A DNA stretch of 64,000 bases from Yersinia mollaretii ATCC 43969 (lineage in GTDB: Bacteria; Pseudomonadota; Gammaproteobacteria; Enterobacterales; Enterobacteriaceae): NCBI RefSeq assembly GCF_013282725.1, contig NZ_CP054043.1, forward strand, positions 2,976,001 to 3,040,000. The letters are read 5' to 3'. Made by a program: the position numbers and the translations under genes. Positions 1 through 64,000 of the stretch are shown here, one piece after another; the stretch's first letter is position 1, and each line of letters begins with the position of its first letter. Below the pieces are notes generated by a model, which worked only from the letters and a program-made list of their open reading frames with translations, did no database searches and was not told the origin of the DNA.

Positions 1-861
1 CATCTGCTGCAACAGGCGGTCGGCGACACTCTCCACCACAATCAAACTCTTCTCGGCAATGCAGGGCAGGTTGTAGTCGAATGACGCGCCGGACACGATA
101 TCTTGCGCCGCTTTCACCAGTTCGGCAGTCTCATCCACCAGACAAGGCGGATTACCCGCGCCCGCACCAATCACTTTTTTGCCGCTCTTCATGCCCATCG
201 CCACAATGGCTGGCCCACCGGTGATCGCCAGTAGAGCGATTTTGTCGTGGGCCATCATCTGTTGGGTGGCCTCAAAGCTCGGTTCTTGCACCGTCACCAC
301 CAAATTGCGGATGCCGCAACGGTTGAAAATGATCGCTTCAATTTGGGCAATCAGATCCAGTGAGACGGCTTTAGCGCCGGGGTGCGGGCTAAAATAGACC
401 GCATTACCCGCGGCTAACATGCTGATGCTGTTATTGATAATGGTTTCGGTGGGGTTAGTGCTGGGGGCGACAGAGCCAATCACGCCGAACGGCGAATATT
501 CGAACAGCACCATACCGCCGTCGCCCGTCAGAGCCGTGGTGGAGAGGTCTTCGATGCCGGGGGTATTCTCCAGCGCGGCCCTGTTTTTCAGGAATTTATC
601 TTCTTTGTTGCCCATACCGGTTTCGCTGGCACCACGCTCAGAGAGTGACGCCAACTGAGGGGCTAACTGCTCACGCAGGGCGCTGATAATGGCGCTACGG
701 GTTTTCATCGGGCTTTGCTGATAGCGCAAAAAGGCGCTGTGGGCGGCAGTCACGGCTTCATCCACGCTGGCAAAAATGGCGCTGACGGCAGAGGCCGTCG
801 CAGGCGTCAGTTGCTCGGTGAGGATAGTGCGAATGAGAGATTCAATATCATGGGTGTTCAT
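1..861 (-). CDS. pduP: CoA-acylating propionaldehyde dehydrogenase, 3' part beyond the window
   Basis: Oxidises propionaldehyde to propionyl-CoA with NAD+ inside the propanediol microcompartment. Only the N-terminal 287 codons are present; the frame is open to base 1. The first residues (MNTHDIESLIRTILTEQL) form the short amphipathic helix that targets PduP to the shell in Salmonella. The aldehyde dehydrogenase fold follows, with the motif YNLPCIAEKS, whose Cys is the expected thioester nucleophile, at about residue 270. The ATG (859-861) shares one base with the pduO stop (TAATG), implying translational coupling. Last visible gene of the pdu operon; pduQ and later genes would lie to the left. 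Identification is firm from the encapsulation peptide, active-site motif and position. Confidence 0.95.
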   Translation of the reverse strand, partial: MNTHDIESLIRTILTEQLTPATASAVSAIFASVDEAVTAAHSAFLRYQQSPMKTRSAIISALREQLAPQLASLSERGASETGMGNKEDKFLKNRAALENTPGIEDLSTTALTGDGGMVLFEYSPFGVIGSVAPSTNPTETIINNSISMLAAGNAVYFSPHPGAKAVSLDLIAQIEAIIFNRCGIRNLVVTVQEPSFEATQQMMAHDKIALLAITGGPAIVAMGMKSGKKVIGAGAGNPPCLVDETAELVKAAQDIVSGASFDYNLPCIAEKSLIVVESVADRLLQQM

Positions 862-1883
862 TATTCATTCCTCAGATGTAGAGCCGATATGGCGGCTTCT
901 GCGATGTGCATATCTTGTTCGACGCTACCGCCGCTGATGCCTAAGCCGCCCACCAGTTGGCCGTGACGCCACAGGGGGTAGCCGCCACCAAAACTCACCA
1001 CTTTGCCGCCGGTGCTGGCTTCCAGTTGGAACAGGTCAGCCCCCGGTTGCACGGCGCGGCTCAGTTGATGGGTGGCGGTTTTCAGGGCGACAGCGGTCCA
1101 GGCTTTTTTCGGTGCCAGTTCGCTACTGACCAGCAGGGTATCGGGCATACGGTAGGTCATGATCAGGTTGCCGTGGCGGTCAGTCAGTGCCACCACCACA
1201 GCGATCTGCAATTTCATGGCGGCTTCAACCGCCAACTTAACTAATTGGTGGACATCGGAAAATCCCAGTCCGGCGGGCTGGGTGACTATTGACTCGCGGG
1301 TAGGCTCTGCCGCCTCGCTGGCCGCCAGATAGCGCGCCAGCACGGTTTGTGCGGTTTGCTGCAATCGTTGGCGCTGATCTTCATCGCGGGCCACGGCATA
1401 CAGACAATCGGATAAGCGATTGAGATACTGCAACAGCACCGGGCGCACCGGCACCTGTTCGGCCAGCTCAATCAGCCGCCGTTCACCGCGCCGCGCCAGC
1501 GTGCGGGCAAAATGCAACCGGCTACCCGCTTCGGTATCACCGGGTAGAATAAAACCTTTTACTGGCGGCAACTGCGCCATGCAGCGGTCAACCGCTAACT
1601 CCAACGCCTGAATATCCTGCTCGCTGATACTGTTGCGCCCAACAGGCGGGGTTTCGATACCTTCGCTGGCCAGTTCAGCGCTGAAATAGAACAACTGATG
1701 TTGTACCGCATCAAGTAGCTGACGGTTCTCTTCGCCTTGCGTCACGCGGGCGCACAGGCTCAGCGCGGCGTTAAGTTCATCCAGCGTGCCGTAGGTCTCC
1801 ACCCGTGGGTGGCTCTTTTTCACCCGTTGCCCGGTAAACAGGGCTGTGGTCCCTGCATCACCCGTTTTGGTATAGATGCTCAT
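861..1883 (-). CDS. pduO: ATP:cob(I)alamin adenosyltransferase PduO
   Basis: Makes adenosylcobalamin from cob(I)alamin and ATP, the cofactor of the diol dehydratase. The N-terminal half (about residues 1-185) is a PduO-type adenosyltransferase starting MSIYTKTGDAGTTALFTG, with the conserved GTLDELNA segment and a C-terminal R..RRGERRLIEL helix. The C-terminal half (about 205-340) is a GlcG/HbpS-like domain (DUF336), known to bind heme in Salmonella PduO. The start is placed at ATG 1883, preceded by a GGTGA-type ribosome site; an in-frame TTG 15 bases upstream is less likely because family members begin at MxIYT. 340 residues, close to the usual 336. Lies between pduN and pduP. Confidence 0.95.
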   Translation of the reverse strand: MSIYTKTGDAGTTALFTGQRVKKSHPRVETYGTLDELNAALSLCARVTQGEENRQLLDAVQHQLFYFSAELASEGIETPPVGRNSISEQDIQALELAVDRCMAQLPPVKGFILPGDTEAGSRLHFARTLARRGERRLIELAEQVPVRPVLLQYLNRLSDCLYAVARDEDQRQRLQQTAQTVLARYLAASEAAEPTRESIVTQPAGLGFSDVHQLVKLAVEAAMKLQIAVVVALTDRHGNLIMTYRMPDTLLVSSELAPKKAWTAVALKTATHQLSRAVQPGADLFQLEASTGGKVVSFGGGYPLWRHGQLVGGLGISGGSVEQDMHIAEAAISALHLRNE

Positions 1884-1917
1884 AAAATCACCGCTCAATC
1901 AGTCAAGTTATTCATCA

Positions 1918-2193
1918 TCAGTAGGAACACTCATCGACGATGGCGACAATCGCCAGATCGATGGCATCATTTGGCTCGGCAAAGACGCGTCTGGCACTGG
2001 AGCCGCCCGCCAGCAGCACCAGCTCTCCCTGACCCGCGCCCACAGAATCCACCGCCACTTCATCCGGTGTTTTACTGTCCGGTGGCAAGGAGCCATCCCC
2101 GGCGACACGGCGCACCAGTAGCAGCTTCTTGCCAATCAGCGTCGGCGATTTTTGCGTTGAGACCACCGAACCTACCACTCTGGCCAGTTGCAT
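1918..2193 (-). CDS. pduN: Microcompartment vertex protein PduN
   Basis: A 91-residue EutN/CcmL-family protein predicted to form pentamers that cap the vertices of the pdu shell. It begins [19 protein letters not shown], typical of the family, and contains LIGKKLLLV and the loop [17 protein letters not shown]. It lies 3 bases after the pduM stop and 34 bases before the pduO ATG, so it is part of the same transcript. Family membership is visible from the sequence; the pentameric vertex role is known for the family. Confidence 0.95.
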
Positions 2194-2196
2194 GAT

Positions 2197-2694
2197 TTAC
2201 TCCTGCCTTAACAGTTGAATGTGACGGGCTGATACGGTGTCCTGTGCCAGCGGTGTAACCAGCGTATGCGCATCGATCAGCAGCCAGCCGGGGTCGAGCG
2301 TGGCAATATCGCGATAACTCAATACCTTGCCTGTGTGCAGCCGAACCGCGACCCCCTGACTGTCGCTAAAACTCAGCGGCAAGGGGCGCAGGGCGGCGGC
2401 GGGCAGGGCGGCCAGCAGTTGACGATGTAAGCTGATATGCACTTTCATGCCCCATGACCACGCCTCGTTCAGTGCCGTGACTGCTGGGCAGCGGGTATCG
2501 AACTGCGCCAGACGGTGCATAAAGGCTAAATCCGGCAGCATCAGATGCAGCGTGGCATGGTGGACGAAGACCCATGAGTCAAGCCCGGCGCGCAACTGAG
2601 GCAGCAGCAAGGCGTGAACCCGCCGTTCGCGCTCGGTCAACCGCGTGACAATCTGGCTGACCAGTTGTTCGGTTTGCGCCTGAGTCAGATTCAT
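2197..2694 (-). CDS. pduM: Microcompartment assembly protein PduM
   Basis: A 165-residue homologue of Salmonella PduM (163 residues), a protein needed for correct formation of the propanediol microcompartment whose biochemical role is not known. The start MNLTQAQTEQLVSQIVTRLT resembles an amphipathic targeting helix. No catalytic motif is visible. Its ATG overlaps the pduL stop by four bases (ATGA), and its stop lies directly before pduN. Assignment rests on position, length and general resemblance, so it is slightly less certain than its neighbours. Confidence 0.88.
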   Translation of the reverse strand: MNLTQAQTEQLVSQIVTRLTERERRVHALLLPQLRAGLDSWVFVHHATLHLMLPDLAFMHRLAQFDTRCPAVTALNEAWSWGMKVHISLHRQLLAALPAAALRPLPLSFSDSQGVAVRLHTGKVLSYRDIATLDPGWLLIDAHTLVTPLAQDTVSARHIQLLRQE

Positions 2695-3350
2695 GGTTGT
2701 GATGTCCGTGGGGTTAGAGTTTGTGGCATCAATAACGTCGCAAACGCCGCAGGATCATCCGCGCCAGCGGCATTGGCCTCGTCGGTATCGATGTGCATCT
2801 CCAGTTTCATTTGCGGTGAAACACGGATCGCCACATCGTCCATAATCATCCGACGACCACTGCCCTGAATCGCCACTTGTACCCGGTCGCCGTGCTTAAC
2901 CCGATAGATAAGGGCATCCAGCGGCGACATATGAATGTGCCGGAGTGCCACAATCACCCCATGGGGCAGCTCTACTTCGCCGTAGGGGCTGACCAGACGA
3001 ATGGCGGGTGTGCCCTCCAGATTGCCGGACATGCGCAGCGGGGCATTGATCCCCAGTGTGCGGGCATCGGTGCGGGAGATCTCCACCTGACTTTGGCTGC
3101 GCAATGGCCCCAGAATACGGACGTTTTTTAGGCTGCCTTTCGGCCCGACCAAGGTCACCGTCTGTTCGGCGGCATATTGGCCGGGCTGAAGCAGCGTTTT
3201 TTTCTCGATGAGCGGCTGCTCAGGGAACAGCCGTTGGTAGTCCTGCGCCGAGAGATGCAGGTGTCGGTTGGAAACCCCAAGCGGGATCGGACGAAGACGC
3301 ATTTCGTCGAGGATCTTACTGACAACGGGTTCCAGTAATGCTTTTTCCAT
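2691..3350 (-). CDS. pduL: Phosphate propanoyltransferase PduL
   Basis: Converts propionyl-CoA plus phosphate to propionyl phosphate and CoA, recycling CoA inside the microcompartment. The 219-residue protein carries an N-terminal helix (MEKALLEPVVSKILDEM) that matches the encapsulation peptide position, then the PduL signature VSNRHLHLS at about residue 26 and RHIHMSP at about residue 137; these histidines belong to the metal-binding active site of the family. The start codon overlaps the pduK stop by one base (TGATG). It is unrelated to the Pta-type phosphotransacetylases. Confidence 0.95.
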   Translation of the reverse strand: MEKALLEPVVSKILDEMRLRPIPLGVSNRHLHLSAQDYQRLFPEQPLIEKKTLLQPGQYAAEQTVTLVGPKGSLKNVRILGPLRSQSQVEISRTDARTLGINAPLRMSGNLEGTPAIRLVSPYGEVELPHGVIVALRHIHMSPLDALIYRVKHGDRVQVAIQGSGRRMIMDDVAIRVSPQMKLEMHIDTDEANAAGADDPAAFATLLMPQTLTPRTSQP

Positions 3351-3955
3351 CAGACTTTTCCTCGTTTACCCAAGTGGATGCAGCGAAAGCGAGGCTCACC
3401 TTTATGGCGTCGGCAAGCCGGGTCGAGGCAGAGATTGCAGCTCACACGAGGAGCTGGCGGGGCCTCACTTTCTATCCTGTTTTTGTCTATCCTGTTTTTG
3501 TCTGCGCTGTCTTTGTCTATGCTGACATTATCGCTACCCGCCGCTGTGTCGGGGGCATCGTCAGAGGCAGTGTCAGCCGAGGCTGGGGCATCGGCTTCTT
3601 CTGTCTCCTCGGCGCTAATCACCTCTGCCGCTTCAATCACGGCTTCGGCTTCAGCGGGCGCTTTGGCCGTGATGTCAGCGGCGGGGTGCTGCCAATAGGC
3701 CATCAGGCTATCTGCCGGACGGGCCAGTACCGCGTGGGAGACCAGCCCATGATGCTGTTCGGCAAAGGCGGCACCGGTACTGATTGCCGCCTGAACTGAG
3801 GCCACATCCCCCGTCAGGCGGATTAACATCCAGCCGGAACCCTTGGTTTGTTCTATGCCGATCAGGGTGACGGAGGCGGCTTTTGCCATGGCATCCGCCG
3901 CGCCGATAGCCAGCGCCAGACCACTCACTTCCAGTAAACCCAGTGACGTTTTCAC
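3350..3955 (-). CDS. pduK: Microcompartment shell protein PduK with Cys-rich tail
   Basis: An N-terminal BMC domain (about residues 1-90, beginning MKTSLGLLEVSGLALAIGAADAM) is followed by an Ala/Asp/Glu/Ser-rich linker and a short C-terminal cysteine cluster (CNLCLDPAC then RFRCIHLG) that could hold a metal or iron-sulfur centre. Salmonella PduK is about 160 residues; this one is 201, the excess being in the linker. Part of that linker is encoded by 15-bp tandem repeats (3471-3530) giving repeated KNRID-like units. It lies 21 bases after pduJ. The shell role is known for the family; the function of the Cys tail is inference. Confidence 0.92.
   Translation of the reverse strand: MKTSLGLLEVSGLALAIGAADAMAKAASVTLIGIEQTKGSGWMLIRLTGDVASVQAAISTGAAFAEQHHGLVSHAVLARPADSLMAYWQHPAADITAKAPAEAEAVIEAAEVISAEETEEADAPASADTASDDAPDTAAGSDNVSIDKDSADKNRIDKNRIESEAPPAPRVSCNLCLDPACRRHKGEPRFRCIHLGKRGKV
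3471..3530 (-). repeat. 15-bp in-frame tandem repeat in pduK
   Basis: Two identical copies of tctatcctgtttttg (3471-3485 and 3486-3500) are followed by two diverged copies (3501-3515 and 3516-3530). The unit is five codons long, so copy-number changes keep the pduK frame. On the coding strand it encodes the acidic/basic linker units ending KNRID and KNRIE, just before the Cys-rich tail. Confidence 0.85.
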
Positions 3956-3976
3956 GCTGTGCTCCTCGTCTCACCC

Positions 3977-4252
3977 TTAGGCAGAGGTCGGTAAAATGGC
4001 TTCTACGTCGCTGTGCGGGCGTGGGATCACATGGCTAGAGGTCAATTCACCCACCGCACTGGCTGCCGCAGAACCTGCATCGACCGCCGCTTTGACTGCG
4101 CCGACATCACCGCGCACCATCACTGTGACCAGACCGGAGCCAATTTTTTCGTAGCCCACCAGTTGTACGTTGGCCGATTTGACCATGGCGTCTGCCGCTT
4201 CGATGGCGGCGACCAGACCTTTGGTTTCAATTAAGCCCAATGCATTGTTCAT
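3977..4252 (-). CDS. pduJ: Major microcompartment shell protein PduJ
   Basis: A 91-residue single BMC-domain protein that forms hexameric shell tiles. It is very similar to PduA of the same operon (shared [18 protein letters not shown] and [10 protein letters not shown]), differing mainly at the C terminus, which here stops at ILPTSA. It is separated from the upstream pduH by 175 bases that contain a structured element, an unusually long gap for this operon. Ribosome site AAGGAA precedes the ATG. Confidence 0.97.
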
Positions 4253-4308
4253 AGATATGAGTTCCTTGTTATAAAGTAAGGGCTATCTTGTTTGCCATTT
4301 TGAACCCG

Positions 4309-4395
4309 GGCAGTGCTCGCCATCCTCACGTACTCGGACTTTATAAGACCAGGTGTACGCTCCGGTGGCTGTGCGCTGGCCGAGTCCAAACTGCC
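4309..4395. repeat. Structured intergenic element between pduH and pduJ
   Basis: The pduH-pduJ gap contains nested complementary segments: GGCAGT (4309-4314) with ACTGCC (4390-4395), ACTCGG (4332-4337) with CCGAGT (4380-4385), and CCAG (4349-4352) with CTGG (4376-4379). Together they would fold into one long imperfect stem. The sequence reminds me of a dispersed intergenic repeat of Yersinia chromosomes, but I cannot verify copy number here. No open frame of note. Confidence 0.5.
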
Positions 4396-4427
4396 TGCAC
4401 CGATTACGCCCTATGATTTGAGTGTGA

Positions 4428-4769
4428 TCACTTAAACGGTAAACCTTTCACTAACCGGGCGGCGTTGTTGCCGAGCCGCCGTAATTGCTCATCGTCTTGC
4501 GCCCGCGCCTGCCGGAATAGTGGGCTGGCGGGGGGGAGATGACGGAAATGCAGCACCACTTCGTCGGCAGAACAGGCCAGCCCCACCAATAAGGGGGAGC
4601 GGGTGGCGGCTTGCCAGGCGCGTTGTGTGGCATCAGTGTCATCGTCGTGCTGCCACTGCCAAGGAATGCCCTCCTCCTCGATGCCCAGTAACACTTGATG
4701 CCAAATGGCTTCCGGTGTGGGCGTGGTGAGGCTGATCACGATGGCGGGGGCATCTTGGGTGAAGTTCAT
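4428..4769 (-). CDS. pduH: Diol dehydratase reactivase, small subunit
   Basis: A 113-residue protein that works with PduG to exchange damaged cobalamin out of the diol dehydratase. Motifs seen are IVISLTTPTPEAIWHQVLLGIEEEGIPW and the C-terminal NNAARLVKGLPFK, both characteristic of the DdrB/PduH family, which structurally mimics the medium subunit of the dehydratase. Its ATG shares one base with the pduG stop, implying coupled, stoichiometric production of the two reactivase subunits. Confidence 0.95.
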   Translation of the reverse strand: MNFTQDAPAIVISLTTPTPEAIWHQVLLGIEEEGIPWQWQHDDDTDATQRAWQAATRSPLLVGLACSADEVVLHFRHLPPASPLFRQARAQDDEQLRRLGNNAARLVKGLPFK

Positions 4770-6592
4770 CAGTTGCTCTCCCGCTGATAAGCCAGAATCA
4801 GGCCCGTGGCGACCGCATTGCGTGGGCCTTCACTGGCGCGGATGTTGCCGCGACCTGCCACCAACTTGTAGTGGGAGAGGGCGTCGGTCACCAATTGCGG
4901 GATTTCGAAGTCCAGCGACGAGCCACCTACCAGCACCACGAAGGGGATATCGCGGATATTGCCGGTTGGGCTGACTTGGCGCAGCGCACGAAGCGCATTG
5001 GTGACAAACACCCGCTCTTTAGCTGAGCGGCGGATATTGCGGACTTTTTCCAGTGCGTAATCACCCGGTAGCGGCACCAAACCTTCCGGTTTGACTACCA
5101 CCAGTCGGGCAAAAACCTCGGGTGAAAGCGGTTGTGGGAAGAACTGAACACTGCCATCTTCGTGGCGCAGGTGGAACAGACTCTCCACTTTGGCGAGCGG
5201 ATACTTTTTGATATCTTCCGCCAGATAGCGGTCTTGGAGATCCAGTTCCGAAGCGATGATCATCGTCACCATGTCGCCAGCCCCCGCCAGATGAGTGGCG
5301 ACAATTTGGCCTTGCGCGTTGATGATGGAGGCGTCGGTAGAGCCAGCCCCCAAGTCGAGAATGGCGAGTGGCCGCCGCGTCCCGGGTGTGGTCAGCGCGC
5401 CAAGTATTGCCGCTTCGGCTTCCGCCCCCCCGACCTGAACATCAATACCCAAGGTTTTTTCGATCTCACTGGCGATATGCGCCATTTGCAGGCGATCAGA
5501 TTTCACCATCGAGGCAATACCTACCGCTTGCTCAAGGGAGAACTCGCCCGCCAGACCGCCAATGACATTGACTGGCACCGCCGTGTCAACGGCGAGCAGG
5601 TCTTGAATGAAGATCTCATTGGTCGGTTTGTTGGTCAGTTCGGCCATGGTTTGGCGCACGTGTTCGAGCATGCCGCCGATATTGGTGCCCGCTTCGCCAC
5701 TGACATTGTCCAGATGCCGGAAGCTGTTCACCGCCGTCATAATGGCTTCACTGCCCGTGGCGACATCCACCCGCACAGTACGTCCATCGGCGAACAGCTC
5801 CAGATGACCCGCAGGAATAGAGCGCGCTTTTACGTCCCCTTCCGGCGTTTTCACCACCACCGCTGAACGTGTGCCAATCAAGGCGCGTGCCACCGGGACA
5901 ATGTTTTTGGTCTCTTCGGCGCTGAGTTCAAATACCGTGGCAATGCCATAGGGGTTAGAGAGGGTTTCAATCACCTGACCCGGCATGGCAACCTCCACCG
6001 CCGCCAACATGCCCATCGGGATGCGGTCAATGTGCAGCACCTCATCGACGATAGGCAGTGGGTGGTTGAGGCGGTTGCTGACCAGCACGCCATCGTCACG
6101 TTGCAAGATAATCGCCGTAATGCGGTATCCCGCGCCGTTAGCTGCATTGACCACCGTCGCGACATCAGCAAAATCAACTGCCGATGGCACCACCAGAATA
6201 TAGGGTTGGGCAGGGTCACGGGTGACCAGCTCATCAAGGGTGATGGTCAGCCCAACCCCTAACCCCAGTCCGCCGGGGGTTTTCGGGTTGTGGCCGATCA
6301 TGGTGGATTCGGTGATGATGGTTTCCGTGATGGTCTCCATCGCCACATCACCAATGACCGGGGTCGCTTCGTTAATGCGGATCAGACTGATATCGCCCAG
6401 CGCGATACCGGCCTTCTCCACCAACAAGGCCAGCGCTTTGTGGATGCCGAAAATGTTGCGTTGCGTCCCTTTGATACCGGTGGTTTCGGTGAGGGCGCTG
6501 GTGACAAACTGCAACTGACCGTCAGCCGCACATTGTGCCAATGCCACTTCCGTTGATGAGTTACCGATGTCAATGCCTGCTATATACCGCAT
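4769..6592 (-). CDS. pduG: Diol dehydratase reactivase, large ATPase subunit
   Basis: A molecular-chaperone-like ATPase (607 residues; Salmonella PduG has 610) that reactivates inactivated diol dehydratase by ATP-driven release of damaged cofactor. The N terminus MRYIAGIDIGNSSTEVALA and the segment LAILDLGAGSTDASII at about residue 405 are the two phosphate-binding loops of the actin/Hsp70-like fold. VLVGGSSLDFEIP near the C terminus is the adenosine-binding segment. It lies 28 bases after pduE and abuts pduH. Confidence 0.96.
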   Translation of the reverse strand: MRYIAGIDIGNSSTEVALAQCAADGQLQFVTSALTETTGIKGTQRNIFGIHKALALLVEKAGIALGDISLIRINEATPVIGDVAMETITETIITESTMIGHNPKTPGGLGLGVGLTITLDELVTRDPAQPYILVVPSAVDFADVATVVNAANGAGYRITAIILQRDDGVLVSNRLNHPLPIVDEVLHIDRIPMGMLAAVEVAMPGQVIETLSNPYGIATVFELSAEETKNIVPVARALIGTRSAVVVKTPEGDVKARSIPAGHLELFADGRTVRVDVATGSEAIMTAVNSFRHLDNVSGEAGTNIGGMLEHVRQTMAELTNKPTNEIFIQDLLAVDTAVPVNVIGGLAGEFSLEQAVGIASMVKSDRLQMAHIASEIEKTLGIDVQVGGAEAEAAILGALTTPGTRRPLAILDLGAGSTDASIINAQGQIVATHLAGAGDMVTMIIASELDLQDRYLAEDIKKYPLAKVESLFHLRHEDGSVQFFPQPLSPEVFARLVVVKPEGLVPLPGDYALEKVRNIRRSAKERVFVTNALRALRQVSPTGNIRDIPFVVLVGGSSLDFEIPQLVTDALSHYKLVAGRGNIRASEGPRNAVATGLILAYQRESN

Positions 6593-6620
6593 GTCCGTTC
6601 CTTAGATGGCTGACGATTGA

Positions 6621-7148
6621 TTAATCGTCGCCTTTGAGCTTTTTGCGCTGGACATACAACACGGCAGCTTCGCGCACGAAGGCGGCGCAGATAGTCGCTT
6701 TGTAGGTTTTTTCCAGATCATCAGCAATGGCGTTCAGCTCCTCTTTGCTTGAGCGGAACGGGCGCAGGGCGTTATAGATATCTAACACCTTGTCATCCGG
6801 CACGGCGGTCAGCTCAGCGGCACGTTCGAAGTTCATTGCCAGCAGCGGGCGGCCCGCATCTTTCGCAATCGAGGCTTGAATGCGCAGGATCTCCGGGGTA
6901 ATCCGCAAATCCTGTGAGGTGACACTGCCGTTCAAAACATTCGCCAGCGTCAGATCATCCAGCGTTTTATTGGTGGCGGTTTTCACCCAATCAGGGTGTT
7001 TGTTCGCCAGCGGATAATCTGAGACTTTGGCATTGCTGCGCGAACTGGCTGCGGGTGCCGCACAAGCCGCCGCAGGTGTCTGGCCCTGCAAGCTGTTCAT
7101 CTTGTTCAGCACATCGCGAACCATGGATTCAATAGCTTCGGAATTCAT
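6621..7148 (-). CDS. pduE: Propanediol dehydratase small subunit
   Basis: The gamma subunit of adenosylcobalamin-dependent propanediol dehydratase, which converts 1,2-propanediol to propionaldehyde. 175 residues. The N-terminal MNSEAIESMVRDVLNKM is an amphipathic helix like those of other lumen enzymes, followed by an Ala-rich linker and the conserved core from DYPLANKHPDWVKT onward. A good ribosome site (AAAGGA) precedes the ATG. Lies 14 bases after pduD. Confidence 0.96.
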   Translation of the reverse strand: MNSEAIESMVRDVLNKMNSLQGQTPAAACAAPAASSRSNAKVSDYPLANKHPDWVKTATNKTLDDLTLANVLNGSVTSQDLRITPEILRIQASIAKDAGRPLLAMNFERAAELTAVPDDKVLDIYNALRPFRSSKEELNAIADDLEKTYKATICAAFVREAAVLYVQRKKLKGDD

Positions 7149-7162
7149 TGTGTTTTCCTTTG

Positions 7163-7837
7163 TTAAAGCGCCACCCGGAGTTCCTGAGGATTCTTGCCGG
7201 TCACCACATATTTGGTTTCTTTAATGTGCAGAATCGCGGATTTGGCCTGATATTTTGGCCGTGCCATTTGGTCGTTCAGGGTCGGTACTGGTTGTGGTGA
7301 CTCCCGTTTGGCATAGCGCGCCGCATTTTTACCAATCAGGCGGTAGGTATCCAGCGTCAGCAGCGGCGCTTGCGGGAACAGCTCCAGATTGGAGAGTGGC
7401 GGCAGACCTTGCTGATGAATGACTATCGTGCCTTTGGATTGGATGCCGATAGAGATACCGGAACCGCTCAGGCGGTTGCCCTCCACCGCGACAAACGCCA
7501 CATCGGAGGATTTGAAGCAGCGGATAACCCGCGCCTTGATCCCCTCCTCTTCGATACCGGCAATCAGCTCGCGCAGAATATTTTTGTGCGGGATGCCGAC
7601 GATATTGGCGGTTTGCGACAGACCAAATGCTGGGCCGACCGCAATGATCACCTCATCCTGATTGCTGCCGGGGCGGGCTTCACCCACTTCGGTGAGGAAA
7701 TCCCCGGCGGCCACGGCCGTTGCCGCCGTCGCAGGCTGGGACACTGGCTTAAAGGAGACGGTATTGTTGTCTCCCTGCATTTCCTGCAATACGCCTTCGA
7801 TAATTTGGCGTAACAGTTTTTCGTTAATATCGACCAT
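7163..7837 (-). CDS. pduD: Propanediol dehydratase medium subunit
   Basis: The beta subunit of the coenzyme B12-dependent diol dehydratase (224 residues). The first 20 or so residues ([20 protein letters not shown]) form the helix that in Salmonella directs the whole CDE complex into the microcompartment. The core begins at about residue 60 with [16 protein letters not shown], followed by [20 protein letters not shown]. Lies 12 bases after pduC with ribosome site AAGGGG. Confidence 0.97.
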
Positions 7838-7849
7838 CTCGTGAACCCC

Positions 7850-9514
7850 TTAGCCAAGCTCATTCGGATCAAGCGCGTTTGGAATGTTTTTGATCTCTTC
7901 CCAACGTGCACCTTCCAGCCGGTAACCGGTAGCTGGACCCGCGTAGTCATTGACGTCATTCACCGCTGACAGCACTTGGTTGTCACCTTTGATGATCGCC
8001 GAGGTGTGCAGGTAGTCACCGGCAATTTTGGCTTTCTGGATGTTGAGCATGTCTTGCGCCACATCTTCGAAACCACCTTGTGCCAAGGCCTTAACCACTT
8101 CCAGACCGGTGCGGTTTTTGCTGATGATCTCCTGAGCGAACTTGATGTCTTCGACGATGTTACGGTCCGGCATATCTTTCGAGCCGTGAGCATAAGTGGC
8201 CGCAATCACCTCTTCGTCAGTGATGGGCGGTAGCCCCATTCCGGCGAACACCGCTTGCAGGGCGCGCGCGGCTTTATTACGAATCGCCACCACGTCCGCT
8301 TCCAACACTGGGCGCAAGCCGCCATCCACTTTCAGGTCGCGCTGTAACACGTTGTAATCGTCAAAGTCTTCGGCGTCTTCGTTGGAGCCAGCGAACATGT
8401 TGTCGTAGTTCGGCACCGCAGAATAACCGGAGGAGATAAAGTCAGTCCCCGGCAGGAACTGCATCAGCAGGCGTGCAGTACGGCGCATATCTGAGTGGGT
8501 AAAGGTCTGGTCGTTACTGGAGGCGCACTCTAAGTCCAGCGCCGAACAGATCAGGTTCTCCGCCAAGATGGCACGGATGCCGGATGGCACAGCCGAAGGC
8601 ACACCGACGCAGCTTACTGAGCCGTTTTGCAGCCCTTGAACCCCAGCCGCTTTGGTGATGTAGATACAGCGAGCCTCCAGATAAAGCATGGATTTACCTT
8701 CGGCGTAGCCCATTTGGACTTCAGAGCCGGAGCCAGAGGTAAAGCGCATTTTTAACCCGCGTGAGGCATAGGAGGAGGCAAGGAAGCCTTTCGACCATGG
8801 GGTGTCATCGCCGTCGGTAAACACCGGTTCTGTCCCATAGACCGAAATGGTTTCGGCGTAACAGGTGTGGCCCAACATGCCTAATTTCAGCTCGGTGGCT
8901 TCTTCCAGCGAACATTGGGTCAGTACACCGGGGCGACCGACTTGCGAACCGACCAACAGCGCGATGGCATTAAAGGGCGCATAACGGGCTACGGCCACCG
9001 TGGTTTCCTGCTCGTCGAAGCCACGGAATGCGCCTTCGGCAGCATCGGCGGCAATCTGCACCGGATTATCTTTGACGTTGGTGACGTGAGCTTGCTGTGA
9101 TGGGGTACGACGTGCGCGCATTTTCTGCATCGACATCATCATCTCCACCACATTCATGTGGGAGACCACTTCGACGATTTTGGCCGGTGTCATGGCGGTC
9201 GTCAGCGGCACAATGGTGCGGCGCGACACATTGGGGTCACACAACATATTGGCCAGCTTGATGGAATCCATCTTCATCACCTCTTCCGCGTGGTCGAGAT
9301 TGATGCCGTAGCGGGCGATAAAGTGATCGATCAGGTCGAAACTGCTCTGTGGTTTGCCATCCAGCTCGGTCACCACGCCGTTAACGATCTTGATGGAGGG
9401 TTTAGGATCGTTCGGGCTTTCCATGGCAATAAAGCCTTCCTCGATCCACTCTTTGACAAAGCCGTCCTGATTAACCGGGCGTTTCGCCAACGCTTCAAAT
9501 CTTTTCGATTTCAT
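7850..9514 (-). CDS. pduC: Propanediol dehydratase large subunit
   Basis: The 554-residue alpha subunit holds the TIM-barrel active site where adenosylcobalamin generates the radical that dehydrates 1,2-propanediol. It begins MKSKRFEALAKRPVNQDGFV and is almost colinear with the 554-residue Salmonella protein. Segments such as TSGSGSEVQMGYAEGKSML and QNGSVSCVGVP are strongly conserved in diol and glycerol dehydratases. It follows pduB by 20 bases. Dependence on B12 explains the neighbouring cbi/cob operon. Confidence 0.98.
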   Translation of the reverse strand: MKSKRFEALAKRPVNQDGFVKEWIEEGFIAMESPNDPKPSIKIVNGVVTELDGKPQSSFDLIDHFIARYGINLDHAEEVMKMDSIKLANMLCDPNVSRRTIVPLTTAMTPAKIVEVVSHMNVVEMMMSMQKMRARRTPSQQAHVTNVKDNPVQIAADAAEGAFRGFDEQETTVAVARYAPFNAIALLVGSQVGRPGVLTQCSLEEATELKLGMLGHTCYAETISVYGTEPVFTDGDDTPWSKGFLASSYASRGLKMRFTSGSGSEVQMGYAEGKSMLYLEARCIYITKAAGVQGLQNGSVSCVGVPSAVPSGIRAILAENLICSALDLECASSNDQTFTHSDMRRTARLLMQFLPGTDFISSGYSAVPNYDNMFAGSNEDAEDFDDYNVLQRDLKVDGGLRPVLEADVVAIRNKAARALQAVFAGMGLPPITDEEVIAATYAHGSKDMPDRNIVEDIKFAQEIISKNRTGLEVVKALAQGGFEDVAQDMLNIQKAKIAGDYLHTSAIIKGDNQVLSAVNDVNDYAGPATGYRLEGARWEEIKNIPNALDPNELG

Positions 9515-9534
9515 GAAACAGCCTCACTGTGGCG

Positions 9535-10347
9535 TCAGATATAAGAAGGGCGGTCGTTTTTCGGTTCAGAACCCAAGGTTCCTAAGACCGTTTTGCCGAT
9601 CTCACGGGCAGAGATGACTGCCTGACGGACTGCGCCAGAGTCGCCGGAGATAACCAGAATCACTTCGTTACTGAAGCTGGTGCCCTGTGCCGGAGAGCTG
9701 TAAGCCACCACGTCAACATTGGCGGATTTCACAGCAGTATCGGCCATCAGCACCCCAATTGACGCCGGAGCACCCACAATCACGCCGCAAGAGCGACCCA
9801 GTGGTGCGCCGAAGGCTTTCTCTAAGGCATGACTGGCGCGGGCGCTGTATTGCAGCTCAATGTGGCCCGCTTCATTGGCGTAAACGTCGCCGAAGGTCCG
9901 GTCCAACTCTTTCAGTGCCACTTCGACGGCGCGTTTGACATCAGACACATCATCACCGCCGAAGATAATCAGTGAACCATGACCGGCACCGCCTTTGGTG
10001 TCGCGGGGTAACTCAATGCTGACCACTTCGGTATTGGTGGCTTTGACTGCTTCATCGGCTGCCATAATGTGTGGGCCTGCGCCAGTACGCGCGCCCAAAA
10101 TGCCGATCGAGCGGTAGCGTTTTTCCAGCTTCATTGCGTCTAGCAGGGCGCTATCGACGTTGGCGATAACCAGACCGACCGTGTCACCGATCGCGGTTCC
10201 AACAAATTCCGTTAAACTGCACGTTTTCTCAGCCATAGCCGTATCTCGTTGTTTATGGGAGGGTTGCGTAGAAGACGCCGGAGCGTGTTCACTGACTTTC
10301 GCTATCACCTGCGCCATGATTTGGTCGACCAGGTCATTGCTTTTCAT
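9535..10347 (-). CDS. pduB: Microcompartment tandem-BMC shell protein PduB / PduB'
   Basis: A trimer-forming shell protein with two BMC domains in tandem (about residues 50-150 and 155-265). In Salmonella the gene gives two products, PduB and a shorter PduB', from two starts; the same internal start is visible here as ATG 10236 ([20 protein letters not shown]), giving 233 residues against 270 for the full form. The N-terminal 37 residues unique to PduB link the shell to the enzyme core in Salmonella. The ATG overlaps the pduA stop (ATGA). Confidence 0.96.
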
Positions 10348-10643
10348 TCGTGACTTCCCTTAGGTAGACGGCCCTTCGGTAAAAAAGCCTCGACATCGGT
10401 ATGTGGGCGCGGAATCACATGAGTTGATTTCACTTCGCCCACTTTAGCGGCCGCGCTAGCCCCTGCATCGGTAGCCGCTTTCACTGCCCCGACATCACCC
10501 CGGACGATGACGGTGACCAAGCCCGAGCCGATTTTTTCGTAGCCCACCAATGTCACATTGGCCGATTTCACCATGGTGTCAGCCGCCTCAATAGCTGCGG
10601 TCAACCCTTTGGTTTCCACCATTCCTAGTGCTTCTTGTTGCAT
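10344..10643 (-). CDS. pduA: Major microcompartment shell protein PduA
   Basis: First gene of the pdu operon; a 99-residue BMC hexamer whose pore in Salmonella passes propanediol. Start chosen at ATG 10643 ([20 protein letters not shown]) because it matches the family N terminus; longer in-frame readings add a non-family hydrophobic stretch. The C terminus carries a duplicated PKG ([10 protein letters not shown]) not present in PduJ. The region upstream to 11283 holds the pdu control region. Confidence 0.97.
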
Positions 10644-11283
10644 AAGTACCTCGACAAATATCATGTTCAAAAATAATGTTGTTATATTCAGTAATAACGT
10701 TGTCAGGTTCGTGCTGAGAACGAATATACAAACAAGCAATGAAAAAGAATGGCTGTATTGAATTTACTGGCGGGAATGGTTAGCGACCCAATAACAAAAT
10801 ATTGTCATCACAATGCGCTAGTGGCGTGTTTTTTATGGGGATTCTCATTATTTATTAGGGTAATAACTGGTCATTGACTATTCAAAATTTAAATTAAGTA
10901 GGTGACAGTTGTTATTTATTTTGATAATCGCGCGCCTGCCCAGTAATAGAGGGGATGGAGGTCAATATAAATATAATGGGAGAGCTGGCGGTGTATTAAA
11001 GGTAAAAGTGCGAGCCTGATAACAATAACGGAAAGAATAAAGAGCAAGAAAGTCATATGGCTGAATAAAACCTAAAAGTCTCTGTTTGCATGGGGTTAAC
11101 GCTAATTTTGGCGGCAGCAATGGCAAGAATGTGTTATCGAAAGTCTAGTTTTTGTTTAATGAATCACGAATCACGACAACACTTTCATTTTGCGCCTCTT
11201 TATAGTGGCTGAGTCAAGGGCCGTGCACTACTTCATCTACTTTTGGGTAGATTGATCATAATAATCACAAGCAGGGTAACTCT
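10644..11283. other. Divergent pduA / pduF control region, no gene
   Basis: A 640-base AT-rich intergenic region separating the minus-strand pdu operon from plus-strand pduF. No coding frame of family quality was seen. It contains an 18-bp sequence (10791-10808) repeated in inverse orientation upstream of the cob operon, a 12-bp sequence (10877-10888) repeated directly there, and two related AATAAYGTTGT segments near 10671 and 10692. Activator (PocR) and global regulator sites are expected here by analogy with Salmonella. Confidence 0.7.
10791..10808 (-). promoter_or_regulatory. Candidate PocR site upstream of pduA
   Basis: Reads ATGACAATATTTTGTTAT on the minus strand, about 150 bases upstream of the pduA ATG. 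The identical 18 bases occur on the plus strand at 13396-13413 upstream of the cob riboswitch. It is an imperfect palindrome. Both operons are PocR-activated in Salmonella, so a PocR operator is the simplest reading; this is inference. Confidence 0.5.
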
Positions 11284-12099
11284 ATGAACGACTCACTCAA
11301 GGCTCAGTGTATTGCAGAATTTCTTGGTACTGGGCTATTTCTGTTTTTTGGTATTAGTTGTCTGGCGGCACTGAAAGTGGCGGGGGCCAGTTTTGGTTTA
11401 TGGGAAATCTGTATCGTGTGGGGGTTGGGGATTTCATTGGCCGTTTATCTGACCGCAGGGATTTCCGGCGCTCACCTTAACCCCGCGATTACCATTGCGC
11501 TGTGGCTATTTGCTTGTTTCCCCGGCCGCAAAGTGATCCCTTACTCTATCGCCCAAGTGGCGGGGGCGTTTGGTGGCGCGGCACTCTCCTATATGCTGTA
11601 TCACAACTTATTTACTGATTTTGAAACGGCACATCAGATGGTGCGCGGCAGCTTGGAAAGTCTGCAATTAGCCAGTATTTTCAGTACCTTCCCATCACCG
11701 GCTATCAGTGTTTGGCAGGCCGCATTTGTTGAAATCATCATCACCTCGATTCTGATGGGGCTGATTATGGCGTTGACCGATGATGGCAATGGTGTGCCGC
11801 GTGGCGCATTAGGGCCATTGTTAATTGGTATTCTGGTGGCGGTCATTGGGGCATCTACCGGCCCGTTAACCGGCTTTGCCATGAATCCAGCACGTGACTT
11901 CGGTCCTAAATTATTTACTTTCTTTGCCGGGTGGGGAAAAATTTCCATGACCGGTGGCCGCGATATTCCCTATTTCATCATCCCTATCGTGGCTCCTATT
12001 ATTGGCGCTTGTCTGGGCGCGGCGGTCTATCGTTTCTTCATTGGCAAAAATCTGGCGTGCAATACCTGTAAATTAGAGGATGAAGAAGCCGCTAATTAG
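11284..12099 (+). CDS. pduF: Propanediol diffusion facilitator PduF
   Basis: A 271-residue inner-membrane channel of the MIP/aquaglyceroporin family, expected to admit 1,2-propanediol. Both pore motifs are present: HLNPAIT at about residue 64 and AMNPARD at about residue 200. About six membrane spans are apparent (for example IAEFLGTGLFLFFGISCLAAL near the N terminus). Transcribed away from the pdu operon, ahead of pocR, as in Salmonella. The substrate is assigned from context and family; sequence alone would also fit GlpF. Confidence 0.94.
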   Translation: MNDSLKAQCIAEFLGTGLFLFFGISCLAALKVAGASFGLWEICIVWGLGISLAVYLTAGISGAHLNPAITIALWLFACFPGRKVIPYSIAQVAGAFGGAALSYMLYHNLFTDFETAHQMVRGSLESLQLASIFSTFPSPAISVWQAAFVEIIITSILMGLIMALTDDGNGVPRGALGPLLIGILVAVIGASTGPLTGFAMNPARDFGPKLFTFFAGWGKISMTGGRDIPYFIIPIVAPIIGACLGAAVYRFFIGKNLACNTCKLEDEEAAN

Positions 12100-12402
12100 T
12101 TGTCTGGCGGTTAACGCGAATTTCCTCATCTTGAAACGGTGAAACAGGATGAGGAAATTTCGTGATCTGTTCTGGTTAATGGGTTGATTATTGTCCCCTG
12201 TTGACGATGACTCTGGTAAGGTGGATTGTTATTTATCTTCATTTTTCCAGAGAGTAAACCTTCACAGGGAAATAGGTTTTTATCTTGCTAACGGGAATGA
12301 AAATATAACAATGCGTTAACACATTAAACATAACAGGGATGATTTGTGGCAACAAACAAAAACGTAATAACAATAAATTATAATTAACTGAGAGGTTTTA
12401 TC
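12100..12402. other. pduF-pocR intergenic region with hairpin
   Basis: This 303-base gap contains a 12-bp perfect inverted repeat, AATTTCCTCATC (12119-12130) with GATGAGGAAATT (12148-12159), just after pduF. It could attenuate or terminate the pduF transcript, although the run of T after it is only three long. The rest is AT-rich and should hold the pocR promoter; no precise site could be assigned. Ribosome site GAGAGG precedes the pocR ATG. Confidence 0.55.
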
Positions 12403-13305
12403 ATGATTTCTGCCAGTTCTCTAAACTCAGAGCTCATCAATAAAATCGCGCAGGACTTTGCTCAGGCAACGGGGTTGGCCGTAGTGGTGGTCAATATTCA
12501 CGGCGAAGAGATTTCCGACTTATTTAATTTCACGCCATTTTGTCAATTAATGCGTCAAGACCCAGTGAACCACCTTCGCTGTCGAATGAGTGATCGTTGT
12601 GGCGGTCTTGAAGCCTCAAAATCCAATGAACCTTGTATTTATCGCTGTCACGCTGGGCTGACGGACTTCTCTATTCCGCTGGTGATTGCCGGCCATCTGG
12701 TGGGGTTTGTGTTATGCGGTCAGGTGCGGTTGCACTCTGATGTTTATCTGATTGATATTTTGAATATTGATAACCACTGGAAACAGAATCCGGCCCTGAT
12801 GGATGAGTTCCACAATGTGCCAATAATGGATTTTTCGCGGGTGATCGCCTCGGCGGATCTGCTGAAGCTGATTGTTGAGAATTGCTTAAAAAAACACCTC
12901 AACTTCGTGGTCATTAATGACAATATGGGCAGCAAAGAGCCGGGCAAGGTACGGCCTGTTCATCCGCACGATAGCAAAATGAAGAAAGTCTTACGCTACA
13001 TCGATACCCATCTGTCAGAAGAGCTGCGGCTAGAGGATGTGGCGAGTAAGGTCTATCTCAGCCCCTACTATTTCAGCAAATTATTCAAAAAATATCAGGG
13101 CATCGGGTTTAATGCTTGGGTGAACCAGCAACGGATGGCCAATGCCAGAGAGATGCTGCAACACAGCGATTGGAGTATTGCCAGTATTGCCAAGAATCTG
13201 GGTTTTTCGCAAACCAGTTATTTTTGCAAAGTGTTCCGCCAGACCTATAACGTTACACCGCAGGTATTTCGCTCACTCTCTTCTGAACGCAGCGAAATGG
13301 AATAA
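12403..13305 (+). CDS. pocR: AraC-family activator of the pdu and cob operons
   Basis: A 300-residue transcriptional activator (Salmonella PocR has 303) responding to propanediol. The N-terminal sensory domain (about 1-170) contains the PocR cysteine cluster: FCQLMRQDP, LRCRMSDRCGG and PCIYRCHAGL. The C-terminal AraC-type DNA-binding domain (about 200-297) has two helix-turn-helices, seen as LEDVASKVYLSPYYFSKLFK and IASIAKNLGFSQTSYFCKVF. Its position between pdu and cob matches Salmonella, where it activates both. Known family role; target sites here are inferred. Confidence 0.95.
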   Translation: MISASSLNSELINKIAQDFAQATGLAVVVVNIHGEEISDLFNFTPFCQLMRQDPVNHLRCRMSDRCGGLEASKSNEPCIYRCHAGLTDFSIPLVIAGHLVGFVLCGQVRLHSDVYLIDILNIDNHWKQNPALMDEFHNVPIMDFSRVIASADLLKLIVENCLKKHLNFVVINDNMGSKEPGKVRPVHPHDSKMKKVLRYIDTHLSEELRLEDVASKVYLSPYYFSKLFKKYQGIGFNAWVNQQRMANAREMLQHSDWSIASIAKNLGFSQTSYFCKVFRQTYNVTPQVFRSLSSERSEME

Positions 13306-13689
13306 CTGTGATTGAGTTAATATTATTCAATTGCGCCCTGTGCTTTCGTTTTCTATTTAACAAATAAGCTAAAAATTAACTATTCAAAATAATTAATGAC
13401 AATATTTTGTTATCCTTAGAATGGCTTTATTTACAGTAACTGGTTGTTATTGATTGTTTTTCTAAAGTCAGACGGCAATTTTTTGTTGTTTTGATGCCAG
13501 AAAAGGATCACCAAAAAATGAAATTCACCATTTTTTCTGAACGGAAAGGCGTATATTAATTTTATGGCAGGCTAATAAAATGCCCATGAATAATCGCGCT
13601 GTTATAACAGTGTAAATAAAGAGATAAATTAGATAACGAAATAATAAATTAAATAACAGAATCTACTGTTTTAAGTATTTGTAGTTACT
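13306..13689. other. cob operon upstream control region
   Basis: A 384-base AT-rich stretch between pocR and the cobalamin riboswitch, without a gene. It contains ACTATTCAAAAT (13379-13390) and, six bases on, the 18-bp sequence ATGACAATATTTTGTTAT (13396-13413), both also present in the pdu control region. The cob promoter should lie between these and the riboswitch, but no convincing -35/-10 pair could be fixed by eye. Confidence 0.65.
13396..13413 (+). promoter_or_regulatory. Candidate PocR site upstream of the cob operon
   Basis: Reads ATGACAATATTTTGTTAT on the plus strand, identical to the minus-strand reading of 10791-10808 upstream of pduA. In each case it points toward the operon it precedes. 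An 18-base exact match in two co-regulated promoters is unlikely by chance in about 1 kb of control DNA; assignment to PocR is inference. Confidence 0.5.
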
Positions 13690-13870
13690 GATAGGGTCAT
13701 GTTATGCGCTAAAGCATAACTGGGAAGGGGGTGACAATCCCCCGCAGCCCCCGCTGCTGTGATGCTGACGAACCCGCTGTTACCACTGATCCATCGGATT
13801 GGGAAGGTGCGGGGGAGAATGACGCTAAGCCAGAAGACCAGCCAGATCGGTAAAAGATATTCAACTCCTT
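13690..13870 (+). promoter_or_regulatory. Cobalamin (adenosylcobalamin) riboswitch
   Basis: The leader of the cob operon contains the conserved core of a B12 riboswitch: GGGAAGGGGGTGACAATCCC then GCAGCCCCCGCTGCTGTGATG (13730-13764), a GGGAAGGTGC segment at 13801, and the B12 box AAGCCAGAAGACCAGCC at 13827-13843. It would turn down cob expression when adenosylcobalamin is plentiful. Boundaries are approximate. The expression platform is the hairpin at 13942-13963. Confidence 0.95.
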
Positions 13871-13941
13871 CGGTGGGAAGCGGGTTGTCATCAGATGCGC
13901 GCAGCGGTGACGTTGCGTAGACGCACCTTTTTGACACTGCT

Positions 13942-13968
13942 ATCCCGCTTGAAATGGCGGGATTTTTT
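13942..13968 (+). promoter_or_regulatory. Riboswitch expression hairpin over the cbiA ribosome site
   Basis: ATCCCGC (13942-13948) pairs with GCGGGAT (13957-13963), seven base pairs, followed by a run of T (13963-13968) that ends directly before the cbiA ATG at 13969. The 3' arm GGCGGGA is also the only plausible ribosome-binding site for that ATG. The structure could therefore hide the ribosome site, terminate transcription, or both. Confidence 0.7.
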
Positions 13969-15369
13969 ATGCAACGGTCAGGCAAACACGCCTTTATTAT
14001 CGCCGGAACAGGCAGCGGATGCGGCAAAACCACCGTGACGCTGGGCATTCTGCGTGCCTTGATGGCCCGAGGGCTGTCGGTGCAGCCATTTAAAGTGGGG
14101 CCAGATTACCTCGACACTGGCTGGCATACCGCCGTCAGCGGCGTGACCTCACGCAATCTCGATGCCTTTATGTTGCCCCCCACCACCCTCAATGGGCTGT
14201 ATAACCAGCATATGCGCCATGCCGATGTGGCGGTGATTGAGGGGGTGATGGGGCTGTACGACGGTTACGGCATCGACCCCGATTATTGCAGCAGTGCCGC
14301 GATGGCGAAGCAACTGGGCTGTCCGGTGATTTTGCTGGTGGATGGCAAGGCGGTCTCGACCTCGGTCGCCGCCACCGTCATGGGTTTCTGCCAGTTTGAC
14401 CCCAAGCTGGTGATTGCTGGGGTGATTGTTAACCGCGTCAACTCTGACTCTCACTATCAGCTATTGCGCCACGCCATTGAGCACTATTGCGGCATTCCGG
14501 TCTTGGGCCGTTTGCCAGTGATGGAAGAGGTGGCGTTGCCATCGCGCCATTTGGGGTTGATTCCGGCACCCGAGCGGAGTGGGGCGGGCAAGCCGCCGGA
14601 CAGTGATCCGTGCTGGCAGCGACTGGCACAGCAGATTGAGGCGACCCTTGATCTCGATCGGCTACTGGCGCTGACCCACTGTGCCGCACTGCCCGCAGGC
14701 ACCCCACCTGAGTTACCTCCCCATACATTGGCCGATGGCCTGACACTGGCCCTCGCCGAAGATGAAGCCTTCAATTTCTACTATCCCGACAATCTGGATC
14801 TGCTCGAGCAAGCTGGAGTGCGCATCCAACGTTTTAGCCCGCTGCATGACCGCCAGTTGCCCGCTTGCCAGATGATCTATCTGGGCGGCGGCTACCCCGA
14901 GATCCACGCCGCTAAGCTGGCCGCCAATACTGCCATGCGCGCGGCGTTACAGCAGGCTCACCGCCAACAGATCCCTCTGTATGCCGAGTGTGGCGGCTTG
15001 ATGTATCTCGGCGACGGTTTAACTGATGAACAGGGGCAGCGCCATTCGATGGTGGGGATTTTGTCCGGCGAAAGCCGGATGGGAAAACGGCTGACCCGCT
15101 TTGGTTACTGTCAGGCCGAGGCTCGCCGCGACACCCTATTGGCGGCCCAAGGCGAGACTCTGCGCGGTCATGAATTCCACTATTCCGATTTTACCAGCGC
15201 ACTGACGCCCGCCTTTGATAGCAGCAAGTGGCGCGATGGTGTCGCCCTCCAGCGCTGGCAAAGCGGCTATCAAGTGGCGAACACCCAAGCCAGCTACCTG
15301 CATATCCACTTCGCCCAACGCCCCGGTTTACTCAATGGCTGGCTGAGCGCGGCTCGGAGTCGGCTATGA
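13969..15369 (+). CDS. cbiA: Cobyrinate a,c-diamide synthase
   Basis: Amidates the a and c side chains of cobyrinate using glutamine and ATP. The N-terminal P-loop domain has GTGSGCGKTT at about residue 13 and the C-terminal domain is a triad-type glutamine amidotransferase with the nucleophile in YAECGGLMYLG at about residue 340. An earlier in-frame ATG at 13954 lies inside the riboswitch hairpin loop; the start at 13969 (MQRSGKHAFIIAGTG) matches family N termini better and gives 466 residues. First gene of the cob operon; its stop overlaps the cbiB start. Confidence 0.95.
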   Translation: MQRSGKHAFIIAGTGSGCGKTTVTLGILRALMARGLSVQPFKVGPDYLDTGWHTAVSGVTSRNLDAFMLPPTTLNGLYNQHMRHADVAVIEGVMGLYDGYGIDPDYCSSAAMAKQLGCPVILLVDGKAVSTSVAATVMGFCQFDPKLVIAGVIVNRVNSDSHYQLLRHAIEHYCGIPVLGRLPVMEEVALPSRHLGLIPAPERSGAGKPPDSDPCWQRLAQQIEATLDLDRLLALTHCAALPAGTPPELPPHTLADGLTLALAEDEAFNFYYPDNLDLLEQAGVRIQRFSPLHDRQLPACQMIYLGGGYPEIHAAKLAANTAMRAALQQAHRQQIPLYAECGGLMYLGDGLTDEQGQRHSMVGILSGESRMGKRLTRFGYCQAEARRDTLLAAQGETLRGHEFHYSDFTSALTPAFDSSKWRDGVALQRWQSGYQVANTQASYLHIHFAQRPGLLNGWLSAARSRL

Positions 15370-16322
15370 CCCTCGCCGCGTGGTTTGTGGCTTTCTTGCT
15401 CGATAGCTGGCTCGGCGACCCGCCGCACTGGCCCCATCCGGTGCGCTGGATAGGCAATTTGATCACGTGGCTGCAACGGGGAATTCGCGCGGTTTGCCAC
15501 AGCGAGCGCTCACTGAAATGGGGGGGAGCGCTGTTGTGGCTGCTGGTGGTCGGTGTGACTTGGCTGGTGAGTTGGGGATTTTTAGCGCTGATGACGCAGA
15601 TTAACCCTTGGCTCGGCTGGTTGGCGCAAGTGTGGATGATTTACACCCTGCTGGCGGGGCGCTGCTTGAGTGACGCGGCACAGCACGTGTTTGAGGCGCT
15701 GCAAACGGGGTCGCTGGCGCAGAGTCGCGAAAAGCTGTCATGGATTGTTGGGCGCGATACCTCGCAACTGGAAAAACCGCAGATCACCCGCGCGGTGGTG
15801 GAGACCGTGGCGGAGAACAGTGTCGATGGCGTGATTGCCCCGCTGTTTTTCCTGATGTTAGGCGGCCCACCGCTGGCGATGGCCTACAAAGCGGTCAATA
15901 CCTTGGATTCGATGGTGGGGTACAAAACCCCGAAATACCGGGCGATCGGTTATGTGTCGGCACGAATGGATGATCTGGCGAACTGGCTACCTGCGCGGCT
16001 GAGCTGGTTACTGCTCAGTGCGGCGGCGGGGTTGATTCGGGCTGATTATCGGCAGGCGCTGCGCATCGGTTGGCGCGATCGCTATCAACACGCCAGCCCG
16101 AACTGTGCATGGTCGGAAGCCACGGTAGCCGGAGCCTTGGGGGTGCGCCTCGGTGGCCCGAATCACTACTTTGGCGAGCGGGTCGAAAAGCCTTGGATTG
16201 GTGATGATCGGCGTGAAATCGCGCTCGAAGACATTCCGCGCAGCATCAATTTGATGCGGATAGCGTCACTGTTAGCCCTTCTACTCTTTGCCCTGATTCA
16301 CCTGCTGCTGGTCGGCATTTAA
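15366..16322 (+). CDS. cbiB: Adenosylcobinamide-phosphate synthase
   Basis: An integral membrane enzyme that attaches the aminopropanol arm to adenosylcobyric acid. 318 residues from ATG 15366, which overlaps the cbiA stop (ATGA); Salmonella CbiB has 319. The N terminus MTLAAWFVAFLLDSWLGDPP and the segment ETVAENSVDGVIAPLFF at about residue 145 are family signatures, and several hydrophobic spans are evident. The longer frame upstream reads through cbiA and was not used. Confidence 0.95.
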   Translation: MTLAAWFVAFLLDSWLGDPPHWPHPVRWIGNLITWLQRGIRAVCHSERSLKWGGALLWLLVVGVTWLVSWGFLALMTQINPWLGWLAQVWMIYTLLAGRCLSDAAQHVFEALQTGSLAQSREKLSWIVGRDTSQLEKPQITRAVVETVAENSVDGVIAPLFFLMLGGPPLAMAYKAVNTLDSMVGYKTPKYRAIGYVSARMDDLANWLPARLSWLLLSAAAGLIRADYRQALRIGWRDRYQHASPNCAWSEATVAGALGVRLGGPNHYFGERVEKPWIGDDRREIALEDIPRSINLMRIASLLALLLFALIHLLLVGI

Positions 16323-16335
16323 CAAGGATAACCTG

Positions 16336-16971
16336 ATGAACTATATAAAAAACCCGCAGCAGATCGAGCAAAACAGCTTCGTGATTATCGGCGATATCAT
16401 TGCCGAGCAGCGGCCCGATTACCACTTTGCCAGTGAAATGCACGAAGCGGTGATCAAGCGGGTGATCCATACCACGGCCGATTTTGATTGGCTGGATATT
16501 CTGCACTTCTCGCCGCAGGTCTTGACCCACATTACTGAGGGCATCCAACGCGGTTGCACTCTCTACACCGACACCACCATGGCGATGTCCGGCATCAATA
16601 AAACGCTACTCAAGCAGATGGGCTGTGAATGCCGCTGCTATATCAGTGACCCACGAGTGGTGGAGAGTGCGCCGCAACAGGGCATCACCCGCTCAATGGC
16701 GGCGGTGGATGTGGCGCTGGCGGAGCCGGGCGAAAAACTGTTTGTGTTCGGCAATGCACCCACCGCGCTATTTCGCCTGCTGGAGCGGCAAGGCACGCCA
16801 GTGGCGGTGATTGGGGTACCGGTCGGTTTTGTCGGCGCGGCGGAATCAAAAGCGGCGCTGGCTGAAAGTGAGCTGCCCTGTATCGCCGCGCTGGGGCGCA
16901 AAGGCGGCAGCAATGTGGCGGCCGCCATCATCAACGCCATCCTCTACCAGTTACGGGGGCGCGATGAGTGA
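16336..16971 (+). CDS. cbiC: Cobalt-precorrin-8 methylmutase
   Basis: Moves the C11 methyl group to C12, giving cobyrinate. 211 residues, usual family length (Salmonella 210). It starts [18 protein letters not shown], and contains [20 protein letters not shown] and [15 protein letters not shown], conserved across CbiC/CobH. Ribosome site AAGGA lies 7 bases before the ATG. Its end overlaps cbiD by 8 bases. Confidence 0.96.
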
Positions 16972-18130
16972 TCTGACGGTGAGTGACCCTCAAGAGCGGC
17001 AAAACGCGCCACTCGACAGCATTTGGCATAACGGCAAACAGTACCGCAAGGGCTATACCACTGGCTCCTGCGCTACGGCAGCAGCGAAAGTGGCGGCGTT
17101 AATGGTACTGCGCCAGCAAGTGATTGATCAGGTAGCCATTGTCACTCCCTCCGGCATCAGCTTGAGCCTGAATGTCGAGCAGCCGCTGATTGAGGGGCAG
17201 CAAGCCACGGCGGCGATCCGCAAAGATGGCGGTGATGATGTTGATGCCACCCACGGCATGTTGATTTTTGCTCGCGTCACCCTCACCGAACAGACCGAGA
17301 TCACCCTGCGCGGCGGGGAAGGGGTGGGCACCGTCACCCGCAAAGGCATTGGCCTGCCAGTGGGCAGTTCCGCCATTAATCGCACCCCACGCCAGACCAT
17401 CGAGGCCGCCGTGCGCGAGGTGATCGGGCCGTTACGCGGCGCAGCGGTAGAGATCTTTGCGCCCGAAGGGGAAGAGCGGGCGAAGAAAACCTACAACGGG
17501 CGGCTGGGGATTCTCGGCGGCATCTCCATCATCGGCACCACGGGCATTGTTACGCCGATGTCGGAGGAGAGCTGGAAACGCTCACTGGCACTGGAGTTGG
17601 AGATGAAACGGGCGGCGGGGGAAGATCGTGTGATTCTGGTGCCGGGTAACCACGGCGAGCGCTTTGTCCGCGAACATTTGGGCTTGGATAGCCAGCGGGT
17701 GGTCACCATGAGCAACTTTGTTGGTTACATGCTGCAAGAGACGGTGCGACTGGGTTTTCGCCGCGTGCTGTTGGTGGGGCATCCCGGCAAATTGGTCAAA
17801 GTCGCCGCTGGCATCTTCCACACCCACAGCCATATTGCCGACGGGCGCATGGAGACGCTGGTGGCAAATCTGGCCCTGATGGGTGCACCCCATGCGCTGT
17901 TAGTTGAGGTTAATCAGTGTGATACCACCGAGGCCGCCATGGAGCTGATTGCTGAGCAGGGCTGGCAGGGGGTCTACACCCGCATCGCGGAGCGCATTTG
18001 TGAGCGCATTAGCGAAATGATGCGTTTCTCCGTTAACCCGCCGCAGTGCGACGCCATTTTATTCTCTTTCGATAACCAAGTGCTGGGCAGCAACCGACCA
18101 CTGGATGAGATTCTGGAGGCGCAACGATGA
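16964..18130 (+). CDS. cbiD: Cobalt-precorrin-5B C1-methyltransferase
   Basis: Methylates C1 of the contracting corrin ring with S-adenosylmethionine in the anaerobic pathway. 388 residues. The signature [18 protein letters not shown] lies near residue 27, followed by [18 protein letters not shown] and [14 protein letters not shown]. Start at ATG 16964, within the end of cbiC, because the family N terminus is short and this gives the expected length. CbiD is unrelated to the tetrapyrrole-methylase family used for the other methylations in this operon. Confidence 0.95.
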
Positions 18131-18729
18131 TTATCGTCGTGGGCATTGGCCCCGGTGATACCCAATACCTCACCCCCAATGCATTGCAGGCGATTGATTG
18201 CGCCGAGGTGCTGGTGGGCGGCAAACGCCATCTGGCGACCTTCAGCAGTGATGGCCGCGAAAGCCGCCTGCTGGATGCGGATCTGCTGGGGCTATTGGAG
18301 TGGCTGGACAGCAACAAAGATCGCGCCATTGTGGTGCTGGCCTCCGGCGACCCGCTGCTGTATGGCATCGGCAAACTGCTGGCGGCGAATTTTAGCGCCG
18401 ACCAACTGCAAATTGTCCCCGGCATCAGCGCGATTCAATATCTGTGCGCCAAAGTGGCACTGGATATGAATGACCTTTTCCTCACCAGCAGCCATGGGCG
18501 AGCGCCCGATTTTGACTGGATCTTCCAGCACGACAAAGTGGCGATGGTGACTGACGGCACGATCGGCCCGCGCGCCATTGCTGATGCGCTGCATCAACGC
18601 GGCCTTGCCCGCACCCTGATTATTGGTGAAAACCTCTCCCAACCCAATGAACGCATTCACCGCCTGTCGGTGGATCAAGTGGCGGCCCGTTACGAGATGA
18701 ATGTGGTGGTGATCCTCAATGAGAGATGA
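18127..18729 (+). CDS. cbiE: Cobalt-precorrin-7 C5-methyltransferase
   Basis: A 200-residue tetrapyrrole methylase that methylates C5. It starts [17 protein letters not shown], the usual family N terminus with the GIGPGD loop, and contains [13 protein letters not shown] at about residue 75, the SAM-binding region. Works in sequence with CbiT, encoded immediately after; in many organisms the two are fused as CobL. Start overlaps the cbiD stop (ATGA) and the end overlaps cbiT by 11 bases. Confidence 0.95.
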
Positions 18730-19303
18730 GCTTTTTATTCGCGAACAAAATGTACACGGGCGAACCGTGCCGATGACCAAAGAGGCGGTGCGCGCGCTGG
18801 CACTGGAACGGCTGGAGTTACCCGGTGCGACTCACCTGATTGATGTTGGCGCGGGGACGGGCAGTGTGGCGCTGGAAGCGGCACTGCGCTTTCCCGATTT
18901 ACGGGTGACGGCCATTGAGCGCAATCCGGCGGCACTGGCGCTGATTCACGAAAACCGCCAGCGGCTAGGGTGCCACCATGTGGAGATCATCGCGGGTGTG
19001 GCTCCGTTGCCACTGCCCCATAGCGCGGATGCCATTTTTATCGGCGGCAGCGGCGGCCATTTGACCGCACTGATCGACTGGGCGCTGATGATGCTCAACC
19101 CGGATGGGCGTCTGGTGCTGACCTTTATTCTGCTCAATAACCTCAATGAGGCATTGAATCACCTACAGACCTGCGCCGTCAGCCAACTGGATTGCGTGCA
19201 GTTGCAACTCGCCAATCTGACGCCGCTGGGCAGCGGACACTATTTTAAACCGAATAATCCTACTTATCTTATTTCCTGCCACAAGGAGGCGCGCCATGTC
19301 TGA
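18719..19303 (+). CDS. cbiT: Cobalt-precorrin-6B C15-methyltransferase (decarboxylating)
   Basis: A 194-residue class I methyltransferase that methylates C15 and removes the C12 acetate carboxylate. The Rossmann motif [15 protein letters not shown] lies at about residue 41, with AIERNPAAL following as the SAM-ribose segment, and an IFIGGSGG motif at about residue 103. Overlaps cbiE at the start and cbiF by 8 bases at the end, consistent with tight coupling. Confidence 0.95.
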
Positions 19304-20117
19304 GTATCCTAATACCGCGACCCAAAATACCGTGCAACGCGATCTCGTCCAGCCATGGGATACACAAAAAGTGTGGTTTGTCGGGGCCGGGCCAGGCGAC
19401 AAAGAGCTGATCACGCTGAAGGGCTACCGCTTGCTGCAACAGGCGCAGGTGGTTATCTATGCTGGCTCCCTGATCAATACCGAGCTGCTGGAGTACTGCT
19501 CGCCACAGGCAGAGTGCCACGACAGCGCGGGCCTGAATCTGGCTCAGATCATCGCACTGATGGTCGAGGGAGTGCAGGCGGGCAAGTTGGTGGTGCGGCT
19601 GCAAACCGGAGACCTCTCACTCTACGGCTCGATTCGCGAGCAGGGCGAAGTCTTGGGTGAGCATGGCATTGGCTTTGTGTCGGTGCCGGGGGTCAGTGCT
19701 TTCTTGGGGGCGGCGGCACAACTGGGAGTGGAGTACACCGTGCCGGAAGTGGCGCAGAGCCTGATTATCACCCGCATCGAAGGGCGCACACCAATGCCGC
19801 CGCTGGAGCAGTTGGAAGCCTTCGCCGCCCACCAAACCTCAATGGCGATTTTCCTCTCGGTGCAAGAGGTGGATCGTGTGGCTGAGCGCTTAATTGCCGG
19901 CGGTTATCCCGCCACCACGCCAGTGGCAGTGGTCTACAAAGCCACTTGGGCGGAGAGCCGCACCGTGCGCGGCACTCTGACTGACATTGCCGAGTTGGTG
20001 CGGGCGGCAGCAATCAATAAAACCGCACTGATTTTGGTGGGAGCCTTTTTGGGCGATGAGTACCACTACTCCAAACTCTATGACGCGGGGTTCAGCCATG
20101 AATACCGTCAAGCCTGA
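19296..20117 (+). CDS. cbiF: Cobalt-precorrin-4 C11-methyltransferase
   Basis: A 273-residue tetrapyrrole methylase acting on C11. The fold starts with [18 protein letters not shown] at about residue 26, and includes [19 protein letters not shown] and [11 protein letters not shown]. There is an N-terminal extension of about 20 residues compared with the 257-residue Salmonella protein. The last 20 bases overlap the start of cbiG. Confidence 0.95.
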
Positions 20118-21168
20118 GTCGATCGCGGTATTTTGCCTGACCCCCGGCGGGGTGCGGCTGGCGCGGCGCTTGCAAACCCACTTACCGCTGACCTGTTTCA
20201 CCAGTGACAAACTGCTGGAGCCGGGCTTTCTGCCCTTCACGGGCACTTTTGGCGAGACGATGCGCGAGGCGTTTAAGCACTACTCGGCGCTGGTGGTGGT
20301 CGGTGCCATTGGCCTGACGGTGCGGGTGATCGCGCCACTGGTCAAAGACAAAATGAGCGACCCGGCGGTGGTGGTGATTGATGAGCGCGGCCAGCACGTC
20401 ATCAGTTTGCTCTCCGGCCATGTCGGCGGCGCGAACACACTTACTCGCTATTTGGCGGGCATTTTGGGGGCCGATCCGGTGATTACCACCGCCACTGACG
20501 TCAACGAGATGGCGGCACTGGACACACTGGCAAACCAGTTGGATGCCGAAATGCAGGATTTTCGTCACGCGGTCAAAGTGGTCAATCAAATGCTGGTCAG
20601 CCACCAACAAGTGGGGCTGTGGTGGGACACGCCACTGCGAGCCGAATGTGCGCGCTGCGACACCCGAGGCTTCGTTCCGGTTGAGTCACTGGATGATTTG
20701 CCGCCACTGGACGCCTTAGTCTGCATCACCCTGCGCGACACTCTGCCGCTCAGCGCCGAGCAACAACTCGCCTTGCCGGTCTACAAGCTGGTGCCGCGCC
20801 GCGTGGTGGCGGGGATTGGTTGCCGCCGCGCCACTTCGCTGCAAACGCTGGTGGAGCTGCTGCAACAGCAAATGGCAGAAAATCACTTTGACCTCATGGC
20901 ACTGCGGGCCATTGGCAGTGTCACCATCAAGAAAGATGAACCCGCGCTCCATCAGCTCGCACAGTGCTGGCGCGTGCCCTTCGAACTGTTCAGCGTCGGC
21001 GAACTGAGCCGCCATGAACAGCGTTTCCCTGCTTCTGAATTTGTCCGCCAAACGGTGGGTGTCGGTAGCGTTTCACAACCGGTCGCCTGGCTGATGAGCG
21101 ACGGTAAATTGGTTGGCAATACTCTGCGTCAGCAGGGCGTCACCATCACTCTGGGAGTATCGCATTAA
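20098..21168 (+). CDS. cbiG: Cobalt-precorrin-5A hydrolase
   Basis: Opens the delta-lactone ring of cobalt-precorrin-5A and releases acetaldehyde. 356 residues from ATG 20098 ([18 protein letters not shown]); Salmonella CbiG has 351. Seen motifs are [30 protein letters not shown] at about residue 102 and [10 protein letters not shown] at about residue 240, all typical of the family. A longer upstream frame inside cbiF is not supported. Stop and cbiH start overlap (TAATG). Confidence 0.94.
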
Positions 21169-21893
21169 TGTTAACCGTGATTGGCATCGGGCCGGGCAGT
21201 GAATCGATGATGACTCAGGAGGCCATAGCGGCGATCCAAGAGGCGGAAATTATCGTCGGCTATAAAACCTACACCCATCTGGTCAAGTCGATGACCCAAG
21301 ATAAGCAGGTAATCAAAACCGGCATGTGCAAAGAGATTGAGCGCTGTCAGGCGGCGATTGATCTGGCGCTGGCGGGTCATAAGGTGGCGCTGATCAGCAG
21401 TGGCGATGCTGGTATTTATGGTATGGCGGGGCTGGTGCTGGAGTTGGTTACCCAACAGCAATTGGAATTAGAAGTGCGGCTGGTGGCGGGGATCACCGCC
21501 AGTATCGCGGCAGCTTCGTTACTCGGCGCACCGCTGATGCATGATTTCTGTCATATCAGCCTAAGTGATTTGATGACCCCGTGGGCGGTGATTGAAAAAC
21601 GCATTATTGCCGCTGCGCAGGCGGATTTTGTCATCTGCTTCTATAACCCCCGCAGTCGGGGCCGCGAAGGGCATCTGGCACGCGCATTTGAGTTAATGCT
21701 GCCGTGGAAAAAAGCCGAAACGCCCGTGGGCGTAGTAAAAGCCGCTGGGCGTAAAAAGCAGGAGAAATGGCTCACCACCTTGGGTGAGATGGATTTCGAG
21801 CCAGTGGACATGACCAGCTTGGTGATTGTCGGTAATCAGGCCACTTATTGCCGCAATGGGCTGATGATCACCCCTCGCGGGTATTCGCTATGA
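21168..21893 (+). CDS. cbiH: Cobalt-precorrin-3 (cobalt-factor III) C17-methyltransferase
   Basis: A 241-residue tetrapyrrole methylase that methylates C17 and triggers ring contraction. Starts [16 protein letters not shown], with SSGDAGIYGMAGL at about residue 77 and CFYNPRSRGR at about residue 157. The stop TGA is inside an ATGA from which a six-codon minicistron runs to the cbiJ start, created by a short tandem duplication. Confidence 0.95.
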   Translation: MLTVIGIGPGSESMMTQEAIAAIQEAEIIVGYKTYTHLVKSMTQDKQVIKTGMCKEIERCQAAIDLALAGHKVALISSGDAGIYGMAGLVLELVTQQQLELEVRLVAGITASIAAASLLGAPLMHDFCHISLSDLMTPWAVIEKRIIAAAQADFVICFYNPRSRGREGHLARAFELMLPWKKAETPVGVVKAAGRKKQEKWLTTLGEMDFEPVDMTSLVIVGNQATYCRNGLMITPRGYSL

Positions 21894-21911
21894 CAGGGCA
21901 TTCGCTATGAC
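21881..21911 (+). repeat. Tandem duplication at the cbiH-cbiJ junction creating a minicistron
   Basis: ATTCGCTATGAC occurs at 21883-21894 and again at 21900-21911. Each copy has an ATGA. The first TGA ends cbiH and the first ATG (21890) opens a six-codon frame (M-T-G-H-S-L) whose TGA overlaps the cbiJ ATG at 21907. Stop-start coupling is thus preserved at both ends. Confidence 0.85.
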
Positions 21912-22710
21912 TCAGCGCCACCCACCGATTCATCTGTTCGGCGGCACCAGTGATGCGCGGCTGATCTGCCAATTACTCGATGCGGCAGGCGAGCGCTATA
22001 GCTTGTCCGTCGCCACCGAGGCGGGCAAACAGTTGGCGGGGGAGATTCGCGGTGAAGTGATCATCGGGCGGATGGATGCGGCGGCGATGGCTGATTTTCT
22101 GACCGCCCGAGAGGTGTGCTGGGTGATTGATGCCTCGCACCCCTATGCCGATCTGCTCAGTGACAATGTGGTTGCCGCCTGCGAACAGGCGAATGTGCCG
22201 ATGACCCGCTATCAGCGCCCGAGCGAGATTGACGCGCTTCATCATCCGCTGCTGCACAAAGTCGATAGTCTCGCGGCGGCCTGTGCGGTGGCTCAGAAAT
22301 TGGGGCCACGGGTGCTGCTCACCACTGGCAGCAAGCAGTTGGCCGAGTATCAGCGCGGGCTGAGTGGCAAAACGCTGTTGGCGCGGGTGTTGCCGACCGC
22401 CGAGGTGCTGAGTCAGTGCGAAGCGCTGGGGTTAGGGGTGGACAACATTATCGCGCTGCGCGGGCCATTTAGCGCGCCATTCAATCAGGCGCTGTATGAA
22501 TTTTGCCAGCCGGATGTGGTGATCACCAAGGAGTCCGGTGCGCAGGGGGGGTATCAAGAGAAAGTCGCCCCCTGTCTGGAGCTGAACATTCCCTGCATTG
22601 TGGTGCGCCGTCCGGCCTCCGTGGTGTTGGGCCGTCTCGGGCAGCAAGTGGCTTCATTCGATGAATTGACCCAGCATCTGACCCACTGGCAAGAACAACG
22701 AGGAGCATAA
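21907..22710 (+). CDS. cbiJ: Cobalt-precorrin-6A reductase
   Basis: Reduces cobalt-precorrin-6A with a nicotinamide cofactor. 267 residues, family length. The N terminus IHLFGGTSDARLICQLL holds the nucleotide-binding GGTSDAR loop; VIDASHPYA at about residue 77 and TTGSKQLAEY at about residue 139 are conserved. Start ATG 21907 overlaps the stop of the preceding minicistron. Precedes cbiK by 5 bases. Confidence 0.94.
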   Translation: MTQRHPPIHLFGGTSDARLICQLLDAAGERYSLSVATEAGKQLAGEIRGEVIIGRMDAAAMADFLTAREVCWVIDASHPYADLLSDNVVAACEQANVPMTRYQRPSEIDALHHPLLHKVDSLAAACAVAQKLGPRVLLTTGSKQLAEYQRGLSGKTLLARVLPTAEVLSQCEALGLGVDNIIALRGPFSAPFNQALYEFCQPDVVITKESGAQGGYQEKVAPCLELNIPCIVVRRPASVVLGRLGQQVASFDELTQHLTHWQEQRGA

Positions 22711-22715
22711 ATAAA

Positions 22716-23510
22716 ATGAAAAAAGCACTGTTGGTGATCAGTTTCGGCACCAGTTACGAACAGACCCGCCAGAAGAATATTGATGCCTGCGAGCAGCAAT
22801 TGGCTGCCGCCTACAGCGACCGTGATCTGTTCCGCGCCTTTACCTCGGAGATGATCATTCGCAAGCTGCGTAAACGCGATAGCCTGCTGATCAATAACCC
22901 GCGTGAAGCCCTAAAACAACTGGCTGAGCTGGGTTATCAGGATGTGGCAATTCAATCACTGCATGTGATCAATGGCGATGAATATGAAAAAGTCGCCAAT
23001 GAAGTGCGCGCCTTCAGTGACACTTTCCATCATCTGGTACTGGGCACACCGCTGTTAAGCAGCTTTGCTGATTACCAGCAGTTGATGCTGGCACTGCAAG
23101 CGCAAATGCCCGCTCTTGCGGCAGATGAGCGGGTGGTATTTATGGGGCATGGAGCCAGCCATTTCGCCTTCTCCGCCTATGCCTGCCTTGATCACCTGAT
23201 GACCTCACTGAACTTCCCCGCCTTGGTCGGCGCGGTGGAAAGCTACCCCGAAATCAGCCATATCATCACCCGCCTACAACAGCAGGGGGTGCGCAAAGTG
23301 CATCTGATGCCACTGATGCTGGTGGCTGGGGATCACGCCATCAACGACATGGCCTCTGACGAGCCGGACTCATGGCGCTCGCAGTTGGAAGCCGCAGGGA
23401 TTAGCGCCCAATCATGGCTGCAAGGATTAGGTGAAAACCCATTGATTCGCCAAATGTTCGTTGAACATCTGGATCACGCCTTACAACAAAAACAGCAGGA
23501 GGCAGCGTAA
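22716..23510 (+). CDS. cbiK: Sirohydrochlorin cobaltochelatase
   Basis: Inserts Co2+ into sirohydrochlorin, the entry step of the anaerobic B12 branch. 264 residues, as in Salmonella. Starts MKKALLVISFGTSYEQTRQK, with the metal-site histidines in VFMGHGASHFAFSAY (about residue 143) and MPLMLVAGDHAINDM (about residue 205). No signal peptide, so cytoplasmic. Ribosome site GAGGAG lies 10 bases before the ATG. Its TAA overlaps the cbiL ATG. Confidence 0.95.
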   Translation: MKKALLVISFGTSYEQTRQKNIDACEQQLAAAYSDRDLFRAFTSEMIIRKLRKRDSLLINNPREALKQLAELGYQDVAIQSLHVINGDEYEKVANEVRAFSDTFHHLVLGTPLLSSFADYQQLMLALQAQMPALAADERVVFMGHGASHFAFSAYACLDHLMTSLNFPALVGAVESYPEISHIITRLQQQGVRKVHLMPLMLVAGDHAINDMASDEPDSWRSQLEAAGISAQSWLQGLGENPLIRQMFVEHLDHALQQKQQEAA

Positions 23511-24220
23511 TGAGCGGCAGACTTTATGCCCTAGGTGTCGGCCCCGGAGCCAGTGATTTGATCACGGTGCGCGCCGCCCGAGTGATAGCCCAACTGGATG
23601 TGCTCTATGCCCCCGCTGGGCGCAAAGGGGGCGACAGTCTGGCGCTCTCTATCGTGCGCGAATACTTATCGCCCGCCACGGAAATTCGCACCTGCCACTT
23701 CCCGATGAGTGCAGATGATAGCGAAAAACAGGCGGTGTGGGATGAGGTGGCGCAACAGCTACAAAACGAAGTCGCCCAAGGGCGTCAGGTCGGCTTTATC
23801 ACCCTAGGCGACTCAATGCTATTCAGCACGTGGGTGTTTTTGCTGGAACGCATAGGCCGCCCTGATTGGTTAGAGATCGTGCCGGGGGTGACCTCCTTTG
23901 CTGCTATCGCGTCCCGTGCGGCACTGCCCTTGGCGATGGAGCAACAGTCGCTGGCGATTATGTCCTGCACTGCGCCGGAAGCCGAGTTGGAGCGGGCGCT
24001 GCGCGACCACGACTGCGTGGTATTGATGAAAGTGTATGGTCGCTTCGCCCGCATTCAGGCGCTGTTGGCCCGCTTAGACCTCTTCCCCCATGCGCTGTTG
24101 ATGTCGGAAGCCTCGCTGCCGGGGGAGGTGTGCTGGCGTCAATTGGATAGCATTGCTGCCGACCAGCCATTGCCCTATTTCTCCACCATTTTAGTGAATA
24201 AGCAGCAATACGTTAATTAA
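23510..24220 (+). CDS. cbiL: Cobalt-factor II C20-methyltransferase
   Basis: A 236-residue tetrapyrrole methylase that methylates C20. Starts MSGRLYALGVGPGASDLITV, contains TLGDSMLFSTW at about residue 99 and PGVTSFAAIASRA at about residue 124. Overlaps cbiK (TAATG). The last codons and the stop lie in the first copy of an 18-bp tandem repeat (24206-24241). Confidence 0.95.
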   Translation: MSGRLYALGVGPGASDLITVRAARVIAQLDVLYAPAGRKGGDSLALSIVREYLSPATEIRTCHFPMSADDSEKQAVWDEVAQQLQNEVAQGRQVGFITLGDSMLFSTWVFLLERIGRPDWLEIVPGVTSFAAIASRAALPLAMEQQSLAIMSCTAPEAELERALRDHDCVVLMKVYGRFARIQALLARLDLFPHALLMSEASLPGEVCWRQLDSIAADQPLPYFSTILVNKQQYVN

Positions 24221-24256
24221 GAACAATACGTTAATTAAGAACAAAGGGTTAATTAA
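24206..24256 (+). repeat. 18-bp tandem duplication at the 3' end of cbiL
   Basis: CAATACGTTAATTAAGAA is present at 24206-24223 and again at 24224-24241; a third, degenerate copy (CAAAGGGTTAATTAA) follows from 24242. The first copy contains the cbiL stop codon, so the added copies only lengthen the cbiL-cbiM spacer to 72 bases. Confidence 0.9.
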
Positions 24257-24292
24257 TTTTAAAAAACATCCCCAAATTAATTGGAGTTGCAA

Positions 24293-25024
24293 ATGGAAAG
24301 ACAGCTAAAAAAACTCTCATTTACCGGATTGGCGATGGCAATCCTGCTGACCATTGCCCCGAATGACGTTTTTGCCATGCACATTATGGAAGGTTTTTTG
24401 CCGCCGATGTGGGCGCTGGCTTGGTGGGTGCTGTTCCTGCCGTGCCTGTTTATGGGCTTGGTGCGCTTAAAGCAGATTGTCGCGGAAGACAGCAATCAGA
24501 AAGTGTTACTGGCTCTGTGTGGCGCTTTTATCTTCGTGCTCTCGGCGCTGAAAATTCCGTCCGTGACGGGGAGTTGCTCGCACCCCACAGGGGTTGGGCT
24601 GGCAGTGATTCTGTTCGGGCCAGTGGTGGTGGCAGTATTAGGGGCGATTGTACTGCTGTTCCAAGCACTGTTATTGGCGCACGGCGGGTTGACCACTCTG
24701 GGCGCGAATGGCATGTCGATGGCGGTGATTGGGCCGGTGGTGGGGTATCTGGTCTGGAAACTGGCCTGCAAAGCGGGGTTACGTCGTGATGTCGGTGTGT
24801 TCCTCTGTGCCATGCTGGCGGACTTAACCACCTACTTTGTCACCTCGGTACAGCTCGGATTGGCTTTCCCCGATCCGCAATTTGGTGTCAGTGGCTCGAT
24901 TATCAAATTTATGGGGGTGTTCTGCATTACCCAGATCCCGATTGCTATTGCTGAAGGTTTACTGACAGTGATGATTTACGACCAATTGACCAAACGCCAG
25001 CTTATCCATGCGGAGACTCACTAA
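24293..25024 (+). CDS. cbiM: Cobalt ECF transporter, substrate-specific component CbiM
   Basis: Membrane S-component that binds Co2+ for B12 synthesis; works with CbiN, CbiQ and CbiO. 243 residues. The N-terminal hydrophobic stretch ends ...VFA, followed by [12 protein letters not shown]; in this family the signal is removed so that Met-His of MHIMEG starts the mature protein and binds the metal. [17 protein letters not shown] is a conserved membrane loop. ATG 24293 is preceded by GGAG six bases away, so the TTG start 12 bases upstream is rejected. Confidence 0.95.
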
Positions 25025-25025
25025 C

Positions 25026-25307
25026 ATGAAAAAGACCCTTATCTTGCTGGCGATGGTGATCGCACTGGTGATCATGCCCTTCTTTATCAATCACGGCGGC
25101 GAATATGGCGGCTCGGATGGTGAGGCTGAAACCTTGATTCAGGTCACCGCTCCCCACTATAAACCGTGGTTCCAGCCGCTGTATGAACCGGCCAGCGGTG
25201 AAATTGAGAGCCTGCTGTTTACTCTGCAAGGTTCCATCGGTGCGGCGGTAATTTTCTATATCTTGGGCTACTACCGGGGGAAACGCGGTGAGCATGCTGG
25301 GGATTGA
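25026..25307 (+). CDS. cbiN: Cobalt ECF transporter auxiliary protein CbiN
   Basis: A 93-residue protein with two membrane spans (about residues 4-20 and 68-85) flanking a periplasmic loop that contains GGEYGGSDGEAE. It assists CbiM in cobalt transfer. The start is ATG 25026, one base after the cbiM stop; Salmonella CbiN is also 93 residues. It overlaps the cbiQ start by 20 bases. Confidence 0.95.
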   Translation: MKKTLILLAMVIALVIMPFFINHGGEYGGSDGEAETLIQVTAPHYKPWFQPLYEPASGEIESLLFTLQGSIGAAVIFYILGYYRGKRGEHAGD

Positions 25308-25971
25308 TAAGCTAAGTTATCAGAGCCGCTGGCGACAGGCCGATCCGATGGGAAAACTGCTGCTGTATGGGGTTTTCCTGCTGCTGGCGATGCTGAGTCC
25401 GCCGATGTATCAGGCGCTGCTGTTGCTGTTTATTGCCGGATTGACCTGCTATTTGCTGCGAGTTGGCCCGCGCCGCTATCTGCGCTGGCTGGCGATTCCG
25501 CTCTCCTTCCTGCTGGTGGGGTTGGTGACCATTGTGCTGTCGCTGGCTCGCCAACCGGAGAGCTTGTGGTGGGGAGTACAAATAGGCCACTGGTGGTTCG
25601 GCATCGATAAAATCGGCTTAGCCACCGCCAATCAAACACTGTGGCGCAGTCTGGCAGCGCTGGCGGCCACCTTCTGGTTTGTGCTCAACACGCCATTTCC
25701 GCAGTTGATTCAACTGTTGAAACGCTGCCATGCACCCCGTCTGCTCACTGAGCAGATCCTGCTGACTTGGCGTTTCATCTTTATTTTGATCGAGGAGGCG
25801 GCGGCGATTCGTCAGGCACAGTCACTGCGATTTGGCTATATCTCACTGCCGACGGGTTACCGCTCGCTGGCAATGCTGGTGGGTATGCTATTTACCCGCG
25901 TGATGATTCGCTATCAACAGATGGTCATCGCGCTGGATATGAAACTCTATCAGGGTGATTTTCACCTGTAA
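25288..25971 (+). CDS. cbiQ: Cobalt ECF transporter transmembrane component CbiQ
   Basis: The T-component that couples ATP hydrolysis by CbiO to cobalt uptake. About 227 residues, several membrane spans, family start MLGIDKLSYQSRW, and a coupling segment ending RQAQSLRFGY. The start may be GTG 25288, which has a GGGGGA ribosome site six bases upstream, or ATG 25294. It precedes cbiO by 11 bases. Confidence 0.94.
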   Translation: MSMLGIDKLSYQSRWRQADPMGKLLLYGVFLLLAMLSPPMYQALLLLFIAGLTCYLLRVGPRRYLRWLAIPLSFLLVGLVTIVLSLARQPESLWWGVQIGHWWFGIDKIGLATANQTLWRSLAALAATFWFVLNTPFPQLIQLLKRCHAPRLLTEQILLTWRFIFILIEEAAAIRQAQSLRFGYISLPTGYRSLAMLVGMLFTRVMIRYQQMVIALDMKLYQGDFHL

Positions 25972-25982
25972 GGCAGGATCTG

Positions 25983-26798
25983 ATGTTAGCCACCCGACAC
26001 TTAAATTTCAGCTATCAAGATGAGCAGGTATTGCATGATTTGACGCTGGATTTCAGTCAGCATGCAGTCACTGGTATTTTGGGGGCCAATGGTTGCGGCA
26101 AATCTACGCTGTTTATGAATTTGACGGGCATTCTGCAACCGCAGCAGGGGGCGGTGCTGTGGCAAGAGGAGCCGCTCAGCTACAAAAAAGCCAGCCTGCG
26201 GGCACTACGCCAGCGGGTAACCACGGTATTTCAAGATCCCGAACAGCAGATTTTTTATACCGATATCGACAGTGATATTGCTTTCAGTTTGCGCAATCTG
26301 GGGATGCCGGAGGCGCTCATTGCTGAGCGGGTGGATCGGGCGCTGACCTTGGTGGATGCGCAGAGTTTTCGCCACAAATCGATCCAGCACCTAAGCCACG
26401 GTCAGAAAAAACGGGTGGCGATTGCCGGGGCGCTGGTGATGGAAGCGGAGTATCTGTTACTGGATGAACCGACCGCCGGACTCGACCCCGCGGGCCGCCA
26501 GCATATGATTACTCTCATTGAGCGCATTGTGGCGGAGGGAAAACGAGTTATTCTATCCAGCCATGATATCGACCTGATTTATAAGGTTTGTGACTATCTT
26601 TATGTGCTCTCTCATGGGCACCTGATGATTGCCGGAGAGACCACCGAGGTGTTCCTGCAACAGGATAAACTGCAAGCTGCGGGGCTGGTTCAGCCGTGGC
26701 TGGTCAAAATGCACACTGAGCTAGGCTTGCCGCTGTGCAAAACCGAAGAACAACTTTTTGCGCTGATGCGTCAGCGTGAAGCGGAGGAGAGGCGATGA
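25983..26798 (+). CDS. cbiO: Cobalt ECF transporter ATPase CbiO
   Basis: A 271-residue ABC ATPase energising cobalt import. Walker [10 protein letters not shown] at about residue 33, Q-loop [10 protein letters not shown], signature LSHGQKKR at about residue 138 and Walker [14 protein letters not shown] at about residue 156, then the switch His in SSHDIDLI. The stop overlaps the cbiP ATG (ATGA). Confidence 0.96.
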
Positions 26799-28393
26799 GT
26801 CTGTCGGCAACTAAGCTATCGACCACAAAGCTATCGGCCACAAAGCAATCGACCACAAAGCTATCAATCATGGTGCAAGGCACGGCATCTGACGTCGGAA
26901 AAAGTGTGTTAGTGGCGGGGCTATGCCGCATTTTTATGCAGGATGGTTATCGCAGCGCGCCATTTAAATCGCAAAATATGGCGCTGAATTCGGGCATTAC
27001 GCCGCAAGGCGAAGAGATGGGGCGGGCGCAGATTTTTCAGGCCGAAGCGGCGGGTATTGCCCCGGATGTGCGCATGAACCCGGTGCTGCTCAAGCCCACC
27101 AGTGACCGCAAAGCGCAAGTGGTGCTGATGGGCAAGGTGGCTTGCAATATGGATGCAGTGGAGTATCACCAGTACAAGCCGCAGTTGCAGCAGCAGATCA
27201 GCGAGGTTTACCACAGTCTGGCTGGCGAATATGACGTGATGGTGCTGGAGGGGGCGGGCAGCCCGGCGGAGATCAATCTGCGCGACCGCGATATCGTCAA
27301 TATGGGCATGGCGGCGATAGCCGATGCACCAGTGGTATTGGTGGCGGATATTGATCGTGGCGGCGTATTTGCCTCTATTTATGGCACGCTGGCATTGCTG
27401 CATCCCCATGAAAAAGCGCGGGTCAAAGGGGTGATCATCAATAAGTTTCGCGGTGATATTGCGCTGCTTAAACCCGGTTTGGAGCAGATTGAAGCGCTGA
27501 CAGATGTCCCTGTTTTGGGGGTGATGCCGTGGCTGGAGATTGATTTGGAAGATGAAGATGGCGTGGCACTGCAAAACGGCAAATATGACGACGCGGCCGC
27601 CAAGGCGCTGGATATCGCGGTGATTCGCCTGCCACACATTGCCAACTTTACCGATTTTAATGCGTTGGCCGCGCAACCGGATGTGCGCCTGCGCTATGTT
27701 TCGCAGCTTTCGGCCTTGGGTCAGCCGGACTTAATTATCCTGCCCGGCAGCAAAAATACGCTGGGAGATTTGCAGTGGCTGCATCACAGCGGGTTGGCGG
27801 CGGCACTGCTGGCGCAACATCAGCAGCAGGTGCCGGTGATCGGGATCTGCGGTGGCTATCAGATGTTGGGTAAGCGCATTGTTGATGGGGTGGAGTCGGG
27901 CCTCGAACAGATGGAGGGGCTGGGTTTGCTGGATGTGGAAACCCAGTTCGCGCAGGAGAAAGTCACCACGCGGGTCAGCGGAGCCTGTCTGGCGGCGCTG
28001 CCGGGGATGCTAGCAAATTGCGCGGAGCACCCACTGGAGGGCTATGAGATCCACATGGGCGTCTCTCAACTGGGGGCCGATGCCACCCCTTTTGCCCGCC
28101 TGACCTTACGTAACGGGCAAGCAGAGCAGTGGGAGGATGGGGCGGTGAACCGTGACGGCAATGTGTTGGGCAGCTATATTCATGGCCTGTTCGACAGCCA
28201 CCACTTTACCCGCCCACTGCTGGACAATTTGCGCCAACGCAAAGGGCTGGCGGCGTTTGACGGGGTGACCGTCAATTACGCGGAACATAAGCAGCAACAG
28301 TTTGATCTTCTGGCAGCAGAGATGCGACAGCATATTGATATAGAACGGATTTATCAGCTAATGACAGCACATCACCAGGAGCGCACACAGTGA
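26795..28393 (+). CDS. cbiP: Adenosylcobyric acid synthase
   Basis: Amidates four side chains (b, d, e, g) of adenosylcobyrinate diamide. 532 residues against 506 in Salmonella; the excess is an N-terminal extension of repeated [10 protein letters not shown] units encoded by a 15-bp repeat. The P-loop core starts at about residue 26 with [12 protein letters not shown] and continues [13 protein letters not shown]; the glutamine amidotransferase nucleophile is in [11 protein letters not shown] at about residue 353. The start overlaps cbiO (ATGA); an internal ATG at 26870 could also initiate. Confidence 0.95.
26807..26866 (+). repeat. 15-bp in-frame tandem repeat at the start of cbiP
   Basis: Four successive 15-base units (26807-26821, 26822-26836, 26837-26851, 26852-26866) vary around ACCACAAAGCTATCG and encode [15 protein letters not shown] and TTKLS. 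The unit length keeps the reading frame. This Thr/Lys/Ser-rich extension is not part of the conserved CbiP fold. Confidence 0.9.
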
Positions 28394-28935
28394 TTTTGAT
28401 TACCGGCGGTGCGCGGAGCGGCAAGAGTTCGCTGGCTGAACGGCTGGCAGCACAGGCGTGCGATCGGGTATTTTACATTGCTACGTCGGTGGTGACTGAC
28501 GCGGAGATGGCCGAACGGGTTGCGCTGCACCGCGCCACCCGTCCGGCCCACTGGCGCACGTGGGAGGGGTATCGGGATCTCGGCGCGGTACTGGATCAGC
28601 AAGTGGCGGCGGGCGAGGCGGTGATGCTCGAATGCATCACCACACTCATCACCAATCTGCTGTTTGAACAGGCGGGCGACACCCCACCTGAACAGATGGA
28701 TTTTGCGCAGTTGGAGGTGGGGATTCAGCAACAGATTAGCGATCTGCTGGCCGCCTGCGCCCGAAGCTCGGCACCCATCTATCTGGTCACCAATGAGCTG
28801 GGCATGGGTATCGTGCCGGAAAATCGCCTCGCGCGGCACTTTCGCGATATCGCGGGGCGGGTTAATCAGCGGTTGGCCGCAGCGGCAGACGACGTGTTTT
28901 TAGTGGTTTCTGGCATTGGAGTAAAGATTAAATGA
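28390..28935 (+). CDS. cobU: Adenosylcobinamide kinase / guanylyltransferase
   Basis: A bifunctional 181-residue enzyme that phosphorylates adenosylcobinamide and attaches GMP to it. The P-loop [14 protein letters not shown] is at residues 6-19, and the guanylylated His is expected in [12 protein letters not shown] near residue 46. It starts with GTG 28390, overlapping the cbiP stop (GTGA), and its stop overlaps cobS (ATGA). Confidence 0.95.
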
Positions 28936-29678
28936 GCCTGCGACTCTTTCTCGCCACCTTGCAATTTATGACCCGCATTCCGGTGCCGGAGCGCTGGACA
29001 CAAGGGCTGGCGATGGATCACTACGAGCGCGGTATTGTCGGTTTCCCCTTGATTGGCCTGATTGTCGGGGTGATGGGGGGGGCGGTCTTTACCTTGTTGG
29101 CCCCTTGGTGCGGCGTGCCTTTGGCGGCGCTGGGCTATGTGCTGGCCTTGGCGCTGATCACCGGGGCTTTTCATCTTGATGGGCTGGCCGATACTTGTGA
29201 TGGGGTTTTCTCCGCCCGCAAACGCGAGCAGATGTTGGAGATCATGCGCGACAGCCGCCTCGGGACTAATGGCGGGTTAGCGCTGATTTTTATTGTGCTG
29301 GCAAAAGTGCTGGTGGTGAGTGAACTGGCGCTGCGTGATCTGTCGATGTTTGCCCTACTGACCGCCGCCTCGGTGGTGGGTCGCACCGTAATTGTGCTGC
29401 TGATGTATCGTCAGCGCTATGCGCGCGAAGGCAATGGGCTAGGCAATATCTACATCGGCAAAGTGACGGGCAGGCAAACCGTCATCACTCTGGCGGGCGG
29501 CGCGATATTGACGCTGTTGCTCGGCCAAGGGGCGGCGGTGCTGGCGCTGGTGATCACGATGGTGGTGGTCTGGCTGTTGGCAACCTATCTGCGCCGCCGT
29601 TTAGGTGGACAGACCGGAGACACCTTGGGTGCGGCTGCCGAAGTGGGCGAATTGGTGTTTTTACTGGCGCTGTTGTGA
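28932..29678 (+). CDS. cobS: Adenosylcobinamide-GDP ribazoletransferase (cobalamin synthase)
   Basis: An integral membrane enzyme of 248 residues that joins adenosylcobinamide-GDP to alpha-ribazole (phosphate). The acidic motif [20 protein letters not shown] at about residue 77 and [15 protein letters not shown] at about residue 107 are typical metal and substrate sites, with hydrophobic helices on either side. It is followed after about 40 bases by cobC rather than directly by cobT. Confidence 0.95.
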
Positions 29679-29718
29679 CATTGCCGCCTCTTGAATCCTC
29701 TCCCTATTGGACCACGCT

Positions 29719-30339
29719 ATGCGACTTTTTTTGGTACGCCACGGGCAGACCGAGGCCAATTTGCGCGGTGTTTTTTGCGGCTTGACCGATTTGGATCTGA
29801 CCCCGCACGGCGTAGCGCAGGCCGGACAGGTCACCGAGTGGTTGGCGGAGGTTGATTTTACTCATGCCGTGAGCAGCCAATTGCGGCGCGCCCGGCATAC
29901 CGCCGATATTCTGCTGGCTGGGCAGGATATTGATCTGAGCATCGACGGCCAATGGAATGAGATGAATTTCGGTGAGTGGGAGATGCGCCATCACCATGAT
30001 TTACAACGGGAAGACCCCGAGGCGTGGGCCGCTTGGGTGGCGGACTGGCAACAGGCTAGCCCCACGGGCGGGGAGTCTTTTCCTGAGTTTTCTGCCCGCA
30101 TCGAACAGGCCGTAGAGTCACTAAAATCAGTTAAAAATAACGACAATAATCAGTTATTGGTCGCCCATCAGGGGGTATTGAGCCTGATGTTGGCCCGTCT
30201 GCTGGCGATGCCCGCAGCGGCCATGTGGCACTTTCATTTTGAGCAGGGGGCATACAGCGTGTTGGAGATCCATGATGGATTTGTCACGCTACGTGCATTC
30301 AATAGCCAGGCTGTTTGGCAGCCTGCGACACGAGGTTAA
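29719..30339 (+). CDS. cobC: Alpha-ribazole-5'-phosphate phosphatase
   Basis: A 206-residue histidine-phosphatase family enzyme that removes the phosphate from alpha-ribazole phosphate or adenosylcobalamin phosphate. It starts [15 protein letters not shown] with the catalytic RHG motif at residues 7-9, then the second arginine region [11 protein letters not shown] and a later [10 protein letters not shown] containing the second catalytic His. Start at ATG 29719; a TTG 12 bases upstream is unlikely. In Salmonella cobC lies away from the cob operon, here it is inside it. Ends five bases before cobT. Confidence 0.93.
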
Positions 30340-30343
30340 AGAG

Positions 30344-31402
30344 ATGCAAACACTTTCATCGATTCTGGCGCGCATTCCACCGTTAGATAGCAAGGCGATG
30401 GCCCGCGCCAAAGTGCGGCTGGATGGCTTGCTTAAACCGCCCGGCAGTTTGGGCCGCTTGGAGCAGTTGGCGATTCAGTTGGCGGGGATGCGCGGGCTGT
30501 ATGGGCATCAAGTCGATCGCAAGCAAATTATTGTGATGGCCGCTGATCACGGAGTCTACGACGAAGGTGTGGCTATCTCGCCCCGCGTGGTGACCCAAGT
30601 TCAGGCGCTGAATATGGTGAAAGGGGTGACGGGGGTCTGTGTGTTGGCGGCCAATGCCGGGGTGGAAGTGAAGATTGTCGATGTGGGCATCGACAGCGAG
30701 AAACTCCCCGGTGTTGTGGACATGAAAGTGGCCCGTGGCAGTGGCAATATTGCGCGCGGAGCGGCGATGACCCGTCAGCAAGCCGAAGATCTGCTGTTCG
30801 CCAGTGCAGCGCTGACTCTACAGCAAGCCGCCGATGGGGTGAAAGTCTTTGGTGTCGGTGAGTTGGGGATGGCGAACACCACGCCTGCCGCCGCGATGGT
30901 CAGTGTGTTCACCGACAGCGACCCTGAGTTAGTGGTCGGTATTGGGGCGAATTTCCCCAGTGAGCAACTGCATCATAAAGTGGCGGTAGTGCGCCGCGCC
31001 ATCGAAACCAATCAGCCTGATGCCAGTGATGGCATTGATGTGCTGGCAAAAGTCGGGGGTTTTGATCTGGTGGGGATGACGGGCGTGATGCTGGGCGCGG
31101 CGGCGGCGGGATTACCGGTGGTGCTGGATGGTTTCCTCTCCTATGCCTCGGCGTTAGCAGCTTGCCGTATCGCACCGCGAGTGCGCGAATACCTGATTCC
31201 GTCCCATATGTCGGCGGAAAAAGGCGCGGTGATCGCCCTAAATCACCTGCAACTGGAGCCTTATTTGCAGATGGGCATGAGGCTGGGTGAGGGCAGTGGG
31301 GCGGCAATCGCTATGCACTTGGTCGATGCGGCCTGTGCGGTCTATAACAATATGGGGTCGTTAGCCGAGAGCAATATTGAGTTACCGACGCCCACGGCTT
31401 AA
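30344..31402 (+). CDS. cobT: Nicotinate-nucleotide--dimethylbenzimidazole phosphoribosyltransferase
   Basis: Activates the lower ligand by making alpha-ribazole phosphate. 352 residues, near the usual 356. It has [13 protein letters not shown] at about residue 28, [13 protein letters not shown] at about residue 64, and the catalytic Glu segment [13 protein letters not shown] near residue 314. Start at ATG 30344; the longer frame runs through cobC. Last gene of the cob operon, followed by a terminator. Confidence 0.95.
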
Positions 31403-31424
31403 TGGTTAATATTGCCATCTCCAT

Positions 31425-31460
31425 CCCCCTGCTTCCTTGAGGTTGCAGGGGGTGTTATTT
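31425..31460 (+). terminator. Terminator of the cob operon
   Basis: CCCCCTGC (31425-31432) pairs with GCAGGGGG (31445-31452) across a 12-base loop, followed by TGTTATTT. It lies 23 bases after the cobT stop. Confidence 0.8.
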
Positions 31461-31575
31461 GCGCCAACCTGCAACTTTGACTCAGTACCGGGGGTTTTTA
31501 GGCGCTGGATGATCAGATGATGTTATTATCCCAATACGCATTGAGGTAACGCATTAAAATAATTGGGTATATGAC

Positions 31576-32469
31576 ATGCAGAAGCTGCTTTTTTCCGGTC
31601 GTATTAACTTGAAAATGATTCGCTATTTCTTAGCCGTATCAGAAGAACTGCACTTCGGCAAAGCCGCTGAACGCCTTCATATCTCCCAACCGCCCTTAAG
31701 TTTGCAAATTAAAGAGCTGGAAGAGGCTTTAGGCTTCCCCCTATTTATTCGCGATAGCCGCAATGTGGTGCTGACTTTGGCCGGTGAGATGATGCAGGCT
31801 GAAATGAAAGAGGTGTTTGAGAATATAGAAAACTCCCTTAGCCGCGTCTCCTATATTGCTCGCCACGAACAGAGCCACCTGAATATCGGCATTATTGGTT
31901 CCGCCCTATGGCATCAATTATTAGAGAAATTCAAAAGTTTTAAAACGCTGAATCCGAATACCACTTGGTCGCTCCATGAATTTCCCCCCAGCAAACAGTA
32001 TGAAGCGCTATTAAATAAAAAACTCGATATTGGCTTCTGGCGTTGCGCGGATCTGGAACAGAATCCGGCGCTGGTCTATCGGCGAGTCGAAAAACAGCGG
32101 GTGGCTGTCGCAGTCTCCTGTGAGAGTGAGTTAGCGGCTTGCGAGCTGCTGTCGTTGAAGGATCTCTCAGGGCAAACACTGATATTCCTCACTTTTACCC
32201 ACTCTGGCTACTCCAAAAACCTCTACAATAGTTGCCTCAGTGCGGGCTGTAAGCCGCAGGGTATTTACCAATTTGATGAGCCGCAGACGCAACTGGCTTT
32301 TGTCAACAGCAACTTGGGTATCGCTTTAGTCCCTGAAAGTATGCAGGAAATTCCTTGGCCGAATATTAAGTTTATTCCGCTGCAAGAGCACCTCTCAGCG
32401 GATCTGTTTGCGGTTTACCCCCCCGGTAGCACTACTCAGGCGCTAGAGCGATTACTTGAGTTATTCTAA
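31576..32469 (+). CDS. LysR-family transcriptional regulator, XapR-like
   Basis: 297 residues. The N-terminal winged helix-turn-helix (about 12-70) reads MIRYFLAVSEELHFGKAAERLHISQPPLSLQIKELEEALG in outline, followed by an effector-binding domain with RVEKQRVAVAV and QLAFVNSNLGIALVPESM. The N-terminal part resembles E. coli XapR. Because xapA and xapB lie about 1-3 kb downstream, it may respond to xanthosine, but an exporter gene intervenes on the other strand, so the target is inference. Confidence 0.85.
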   Translation: MQKLLFSGRINLKMIRYFLAVSEELHFGKAAERLHISQPPLSLQIKELEEALGFPLFIRDSRNVVLTLAGEMMQAEMKEVFENIENSLSRVSYIARHEQSHLNIGIIGSALWHQLLEKFKSFKTLNPNTTWSLHEFPPSKQYEALLNKKLDIGFWRCADLEQNPALVYRRVEKQRVAVAVSCESELAACELLSLKDLSGQTLIFLTFTHSGYSKNLYNSCLSAGCKPQGIYQFDEPQTQLAFVNSNLGIALVPESMQEIPWPNIKFIPLQEHLSADLFAVYPPGSTTQALERLLELF

Positions 32470-32490
32470 GCCCACGGCTATTTAGCGCTA

Positions 32491-33378
32491 TCATTTGGCC
32501 TTAACTAAAATCGCCATCGCAATTATGACTAACCCTGCGCCACTGGCGATCTCTTGCCACTGGATCTCCTGACCCAGTAACCCATTTGTCGCTATCACCG
32601 ACAGCGGAATGAGATACACATAACCTGATATTTTGGCGGGCGATAATACGATGCAGGCTTTTTGGAACAGGAAAAAACTTAATGCCGTCGCAAAGGTGGC
32701 GAGATAGAGAACACCACTCCAAGTGATCACGTTAATATTACGCCACTCAATATTCGGCAGTTGATAAGCGACGACGGCGGTCAGTAACAGTGTGGCGCAC
32801 ATTAAACTCCAGCCCGTCAGCACCAGTGCGTGCTCACCGCGATGCAGTTTTTTCACCACAATGGGATTCAAGGCCATGCCTAAACAGCCAAATAGAAACA
32901 GGTAATCTGACGGCATCAGCGATAATTGTAAAAGCTGCGATAAATCACCCTTAAAAATAATTAACAAGGCACCCGAAATACCCAATAACAGTGCAATCAA
33001 TACCGCCCATGTTGATCTTGCGTTGAGCAACAGCATGCTCATTATCAGGCTCATCAACGGCACAGTGGTATATAACGCACTCGAATTTAATGCGCTGGTG
33101 GTCTGAAGTGAAAATATCATGCAGGCAAAATAGACTAGTGGCGGTAGGCTAATCAGAGTGTAACGGCCTAAGTCACGATAATGAGGTAGTTTTAGTAATC
33201 CTTGCCCCGCTAACAGCACAATAAACAGCAGGCTGGCAATGGCATAGCGCATCCAGGTGATCACCATCGGCGGCAATGCATTGCTGATGGTGGCGCTGGC
33301 AATAAAGGAGCCGCCAAGGAGTGCGGTAAATCCTAGCATCTGCAAATGTGCCGTCACTGTTTTTGTTGTCATGTGCAT
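32491..33378 (-). CDS. EamA/DMT-superfamily transporter
   Basis: A 295-residue inner-membrane protein with about ten hydrophobic spans, formed by two EamA repeats (roughly 10-145 and 160-290). Typical segments are ALPPMVITWMRYAIASLLFIVLL in the first repeat and ISGYVYLIPLSVIATNGLL in the second. Such proteins export amino acids or metabolites; the substrate cannot be told from the sequence. Convergent with the LysR gene (ends 21 bases apart) and divergent from xapA. Two ATGs, at 33378 and 33372, are possible starts. Confidence 0.85.
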   Translation of the reverse strand: MHMTTKTVTAHLQMLGFTALLGGSFIASATISNALPPMVITWMRYAIASLLFIVLLAGQGLLKLPHYRDLGRYTLISLPPLVYFACMIFSLQTTSALNSSALYTTVPLMSLIMSMLLLNARSTWAVLIALLLGISGALLIIFKGDLSQLLQLSLMPSDYLFLFGCLGMALNPIVVKKLHRGEHALVLTGWSLMCATLLLTAVVAYQLPNIEWRNINVITWSGVLYLATFATALSFFLFQKACIVLSPAKISGYVYLIPLSVIATNGLLGQEIQWQEIASGAGLVIIAMAILVKAK

Positions 33379-33580
33379 CCCTATTACCCCTCGAGTGATC
33401 GACGATAATTGCGTGGAAACACAGACTGAACCATTACCTTTTCAGTATGGATAATCGTAATTTTAGTATTGGTTGTGTCATAACCGGCTCCCTATGATGG
33501 ATTATTGATGTTTCTATCATGTGTATTCGTTAACCCACTCCTTTGATCCCTATTCAATTAAAATAATTAAGGTTTTTATT

Positions 33581-34438
33581 ATGACAACCGCAAATTCAAC
33601 TATTGATGCCGATTTCAGTGAATTACCTTTTCAGGCCGTCGACTATATTCAGAAAATAAAGCCCGGATTTAAGCCTCAAGCCGCATTCATTCTTGGTTCG
33701 GGATTAGGTGATTTGGTGGCTCAAATTACTGATGAAACGACCATTAGCTATGCCGATATTCCCGGCTTTCCGGTCAGTTCAGTACATGGGCATGCCGGTG
33801 AACTTGTTTTAGGTCATCTGTTTGGTGTTCCCGTGATGTGCATGAAAGGCCGTGGTCATTTCTACGAAGGCAAAGGCATGAGCATCATGACCAATCCGGT
33901 GCGCACCTTTAAATTAATGGGATGTGAGTTCTTATTCTGCACCAATGCCGCCGGTTCACTTCGCCCAGAAGTATTACCGGGTTCGGTTGTCATGCTAAAA
34001 GATCATATTAATACCATGCCGGGAACGCCATTGGTTGGGCCTAATGATGATCGTTTCGGTCCACGCTTCTTTAGTTTGGCGAATGCCTATGATAAAGATT
34101 TGCGCGCTGATATGGCGACTATTGCTCAGCAACTTGATATTCCACTGACCGAAGGCGTATTTGTCTCTTACCCTGGCCCTTGCTTTGAAACGCCCGCTGA
34201 AATTCGCATGATGCAAATTATCGGTGGCGATGTAGTGGGGATGTCTGTAGTGCCAGAAGTGCTCTCTGCGGCCCATTGTGGTTTAAAAGTCATTGCATTG
34301 ACGGCCATTACTAATTTGGCTGAAGGGCTTTCTGATGTGGTTCTCTCCCACGAACAAACTTTAAAATGTGCAAAATTGGCATCGGTTAATTTCACCAAAC
34401 TAATTGAAGCTTTCTTGAAAAGCAAAGTCTCGCACTGA
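33581..34438 (+). CDS. xapA: Xanthosine / purine nucleoside phosphorylase
   Basis: Cleaves xanthosine, inosine and guanosine with phosphate to base plus ribose-1-phosphate. 285 residues; E. coli XapA has 277. Phosphate-site motifs ILGSGLGDLVAQI, SVHGHAGELVLG and CMKGRGHFYEGKGM are present, followed by FCTNAAGSLRPE and QIIGGDVVGMSVVPE. ATG 33581 has a TTAAGG ribosome site; the longer reading from 33521 is rejected. The transporter gene xapB follows after 150 bases. Close resemblance to XapA rather than DeoD supports the name. Confidence 0.92.
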   Translation: MTTANSTIDADFSELPFQAVDYIQKIKPGFKPQAAFILGSGLGDLVAQITDETTISYADIPGFPVSSVHGHAGELVLGHLFGVPVMCMKGRGHFYEGKGMSIMTNPVRTFKLMGCEFLFCTNAAGSLRPEVLPGSVVMLKDHINTMPGTPLVGPNDDRFGPRFFSLANAYDKDLRADMATIAQQLDIPLTEGVFVSYPGPCFETPAEIRMMQIIGGDVVGMSVVPEVLSAAHCGLKVIALTAITNLAEGLSDVVLSHEQTLKCAKLASVNFTKLIEAFLKSKVSH

Positions 34439-34588
34439 TCGATAAAATCACTATTCTCCAGACTTGGCGTGCAGTGACAATGCCGTATTAGCCAAGTCAG
34501 GAGAGAATATCTCTGAAGAGGGAAGTCCCCTACAGACTCAATAAGCAAAAAAGACTCCCTCGACGCATTTGTATCACGGAGAATAAAA

Positions 34589-35845
34589 ATGATAATAAAA
34601 AAACGGCTTAAAGTGATGTTCTTCCTCCAGTTCTTTATCTGGGGTGCCTGGCTGGTCACCTTGGGTGCTTACATGATGAATACGCTGAATTTTACCGGTG
34701 CGCAGGTGGGGCTGGTCTATGGTGCGAAAGGGATTGCCTGTATTTTGATGCCCAGTATTGTGGGTATTATTGCTGACCGCTGGGTTAAGGCCAATATTCT
34801 CTACGCCGGTTGTCATTTATTGGGGGCGTTGGCGTTACTTATCGCGGCTAATATCTCAGATCCCAACTTCATGTTCTTTGTGATGCTCTTCAATGCGATG
34901 GTTTATATGCCGACGATTGCCTTAGCAAATACAATTTCTTATATCTGTTTAGAGAAGGCGGGGCTGGATACTATTAAGGATTTTCCAGCGGTGCGTGTTT
35001 TTGGCACTGTCGGCTTTATTTTCGCCATGTGGACAATTAGCCTGTCCGGTTTCGAATTGAGTAATATTCAGCTCTATATTGCCTCCGGTGCCGCGCTATT
35101 GCTGGCAATATATGCGCTTTCATTACCAAGTTGCCCGACTTCGAATGTGAAAAAAGATCGTTCGTGGGTCAATCTATTAGGGCTGGATGCTTTCGTCTTA
35201 TTCAAGCAAAAGAAGATGGCGATCTTCTTCCTATTTGCCATGTTGCTCGGCGCTTCATTACAAATTAGCCACACTTTCAGCAGCCCGTTCTTACATGACT
35301 TTGCCAAAAATCCGGTTTATCAGGATAGTCTGGTGGTGCAATATCCGTCGATATTATTGTCGATGGCGCAAATTGCTGAAGTCTTTTTCATCCTGACCAT
35401 TCCCTTCTTCTTATCTCGCTATGGTATTAAGCGCGTGATGATGATCAGTATGGTGGCATGGACCCTCCGCTTTACCTTATTTGCCTATGGTGATCCCTCT
35501 GCGACGGGTATCGTCTTATTGCTATTATCCATGGTGGTCTATGGATGTGCTTTCGACTTCTTTAATATTTCCGGCGCAATTTATGTCGAAAAAGAGGTGG
35601 ACTCGACTATCAGGGGCAGTGCACAGGGCTTATTTATGACGATGGTCAATGGTGTTGGCGCTTATGTTGGCGCAATAACCAGTGGGCATGTGGTCGATTA
35701 CTTTACTGACGGGGGCGTGAAGGACTGGAACAGTATTTGGCTCTCTTTCGCCGCTTATACGCTGGTGCTGCTCGTTATTTTTGTCTTCGTGTTCCAATAT
35801 AAGCATGATGCGGTTGAGTTGAAGGATCGCCAGTTATCCCATTGA
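34589..35845 (+). CDS. xapB: Nucleoside:H+ symporter, XapB type
   Basis: An inner-membrane permease of 418 residues, the same length as E. coli XapB and NupG, with about 12 membrane spans of the MFS nucleoside family. The N terminus LKVMFFLQFFIWGAWLVTLG and the later GFIFAMWTIS and FDFFNISGAIYVEKEVD segments are family signatures. Lies downstream of xapA in the same direction, so it probably imports xanthosine or related nucleosides. NupG-like specificity cannot be excluded. Confidence 0.9.
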   Translation: MIIKKRLKVMFFLQFFIWGAWLVTLGAYMMNTLNFTGAQVGLVYGAKGIACILMPSIVGIIADRWVKANILYAGCHLLGALALLIAANISDPNFMFFVMLFNAMVYMPTIALANTISYICLEKAGLDTIKDFPAVRVFGTVGFIFAMWTISLSGFELSNIQLYIASGAALLLAIYALSLPSCPTSNVKKDRSWVNLLGLDAFVLFKQKKMAIFFLFAMLLGASLQISHTFSSPFLHDFAKNPVYQDSLVVQYPSILLSMAQIAEVFFILTIPFFLSRYGIKRVMMISMVAWTLRFTLFAYGDPSATGIVLLLLSMVVYGCAFDFFNISGAIYVEKEVDSTIRGSAQGLFMTMVNGVGAYVGAITSGHVVDYFTDGGVKDWNSIWLSFAAYTLVLLVIFVFVFQYKHDAVELKDRQLSH

Positions 35846-35961
35846 TGGTTTAGTGTGAATGAGTGGCTTATTGTGATTTGAGGTGGCGCGCTAATGGGCA
35901 ACGCCACTCACCAGAAACCGGATCATTTAACCCTGATCCGGTTAATGCAGATAAAAAATAA

Positions 35962-37627
<1,666 letters not shown>

Positions 37628-39052
37628 ATGGGCGTGGTTTCAGGGACAGTTAAGTTGAAAATCTTTCGCGAAAGCGCGTGGTATAAAAAGCGAAAATCCT
37701 ACCGGGTATTATTCTGGCGTGAGATAACGCCGCTGGCGATTCCGCTGTTTATTGAAGGGCTGTGTGTCCTGCTGATGGGGGTGTTTAGCACCCTGCTGGT
37801 GAGTTGGCTGGGCAAAGAAGCCATGGCAGCAGTGGGCTTGGCTGACAGCTTTAATATGCTGATGGCGGCCTTTTTTGCCTCTGTGGCGCTGGGCACTTCG
37901 GTCGTGGTGTCATTCAGTCTCGGCCAACGCAAGCGCAAACAGGCGCAAACGGCGGCTCGCGAGTCCATCTCTCTGCTGGTGTTAATCTCCCTACTCTTGG
38001 TGGTGCTGGTCCATTTTGCCGGTGAGGCCATTATCAATCTGATGGCGAATCAGGCCGATCCTGCTGTGAAAGCGATGGCGCTGACCTACCTGAATTTGAC
38101 GGTCTGGAACTACCCGGCCATGGCGATAACATTGGTGGGATGCGGCGCGCTACGGGGTGCGGGTAATACGCGATTGCCCATGTTTATCAATATTGCGATG
38201 AATATTCTCAATATTGCTATCAGTAGTGTGCTGATTTATGGCCTGTTTAGCTGGCAGGGATTGGGTTTTGTCGGCGCGGGTATCGGCATTACACTTTCCC
38301 GCTACCTCGGTGCCGCCGTGGTGGTCTTGGTGCTGATTTTCGGTGCCAACAATACCCTGCGCATCCCCTTTAAAGCCTACTTTATGCCCTTTACCTCGGC
38401 CATTATGTTTGAGGTGTTAAGCATTGGTATTCCCGCCAGTGTGGAGTCCGTGATGTTCAGCATTGGTAAGTTGATTACCCAGCGCTTTGTCGCGGGAATG
38501 GGGACGGAAGTTATTGCCGGTAACTTTATTGCTTTTTCAATCGTCGGGCTGATTAACCTGCCGGGCAATGCGCTGGGGTACAGTTCGACCATCATCATTG
38601 GCACGCGGCTGGGGAAGGGGCAGATTTTGCAGCCGATCCGCCAGCTTAAACATATCTTCTGGCTATCAACGGTGGGCGTCTGTTTTATCGCGCTGCTGTC
38701 GATCCCCACGGCCGGATATCTGGCCTCGCTCTACACCAATGAACCGGGCGTCATCGAGGTGGTTAAACATCTGATTTGGATAAATGCGCTGTTTATGCCG
38801 ATCTGGGCCGCGTCTTGGGTACTGCCATCGGGCTTGAAAGGGGCGAAAGATGCCCGCTATACCATGTGGGTAGCGCTGGCGGGGATGTGGGGTTGCCGCA
38901 TTATTGCTGGCTATATCTTGGGTATCACGCTGGGGTTTGGCGTCACGGGGGTGTGGATGGGGATGTTCCTCGACTGGATAGTGCGCGGCGTGCTGTTCTA
39001 TCGGCGCATGTCCACTGGCCGCTGGCTGTGGCGCTATCGGCCAGTGGGTTAA
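37628..39052 (+). CDS. yeeO: MATE-family exporter, YeeO-like
   Basis: A 474-residue inner-membrane multidrug and toxin extrusion protein with 12 hydrophobic spans. The region YRVLFWREITPLAIPLFIE to LGKEAMAAVGLADSFNM, and later SASWVLPSGLKGAKDARYTMW (with AASWVLP here), closely matches E. coli YeeO, reported to export flavin cofactors. The N terminus is shorter than the annotated E. coli protein, in line with a probable over-extension there. Divergent from argG. The substrate here is not established by the sequence. Confidence 0.85.
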   Translation: MGVVSGTVKLKIFRESAWYKKRKSYRVLFWREITPLAIPLFIEGLCVLLMGVFSTLLVSWLGKEAMAAVGLADSFNMLMAAFFASVALGTSVVVSFSLGQRKRKQAQTAARESISLLVLISLLLVVLVHFAGEAIINLMANQADPAVKAMALTYLNLTVWNYPAMAITLVGCGALRGAGNTRLPMFINIAMNILNIAISSVLIYGLFSWQGLGFVGAGIGITLSRYLGAAVVVLVLIFGANNTLRIPFKAYFMPFTSAIMFEVLSIGIPASVESVMFSIGKLITQRFVAGMGTEVIAGNFIAFSIVGLINLPGNALGYSSTIIIGTRLGKGQILQPIRQLKHIFWLSTVGVCFIALLSIPTAGYLASLYTNEPGVIEVVKHLIWINALFMPIWAASWVLPSGLKGAKDARYTMWVALAGMWGCRIIAGYILGITLGFGVTGVWMGMFLDWIVRGVLFYRRMSTGRWLWRYRPVG

Positions 39053-39179
39053 GTCGAATAATTAAGCATTTCCTGCCGATTGCCGATAAAAGAGATAAGC
39101 AGAATGTTATTCCTTATTTTCCGAATGACTTAATTCGCCTTGTAACCACTTATCACTCTTCATTCGCATTGGGGAAAGT

Positions 39180-40154
39180 ATGGATAATTTTCAAAAAGAG
39201 ATTGAGGAGAGAACTAATCTCACCTCATCAAACCGGTTTGAGCTGTTGCTGTTTCGCTTGGGCGAGTCGCAAGATGAAGAGAAATCCGAGCTGTTTGGCA
39301 TCAACGTGTTCAAACTACGTGAAATTGTGCCTATGCCGACCCTGACCAAGGCGGCGGGTATGGTGTCGCCAATGATGGGGATGGCGAATATTCGTGGGGA
39401 GATTATTCCTGTGATTGATCTTCCGGCGATTGTCGGCTGTGAGCCAAAAACCGGATTAAATATTCTGCTGGTGACCGAATATGCCCGCAGTACTCAGGCA
39501 TTCGCGGTGGAGTCGGTCGACGATATTGTCCGCCTCGAGTGGAGCCAAGTGCTGGCGGCCGACGCGGGGGTTAAGAGCCGTAATATCACCAGTATTGCTC
39601 GGCTGGATAATGACACCGCAAGTAATCGTCTGGCTTTGGTGCTGGATGTTGAACAGATTTTGTATGACATCATTCCCGCCAATCGTAATGTTCAAATCGA
39701 CAGCACCAAAACCAAGGCATTTGATCTGAAACCCGGTTCTGTTGCCATTGTGGCGGAAGATTCTAAGGTGGCCCGTTCGATGCTGGAACAAGGGTTGAAG
39801 ATGATGGATATTCCTGCCGTGATGCATATCACGGGTCTGGAGGCGTGGAATAAGATTCGCAAGATGGCCGATGAGGCGAGGGCAGAGGGCAAGCCTATCT
39901 CGGATAAAATCGCTTTTGTGTTAACTGATTTGGAAATGCCAGAAATGGACGGCTTTACATTGACGCTAAATATTAAACGCGATGAGTTCCTGAAGCATAT
40001 TCCGGTGATTATCCACTCCTCGTTGTCGGGCAGTGCAAATGAAGATCATGTCCGCAAAGTGGGGGCGGATGCTTATGTGGCAAAATTCGAAGTCAATGAA
40101 TTGGAAGCCGCCATCCACAGTGCCCTAGATTCAAAGAAAGCCCTGAACGGGTAA
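39180..40154 (+). CDS. cheV: Chemotaxis coupling protein CheV
   Basis: A 324-residue hybrid with an N-terminal CheW-like domain (about 18-155) that couples receptors to CheA, and a C-terminal receiver domain (about 185-315). The CheW part shows ELFGINVFKLREIVPMP and MANIRGEIIPVIDL; the receiver has VAIVAEDSKVARSML and the phospho-acceptor region VLTDLEMPEMDGF. Ribosome site GGGGA precedes the ATG. Isolated from other chemotaxis genes in this window. Confidence 0.94.
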   Translation: MDNFQKEIEERTNLTSSNRFELLLFRLGESQDEEKSELFGINVFKLREIVPMPTLTKAAGMVSPMMGMANIRGEIIPVIDLPAIVGCEPKTGLNILLVTEYARSTQAFAVESVDDIVRLEWSQVLAADAGVKSRNITSIARLDNDTASNRLALVLDVEQILYDIIPANRNVQIDSTKTKAFDLKPGSVAIVAEDSKVARSMLEQGLKMMDIPAVMHITGLEAWNKIRKMADEARAEGKPISDKIAFVLTDLEMPEMDGFTLTLNIKRDEFLKHIPVIIHSSLSGSANEDHVRKVGADAYVAKFEVNELEAAIHSALDSKKALNG

Positions 40155-40171
40155 TCTATCCTCCTGTTTTG

Positions 40172-40211
40172 GTCTCTAAGCTATTGATCTGCATTACAAT
40201 GGCTTAGAGAC
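40172..40211 (+). terminator. Hairpin after cheV
   Basis: GTCTCTAAGC (40172-40181) pairs perfectly with GCTTAGAGAC (40202-40211) over a 20-base loop that itself contains ATTG/CAAT. It lies 17 bases after cheV. There is no T run, so it may be a transcript-end stabiliser or a bidirectional element rather than a simple intrinsic terminator. Confidence 0.5.
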
Positions 40212-40278
40212 TGGACTCACCCTGTGATGGCAAGGGTTCAGTCAAAAGCTAGCACTGGCGCAATGGCAGAAACCCCAA

Positions 40279-40284
40279 TATAAT
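40279..40284 (+). promoter_or_regulatory. Promoter -10 element of the ABC-F leader transcript
   Basis: A perfect TATAAT, about 45 bases before the leader ORF. The -35 region (around 40256-40261) is poor, which would fit a weak or activated promoter. Assigned by eye. Confidence 0.5.
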
Positions 40285-40324
40285 CTCTTTATTCATTCAC
40301 TAACGCTATTTAAGGAGGATTACT

Positions 40325-40408
40325 ATGTTGACCCGTGAATTGTTTCTTTTTTCACTCGTCTTTAGTGATCGTGATGGCTCAAGCATTACTGGTATCGTGC
40401 TGCGATAA
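40325..40408 (+). CDS. Putative 27-residue leader peptide upstream of the ABC-F gene
   Basis: An ORF of 27 codons preceded by a near-consensus ribosome site, AAGGAGGA (40312-40319), five bases from the ATG. The product begins MLTRELFLFSLVFSDRDGSS and ends in GIVLR. It has no recognised homologue in my memory. Its 3' half encodes the left arm of the hairpin GCTCAAGCA/TGCTTGAGC (40377-40385 with 40411-40419), and its stop codon lies in that hairpin, so translation would disturb the fold. The ribosome site is far better than that of the following gene, suggesting the peptide is translated to regulate it. Confidence 0.65.
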   Translation: MLTRELFLFSLVFSDRDGSSITGIVLR

Positions 40409-40512
40409 CCTGCTTGAGCGAAGCTAACTAACACTCTGAGAACTTCCCTCCAGCTTACTGGTTATCGTCAGTTTCTTTGACGATCGGCATCTCTATGCCT
40501 GTAAAACTTGAG
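40377..40512 (+). promoter_or_regulatory. Candidate translational attenuator with alternative hairpins
   Basis: CGATAACC (40403-40410) can pair locally with GGTATCG (40391-40397) or, with all eight bases, with GGTTATCG (40460-40467). The latter segment is also the left arm of ATCGTCA/TGACGAT (40464-40470 with 40478-40484). CTCAAG (40378-40383) can pair with the local CTTGAG (40413-40418) or with CTTGAG at 40507-40512, which covers the weak ribosome site of the ABC-F gene. These alternatives are mutually exclusive. Confidence 0.55.
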
Positions 40513-40518
40513 TAAGCC

Positions 40519-42276
40519 ATGACCACATTACTTTCTACACAATCTGTCTGTTACGACAACACCTTCGGCCCACTGCTGGCTGAGATCTCTTTTGGCCTGA
40601 AAAAAGGCGACCGCATTGGTCTGATAGGCCATAACGGCAGTGGCAAAAGTACCCTGCTAAAAATCCTCAGCGGCGATCTGCCTGCGACTTCTGGCACGAT
40701 CACCACCGCCAACCAGTGCTTGGTGGCTCGCGTTGAACAACATCTGCCCGCCGCACTGGCTGATTGCACTCTGTTGGAGGCAGTGCTCAATCATCTACCC
40801 AACAGCCTGCATCAACCCGAACGCTGGCAAGCCGAAGTTTTACTGGTCAGTTTGGGCTTCGACGAAGCCGCTTGGGCGCTGACCGCCGGGACATTGAGTG
40901 GAGGGCAGCACACACGCCTGCTATTGGCGCGGGCGCTGATTCGTCAACCTGATTTGCTGTTGCTGGACGAACCCAGCAACCATCTGGACCTGCCCACACT
41001 GCTGTGGTTGGAGCAGTTCCTACTGAATTGGCTCGGCAGCTTTGTGCTGGTTTCCCATGACCGCAGCTTGCTGGACCATGTCACCAACTGCACTTGGATC
41101 TTACGCGACAAAAATCTACAGTTCATTCGGATGCCCTGCACCTTGGCGCGACAGGCGCTCGCGGAGAAAGATATCGCGGATAGCCATCGCCGTCAGGCCG
41201 AGCAGAAGGAGATTGATCGGGTGGCAAAAAGTGCCAAACGGCTGGCTATCTGGGGCAGCGTGTATGACAACGAGAAGCTGGCGCGCAAGGCCAAGCAGAT
41301 GGAGAAACAGGTCGATCGACTGAAGGATGAACAAACCCAACTGACGGCGGGTAACCAGTGGCAGTTGCGCCTAAACGGCGAGGCGCTACCGGCAGATCGG
41401 GTGCTGGCACTGTCAGCTTTGCGGGTGCGGCCTGCACCACTGGCTCCGGTACTATTCGAGCTGGATCAGTTGCGAGTAAAAAGCGGCGATCGCATTGCGT
41501 TGGTGGGACGTAACGGCTGCGGTAAATCTTCACTGCTGCACTGTTTGTGGCAGGCATTTAGCCAGTCAGAGGCCGCCGACGCAGGCGTGATGTTTCATCC
41601 CAAAGTGCGGGTCGGCTACTATGATCAGAGCCAGCAACAGCTACGTGATGAGGAGACATTAATTGAGGCGTTAGCGCCGTTCGCTTCGCTAACGGAAGAT
41701 CAGCGGAAAATGGCGCTCATTGGTGCCGGATTCCCCTATATCCGACATCAACAGCGGGTGAATACGCTGAGCGGTGGCGAGCGCTCGCGATTACTGTTTA
41801 TCGGCCTAACGCTGGCGAACTACTCGCTATTGCTGCTCGACGAGCCAACCAATCACCTTGATATGGAAGGTAAAGAGGAGCTGGCGGAGACGCTGAAGAC
41901 ATTCAGTGGCGCAGTGTTATTGGTCTCCCATGACCGGGCATTGATTGAGCAGAGCTGTAATCGTTTTTGGCTCATCCATCAACAGCGGCTGGAGGAGTGG
42001 CATGATATGGAGCCGGTTTACGCCATTTTGGCAGACAAATCGGCTCCCACGACTCTCCCGACGGCAACGCACTCAGCAGTAATGTTGCCCGCCGCAATGC
42101 AAGCAGAAGAAACACAAACGGAAAGTGAAGAGGAGCGCCTGTTGGCGACACTGTTGGATTTGGAAAGCAAACTCGCGGAGGATCTGGCGCGTAAACCCAA
42201 GCATCAGAAACTTGAGTTGCAACGGCAGTGGCAGCAGCAGATTACGCAACTTAATTCGCAGCTAGGGTTGGCGTAA
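40519..42276 (+). CDS. ABC-F family ribosome-associated ATPase
   Basis: A soluble 585-residue protein with two ABC domains and no membrane segment. First domain: Walker A GHNGSGKST at residues 37-45, signature LSGGQHTR near 126, Walker B LLLDEPSNHLD near 147. A charged linker (about 210-275, EQKEIDRVAKSAKRLAIWGS onwards) is the segment that in ABC-F proteins reaches into the ribosome. Second domain: GRNGCGKSS near 331, LSGGERSR and LLLDEPTNHLD. The C-terminal tail is helical. It is not clearly EttA, Uup, YbiT or YheS, so it may be an antibiotic-protection type; this is inference. Confidence 0.88.
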   Translation: MTTLLSTQSVCYDNTFGPLLAEISFGLKKGDRIGLIGHNGSGKSTLLKILSGDLPATSGTITTANQCLVARVEQHLPAALADCTLLEAVLNHLPNSLHQPERWQAEVLLVSLGFDEAAWALTAGTLSGGQHTRLLLARALIRQPDLLLLDEPSNHLDLPTLLWLEQFLLNWLGSFVLVSHDRSLLDHVTNCTWILRDKNLQFIRMPCTLARQALAEKDIADSHRRQAEQKEIDRVAKSAKRLAIWGSVYDNEKLARKAKQMEKQVDRLKDEQTQLTAGNQWQLRLNGEALPADRVLALSALRVRPAPLAPVLFELDQLRVKSGDRIALVGRNGCGKSSLLHCLWQAFSQSEAADAGVMFHPKVRVGYYDQSQQQLRDEETLIEALAPFASLTEDQRKMALIGAGFPYIRHQQRVNTLSGGERSRLLFIGLTLANYSLLLLDEPTNHLDMEGKEELAETLKTFSGAVLLVSHDRALIEQSCNRFWLIHQQRLEEWHDMEPVYAILADKSAPTTLPTATHSAVMLPAAMQAEETQTESEEERLLATLLDLESKLAEDLARKPKHQKLELQRQWQQQITQLNSQLGLA

Positions 42277-42444
42277 GCACTAGGCCGCAAGGAGGCGGCC
42301 ATATTCATCAACGACCCCGATGAATCAGTTACCGTGCTATTTATGCAATTTCACGCCATATCATGATTAGGTCCTGCAACCGGATACAGCCTCAAAAATT
42401 ACAGGTATAATCCCACACATTACTCAACGGGTTTAGAAGCGAAG

Positions 42445-42984
42445 ATGACAAAACTTACCTTACAAGAGCAGATGCTAAAAGCGGGATTAGTGTCCAGCAA
42501 AAAAATGGCCAAAGTCCAAAGAACAGCTAAAAAATCGCGAGTTCAGGCTCGTGAGGCAAGAGAGAGTGTGGAAGAAAATAAAAAAGCACAACTTGAGCGT
42601 GATAAGCAGCTGAGCGAACAACAAAAGCAAGCGGCTTTATCGAAAGAATATAAAGCTCAGGTAAAGCAGCTCATTGAAATGAACAGAATTAACATTTCAA
42701 AAGGCGATATTGGTTTTAACTTCACAGACAATAATTTAATTAAAAAAATTGTTGTGGATAAGACGACTCAAGCTCAGCTGATTAGTGGTCGTCTCGCCAT
42801 TGCCCGTTTGACTGTTGATAACAAGGCTGAGAGTGAATACGCGATTATCCCCGCGAGCGTAGCCGACAAAATTGCGCAGCGAGATGCGAACAGTATTGTA
42901 TTGAATAGTGCGCTGAGTCAGGAAGAGCAGGATGAAGAAGATCCCTATGCTGATTTTAAAGTGCCTGATGATTTGATGTGGTAA
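42445..42984 (+). CDS. yaiL: YaiL-like nucleoprotein (DUF2058)
   Basis: A 179-residue, charged protein of the YaiL/DUF2058 family. The N-terminal 75 residues (LTLQEQMLKAGLVSSKKMAKVQR then a long Lys/Glu/Gln-rich stretch) look helical and possibly coiled-coil; the C-terminal part (about 80-160) is globular, with INISKGDIGFNFTDNN, and the tail is acidic (EEQDEEDPYADFKVPDD). E. coli YaiL has been found near the nucleoid; its function is unknown. Followed convergently by the RluA-family gene 9 bases later. Confidence 0.82.
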   Translation: MTKLTLQEQMLKAGLVSSKKMAKVQRTAKKSRVQAREARESVEENKKAQLERDKQLSEQQKQAALSKEYKAQVKQLIEMNRINISKGDIGFNFTDNNLIKKIVVDKTTQAQLISGRLAIARLTVDNKAESEYAIIPASVADKIAQRDANSIVLNSALSQEEQDEEDPYADFKVPDDLMW

Positions 42985-42993
42985 TTAACATTT

Positions 42994-43692
42994 TCAGAAC
43001 GGGCTGGGGTTACGGGCTTTGATACACTTTCCGCCAATGGGATGAACAAAATGCAGCTCACTGGCGTGCAGCATCAGTCTAAGTGTCCGTTCAGTCCCTG
43101 GCAGCAGGCGACCGCCATATAAGTCACAGCCCAAAATAGGGTGGCCCAACTGCTGACAGTGGATGCGGAGTTGATGAGTGCGTCCGGTTTCCGGGGTTAG
43201 TTGTACCCGCGTCAATGGCAGTAACGTCCCGTCTTCCAACTCATGATAAAAGCGCTCAACGACTCGGTAACCGGAGCGAGCGGGCTTGCCGTGGATGGCG
43301 CAAATTGACATCAGCGGGAACAGTGCTGGGTCTTTGGCAATTGCTGCGTCTATCACTCCTTCGTTGTCGTCCAGATGTCCGCAGAGCAGCGCGCTGTACA
43401 CTTTGGTCACCGTGCGCTGGCTAAACTGTTGGCAGAGTGCGGCATTTATCGCCTTATTGCGGGCAATCACCATCAGCCCGGAAGTCCCGAAATCAAGTCG
43501 GTGAACCAGAGTGCAGCCGGGGAAAATCTGTACCAGCCGATGATGGACCGAATCGAGATTTTGCGGATTCTTCCCCGAGAGGCTGAGCAGCCCGGCGGGT
43601 TTATTGATCAGCACTAGATGATCGTCCTGATAGAGAGTCTCGATCTTGTCATGGCACGGCGGGGCAATAAAAGTATCGATAATCTTAGACAT
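42994..43692 (-). CDS. RluA-family RNA pseudouridine synthase
   Basis: A 232-residue pseudouridine synthase without an S4 domain. The catalytic motif HRLDFGTSGLMVIARNK lies at about residue 63, the Asp being the nucleophile, and TPETGRTHQLRIHCQQLGHPILGC at about residue 165 is the conserved substrate-binding region. Length resembles RluA, but the intervening sequence is clearly different from E. coli RluA, so the target uridine is left open. Convergent with the YaiL-like gene. Confidence 0.9.
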   Translation of the reverse strand: MSKIIDTFIAPPCHDKIETLYQDDHLVLINKPAGLLSLSGKNPQNLDSVHHRLVQIFPGCTLVHRLDFGTSGLMVIARNKAINAALCQQFSQRTVTKVYSALLCGHLDDNEGVIDAAIAKDPALFPLMSICAIHGKPARSGYRVVERFYHELEDGTLLPLTRVQLTPETGRTHQLRIHCQQLGHPILGCDLYGGRLLPGTERTLRLMLHASELHFVHPIGGKCIKARNPSPF

Positions 43693-43764
43693 CAGGCTAC
43701 TCGGATGAAGAGTGGGAGCGGATGATAACGAATTTTAAGCCGACTGTCAGAAACGACTGAAAAG

Positions 43765-43800
43765 CAAAAAACCCGCCTAAGTTTCCTTAAGCGGGCTTCT
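43765..43800 (-). terminator. Terminator of the first tRNA-Asn gene
   Basis: CCCGCCTAAG (43772-43781) pairs with CTTAAGCGGG (43786-43795), with one mismatch and a four-base loop, and a T run on the minus strand (43766-43771). A near-identical copy lies at 56441-56471. Confidence 0.85.
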
Positions 43801-43806
43801 CTAATA

Positions 43807-43882
43807 TGGCTCCTCTGACTGGACTCGAACCAGTGACATACGGATTAACAGTCCGCCGTTCTACCGACTGAACTACAGAGGA
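43807..43882 (-). tRNA. tRNA-Asn (GUU), copy 1
   Basis: On the minus strand the 76 bases start TCCTCTGTAGTTCAGTCGG, have anticodon GTT within the loop CTGTTAA, the T arm CTGGTTCGAGTCCAG, and end GCCA, with the CCTCTG/CAGAGG acceptor stem intact. Yersinia asn tRNA genes are integration sites of the high-pathogenicity island; this copy is unoccupied, with the 3' end CCAGTCAGAGGAGCCA followed by TAT. Confidence 0.97.
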
Positions 43883-44110
43883 ATCGTTTGAACGAGGCGA
43901 ATAATAGCGGGGGTATAGGCGTTTGTCAAAGTAGAAAAACGCTAAAAATGCGCGTTTGCTGAGAGAATGAGCTTATTGGCGTGTTTTTCAGCAAAGTTGC
44001 ACTTTTTCCCGTCAGTTATTCCCCTTGTTAAGTCGCTCACACTATTCGGCTCCACCATGCTTCGCATCCTCACGCGGATCAGGTATAGTTCCGCTTTTTG
44101 CGAAGGTAAC

Positions 44111-44983
44111 ATGCTGACTAACTCCTCCATTCGTCTCAATAAATACATTAGCGAAAGCGGTATCTGTTCTCGTCGCGATGCTGATCGTTACATCGAACAA
44201 GGAAATGTTTTTATTAACGGCAAGCGGGCTGCGGTCGGCGTTCAGGTCTTTCCTGGAGATGTAGTGAAAGTTAACGGTCAGACTATCGAGCCGCGTAATG
44301 AAGAGGACTTGGTGCTGATCGCGCTGAATAAGCCGGTGGGGGTCATCAGTACCACGGAAGATGGTGAGCAGAATAACATCGTTGATTTTGTTAACCATAG
44401 CAAACGGGTCTTTCCGATCGGGCGGCTGGATAAAGATTCGCAGGGGCTGATTTTACTGACCAATCACGGCGATTTGGTCAACAAGATCCTGCGCGCAGGG
44501 AATGATCACGAAAAAGAGTATGTCGTGACCGTCAACAAGCCGGTGACTGACGAATTTATTCTCGGTTTGGGGGCGGGTGTACCCATGCTGGGAACGGTGA
44601 CCAAGAAGTGCAAAGTGAAGAAAGAGTCCACCTTTGTGTTTCGTATCACGCTGGTACAAGGGCTTAATCGCCAGATTCGCCGCATGACTAAGCACTTTGG
44701 CTATGAAGTGACGAAGCTTGAGCGCGTCCGCATCATGAATATCAGCCTGAAAGGGCTGCCGCAGGGTGAGTGGCGAGATTTGACCGAAGATGAACTTATC
44801 GAGTTATTTAAGCTGATTGAAAACTCATCGTCCGACGAAAAACCAGCGAAAAAAGCACCGGTTAAGCGTGTCGAAGCGAAAAGAGTGAGCATCAGTGGGC
44901 CGAAAAAAGCCGAAAAACCTGACAGTAATGCGGCAGCCCGTAAGCGCTTTGCCCAGCCAGGGCGTAAGAAGAAAGGGCGCTAA
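44111..44983 (+). CDS. rluF: 23S rRNA pseudouridine(2604) synthase RluF
   Basis: Makes pseudouridine at position 2604 of 23S rRNA and position 35 of tRNA-Tyr in E. coli. 290 residues, the same as E. coli RluF. An S4 RNA-binding domain (about 6-50, [20 protein letters not shown]) is followed by the synthase domain with the catalytic [15 protein letters not shown] near residue 103 and [20 protein letters not shown]; the basic tail ends [11 protein letters not shown] 44111 has an AAGG ribosome site; the longer reading from 43967 is rejected. Confidence 0.96.
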
Positions 44984-44995
44984 AATCGCATTCTG

Positions 44996-45736
44996 TTACG
45001 GTGTCACTTTGACTAACTGACTGTTTTTGACCTCATTACCGGCATCATTGAAGTAAATATAATTCAGGGTCACTCCACCTTTGAGTGATGTCGGTTGCTG
45101 TTCAAAATGATATTGGCGCTCGGCAAATGGGGTCACCATCATGTCCATCTCTTGGGCGACCAAATAGCTTTTTTGCTGGTTTTGCAACTGAATCTGGCCA
45201 AAAGAGACGTGGTAGGGGGTGGGGTTATGGGCGGTGAGAACGTATTCATTATTCTGCTTTTTGAGAGTGAAAGTGACTTTTTTCAGCGCTTCAGCGGGTT
45301 GCGGTGTTAACCCGTCGGGGCGATAGAAAATCTTCATCTGGGTGTTCATCGCCATCGCCACCTGAGCATGGGCATCAACATTACGCCGTGTTTTCGGCGG
45401 GATTTCGTATAGATTTAGCCAGTAAACTGATTCCCGATCAGTGGGTAGATTGTCGCCTTTATTGATAATCCGAAGCCCCTGAGCTGCCCCTGCTTGCATT
45501 TTGAAAACAGCAGGTAACACCATAAACGGCGCTTTACTCTGATCCGGCGTGCTGTCCACGTCGCCATCATCAATCCAAGTCTGTACCACCACCGGATAGT
45601 CATTGGTATTCGCCAACATCAGTGTGCGCTCGCGCGATTCGGGCTGATAAATCATGCGCGTCGCCCCCGCCACTAGCCCGGCGACAGCATGCTGATGAAG
45701 AGTTAACATCAGTAACAACAGGCATAAGTATCTCAT
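44996..45736 (-). CDS. Periplasmic fimbrial chaperone, second copy
   Basis: A 246-residue PapD-family chaperone with signal peptide (MRYLCLLLLMLTLHQHAVA) and two Ig-like domains. The conserved segment DRESVYWLNLYEIPPKTRRN at about residue 101 carries the G1-strand region, and MIYQPESRERTLMLANTNDYPVVVQTWIDDG lies at the N-terminal domain. Last gene of the fimbrial operon; its ATG overlaps the tip-protein stop (ATGA), suggesting it serves that subunit specifically. Confidence 0.92.
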   Translation of the reverse strand: MRYLCLLLLMLTLHQHAVAGLVAGATRMIYQPESRERTLMLANTNDYPVVVQTWIDDGDVDSTPDQSKAPFMVLPAVFKMQAGAAQGLRIINKGDNLPTDRESVYWLNLYEIPPKTRRNVDAHAQVAMAMNTQMKIFYRPDGLTPQPAEALKKVTFTLKKQNNEYVLTAHNPTPYHVSFGQIQLQNQQKSYLVAQEMDMMVTPFAERQYHFEQQPTSLKGGVTLNYIYFNDAGNEVKNSQLVKVTP

Positions 45737-47073
45737 TGTATTTTCACCAAAACGTAAGCAGTGGCATCGACTTTACCAGCCGTGGGAGTGCCGTTAGGCA
45801 GTTTTTTCAAGGTAGCAGTGAAGTGATGAGAGTAGTTGTTATAACCAGCGGCACTACTGCCATTGGCGCTAGCTCCCGTTAAGATGGGATACCAACCGGC
45901 AGCACTCGAACCGGTGATGCAATTGCTAACGCATCCCCCCCAACCGACAAAGTTCATGGCTGCACCGTTATCGTCACTCAAGCTGATCCCCACCCCGGTG
46001 GCAATACGATTATCGGTGCCGTAATTGTCGGAGAGCAGATAGCTGACGCCCCCCGCCGCGTTGACTAGCCCTAAACCCTGTGCTTTCAGGTAGCCTGGTA
46101 ATGACGTTTGGATTCCCAGCGCAGTTTGCCCGCTATTAATGCCCGATTCCGTGCCGGATTGGCATTCGATATCCACTGTAATATCGGCGCTGCGGGTTTG
46201 GTTATTGTTGAGTTCATTCACGGTGATGATAGGGAAAACGACATAAGGCGTGACGTTGCGCACCACACAGGTATTTTTACGTGTCAGCACGGCGACCGGT
46301 GAGGTATTCATGCCAAATGCCATATAGCGCCCGCTTCCCCACGTTTGATAATTAGTCGCTGAATCATATCCTGCTTCTGGCACAGGCATTCCGGGGCCTT
46401 TGAAAACCACATAGCCGTTGGGTTGATTGCAGGTGTAACTGCCGGAGTAATTGTCGGCTGCTGGCCCAGGGCATCCCCATGTCGAGGGGCCGGGGGTGCG
46501 GTCTACAGAACCCACTTTTTTTAATTCAGCGCGGATCTGGCTGAAATGTTTACCTTTAATCTGAATTTTATTCCCCACCACATCGAACTTCCTCAGGGGC
46601 ACTTGTTGCCAGATGCGGCTGAATTCAATCCCTGAATCGACATGAATCAATTTCAGTGCGGTATAGGGGAAGAAAGTCTGAAAATAGTTATCCCCCATAT
46701 TGGTGTAGCCGCCCACATTACTGTCGCCGTTAGTGGCGAAGACTTCGAAAAGACTCTCTTTATCGGCGATATCGCATTCATAAATAACGGCTTCTGGGTC
46801 TGACCAGAAACGCGCGGGGACTAAGCTAACCATACTGGAGGCCAGAATCGAATCGACGGGCTGAATGTAGTTGCTCGTCATATTGATATTGCCCAGTTGT
46901 AGTGAAGCGCCGTAGTTGTCGCCACCGATATTGGCCCCTTTCCAGACGCATTGCGCATAACTGGGTAAAGCCACACTCAGTAAACCGAATGTCAAAAACA
47001 GTCCCATACCCTGAGAGAATAGGGGGCGGCGGCGTCGATCTAACATGGCGCGGCGGGTCGTCATAGGATTCAT
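45733..47073 (-). CDS. Fimbrial tip protein / putative adhesin
   Basis: A 446-residue secreted protein from ATG 47073. A basic N terminus (RRAMLDRRRR) and hydrophobic stretch MGLFLTFGLLSVALPSYA form the signal peptide. Two regions follow: a Cys-containing N-terminal half (first Cys in AQCVWKG) likely to be the receptor-binding domain, and a C-terminal pilin-like domain ending in VDATAYVLVKIQ, the donor-strand end seen in chaperone-usher subunits. Size and operon place suggest a FimH-like adhesin; the ligand is unknown. A shorter start at 47046 is possible. Confidence 0.8.
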   Translation of the reverse strand: MNPMTTRRAMLDRRRRPLFSQGMGLFLTFGLLSVALPSYAQCVWKGANIGGDNYGASLQLGNINMTSNYIQPVDSILASSMVSLVPARFWSDPEAVIYECDIADKESLFEVFATNGDSNVGGYTNMGDNYFQTFFPYTALKLIHVDSGIEFSRIWQQVPLRKFDVVGNKIQIKGKHFSQIRAELKKVGSVDRTPGPSTWGCPGPAADNYSGSYTCNQPNGYVVFKGPGMPVPEAGYDSATNYQTWGSGRYMAFGMNTSPVAVLTRKNTCVVRNVTPYVVFPIITVNELNNNQTRSADITVDIECQSGTESGINSGQTALGIQTSLPGYLKAQGLGLVNAAGGVSYLLSDNYGTDNRIATGVGISLSDDNGAAMNFVGWGGCVSNCITGSSAAGWYPILTGASANGSSAAGYNNYSHHFTATLKKLPNGTPTAGKVDATAYVLVKIQ

Positions 47074-47087
47074 ACTGTTTCTCTGAT

Positions 47088-49694
47088 TTAAGTCTGTGTA
47101 ACGACACACAAGGCATCGAGTTTATAAAGTTGTTGATCGTTCTTGGGGGTGCCGAGATCGTAATCAAGTTTACAGCGTTCATCAGCGGCATCGCCCCATG
47201 CCAGAATGAGCGTCCCACGCGGGTTTTCTGCCCGCAAATAGGCTTGGCTGGCCTGTCCTACCATCCCGACTTCATGTGCTTGGCTGCGGTCATCGTGCCC
47301 CGATTCGGTACTGCCATCGGTGCTATAAACTACCGTGCCCATGGGCAGTTGGCCGCCATTGGCGAGCTTGACGTTAATCAACACCGGATATCCGCTCAGT
47401 GTGCGGAAAGTCACTTTCACCGTCGAACCGGCATAAGGCGCAATCTGCCGCTCGCCATCTCGCAGCTCGGTATTGAAGTCCATCCCTTCAGGATCGAGGG
47501 TAATGGTGTTGTAGCGATAAGGCGTCAAGGTAGGCACCAAGGCGTAGCCAAAGTGGTCAATACGTGCACCTTGGCCGTACATCACTTTGGCCCCGCTGGC
47601 CCCTTTGGCTTCGATTAAGGCAAAGGTATCGCTCAGGTACGGCCCTAGTGTGACTCCGCCACTGTGGAAGGCGGCCGAACCTCTTGCGCTGGCTGATCCT
47701 TGCCAATAACCGGGACTGCTGGAGGCACTGCCGCTCAGGCTGGTCACCGGTAACCGCTTTTGCAAACTCCCGCTAAAGGTGTTCTCTTTAGTTTGCTCAC
47801 TGCGGGCAAAGTCCATGCTGTAACTGGCAGATTGATCATCACCCATCACACCGGATAACGAGGTCTGATAGCTGGCACCGCTAGTTTGGCTGTTGACCGC
47901 TCCGGCTGAAATATAGGGGGCACGAGGGCTACTGCCCAGCGGGAATGAGATGGACATCTGCACCAAGGTTTCGCTGACGCCAAGTGTCTTGGCACCATTT
48001 GCCGCAGGCATGCCGCTGCCGGGGTCAACAAAGTAAATTTCATTGCTGCCACCGCCGGTTTTTTGTTGTGAAACCGCAAGGTTGAAACTGGTATCGCGCC
48101 ACAGGGTATTGGCATAGCCCAACTGCAATTGCGTGTCGCGTTTGCGGTCATTACGGTAGTCCTGCGAGGAGGCGGTCAAATAGAGTGAACCGTAGCGGTT
48201 AAAGCTCTGATTAAGCGAGATTTCAGCTCGGCTGCGCTGTTGGTAGGAGCCAGAACTCCAAACTTTGCCATTATTGGCAGCCCTCACGCCTAATACATCA
48301 CTCAGATCACGGTAACCCTCGGTTGAGTAGCGGTAACCCGCAACCGAGAGCGTGGTGTTGGTGGCTTCAAAGGTGCGACTGAAAGCGGCGCGCGCCATCC
48401 AGCCACTCTGCTGCTCATCATCCGGCAAACTGGCCTTCGAATAAGTAACATCTAGCCCTAAGGCACCAATATAGTGGGTAAAAACACCGCCTAGCATGGC
48501 GGCTTGATAACCGGGGGCCAGACGTAAACCGGTGTTGGCCGTAATGGCGTTACTGACGCCGCGCTGATAAGTCAGCTCACTGAAGACTTCATGATTGCCC
48601 TGATCACGAACCTTTCCAGCGGCAAAGCTGTAGCGAGAGTAACCGGGGCGCAAGGACTCTGGCACTGAGGAGAAGGGCACCTGAAAGGTACTCAGGCTGC
48701 CATCGGCTTCTTGAATTTCGACCGTCAGGTCACCGCCGAAATTGGTGGCTGATAAATCATCAAACTCAAACGGCCCCGGTGACACGGTGGCTTGGTAAAT
48801 CGGGCGGCTATTTTGATATACCGTCACCTTCGCATTGGTTCTGGCAATACCGCGCACCACAGGGGCGTAGCCACGCTGTGATTCAGGCAACATGCGGTCA
48901 TCAGTTGCCAGCGCGATGCCGGTAAATCCCATGCTGGAGAAAAACTGACCGGAACTGAAGGTTTCTCCGGCGGTCACTTCACTGCCAATAGAGGGCAGTG
49001 CGCGCTGGCTGTAGAGTCGGTTAGAGGTCCAGTTAGCCCCTCGAGTCTGGTCATAGCGCAAGGAGCCTTGCTGACGAAAACGCCACATCCCAGCATTGAT
49101 GCCATTGGTCAGGCTCAGATAACTCGAATCGGTCGCCCGTTTAATGCCATCTTTGTTATAACCCACGTGATATTGGTTGAAGTTGTAATTGCTAAAACCA
49201 ATGGTATCGCCGGAGGTGAGATTACGCGGATCGACATAACCCCGAGGCATTTTCTTAACAAAGAGCTGCGGAACTGACAGGTCAAAGCGTAATTTTGCAT
49301 AATCAAAATGATAATCGCTGGCGGGTAGAATCGTTTTGAAATCTAGGCAGTTGTCTTCCAGATGGGCATTTTTTAGTGCCGTTTCTTCTACGCCAGCTTG
49401 TAGCAACTGTGCGCCTGACAGGCAGGGAATAACGTCATCACCTTTCGGGATAAACGTCAGTTCGACACGATCGACAAATTTGTTGTTCATATAGAGATCA
49501 ACTTGGTATTTGCCTGCTTCATAACTGTCTTTTTTGTTAAAGCGAGAGATAGAGCCTAAACCCAGTGATGAGCCGCGTAATAATGCATCCTCAAACACAT
49601 ATTCATCTTGATGATGCTCTTCCGCTGCTGACACGATATGACTGACTAACAAGCCGTTCGTTAGCAAGCAGGATAGCCATGAGGCAAACCTCAC
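47088..49694 (-). CDS. Outer-membrane fimbrial usher
   Basis: An 868-residue FimD/PapC-family usher that exports and polymerises chaperone-bound subunits. A signal peptide (residues about 1-23) precedes the N-terminal chaperone-binding domain (EYVFEDALLRG, then PSL-like LDLYMN), the 24-strand barrel (about 150-680) with plug domain, and two C-terminal domains ending in a cysteine pair (ERCKLDYDLG ... LDALCVVTQT). Ends 14 bases before the tip-protein ATG. Confidence 0.96.
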   Translation of the reverse strand: MRFASWLSCLLTNGLLVSHIVSAAEEHHQDEYVFEDALLRGSSLGLGSISRFNKKDSYEAGKYQVDLYMNNKFVDRVELTFIPKGDDVIPCLSGAQLLQAGVEETALKNAHLEDNCLDFKTILPASDYHFDYAKLRFDLSVPQLFVKKMPRGYVDPRNLTSGDTIGFSNYNFNQYHVGYNKDGIKRATDSSYLSLTNGINAGMWRFRQQGSLRYDQTRGANWTSNRLYSQRALPSIGSEVTAGETFSSGQFFSSMGFTGIALATDDRMLPESQRGYAPVVRGIARTNAKVTVYQNSRPIYQATVSPGPFEFDDLSATNFGGDLTVEIQEADGSLSTFQVPFSSVPESLRPGYSRYSFAAGKVRDQGNHEVFSELTYQRGVSNAITANTGLRLAPGYQAAMLGGVFTHYIGALGLDVTYSKASLPDDEQQSGWMARAAFSRTFEATNTTLSVAGYRYSTEGYRDLSDVLGVRAANNGKVWSSGSYQQRSRAEISLNQSFNRYGSLYLTASSQDYRNDRKRDTQLQLGYANTLWRDTSFNLAVSQQKTGGGSNEIYFVDPGSGMPAANGAKTLGVSETLVQMSISFPLGSSPRAPYISAGAVNSQTSGASYQTSLSGVMGDDQSASYSMDFARSEQTKENTFSGSLQKRLPVTSLSGSASSSPGYWQGSASARGSAAFHSGGVTLGPYLSDTFALIEAKGASGAKVMYGQGARIDHFGYALVPTLTPYRYNTITLDPEGMDFNTELRDGERQIAPYAGSTVKVTFRTLSGYPVLINVKLANGGQLPMGTVVYSTDGSTESGHDDRSQAHEVGMVGQASQAYLRAENPRGTLILAWGDAADERCKLDYDLGTPKNDQQLYKLDALCVVTQT

Positions 49695-49742
49695 TGACTA
49701 TCCCTACGCCTGAGTCGGTGCTGGATTATCAACATGGGTAGA

Positions 49743-50474
49743 TCACAGATGATAATTACAGGGAATGTTGGTCCCATAATCATTAACCACGTTCAGTGTC
49801 AGCAATTCACCTTTTTTGGCCTTAACTCCTGCTGGGAGGGCCAGATCCGTGGTTGAATTGGGGGCAAACATCTCGCTTGTGGCAAACGAAATCGTCTTAT
49901 CACCGTTGATTAGTTTGGCATCACGTAGACTGATGAAATAACCCGTTGGGTTATGTATCTTGATCTTATCACCGGTAACACTGTCCAACGTGACTTGGAT
50001 TTTTTCACCCAATGTATCGACATTTTCTTTTAAGGCGGCAGGGCGGTAAAAGACTTTCAGCCGATTATTCACGATCAATACCAGTTTATTTTCAGTCTGC
50101 TTATCGGCTTTTAACGCGGGGATCTGCAAAAAATTAAGATAGAACACTGACTCACGATCTTTAGGTAAATTACGCTCTAAATAGGATAACCGCACCACTT
50201 GTCCGCTTTGGGGTTCCATGCGAAATATCTGTGGTGTCAATGTGAAAGGGACATCACTTTTTGAAGGCGAAGATTGATTATTGCCATCATCCATCCAAAG
50301 TTGGACCAGATTAGGGTGGTCATCTTTATTGCTGAGCTGTAATACTTTTTCTCGTGTGCCTTCAAGATAAATAATACGAGTCCCTGTCATGACAACACTG
50401 GCTTGCGTCCATAAGGGTACGCCGCTGAGCAGTAATAACGTGCAGGCGATAAATTTGTGGGCAGTCAGTGTCAT
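49743..50474 (-). CDS. Periplasmic fimbrial chaperone, first copy
   Basis: A 243-residue PapD-family chaperone. Signal peptide about residues 1-25 (MTLTAHKFIACTLLLLSGVPL). Family motifs are IIYLEGTREKVLQLSNKDDHPNLVQLWMDDG in outline and PKDRESVFYLNFLQIPALK near residue 105, the subunit-binding strand. It lies between the major subunit and usher genes, the usual place for the chaperone of the main shaft subunit. It is clearly diverged from the second chaperone at 44996-45736. Confidence 0.94.
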   Translation of the reverse strand: MTLTAHKFIACTLLLLSGVPLWTQASVVMTGTRIIYLEGTREKVLQLSNKDDHPNLVQLWMDDGNNQSSPSKSDVPFTLTPQIFRMEPQSGQVVRLSYLERNLPKDRESVFYLNFLQIPALKADKQTENKLVLIVNNRLKVFYRPAALKENVDTLGEKIQVTLDSVTGDKIKIHNPTGYFISLRDAKLINGDKTISFATSEMFAPNSTTDLALPAGVKAKKGELLTLNVVNDYGTNIPCNYHL

Positions 50475-50566
50475 AGCGCTTACTTATCCTTGGTTTTTTC
50501 TGGTTTATTTAGGCTCCGTTACCGGTTGGCCAACATCTTCATGAAACAGTTCGGTTTCACGAATAG

Positions 50567-51097
50567 TCAGGGGTAAGTGATCGCATATTGCGCAGAGGCA
50601 ATCACACTGCCTGCCGTCGCACGACCTTCTTCCGTAATGTATTGTGCTGCTAGATCCTGTGACGCGGATGTGGAGCCAGCAACCAGAGTAATACCGGGCA
50701 CTTGAACACTGCCGCCAGACATACGAATGGGTGCACCGTTGGTATCAAGTAGCTGAATCGCGACGTTTTGTGCTGTGCCGACATTGCCCAAGTTACCGGC
50801 GCTCGTGACATTCATTCCCTGAAAAACTGAGCTGATTTTGGTGTCTTGAAGGGCAATGTTGCAGCCAGTGAGATTAATGGTGAAATTGGTTTTACCCGCA
50901 ACAGAATTCACTTGATTCAGGTTGCTGGTTGAAACGGTGGGTAACAAAACCACTGGAGTGTTAGCGGTACCATTAATATCAACCATGCAAGTTTGTTCGG
51001 CCACTTCGCCCTGAAACTTAATCGTGTTATTTGAGGTCGCTGCTAACGCCATACCCGGTAGGGTAAGTAACACCAACGTTAATAGAGTCTTTCCCAT
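50567..51097 (-). CDS. Major fimbrial subunit (type 1-like pilin)
   Basis: A 176-residue pilin with signal peptide MGKTLLTLVLLTLPGMALA. Mature features typical of the family are the donor strand near TSNNTIKFQGEV, the conserved disulfide Cys pair in AEQTCMVDING and NLTGCNIAL, and the C-terminal pattern ASAQYAITYP. First gene of the operon, with ribosome site AGTAGGAA before the ATG. The upstream region 51098-51485 contains its promoter. Confidence 0.93.
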   Translation of the reverse strand: MGKTLLTLVLLTLPGMALAATSNNTIKFQGEVAEQTCMVDINGTANTPVVLLPTVSTSNLNQVNSVAGKTNFTINLTGCNIALQDTKISSVFQGMNVTSAGNLGNVGTAQNVAIQLLDTNGAPIRMSGGSVQVPGITLVAGSTSASQDLAAQYITEEGRATAGSVIASAQYAITYP

Positions 51098-51290
51098 GAA
51101 ATTCCTACTTAAATTTAAGATTTATATTTTGGCAAACACCGACTTTTTGTATTCAGCGAAATGAGCGATCATTAGATTGAATAGCATTAGCCGTTATTTC
51201 GTTTTTTCTGTTCAGTTTTTGGGCCGCAGGTAGTGTAGGGGGAAATGGAGGGGAGGTGAATGAGATGCGTCCTTGTTTTATATCCGAAAT

Positions 51291-51311
51291 TTCCCACAAA
51301 ATATGTAGGAA
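51291..51311. promoter_or_regulatory. EvgA-box-like inverted repeat upstream of the fimbrial operon
   Basis: TTCCCACA (51291-51298), five bases, TGTAGGAA (51304-51311). The E. coli EvgA site is TTCYTACA-N3-TGTARGAA; this differs by one base in the left arm and by a five-base spacer. A related half-site lies upstream of the response-regulator gene. Confidence 0.4.
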
Positions 51312-51434
51312 CAGATCCAATTAAAACTAGAGAAATAATAAAATTGTTTTATTTCATTATGTTAGTTGGTGTTCATTGCTTAATGACAAAATTAGACTTT
51401 TATCCGAAACAGAAATAGTGGTGGGCTTAATAAG

Positions 51435-51463
51435 AAAAACCGCCAAAGTTTCTGACGGTTTTT
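51435..51463 (-). terminator. Terminator of the two-component operon
   Basis: AAAAACCG (51435-51442) pairs with CGGTTTTT (51456-51463). On the minus strand the structure ends in a T run, 20-50 bases after the sensor-kinase stop. The sequence is symmetrical enough to work in both directions. Confidence 0.75.
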
Positions 51464-51485
51464 AATGACGACACTCGCTAAGTCT

Positions 51486-54400
51486 CTATTTTACCGAGTC
51501 ACTACTACCTATTTTGGTGTATGTGGCTACTAGCTCAATTAATAATTGGTGAGTCTCGGCTAACAGTGCCAGATATTCGACTCCATGCGCAATAATTGCG
51601 GATTTATTATGGGTATGCAGCAGTGACTCGAACTTAATGCAGCTATCCACCAGTTCGTGTGCATCAATCAGTTGCACACCCCCTTTAATTCGGTGCACCA
51701 GACTGGCCATCTCGTCATAGATACCCTCTGGAATCGAGTTCTTATTTGCCGTGACCAACTGCTGGTATTGCTGTGTCAGCGCCTCAAAATCCTGCGAACT
51801 GCTCTCCAGCAATGAGTGCAATAACTGCAACTCCACCTCAGCACTTCCCCCCGATAGTGACCTTAACTTCTCTTGTGCCGCCGCCTGTGGGGATGGCGGC
51901 AGTTGAGAGGCTTCACTGTTTTCTGTGCTGACAGCAGGGTCCGCTGGAGTGCGAGGGTGACCCGTGCTCATATTGCCCATAATATCTTGGCGTAGTAGAA
52001 CCGTGCGCAAGGTATCGATGGTGACAGGTTTGATCATGCAATCATTCATTCCGGCGTCAGTACAACGGCGAGTACTCTCTTCCCGTGCATCCGCCGTACA
52101 GCCAATGATGATCATCTCGTTGATCGTAGGGCTACTACGGATGTGGGCAGCCAGTTCGTAACCATTCATCAATGGCATATTGTAATCGGTAATGACGACG
52201 TCAAAACTATAATGCTGCAATATTTGCCAAGCTTCCGCGCCATTATCTGCACTCATTACCTGCTCGATACCGATAAAGGCAAGCTGCTGTTGAAGCAATT
52301 GGCGGTTAGCAGAGAGATCATCTACCACCAAAACACGGAGATTTTTTAAGTGATCCAACTGTTTTTCATCAGCATGATGAATGGTCGTATCTTGTGGTAT
52401 GTCATCCTCTGAGGCGATCGCCAGTGGCAAGGTAATAAATAGGCTGGTGCCTTTATCCAATTGGCTCTCTAAGATGATTTGTCCACCCATCTTATGAATC
52501 AACTGATGACAGATCCAAAGGCCCAATCCCGAGCCACCGAAGCGCGGTGATTTACCTTCATTCGCCTGACTAAATGGCTGGAACAGTGTTGCCTGCGCAG
52601 CCAAAGAGATGCCGATACCGGTATCAGTAATATCGATATTCATGACACCTCGCTTACTATCTGTCGGCTCCCAAGTGACATCCACCGAGACACTGCCTTT
52701 CTCAGTAAATTTCAAGGCGTTACCCAACAGATTTCCCATCACCTGCCGCACTCTAAGCATATCGACCATCAGCAACGGAGGGATTTGATCATCCAGCCAG
52801 CCAGCGAATCGCAGCCCGCGCTCATCGGCAATTGGCTGATAGATAGTGAACATCCGCTCCATCTCCTGCCGGAAATCCACCACTGCTGGGTGAACGCTCA
52901 GTTGACCGGCTTCAATCTTGGCGGAGTCGATAATGTCATCCAGCAGTAGCATCAGTGACTGGGCTGTTTTGGATACGGTGACTAAGGTATTTTTCTCGAC
53001 CGGCTGCTCACTGCGAATTTCCAGCTCCAGTAAGCCCATAATGGCGTACATAGGTGTGCGCAGTTCATGACTGATGGTGGCAAGGAAAGTGCTTTTGGTC
53101 CGGTTGGCACTTTCGGCTTCGACACGCGCCGCTTCCAGCTCACGCTCGACCGTTTTACGTTGACTGATATCCAGCCAGCCGCCCAGTAAACTGCGCTCCG
53201 CATTATCCAGCGGAATAATCCACAGGAAGATATCGCGCAGTTCCCCGTTGATCTCAAGGGAGAGATCCACCATTTGTGGTTTTCTATCCAGCAAGACATA
53301 CCGACAATATTTATCTATCTCGCGATCGAGCTGACTGGTCATCGGCCAGTGGGCAGACTCGCTCTTCTGATTGAGCATATCGTTCAGTTTATCTTGGTGC
53401 GCGGCAGCAAAGTGGCTGTTATAAACCGCCAGATCACCATTCCTAGCGCGAATAAATACCGCGAAGGGCAAGGCATTAATGATAGATTCTTGTTGCAGTA
53501 AACGGGTATGCAGCAACATGGCCTGACGGCGCTTATTGAACACCAGATAACCGAGGTATAAGCCGAAGATCAATAATAGCCCCGAGCTTATTTTCAGCGC
53601 CACCATCAGTAATTCATTATCCAGTGTGCTGCTATCGAAACTCACTGGATTCGGTTTGAATGTACTCCACTCGCTGATCAGATTATCGAGCTCTTCCGGC
53701 GGAATAGATTCAATCACTTTATCAATGATGGCTTTTAATTCAGGCAGCTTAGGGCTGATGCCGAATGCCATCATCAATGGCTCTTCACCCGCGACAGCAA
53801 CGGTTTTAATATTGGGACTGAAATTCTGCGCAGACAGATAGTTGGCTGTCATCATATTTTTGAGCACGGCATCGACTTTGCCCTGCTGCAACCAACGCAC
53901 CAGTGTCATGGTATCGGGGGCTTGAACAAAGGTAATCTTCTGGGCTAACAGGGGATTACCAATCATACCACTGGAGGTGCTGCCCGCTTGTATACCAACA
54001 CGTTTCCCCGCCAGATCGGCTACATTGTTGATATCAATACGGTCTTCGCGAGTCAGTATCCCCCATAAAGATTGGGCGACAGGCGAGGAGTATAGATTGT
54101 GACCATAAGTACCATTGCGGACGGCCACAATTGGCAGCATATCTATTTTTCCGGCGATAAACTCACGGACACTTTCACCCGTATCTTTGGTGTAAATCGG
54201 CTCAAACTTAATGCCAGTGCGGCGTGAAATAATATCAATAAGATCGACGGAGAAACCCGCCATCACGCCCGTTTGGCGTTCACGGAAAATCAGCGGGGCC
54301 AGATCCAGTGGGGCGACATAAGTCACCACCGGATGTTTCTGAATCCAGCTAACCTCTTGTTCGGTCAAGAGTAACTTGGCATCAATATTGTAATGATGTT

Positions 54401-55310
54401 TGCTACCAAACCAGCGCTGCTGAATATCGCCGGTCGCACGGGTGGGCAGTAGCTCCAGAATCTGATTAATGTAATCAATGAGTTTTTGATTACTTTCCCG
54501 CGCCAGAAATGTGTATGGGGCAGGGTGGTAAGGGGCAAAGTTGCGAATTTGCAAGGTCAGCAACTGCAATTGGTCAATCAAATAGTTGGCGGAGGTGGCA
54601 TTAGAGACAAAAACATCCGCATTACCATAGGCAACCGCCAGCAACCCTTGCAACTGGTTAGGGTAGGCGACAATTTTGTCGGCATGATAATTAAATAAAA
54701 ACTCTGGCGAAAGCGGCTCGTTATTGACGATAGCCACGGTTTCCGGATGGGTACGCTTGGTGGGATCCCAATTTTTGCTGCGGACTTCAACATGCCGATT
54801 GGTAAAGAATGCATGGGAAGCAATCAACCCCGGCTGAGCAGGCATGGGCGTTCCGGCCATCAAGTCAATCTGACCATTTTCCAATGCATTCAGCACTAAT
54901 CCGTAGTCGCAATAACCAATCATCTGGAAAGATAACTGGCTGGCATCACTGATGATTTTCAGGTAATCCGCGACAATGCCCTCAATGGCATTATCATCGC
55001 GATTAACCACAAAAGGCGTATTGGCATCAATGACCACGCCCACTTTCACCGTGCGCCGGCTTGATTGGCGCGTGTCGGTGGAAGGAGTGAGTAAAAGGTC
55101 TTCGCTGTAACTATTGGCGATGCTATGTATTGACAAGGGCTGACCGGTGTCACACCCTTGGCGGCCTGTCATCACGGCGGCATGAAGTTGCCCGCTCAAT
55201 AACAGCAAGCTGCACAGTAAAATGAGTAAGGAGAGCCAACTACGTAGAGAGGACTCAGGTCGTCGGAAACCAGACCAGACTGAGCTACACCAAATTATGG
55301 GTATGTGCAT
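51486..55310 (-). CDS. BvgS/EvgS-type hybrid sensor histidine kinase
   Basis: A 1274-residue multidomain kinase that would pass phosphate along a His-Asp-His relay to the adjacent regulator. After a hydrophobic export segment (about 25-45) come two periplasmic solute-binding-like domains (about 85-300 and 325-555), a membrane span (about 570-592), a PAS-like region (about 605-715), the kinase with FLATISHELRTPMYAIMGL (His748), NLLGNALKF, DTGIGI and GGSGLGL, a receiver domain (VLVVDD 993-998, phospho-Asp 1042, Lys1094), and an Hpt domain (SLVHRIKGG, His1206). ATG 55310 overlaps the regulator gene by 26 bases; the upstream TTG is unlikely. Confidence 0.92.
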   Translation of the reverse strand: MHIPIIWCSSVWSGFRRPESSLRSWLSLLILLCSLLLLSGQLHAAVMTGRQGCDTGQPLSIHSIANSYSEDLLLTPSTDTRQSSRRTVKVGVVIDANTPFVVNRDDNAIEGIVADYLKIISDASQLSFQMIGYCDYGLVLNALENGQIDLMAGTPMPAQPGLIASHAFFTNRHVEVRSKNWDPTKRTHPETVAIVNNEPLSPEFLFNYHADKIVAYPNQLQGLLAVAYGNADVFVSNATSANYLIDQLQLLTLQIRNFAPYHPAPYTFLARESNQKLIDYINQILELLPTRATGDIQQRWFGSKHHYNIDAKLLLTEQEVSWIQKHPVVTYVAPLDLAPLIFRERQTGVMAGFSVDLIDIISRRTGIKFEPIYTKDTGESVREFIAGKIDMLPIVAVRNGTYGHNLYSSPVAQSLWGILTREDRIDINNVADLAGKRVGIQAGSTSSGMIGNPLLAQKITFVQAPDTMTLVRWLQQGKVDAVLKNMMTANYLSAQNFSPNIKTVAVAGEEPLMMAFGISPKLPELKAIIDKVIESIPPEELDNLISEWSTFKPNPVSFDSSTLDNELLMVALKISSGLLLIFGLYLGYLVFNKRRQAMLLHTRLLQQESIINALPFAVFIRARNGDLAVYNSHFAAAHQDKLNDMLNQKSESAHWPMTSQLDREIDKYCRYVLLDRKPQMVDLSLEINGELRDIFLWIIPLDNAERSLLGGWLDISQRKTVERELEAARVEAESANRTKSTFLATISHELRTPMYAIMGLLELEIRSEQPVEKNTLVTVSKTAQSLMLLLDDIIDSAKIEAGQLSVHPAVVDFRQEMERMFTIYQPIADERGLRFAGWLDDQIPPLLMVDMLRVRQVMGNLLGNALKFTEKGSVSVDVTWEPTDSKRGVMNIDITDTGIGISLAAQATLFQPFSQANEGKSPRFGGSGLGLWICHQLIHKMGGQIILESQLDKGTSLFITLPLAIASEDDIPQDTTIHHADEKQLDHLKNLRVLVVDDLSANRQLLQQQLAFIGIEQVMSADNGAEAWQILQHYSFDVVITDYNMPLMNGYELAAHIRSSPTINEMIIIGCTADAREESTRRCTDAGMNDCMIKPVTIDTLRTVLLRQDIMGNMSTGHPRTPADPAVSTENSEASQLPPSPQAAAQEKLRSLSGGSAEVELQLLHSLLESSSQDFEALTQQYQQLVTANKNSIPEGIYDEMASLVHRIKGGVQLIDAHELVDSCIKFESLLHTHNKSAIIAHGVEYLALLAETHQLLIELVATYTKIGSSDSVK

Positions 55311-55917
55311 AATCTGCCAGTTCAATTACAGAACTTAACCCTAATTTGGTCAGGATGCGGGTTTTATAGGTACTGACAGTTTTGTTGCTGATAAACATTT
55401 CGTCGGCAATTTGTTTATTAGACAAGCCATTCACCAGATAACGTAAAACATTAATTTCTCGCTCCGACAACAAGCGCGCCCGATTGACAGGATCATGGCT
55501 CGAAGGTTGCCCGGCTAATTGGGTCAAGGCTTCAGAGGGGAAAAATGAATATCCACGTAATACGTTCTGCGCAGCAAACAGAATTTCGCTAATATCTTTA
55601 TTCTTACTGATGAAGCCATTGGCTCCAGCCTGTAATGCGCGTACCGCAAAAACTTGCTCATTCTTGGCGGACAAAAATAATGATTTGCCTGTAAACCCGC
55701 GCTGTTGCAGTTTTTTCAGTAATGAAAAACCATCGAAATTAGGTAACTCAATATCGATGATGACTAAATCAACAGGATTATTCTTTAATATTTCTAGTGC
55801 TTCGCTACCATCGACTGATTCATAAATTGTTGTAAATTCATTACTTTGTGATAGTAGTGCTCGAATGGCGACGCGTATAGCCGGATGGTCATCAACTATC
55901 ATCACTGATTTTGTCAT
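55285..55917 (-). CDS. EvgA/BvgA-type response regulator (LuxR family)
   Basis: A 210-residue NarL-type regulator. Receiver domain about 1-120: MTKSVMIVDDHPAIRVAIRA, with the phospho-acceptor in VDLVIIDIELPNFDGFSLL (near residue 55) and the Lys in GANGFISKNKD. LuxR-type helix-turn-helix about 145-205: LLSEREINVLRYLVNGLSNKQIADEMFISNKTVSTYK in outline. ATG 55917 follows a GGAGA ribosome site; the longer reading from 56028 is rejected. First gene of the two-component operon; the neighbouring fimbrial operon is a plausible target. Confidence 0.93.
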   Translation of the reverse strand: MTKSVMIVDDHPAIRVAIRALLSQSNEFTTIYESVDGSEALEILKNNPVDLVIIDIELPNFDGFSLLKKLQQRGFTGKSLFLSAKNEQVFAVRALQAGANGFISKNKDISEILFAAQNVLRGYSFFPSEALTQLAGQPSSHDPVNRARLLSEREINVLRYLVNGLSNKQIADEMFISNKTVSTYKTRILTKLGLSSVIELADYAHTHNLV

Positions 55918-56440
55918 GTTATCTCCATAAATGTTATATCTTGGGATTCGCAGGGTTAATTCACTGCCCCTCACTCGCACCGATAGACTCCAAATGATTA
56001 CCCAAGATGAGATAAGCAAGAACCGCAACTGCCGATGCCCAGAGTACTATTTCGGTGATTCTAATCTCTAATTATAGATTATCAAGAAAAGATTCTTGCT
56101 TATGTATAGGCTGCATGACCCAATCTAGGCCCATGCGCTTATTTTGCCTAGTGAGTTGATTATAAACGAGTTAGGAATTTTTTTACCGAAATAAGAATAA
56201 ATCATTCAAGAAAACAGATGAGAGATAGTTAATTTATAATTTCAAATGTAAATATATACGATTTTTCACCATGATGTGTAGGAAGATTCCATAATCCATT
56301 CGGGTTATTATTCCAGTATAAATATCAGGGAGATAGGCACTGTTTTGATAATGCCACCGCACTCTCAGCATAGTGCTATTAATGATAATACATTAACGAT
56401 TCTTAGGCTGCGATGGATTGTAAATTTGCAGGAGGGAAGC
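55918..56440. other. Upstream region of the two-component operon
   Basis: About 520 bases, very AT-rich, between the regulator gene and the second tRNA-Asn terminator, with no gene. It holds an inverted repeat CAAGAA/TTCTTG (56083-56098) and a TGTAGGAA half-site (56277-56284) like the one upstream of the fimbrial operon. Promoters could not be fixed by eye. Confidence 0.55.
56264..56284. promoter_or_regulatory. EvgA-box-like half-site upstream of the regulator gene
   Basis: TGTAGGAA at 56277-56284, with a poor left arm (5 of 8 bases) at a five-base spacing. It continues AGATTCC, close to ACAGATCC after the fimbrial copy. It could be an autoregulatory site. Confidence 0.3.
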
Positions 56441-56475
56441 AAAAAGCCCGCTTAAGTTTCCTTAAGCGGGCTTCT
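56441..56475 (-). terminator. Terminator of the second tRNA-Asn gene
   Basis: GCCCGCTTAAG (56446-56456) pairs perfectly with CTTAAGCGGGC (56461-56471) over TTTC, with a T run on the minus strand. Duplicate of the structure at 43765-43800. Confidence 0.88.
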
Positions 56476-56481
56476 CTAATA

Positions 56482-56557
56482 TGGCTCCTCTGACTGGACT
56501 CGAACCAGTGACATACGGATTAACAGTCCGCCGTTCTACCGACTGAACTACAGAGGA
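56482..56557 (-). tRNA. tRNA-Asn (GUU), copy 2
   Basis: Identical in its 76 bases to the copy at 43807-43882, with the same orientation, the same downstream terminator and the same first 20 or so upstream bases (GCGAATAATAGCGGGG region), which include the tRNA promoter -10 (TATTAT on the minus strand). Confidence 0.97.
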
Positions 56558-56716
56558 ATCGTGTGAACGAGGCGAATAATAGCGGGGTATCAGGGGCATG
56601 TCAAAGGGGAAACCGTAAATTTGAATCGTTTGCTTAGAGTTTGTGCAACTTATTGAGATTTTTGGCTTTTAGCTCAATCTTTATGCGGAAAGTAGTGGGC
56701 AGGCCTTTGATGACGA

Positions 56717-56747
56717 AGCGGGCAGCGCTCTTTTCGCGCTGCCCGCT
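56717..56747 (-). terminator. Hairpin after afuC
   Basis: AGCGGGCAGCGC (56717-56728) pairs perfectly with GCGCTGCCCGCT (56736-56747) across a seven-base loop, starting eight bases after the afuC stop. The T run on the minus strand is weak (TTCGTCATC), but the stem is very stable. Confidence 0.65.
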
Positions 56748-56754
56748 CATGGAC

Positions 56755-57828
56755 TTACTCGGGGGTATCCGCGAGGACAAACATGCCATACGGGTGGATT
56801 TGCAGATAATAGCTGTCGCCCGGTGCGGGTTGCAGTTGCGTGGCGTTCACTTGCAGCAGCAATGATTGCCCATGCCAATCCACCAACACTTCATATTGCG
56901 GCCCCATATAGGCCACTTTATTGATGGTGCATCGCTGGCTGGGTTCGCCCTGCTGGCTCAGGGTGATGGCCTCTGGCCGCACACCTACGGTAGCTTGTTG
57001 ATATCCGGCGGCAAATCCTTGCGGGCGCGGGATGTGATAGCCAAATATCTCCACGCTGTCACTGTTGATGCGTGCAGGGAAGACGTTGGCATCCCCCATA
57101 AAACTGGCCATAAAGTGAGAAGCGGGCTGACGATAGAGTGTCTGTGGCGCGCCAATTTGCATGATTTTGCCTTTATTCATCACCAAAACAGTATCAGAGA
57201 CGGCAAAAGCTTCACTTTGGTCATGGGTGACATACAGCGAGGTGATATTAAACTGCTGCTGCAATTCACGGATTTTATCGCGCATGCTGCGGCGCAGGTT
57301 GGCATCCAAATTACTCAGTGGCTCATCAAACAACAACACTTTGGGTTTGAGGATCAACGCCCTCGCCAGCGCTACCCGCTGCTGTTGTCCGCCGGAGATT
57401 TGGTCAACAAAACGGTCAGCAAAACCCGCTAAATCCACCAACGCCAAGGCTTCCTGCACACGCTCGCGAATCTCATCTTTGGGTCGCCCGAGCATTTTTA
57501 GCCCATAGCCAATATTCTCCCCCAACGACATATGGGGGAACAGGGCGTAGGACTGAAACACCATACAGATATCCCGTTGCTGGATAGATCTGTCGGTTAC
57601 ATCTTCCCCATCGATAAAAATCTGGCCGCCGGAGGGCTTCTCCAACCCAGCAACCAGCCGCAGCACGGTGGTTTTGCCGCAACCGGATGGCCCGAGCAAA
57701 GTGACCATTTCGCCTTTTGGGATCGCCAGATTTAAGTCGTCAATCACGGTATTGGTGCCAAAGCGTTTGGTGACGTGCTTGAGTTCGACAAAATGCTTTT
57801 TATCAGAAACGGTATCTTTATTTGACAT
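56755..57828 (-). CDS. afuC: AfuC, ATPase of a sugar-phosphate (formerly ferric) ABC importer
   Basis: A 357-residue ABC ATPase. Walker [10 protein letters not shown] near residue 45, signature [14 protein letters not shown] near 145, Walker [14 protein letters not shown] near 168, switch His in YVTHDQSEA, then a C-terminal TOBE-like domain. It is very close to E. coli AfuC. Start at ATG 57828 ([19 protein letters not shown]). AfuABC was first called a ferric transporter, but in related bacteria it imports hexose phosphates, and here uhpB and uhpC adjoin it, which supports that role. Confidence 0.92.
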
Positions 57829-57853
57829 AATATTTGGCCTTATCAGGACGTCA

Positions 57854-59926
57854 TTATTCAGCATTGCTGGCTTTCGAGCGGGCAATACGCGCTTCGCCAA
57901 CCAGATAATCAAACAGGAAGATGATGGCGAGCATCACCACAATCAAAATAGAGCCATAGGCAATCGCGATGCCATATTCCCCATCTTCCACGCGGTTAAG
58001 GATGTAAGAGGTGGCGACGCGGGTGTCCGGTGTGACCAAGAAGACGATGGCACTGACGGTGGTCATGGCGCGTACAAAACTGTAAATCAGCGCGGATAAA
58101 ATCGCGGGTCGCAGCAAGGGCAGCAAGATATAGATGACGGTGCGCAGCGAACCGGCCCGTAAGCTGAGGGATGCTTCATCCAGCGATTTATCCAACTGCC
58201 CCAGCCCGGCAATCCCGGCGCGGATGCCCACTGGCACATTGCGCATCACCATAGAGATAATGACGATAGCGGCTGTTCCGGTGAGATAGACCGGCGCACT
58301 GTTAAAGGCCAAAATATAGGAGACGCCTGCAACCGTTCCCGGTACAGCGAAGCAGAGCATGGTGCTGAATTCGATGGTTTTTTTACCACGGAACTGTTGG
58401 CGCACCACGATATAGGCGATCAATAGGCCAAAGGCGGCAGTGATTGGGGCGGCAATGCCGGCATACAGTAGGGTATCGAGCAGCGAAGGCCATGCACCGT
58501 CACTGAAACCTTGCCCGAAGAGCTGATTAAAGTTGTTCATCGTCAGGGTGTAATCGACCCCCCAGTTGACGGTGAAACTGCCGTAGAAAATGCTGCCGTA
58601 CAGCAACACGTTAAAGGCAATCCACACATACAACATGGCGGTGGTGCCCCATACCAGTGACACAGGTAGGGGTTGAACATCGCCACGGGAGGATTTGCCG
58701 GAGATAGTGACGTAGGAGCGCTTGCCTATCCACATATACTGGATACAGAAGATAAACAGCGAGAACATCAGCAGAATGACACCCAGTGTGGAGGCTGCCG
58801 GATAATCGAGTTGTGCGCCGGTAATATAGAAGTAGATTTGCGTGGCGAGCACGTCAAAGTTCCCCCCCAGCACCAGCGGGTTACTGAAGTCAGCCAGTGA
58901 TTGCACAATCACAATCAAAAATGAGTTCGCCAACGCGGGTTTTAGCAGTGGCAGGAACACCTGCATAAAGGTCTGCCAGCGGCTGGCACGCAAGGTGTAG
59001 GAGGCTTCTTCCAGTGAGGGGTGGATGGTCTTAATCGCGCCGTCGAGGATCATAAATGACATCGGCGTAAAGGCTAAAACTTGTGCCAGCCAGATGCCAG
59101 TGAAGCCGTACAGCCAGTTGGTATTGGTCAGCCCGAACCAAGTGACCATTAATTCGGTCACGTAGCCGGAGCGGCCCATCATCAGGGTGACGCCCAATCC
59201 GACGACAAAGGGTGGGGTGACAATCGGTAAAATCGAGAAAATGCGCCCAAGCAGCGCCGAGCGTTTGGCAATGCGCGTGGTGTAAATCGCCAGTACCATG
59301 CCGAAGAAGGTACAACCGATACCGACTGCGACCGACAGCAGGAACGAGTTCCAGATCACTTGTAGGATATGGGCCTGCCCGAGGATCGCCATAAATTGCC
59401 ATGGCGCAAAAGCCCCGCTTTCATCGGTAAAAATGGGGATGAAAATCGCGATGCTGGGGAACAGAATAAAGACGGTAATCAGGGCAATAATGGTCACCAG
59501 TGACCCGAGCACAAAACGGTCGCCCCCCAGCCACTCAAGGCGAGCCAGTGCCAGCGTAATAATGGCACCCAAGGCAATAAACAGCCCGATGGTGGCAAAA
59601 CCTAGCCCGCGCTCTAGCCAGGCGGAGGTCACTACCACGAACAGGGCGCAGAACAGGGCATAACCGGCATCAAACAGATGGCGACTACGATGCTCGCGGC
59701 CCGCGGGTGAAAGAGGGCGGAAAAGCAACAGCAGCGGCAGGGCAAACCACAACGTGCTGATGTTCAGGCCAGACCAACCATAGGCGGCCAGTAGCTCAGT
59801 GCGGCTAGATTCAAGCAGGCCGTAATCCAGACTGAATGCAGGTAATAAGGCAAAAGCAGCCACGGCGAAAGCCAGCCAATAGAAGATGGCATCCCGTGTC
59901 TGCGGTAGCCGCAGAGTGTTTGTCAT
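57854..59926 (-). CDS. afuB: AfuB, fused double permease of the sugar-phosphate ABC importer
   Basis: A 690-residue inner-membrane permease formed by two binding-protein-dependent transport domains, each with an EAA loop facing the ATPase: [21 protein letters not shown] near residue 330 and [21 protein letters not shown] near residue 600. About 12-14 membrane spans are evident. Start at ATG 59926 ([17 protein letters not shown]) with ribosome site GGGGA; the frame upstream lacks family character. Lies between afuA and afuC, 25 bases from the latter. Confidence 0.93.
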
Positions 59927-60052
59927 GGTGTTCCCCAGAGATAACCTTCGTCCTTGACGTTGCAGCGCGGTTCCCATACTGCCTTGCTGCAACGCCAATG
60001 ACTCGGTTATTGAAATAAGTTATTGATACAAAGCGGGATTGATTGTGGGCTG

Positions 60053-61084
60053 TTATTGCCCCATCTTGACGTCGTTGACCCACTTGGTGATCAGCTTCTT
60101 ACGCATTTCGGTGGCACCGTAGGTATCCATGTCGTAATCAATCAGCTTCAGCTCATCAAGCTTGAGTGAGTTCGGTGAGGTCGCAGCGGTGGTATTGGTC
60201 AGAATTTGGTAGGACTGACCCTTCTGCCATGCCAACTCTTGCGCGTCTTTTGACAGCACCCAATCGACGAATAACTTGGCGTTATCCAGATTACGCGCGC
60301 CTTTCAGGATGCTGACGCCGCCGATTTCATAGCCGGAACCTTCACATGGCGAGATCAATTTCAGCGGTGCGCCTTTCTCTTTTTCCAGCGAGTAGTCGTG
60401 CAAGAAGCCAATGCCAATGGTCGTTTCACCCCGGGCGGCGTTGCGGGCCGGGGCAATGCCCGACTTGGTGTATTGCGACACGTTGGCGTTCAGTTTTTTC
60501 AGGTAATCGAAGGCGGCCTCTTCACCCCAAAGCTGGGAGAAGGTGGCTAACGCGGTGTAAGCGGTGCCGGAGCTTTGTGGATCGGCAATCTGGATTTCAC
60601 CTTTGTAGACCGGATTGGTCAGATCTTTCCAACATTTTGGCTCCGGCAGCCCTTTCTCTTTCAGGCGGTCAGTATTCACGCCTATGCCCAGAATGCCAAT
60701 GTAGACCGCCGAGGAGTAGTTACCTTTGCGTTTTGCTGGGTCACGGAATTGCGGCATGATCTGAGACAGATTCGGGGATTGATAGGCGTAGAGCAGATCC
60801 ATCTCACCGGCTTGCGATTGGGGATCTAGCGTGCCGCCATACCAGACATCCGCTTGCGGGTTTTTCTTCTCTGCATCCACTTTGGCTAGCGTGCTGCCGG
60901 AGCCATTACGGATAAAGCTGGTTTTGACATCATATTTTGCGCCGAATGCTTTGGCTTCTTCTTCACACATGGCATTGGTGGCGCTGCAATAGATTACCAG
61001 ACGCCCTTCGGCCTTGGCGACGGTGGTAAAGGCGCTCAGGGCGAGGCCCGCAGCAATGAGTACAGAGAGAGGTGCAAGTTTCAT
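60053..61084 (-). CDS. afuA: AfuA, periplasmic binding protein of the sugar-phosphate ABC importer
   Basis: A 343-residue periplasmic protein with signal peptide (MKLAPLSVLIAAGLALSAF, cleavage near AKAEG). The mature part is a type 2 periplasmic-binding fold with YCSATNAMCEEEAKAFGAKY and ADVWYGGTLDP near the N-terminal lobe and IADPQSSGTAYTALATF in the hinge. AfuA of Actinobacillus and Citrobacter binds phosphorylated hexoses. ATG 61084 has an AAGGA ribosome site. Located after uhpC. Confidence 0.92.
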   Translation of the reverse strand: MKLAPLSVLIAAGLALSAFTTVAKAEGRLVIYCSATNAMCEEEAKAFGAKYDVKTSFIRNGSGSTLAKVDAEKKNPQADVWYGGTLDPQSQAGEMDLLYAYQSPNLSQIMPQFRDPAKRKGNYSSAVYIGILGIGVNTDRLKEKGLPEPKCWKDLTNPVYKGEIQIADPQSSGTAYTALATFSQLWGEEAAFDYLKKLNANVSQYTKSGIAPARNAARGETTIGIGFLHDYSLEKEKGAPLKLISPCEGSGYEIGGVSILKGARNLDNAKLFVDWVLSKDAQELAWQKGQSYQILTNTTAATSPNSLKLDELKLIDYDMDTYGATEMRKKLITKWVNDVKMGQ

Positions 61085-61170
61085 AACATTATCCTTTTTA
61101 TTCTCTGATGGCCCGCAAGCGGGTGACAAACAGAGTTATCGTTGTAGGAGAGGTATTATTTGACGTACTT

Positions 61171-62535
61171 TTACTCTTTACCCGTCGGGATGAAGCGCTT
61201 TCCCGCCGGTTCAAACCCTAATCGGCTGATGTCGGTCATCAGCAGCGGCATCAGTAACAAACCCACCGCCGCTGAGGCCAATGTGAGCAAGGCAAAAAAT
61301 CCTTGCCAGCCATACTGTTGCAGTACCTGCGCCAGTGGCCATCCGGCCAGTGCAGCACCGAGATAGGCAAACAAACCGAGAAATCCGGTGACGGTCCCCG
61401 CCGCATCTTTATGGGTATATTCCGTGGCCGCCAGACCAATCAACATTTGTGGTCCAAAGACAAAAAATCCGATACTGAAAAAAGTCACTGACAGCAGTGG
61501 ATAGTTATGCACCGGAGCCAGCCACAGGGCGGTCATGGTCAGAAACAGCCCCAGTGCGAATAACAGAATTATTGGCGCTCGCTGACCGCGAAACAGCAAG
61601 TCCGATCCCCATCCGGCAAACAGCGCGCCACACAATCCCCCCAGTTCAAACAGCGACAAGGTGGCATTAGCACTAAGCAAATTCACCCCATGACTCTCGG
61701 CCAGCCAGATATTGCCCCAGTCATTGAGGGCGATGCGGATCAGATAGACCAGCACGTAAGAGACACCCAGCAACCAGATGGTGCGGTTGCGCAAAATCGC
61801 ATCGCGGAAAATACGTCCCATTGGCATCGGCGGACTTTGCTGTTCCTGCCACTGATCTTGCGGGTCGCGCCGCCATTGGCCGATGGTCGGCAAACCTTGC
61901 TGCTGCGGCTTATCGCACAACTGCCAACACAGCCAAATACCGAGCACGATACCGATTGCGCCGGGGACCAGCAGTGCGGCCTGCCAGCCATAGTGCGAGG
62001 CCAGAAACGCCGAGAGCAGTGGCACCGCCGCGCCGCCGATACTGATGGAGGTATTCCAGCAGCCCCACCATGTGCCTCGTTCATTGCGTGAATACCAAGT
62101 GCTCAGTAATTTAGCGCAAGGCGGCCAGCCCCATCCCTGAAAGAAACCATTCAGTGTCCAGACCACCAATAGGGCGGGCAGGGTGTGGCACAGGGTAAAC
62201 ACCACATTCAGCACCCCGGTCATCATCAAGCCGATGCCCATAATCCAGCGGGCTTGGGTGCGGTCACTGACAATGCCGGAGACAAATTTGGAGCCGCCGT
62301 ACGCCAGATAGAACAGTGTGCCCAGCAAGCCGATATCCCCTTTATCCAAGCCCAGCTCCAGTTGCATCACCGGCATGGCGTAGTTGACACTTTTGCGTGT
62401 CAGATAAAAGGCGGCGTAACCCATCACCATGGCGGCCATCAGGCGCGGCCGCCAGTAGCGGTAACGCGCATTCACCTGTTCCGGCGTCAAAGGCTCAGGG
62501 GGTAACGTCTTCGACGACAAAAATGATGCAGCCAT
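61171..62535 (-). CDS. uhpC: UhpC-type sugar-phosphate receptor / MFS protein
   Basis: A 454-residue MFS protein of the organophosphate:phosphate antiporter family, with 12 membrane spans. N-terminal MGYAAFYLTRKSVNYAMPVM, GSKFVSGIVSDRTQARW and later IGFFVFGPQMLIGLAATEYTHKDAAGTVTGF closely match UhpC, the membrane receptor that activates UhpB when external glucose-6-phosphate is present. Ribosome site GGAGG precedes the ATG. Order uhpB-uhpC with an uptake system downstream matches the regulatory arrangement. A direct transport role is not excluded. Confidence 0.9.
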   Translation of the reverse strand: MAASFLSSKTLPPEPLTPEQVNARYRYWRPRLMAAMVMGYAAFYLTRKSVNYAMPVMQLELGLDKGDIGLLGTLFYLAYGGSKFVSGIVSDRTQARWIMGIGLMMTGVLNVVFTLCHTLPALLVVWTLNGFFQGWGWPPCAKLLSTWYSRNERGTWWGCWNTSISIGGAAVPLLSAFLASHYGWQAALLVPGAIGIVLGIWLCWQLCDKPQQQGLPTIGQWRRDPQDQWQEQQSPPMPMGRIFRDAILRNRTIWLLGVSYVLVYLIRIALNDWGNIWLAESHGVNLLSANATLSLFELGGLCGALFAGWGSDLLFRGQRAPIILLFALGLFLTMTALWLAPVHNYPLLSVTFFSIGFFVFGPQMLIGLAATEYTHKDAAGTVTGFLGLFAYLGAALAGWPLAQVLQQYGWQGFFALLTLASAAVGLLLMPLLMTDISRLGFEPAGKRFIPTGKE

Positions 62536-62623
62536 GGATTCCTCCGGTCATTGTGTTGAGTGTAGGGAAGGTCAAAGTGAAAGAGATGAGACAAGGTTGT
62601 AGACGGCTAGGAATAATGCTTAT

Positions 62624-64000
62624 TTATGAAGGTGTTTGATCCTGTTTTGTGGGCAGGCTCACAGAGTCGCTGGTGCGGACCTGCGTGGGCAGGTTGACCA
62701 CCACGCGAGTGCCTAAACGGCGTTGCAGTACCCAGTCGCCGCCCAGCGCGCGCACCCGCTCTTCAATACCGCGCAGACCCAAGCCCCCGCCTTGTGGTTG
62801 CACCGGAATACCCATGCCATCATCGCGCACCTCCAGCGTGATGATATTGTCAGTGAGGCGCAGGCTGACCTGAATATTGTGCGCCTTCGCATGTTTATTA
62901 ATGTTATTGAGCAACTCCTGCACCAGCCGATAGAGGGTAAACACCACCGCATCCTCACCGGGAGTGGGGGGCAGTGAGTAATCGAGTTGGAAGTTGATCC
63001 CTTGCTCGGCAAAGGCAAACTCTTCCGCCAAATGGTGTAGCGCTTGATCCAAGGGCATCTCATCCAGCACTGGCGGGCGCAATTGGCGCAAGAGCTGGCG
63101 GGTGGTTTGATGGATGCGCTGTGACAAATTACTGATCTGATTGGCCGCCGATTGTGCCGCTGGCGTGGGGGCACTGCGGTTGACCAACATCGCCTGAATT
63201 TGAATGGCGGTGATGTTCTGACCAATCTCATCATGCAGCTCACGGGCAATCTCTTTGCGCACATCTTCCTCGGTATGCACCAACCGCGCCATCAGCTTGC
63301 GGCGGGTTTGCAGCTCTTGTTCCAACTGATTGCGATAGCGGTGTAGGCGCTGTGCCAACTGCTGTTGGCGACTGATGGCGATCCCCAGTGTCAGCCCCAA
63401 TAGCGCTTGGGTCGAGAGAAAAAGCTCCAGCTCGGCCAAGTCATGAAATGCGCCGCTGGCTTGCCGAGTGACGGTAATCATCAGGCTCCCTAACACCGCC
63501 GCTAATACCCCCCCTTGCCAGCCGAACTTGTAGGCCATAAACACATTGGGCAGAAAGACAAAAATCAGCAGCAGGCGCTCCATATTGGGCGCAATCGCCA
63601 CCTGCACACACACCAAAATGGCGAAAATTAGCGAACACCAAATCAACAATGAGGTGCGCAGCGGCGGATCGGGAATCTGCTGGGAGAATAGATTACGAAC
63701 ATGCTGCTGCTTTAAGTATTCATAGATGAGATAGGTGAATGGCACCAGCAGAATACCGCCGGTAAAGGTGGCGAGCAGCACCTGAGTGACCGGTAGGGGC
63801 AACCACAAGCCCAATACCGCGCCATGCAGCAGGCTATTCCCCGTCACCGCGGTCAGCAGCAGCAACAGCCGTTGCCAATACAGGGTGTAGTGATGCCAGA
63901 AACGCTGGGTCAGCCACGCGGGCAGTAAACTTAGTAGGGGCGACAGCAGAATCAGTGTGGAGGTTTGCAATTGCTCACTGTGGAGCCACCACAGTCCTGC
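62624..64000 (-). CDS. uhpB: UhpB-type membrane sensor histidine kinase, 5' end beyond the window
   Basis: The frame is open to the right edge; 458 codons are present and about 40-50 N-terminal residues are missing compared with E. coli UhpB (500). The membrane part (MASE1-like, several spans up to about residue 220 of the visible protein) is followed by a coiled segment, the HisKA_3 phosphorylation motif EIARELHDEIGQNITAIQ, and the ATPase with LLNNINKHAKA, DDGMGIP and GGGLGLRGIEERV. It would act with UhpC and a UhpA-type regulator, whose gene should lie to the right. The ORF start at 63970 (TTG) is not real. Confidence 0.9.
   Translation of the reverse strand, partial: AGLWWLHSEQLQTSTLILLSPLLSLLPAWLTQRFWHHYTLYWQRLLLLLTAVTGNSLLHGAVLGLWLPLPVTQVLLATFTGGILLVPFTYLIYEYLKQQHVRNLFSQQIPDPPLRTSLLIWCSLIFAILVCVQVAIAPNMERLLLIFVFLPNVFMAYKFGWQGGVLAAVLGSLMITVTRQASGAFHDLAELELFLSTQALLGLTLGIAISRQQQLAQRLHRYRNQLEQELQTRRKLMARLVHTEEDVRKEIARELHDEIGQNITAIQIQAMLVNRSAPTPAAQSAANQISNLSQRIHQTTRQLLRQLRPPVLDEMPLDQALHHLAEEFAFAEQGINFQLDYSLPPTPGEDAVVFTLYRLVQELLNNINKHAKAHNIQVSLRLTDNIITLEVRDDGMGIPVQPQGGGLGLRGIEERVRALGGDWVLQRRLGTRVVVNLPTQVRTSDSVSLPTKQDQTPS

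What the first reader, a model, noticed from the sequence alone, without database searches (positions are those of the whole stretch)
40312..40521. Candidate leader-peptide attenuator controlling an ABC-F ATPase gene
Seen: a 27-codon ORF with a near-perfect ribosome site, overlapping a 9-bp hairpin (40377-40385 with 40411-40419), then a set of mutually exclusive pairings. CGATAACC (40403-40410) matches both GGTATCG (40391-40397) and GGTTATCG (40460-40467), and the latter also forms the stem ATCGTCA/TGACGAT. CTCAAG (40378-40383) can pair with CTTGAG at 40413 or at 40507, next to the ABC-F start, whose own ribosome site is weak. Known: several antibiotic-protection ABC-F genes are induced by ribosome stalling in leader peptides. 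Inferred: ribosome stalling in this leader exposes the ABC-F start. I do not know of a description in Yersinia.
Basis: partly seen in the sequence, partly recalled or inferred. Interest (0 to 1): 0.75.

Follow-up and report, generated by a model that had tools for sequence, protein, structure and literature searches.

The report
Ribosome-stall switch for ABC-F gene
A 27-codon leader and its alternative RNA hairpins, conserved in front of one poorly known ABC-F ribosome-factor gene in many enterobacteria and in Vibrio and Aeromonas relatives, look like a switch that turns the gene on when a ribosome stalls, which would make this gene an inducible ribosome-protection factor.

Summary
All 80 named ABC-F homologues fetched (the best of 190), all 9 of 25 Yersinia genomes with the gene and 44 of 47 order-level genomes with a homologue carry a 25-30-codon leader about 190 nt upstream. 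A covariance model hits 39 of 394 genomes, once each, always at this gene. Competing 2:3 pairing is kept in 94.2% of cells. Amino-acid selection sits at codons 10-16; the conserved C-terminus is RNA constraint. Modelled stalls from about codon 14 open the ribosome site by 0.1 or more in 46 of 69 sequences, not in the window's own at equilibrium. The gene's distribution fits PAF1, a predicted, untested resistance ABC-F (PMC6723617). Stalling, inducer and resistance remain untested.

The parts
40255..40284 (+). candidate promoter: weak -35 CTGGCG 40255-40260, -10 TATAAT 40279-40284, 46 nt before the leader ATG
   Evidence: a TA[TC]A[ACG]T hexamer starts 44-50 nt before the leader ATG in 51 of 69 homologous regions (hexamers listed); the generic consensus scan found none, the -35 being poor
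40312..40318 (+). leader Shine-Dalgarno AAGGAGG
   Evidence: sequence; conserved in homologues
40325..40408 (+). 27-codon leader ORF MLTRELFLFSLVFSDRDGSSITGIVLR; candidate arrest stretch codons 10-16
   Evidence: codons 10-16 under amino-acid selection (omega about 0.5), codons 18-27 not
40377..40385 (+). segment 1, 5' arm of leader hairpin H1 (GCTCAAGCA)
   Evidence: outer helix 99.5% of cells paired, 3 of 8 pairs with double changes
40391..40397 (+). inner 5' arm of H1 (GGTATCG), pairs with CGATAACC 40403-40410
   Evidence: 87.4% of cells paired, 2 of 7 pairs with double changes
40403..40419 (+). segment 2 (CGATAACC + TGCTTGAGC): 3' arm of H1, alternatively pairs with segment 3
40453..40467 (+). 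segment 3 (GCTTACT 40453-40459, GGTTATCG 40460-40467): pairs with segment 4 (OFF) or segment 2 (ON)
   Evidence: 2:3 inner helix 98.6% of cells paired; 3:4 helix found without guidance
40464..40484 (+). hairpin H2 ATCGTCA/TGACGAT inside the sequestering domain; competes with 2:3
40486..40499 (+). hairpin H3 GGCAT/ATGCC inside the sequestering domain
   Evidence: 95% of cells paired, 3 of 5 pairs with double changes, e.g. AU to GC in 12 sequences
40511..40517 (+). segment 4 (AGTAAGC), just before the ABC-F start: weak ribosome site hidden by segment 3
   Evidence: 87.4% of cells paired, 3 of 7 pairs with double changes; co-changes in two Rouxiella loci L101 and L115
40519..42276 (+). ABC-F ATPase, 585 aa (likely PAF1 subfamily)
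   Evidence: two ABC_tran stretches; best NCBIfam model ribo_prot_ABC_F 329.6 bits, below its cut-off of 380; model pLDDT 87.6

Best explanation
This is a leader-peptide translational attenuator of the four-segment (ermC-like) type controlling an ABC-F gene. Without stress, ribosomes run through the leader, hairpin H1 (1:2) holds segment 2, and segment 3 pairs with segment 4, folding with H2 and H3 into a junction that hides the weak ABC-F ribosome site (OFF; in many relatives a second OFF fold, 1:4 around 2:3, hides it too). When a ribosome is held in the leader at about codons 14-20, most likely because a 50S-binding inhibitor acts on the nascent chain whose codons 10-16 read S-[H/L]-x-[F/L/Y]-[G/S]-[D/N]-R in most relatives, its leading edge covers segment 1. 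Segment 2 is freed, pairs with newly made segment 3 before segment 4 is transcribed, and the ABC-F ribosome site stays open (ON). The ABC-F then acts on inhibited ribosomes. Shown by comparison: leader ORF, selection on codons 10-16, covarying stems, exclusive link to this gene. Modelled: the switch and its codon window. Inferred: the stall, the inducer, the protective function.
For: Leader in 80 of 80 named homologues, 9 of 9 Yersinia genomes with the gene, 44 of 47 order genomes with a homologue (26 of 29 read, 17 of 17, plus the window), and 10 of 10 gammaproteobacterial records examined of the 52 plasmid-collection records listed. Covariance model: 39 of 394 genomes, one hit each, all 39 ending at or within 14 nt of the ABC-F match (coordinates compared by eye). 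OFF structure: 92.3% of cells paired, 12 of 32 pairs with double changes (shuffle mean 7.2, 0/500; slid controls 0-7); found unguided. 2:3: 94.2% paired, inner helix 98.6%. Tree-based counts: codons 10-16, 48 syn/57 nonsyn against 31.1 syn expected, omega about 0.5, p 5.5e-4; codons 2-9 0.89; 18-27 1.68. Partial-transcript folding: 1:2 above 0.5 in 47 of 52 without ribosome, 2:3 above 0.5 in 46 of 52 with a ribosome at codon -14 from the stop and 42 of 52 at -10; window 1:2 1.00, then 2:3 0.95 at -14. Predicted ribosome-site openness for stalls at -14..-8 exceeds that at -20..-17 by 0.1 or more in 46 of 69 sequences and falls by that much in none. At equilibrium without ribosome the site is hidden by 3:4 (17) or 1:4 (27), together 44 of 52. 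No intrinsic terminator in the window.
Against: No experiment. For the window's own full-length RNA at equilibrium 3:4 still dominates under stall (0.84 at -14, 0.71 at -10) and openness hardly moves (0.31 to a mean of 0.34 at -14..-8; highest values, 0.51-0.52, at codons -2 and -1, where other groups are back at baseline); in partial transcripts its 2:3 falls to 0.28 for a stall at -10. Yersinia G023 does not switch in the model (2:3 0.03 and 0.18). So in this genus the model needs co-transcriptional trapping, and a narrow stall position. 23 of 69 sequences rise by less than 0.1, and Aeromonas-like ones only 0.33 to 0.45 at -14. Across 52 full-length RNAs without ribosome mean probabilities are 1:2 0.43, 2:3 0.54, 3:4 0.31, 1:4 0.52: the textbook OFF fold is not the most favoured in 29 of 52, and in 8 of 52 neither 3:4 nor 1:4 exceeds 0.5. 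One covariation measure, number of further pair types, does not stand out for the OFF structure (67 of 500 shuffles reach it). The +1 frame also shows a depressed ratio at codons 10-16 (0.61, p 0.0098), and changes on a tree were treated as independent, so peptide selection is moderate evidence; RNA constraint upstream of H1 was not excluded. NCBIfam cut-off for ribosomal-protection ABC-F is not met.
Confidence: 0.76

Rival explanations
1. Same RNA switch, but the signal is general translational slowing (amino-acid shortage, codon-specific pausing, or an endogenous nascent-chain effector), not a ribosome-targeting drug.
For: The opening window is broad (codons -15/-14 to about -8), so any stall there would work; toiL of E. 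coli responds to many inhibitor classes (PMC12121999 passages).
Against: The peptides show no run of one amino acid as in classical amino-acid attenuators (the comparison is recalled); amino-acid selection falls on one 7-residue stretch placed where the switch first responds; patchy presence within a genus (9 of 25 Yersinia), which Murina et al. use as a mark of resistance ABC-Fs (passage).
Confidence: 0.14
2. Transcription attenuation: the leader controls intrinsic or Rho-dependent termination before or in the ABC-F gene, as in vmlR and msrD.
For: Known for other ABC-F genes (passages of PMC9226507, and PMC10314930); untranslated ABC-F mRNA could be a Rho target as proposed for topAI.
Against: No terminator-like site at 40150-40560 (homologues not scanned; Rho not testable); the covarying helix hides the ribosome site itself.
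Confidence: 0.07
3. A structured RNA responding to a ligand, protein or small RNA; the ORF is incidental.
For: At codons 18-27 the RNA, not the peptide, is constrained.
Against: A leader ORF with its own ribosome site in 80 of 80 homologues; selection on codons 10-16; no Rfam match at E up to 10.
Confidence: 0.02
4. Chance or decayed sequence without function.
For: Two Yersinia genomes (G009, G021) keep leader pieces without an intact ABC-F.
Against: Those are followed by 3' remnants of the ABC-F, so they look like deletion scars; order-wide conservation and covariation.
Confidence: 0.01

Closest known systems
ermC / ErmCL translational attenuator (figure-legend passage of PMC10219788 seen; four-segment scheme otherwise recalled)
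   Same: Leader ORF with its own ribosome site; 1:2 and 3:4 stems hide the downstream start; a stalled ribosome frees segment 2 to pair with 3; no terminator needed.
   Different: Controls an ABC-F, not a methylase; 27-codon leader with a conserved stretch at codons 10-16 and a modelled response window at about codons 13-20; sequestering domain carries two extra hairpins; found across an order, mostly in chromosomes.
vmlR uORF(MIN), cplR uORF(MR[I/M]), vmlR2 and lsaA uORFs of Gram-positive ABC-F genes (passages of PMC9226507, and PMC10201436)
   Same: Leader ORF upstream of an ABC-F gene, drug-induced stalling, a translation-attenuation part.
   Different: Those leaders have 3-4 codons and are said to be stalled after initiation; vmlR and cplR also use transcription attenuation; here 25-30 codons, mid-ORF stall modelled, no terminator in the window.
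MsrDL / msrD (passages of PMC10314930)
   Same: Nascent-chain-dependent stalling controls an ABC-F gene.
   Different: 6-codon leader, stall at the stop codon, intrinsic terminator, mobile macrolide operon.
toiL / topAI of E. coli (passages of PMC12121999)
   Same: uORF in an enterobacterium proposed to unmask a downstream ribosome site on drug stalling.
   Different: 8 codons, toxin-antitoxin target, several inhibitor classes shown by experiment.
PAF1 subfamily of ABC-F (passages of PMC6723617)
   Same: Distribution of our gene matches the genera named there: Vibrio, Enterobacter, Klebsiella, Serratia, Citrobacter, not Escherichia.
   Different: That paper predicts resistance from phylogeny and patchiness; the word 'leader' does not occur in its main text.

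Membership tests
Leader-peptide translational attenuator (erm type) | Short ORF upstream with its own ribosome site | tested here: met
   80 of 80 named homologues, 44 of 47 order genomes; translation itself not assayed
Leader-peptide translational attenuator (erm type) | Amino-acid-level selection on the leader | tested here: met
   codons 10-16 omega about 0.5, p 5.5e-4; +1 frame also 0.61 (p 0.0098), so moderate
Leader-peptide translational attenuator (erm type) | 1:2 and 3:4 stems, 3:4 hiding the target ribosome site | tested here: met
   covariation and unguided fold; in single-sequence equilibrium folds 3:4 exceeds 0.5 in only 17 of 52, 1:4 in 27
Leader-peptide translational attenuator (erm type) | Mutually exclusive 2:3 pairing | tested here: met
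   94.2% of cells paired; 3 of 15 pairs with double changes against 1.4 in shuffles, 19/500 reach it
Leader-peptide translational attenuator (erm type) | Stall position that masks segment 1 and opens the target site | tested here: inconclusive
   modelled: rise of 0.1 or more in 46 of 69, not in the window at equilibrium
Leader-peptide translational attenuator (erm type) | Inducer-dependent ribosome stalling and induction | not testable with these tools
   needs toeprinting and reporters
Terminator-type (transcription) attenuator | Intrinsic terminator between leader and gene | tested here: not met
   0 terminator-like sites in 40150-40560; homologues not scanned
ABC-F protein | Two ABC ATPase domains joined by a helical linker | tested here: met
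Antibiotic-resistance (ARE) ABC-F | NCBIfam ribosomal-protection cut-off | tested here: not met
   top of 197 matching NCBIfam models but 329.6 bits against 380
Antibiotic-resistance (ARE) ABC-F | Closest fold among ARE structures | tested here: inconclusive
   VmlR2 and PoxtA rank first in Foldseek, human ABCF1 first by Z, and YheS, YbiT, EttA are close
Antibiotic-resistance (ARE) ABC-F | Confers drug resistance | not testable with these tools
PAF1 ABC-F subfamily (Murina et al. 2019) | Present in Vibrio, Enterobacter, Klebsiella, Serratia, Citrobacter, absent from Escherichia | tested here: met
   named records; 0 of 5426 E. coli genomes cover 80% of the E. hormaechei gene in a nucleotide search; other Escherichia species not searched
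PAF1 ABC-F subfamily (Murina et al. 2019) | Position in the published ABCF tree | not tested
   supplement not readable here, no tree with their sequences built

The most novel reading that the evidence does not exclude
An ancient, mostly chromosomal, stall-inducible ABC-F system runs through the enterobacteria, Vibrionaceae and Aeromonas. Its 25-30-codon leader carries an undescribed arrest motif (S/A/P-H/R/L-x-F/L/Y-G/S-D/N-R at codons 10-16 of the common form) that senses a tunnel-binding inhibitor, and PAF1 proteins are the matching ribosome-protection factors: a Gram-negative counterpart of VmlR/CplR with erm-type, terminator-free control.
Probability: 0.5. Interest if true: 0.8.

Novelty: new variant of a known kind. 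Interest (0 to 1): 0.7.

Why it matters
Homologues with this leader occur in clinical genera (Enterobacter, Klebsiella, Citrobacter, Serratia, Morganella, Proteus, Aeromonas), and the likely subfamily, PAF1, was named in 2019 as a candidate resistance factor worth investigating (PMC6723617, passages). A stall-controlled leader tied one-to-one to the gene is independent evidence for that role, and it turns the open question 'what do PAF1 proteins do' into a simple reporter test: which inhibitor turns the leader on tells which ribosome state the protein deals with. It may also offer a new natural arrest peptide.

Tried and rejected
Rfam: no match to the region at gathering score or at E up to 10. 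Intrinsic terminator: none. Generic promoter scan: none; a comparative look found a -10-like hexamer at a fixed distance in 51 of 69. Reading the conserved GIVLR end as an arrest motif: rejected, because codons 18-27 have an excess of nonsynonymous change and coincide with H1. Two leader-only Yersinia genomes as evidence of a free-standing leader: rejected, ABC-F 3' remnants follow the leader. Structure-based proof of resistance function: not obtainable, resistance and housekeeping ABC-Fs score alike. 1:4 as sole OFF pairing: not supported by covariation, but it exceeds 0.5 in 27 of 52 equilibrium folds against 17 for 3:4, so it is kept as a second OFF fold. Three distant homologues (38-41% identity; L151-L153) lack the layout; two of them have another 22-codon ORF roughly 300 nt upstream, not pursued.

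Rows dropped: 86 near regions became 82 after removing identical ones; one mis-cut region (L098) and one missed one (L065) were corrected, giving 83, plus 26 distant = 109 loci with a leader (the 3 distant loci without one were left out before that count); an identity filter left 69; A1 uses 52 of these 69 (L090 with an insertion and 16 more distant rows left out). Selection counts use 27-codon leaders only: 69 distinct sequences, 78. L106 was dropped from the protein set because its ABC-F frame is broken; L129 was left out of A2.

Literature searches on which 'not described' rests: in an open-licence library only; I saw listings with abstract beginnings, and passages of six papers, no paper in full. 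None of these describes a leader for this gene family. Subscription papers and preprints are not covered.
Full report
WHAT IS THERE. The window lies in a 4.60-Mb single-contig genome. Its genus is Yersinia: contigs of same-genus genomes G010, G001 and G031 match in length the named Y. aldovae, Y. nurmii and Y. thracica contigs; the species is not known to me. Between a CheW/response-regulator gene (39180-40154) and an ABC-F ATPase gene (40519-42276) are 364 bp. They hold a candidate promoter (-10 TATAAT at 40279-40284; a similar hexamer starts 44-50 nt before the leader ATG in 51 of 69 homologues), an AAGGAGG ribosome site (40312-40318), a 27-codon ORF (40325-40408), and a set of inverted repeats up to the ABC-F start.

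CONSERVATION. Of 25 Yersinia genomes, 9 have the ABC-F and all 9 have the leader; two more (G009, G021) keep a leader piece, followed by 3' remnants of the ABC-F, so they look like deletion scars. In public genomes the 80 best ABC-F homologues of 190 found (Yersinia, Rahnella, Ewingella, Serratia, Hafnia, Pantoea, Erwinia, Enterobacter, Citrobacter, Kosakonia, Cedecea, Buttiauxella, Dickeya, Morganella, Rouxiella and others) all have a leader behind its own ribosome site; one, L065, has lost the usual stop and runs three codons further. Among 394 order-level genomes 47 have a homologue at E up to 1e-100. Of these, 26 of the 29 most distant, 17 of 17 others and the window itself have the leader: 44 of 47. 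The three without it are only 38-41% identical. Ten of ten gammaproteobacterial records examined from the plasmid collection (Pantoea x3, Vibrio x2, Photobacterium, Klebsiella, Proteus, Morganella, Aeromonas; chosen from 52 listed) have it; Sinorhizobium (36% identity) does not clearly. Model R1, built from 52 sequences, finds 39 of 394 genomes, exactly one hit each, every one ending at or within 14 nt of the ABC-F match when compared by eye; of the eight homologue genomes it misses, three are the leaderless distant ones and five have the leader. At that threshold no hit lay in front of another gene.

RNA STRUCTURE. On the 52-sequence alignment A1, RNAalifold without guidance returns H1, H2 (in a shifted register), H3 and a helix between GCTTA(C) and (G)TAAGC next to the ABC-F start. 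Counting pairs of this OFF state: 92.3% of 1658 cells paired; 12 of 32 pairs with changes on both sides (7.2 in shuffles, 0 of 500 reach it); slid controls 28.6-37.2% paired and 0-7 such pairs; one of the five measures, further pair types, is not unusual (67 of 500 shuffles reach it). Clear co-changes: H1 A-U to G-C in 9 sequences, H3 A-U to G-C in 12, and the sequestering helix re-formed with other letters in two Rouxiella loci. The competing 2:3 pairing keeps 94.2% of cells (98.6% in its inner helix), with fewer double changes (3 of 15 pairs against 1.4; 19 of 500 shuffles reach it). 1:4 keeps 95.1% with little covariation (2 of 7 pairs against 0.7; 22 of 500). Rfam has no match.

PEPTIDE OR RNA. 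Lengths among the 109 collected leaders: 27 codons in 80, 28 in 16, 26 in 11, 25 and 30 in one each. Pairwise counts on 69 distinct 27-codon leaders (568 close pairs, not independent) give pN/pS 0.55 for codons 2-17 (0.74 and 1.06 in the shifted frames) and 2.2 for codons 18-27. Parsimony on an ABC-F protein tree (78 sequences) places amino-acid selection at codons 10-16 (omega about 0.5, p 5.5e-4), not at 2-9 (0.89) or 18-27 (1.68); the +1 frame also shows 0.61 at 10-16 (p 0.0098), so this is moderate evidence. The conserved tail GIVLR is therefore best read as an RNA feature. The stretch S-[H/L]-x-[F/L/Y]-[G/S]-[D/N]-R keeps its distance from the stop codon, and related stretches stand at the same distance in other lineages, e.g. 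SHFFGNR in Proteus, SARLFG in Aeromonas, PR[FL][FY]G in Vibrio and Photobacterium (in the last two the residues after G differ).

HOW IT WOULD SWITCH. Masking a ribosome footprint with its leading edge 16 nt downstream of the P-site codon (the toeprint distance in a passage of PMC9226507), mean predicted openness of the ABC-F ribosome site changes little for stalls at codons -22 to -17 and rises at -15/-14: Enterobacteriaceae and neighbours 0.29 to 0.51, Serratia 0.25 to 0.54, Vibrionaceae and other distant ones 0.18 to 0.35-0.49, Yersinia/Rahnella group 0.25 to 0.41-0.49; Aeromonas-like only 0.33 to 0.45. Per sequence, stalls at -14..-8 raise openness by 0.1 or more over -20..-17 in 46 of 69 and lower it that much in none; the window is among those that do not rise (0.31 to 0.34). 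Codon -14 is codon 14 of 27, inside the selected stretch. In transcripts ending after segment 3, 1:2 exceeds 0.5 in 47 of 52 sequences without a ribosome and 2:3 exceeds 0.5 in 46 of 52 with one at -14 (42 of 52 at -10); the window goes from 1:2 1.00 to 2:3 0.95 at -14, but only 0.28 at -10, and Yersinia G023 fails (0.03 and 0.18). For the window's full-length RNA at equilibrium 3:4 keeps 0.71-0.84 under stall. Without ribosome, full-length folds favour 2:3 in 29 of 52, in 27 of them nested in 1:4; the site is hidden by 3:4 in 17 and by 1:4 in 27, together 44 of 52, and by neither in 8. Segment 1 is needed for both 1:2 and 1:4, so a ribosome on it breaks either OFF fold. No intrinsic terminator is present in the window, so control is most likely at translation; Rho was not testable.

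THE ABC-F. Two ABC_tran stretches. Its best NCBIfam model is the general ribosomal-protection model, below its cut-off (329.6 of 380 bits), ahead of the YheS-type, Uup, YbiT-type and EttA models, none of which passes (matching of the PRK numbers to YheS and YbiT is recalled). The predicted structure (pLDDT 87.6) is closest in Foldseek to VmlR2 and PoxtA, but housekeeping ABC-Fs are close and human ABCF1 leads by Z. Its distribution, with no match covering 80% of the gene in 5426 E. coli genomes (a nucleotide search), fits that of PAF1 in Murina et al. 2019, who call PAF1 'worthy of investigation' and predict it to be a resistance factor (passages). I did not test its place in their tree.

COMPARISON AND NOVELTY. 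It works like the ermC attenuator. It differs from the ABC-F leaders I saw described (3-4 codons in vmlR, vmlR2, cplR, lsaA; 6 in msrD; several with terminators; passages of PMC9226507, PMC10201436, PMC10314930) by a long leader, a mid-ORF response window and a terminator-free four-segment switch, and by its order-wide conservation in Gram-negatives. Searches showed no description of it. Hence a new variant of a known kind, with inducer and function open. On checking, the confidence in the best explanation was lowered from 0.78 to 0.76 because of the window's and G023's weak modelled switch at other stall positions and the equilibrium counts.

Noticed in passing
window 13677-13860 (+): Cobalamin riboswitch, 116 bits.
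   Followed up: no
window 43810-43882 and 56485-56557 (-): Two tRNA genes with the same score, about 12.7 kb apart on the same strand: possible integration sites or a duplicated segment.
   Followed up: no
L006 (G009) and L018 (G021): Two Yersinia genomes keep the leader and its hairpin region in front of 3' remnants of the ABC-F gene: apparently separate losses that leave the leader as a scar.
   Followed up: partly
L152, L153 (order-level genomes of 6-7 Mb): Distant ABC-F homologues (38-39%) with a different 22-codon ORF behind AAGGAGG roughly 300 nt upstream, MKLSQLAFARYLSNLR..., whose FARYLS resembles the motif; possibly an independent leader.
   Followed up: no
L065, leader end: Rahnella laticis leader has lost the usual stop codon and runs three codons further.
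   Followed up: no
L106: Enterobacter asburiae strain with an intact leader but an ABC-F reading frame that ends after 244 codons.
   Followed up: no
plasmid collection, 52 records: The ABC-F lies on plasmids of 330-930 kb in Ewingella, Rahnella and Pantoea and on a 50.6-kb Morganella morganii record; some other 'plasmid' records are chromosome-sized (Klebsiella, Proteus, Aeromonas).
   Followed up: partly
leader codons 3-12 in homologues: A further small hairpin (TGTGAA...TTCACA in many Enterobacteriaceae) appears in single-sequence folds, with co-changes by eye; function unclear, it may add RNA constraint to the N-terminal codons.
   Followed up: no
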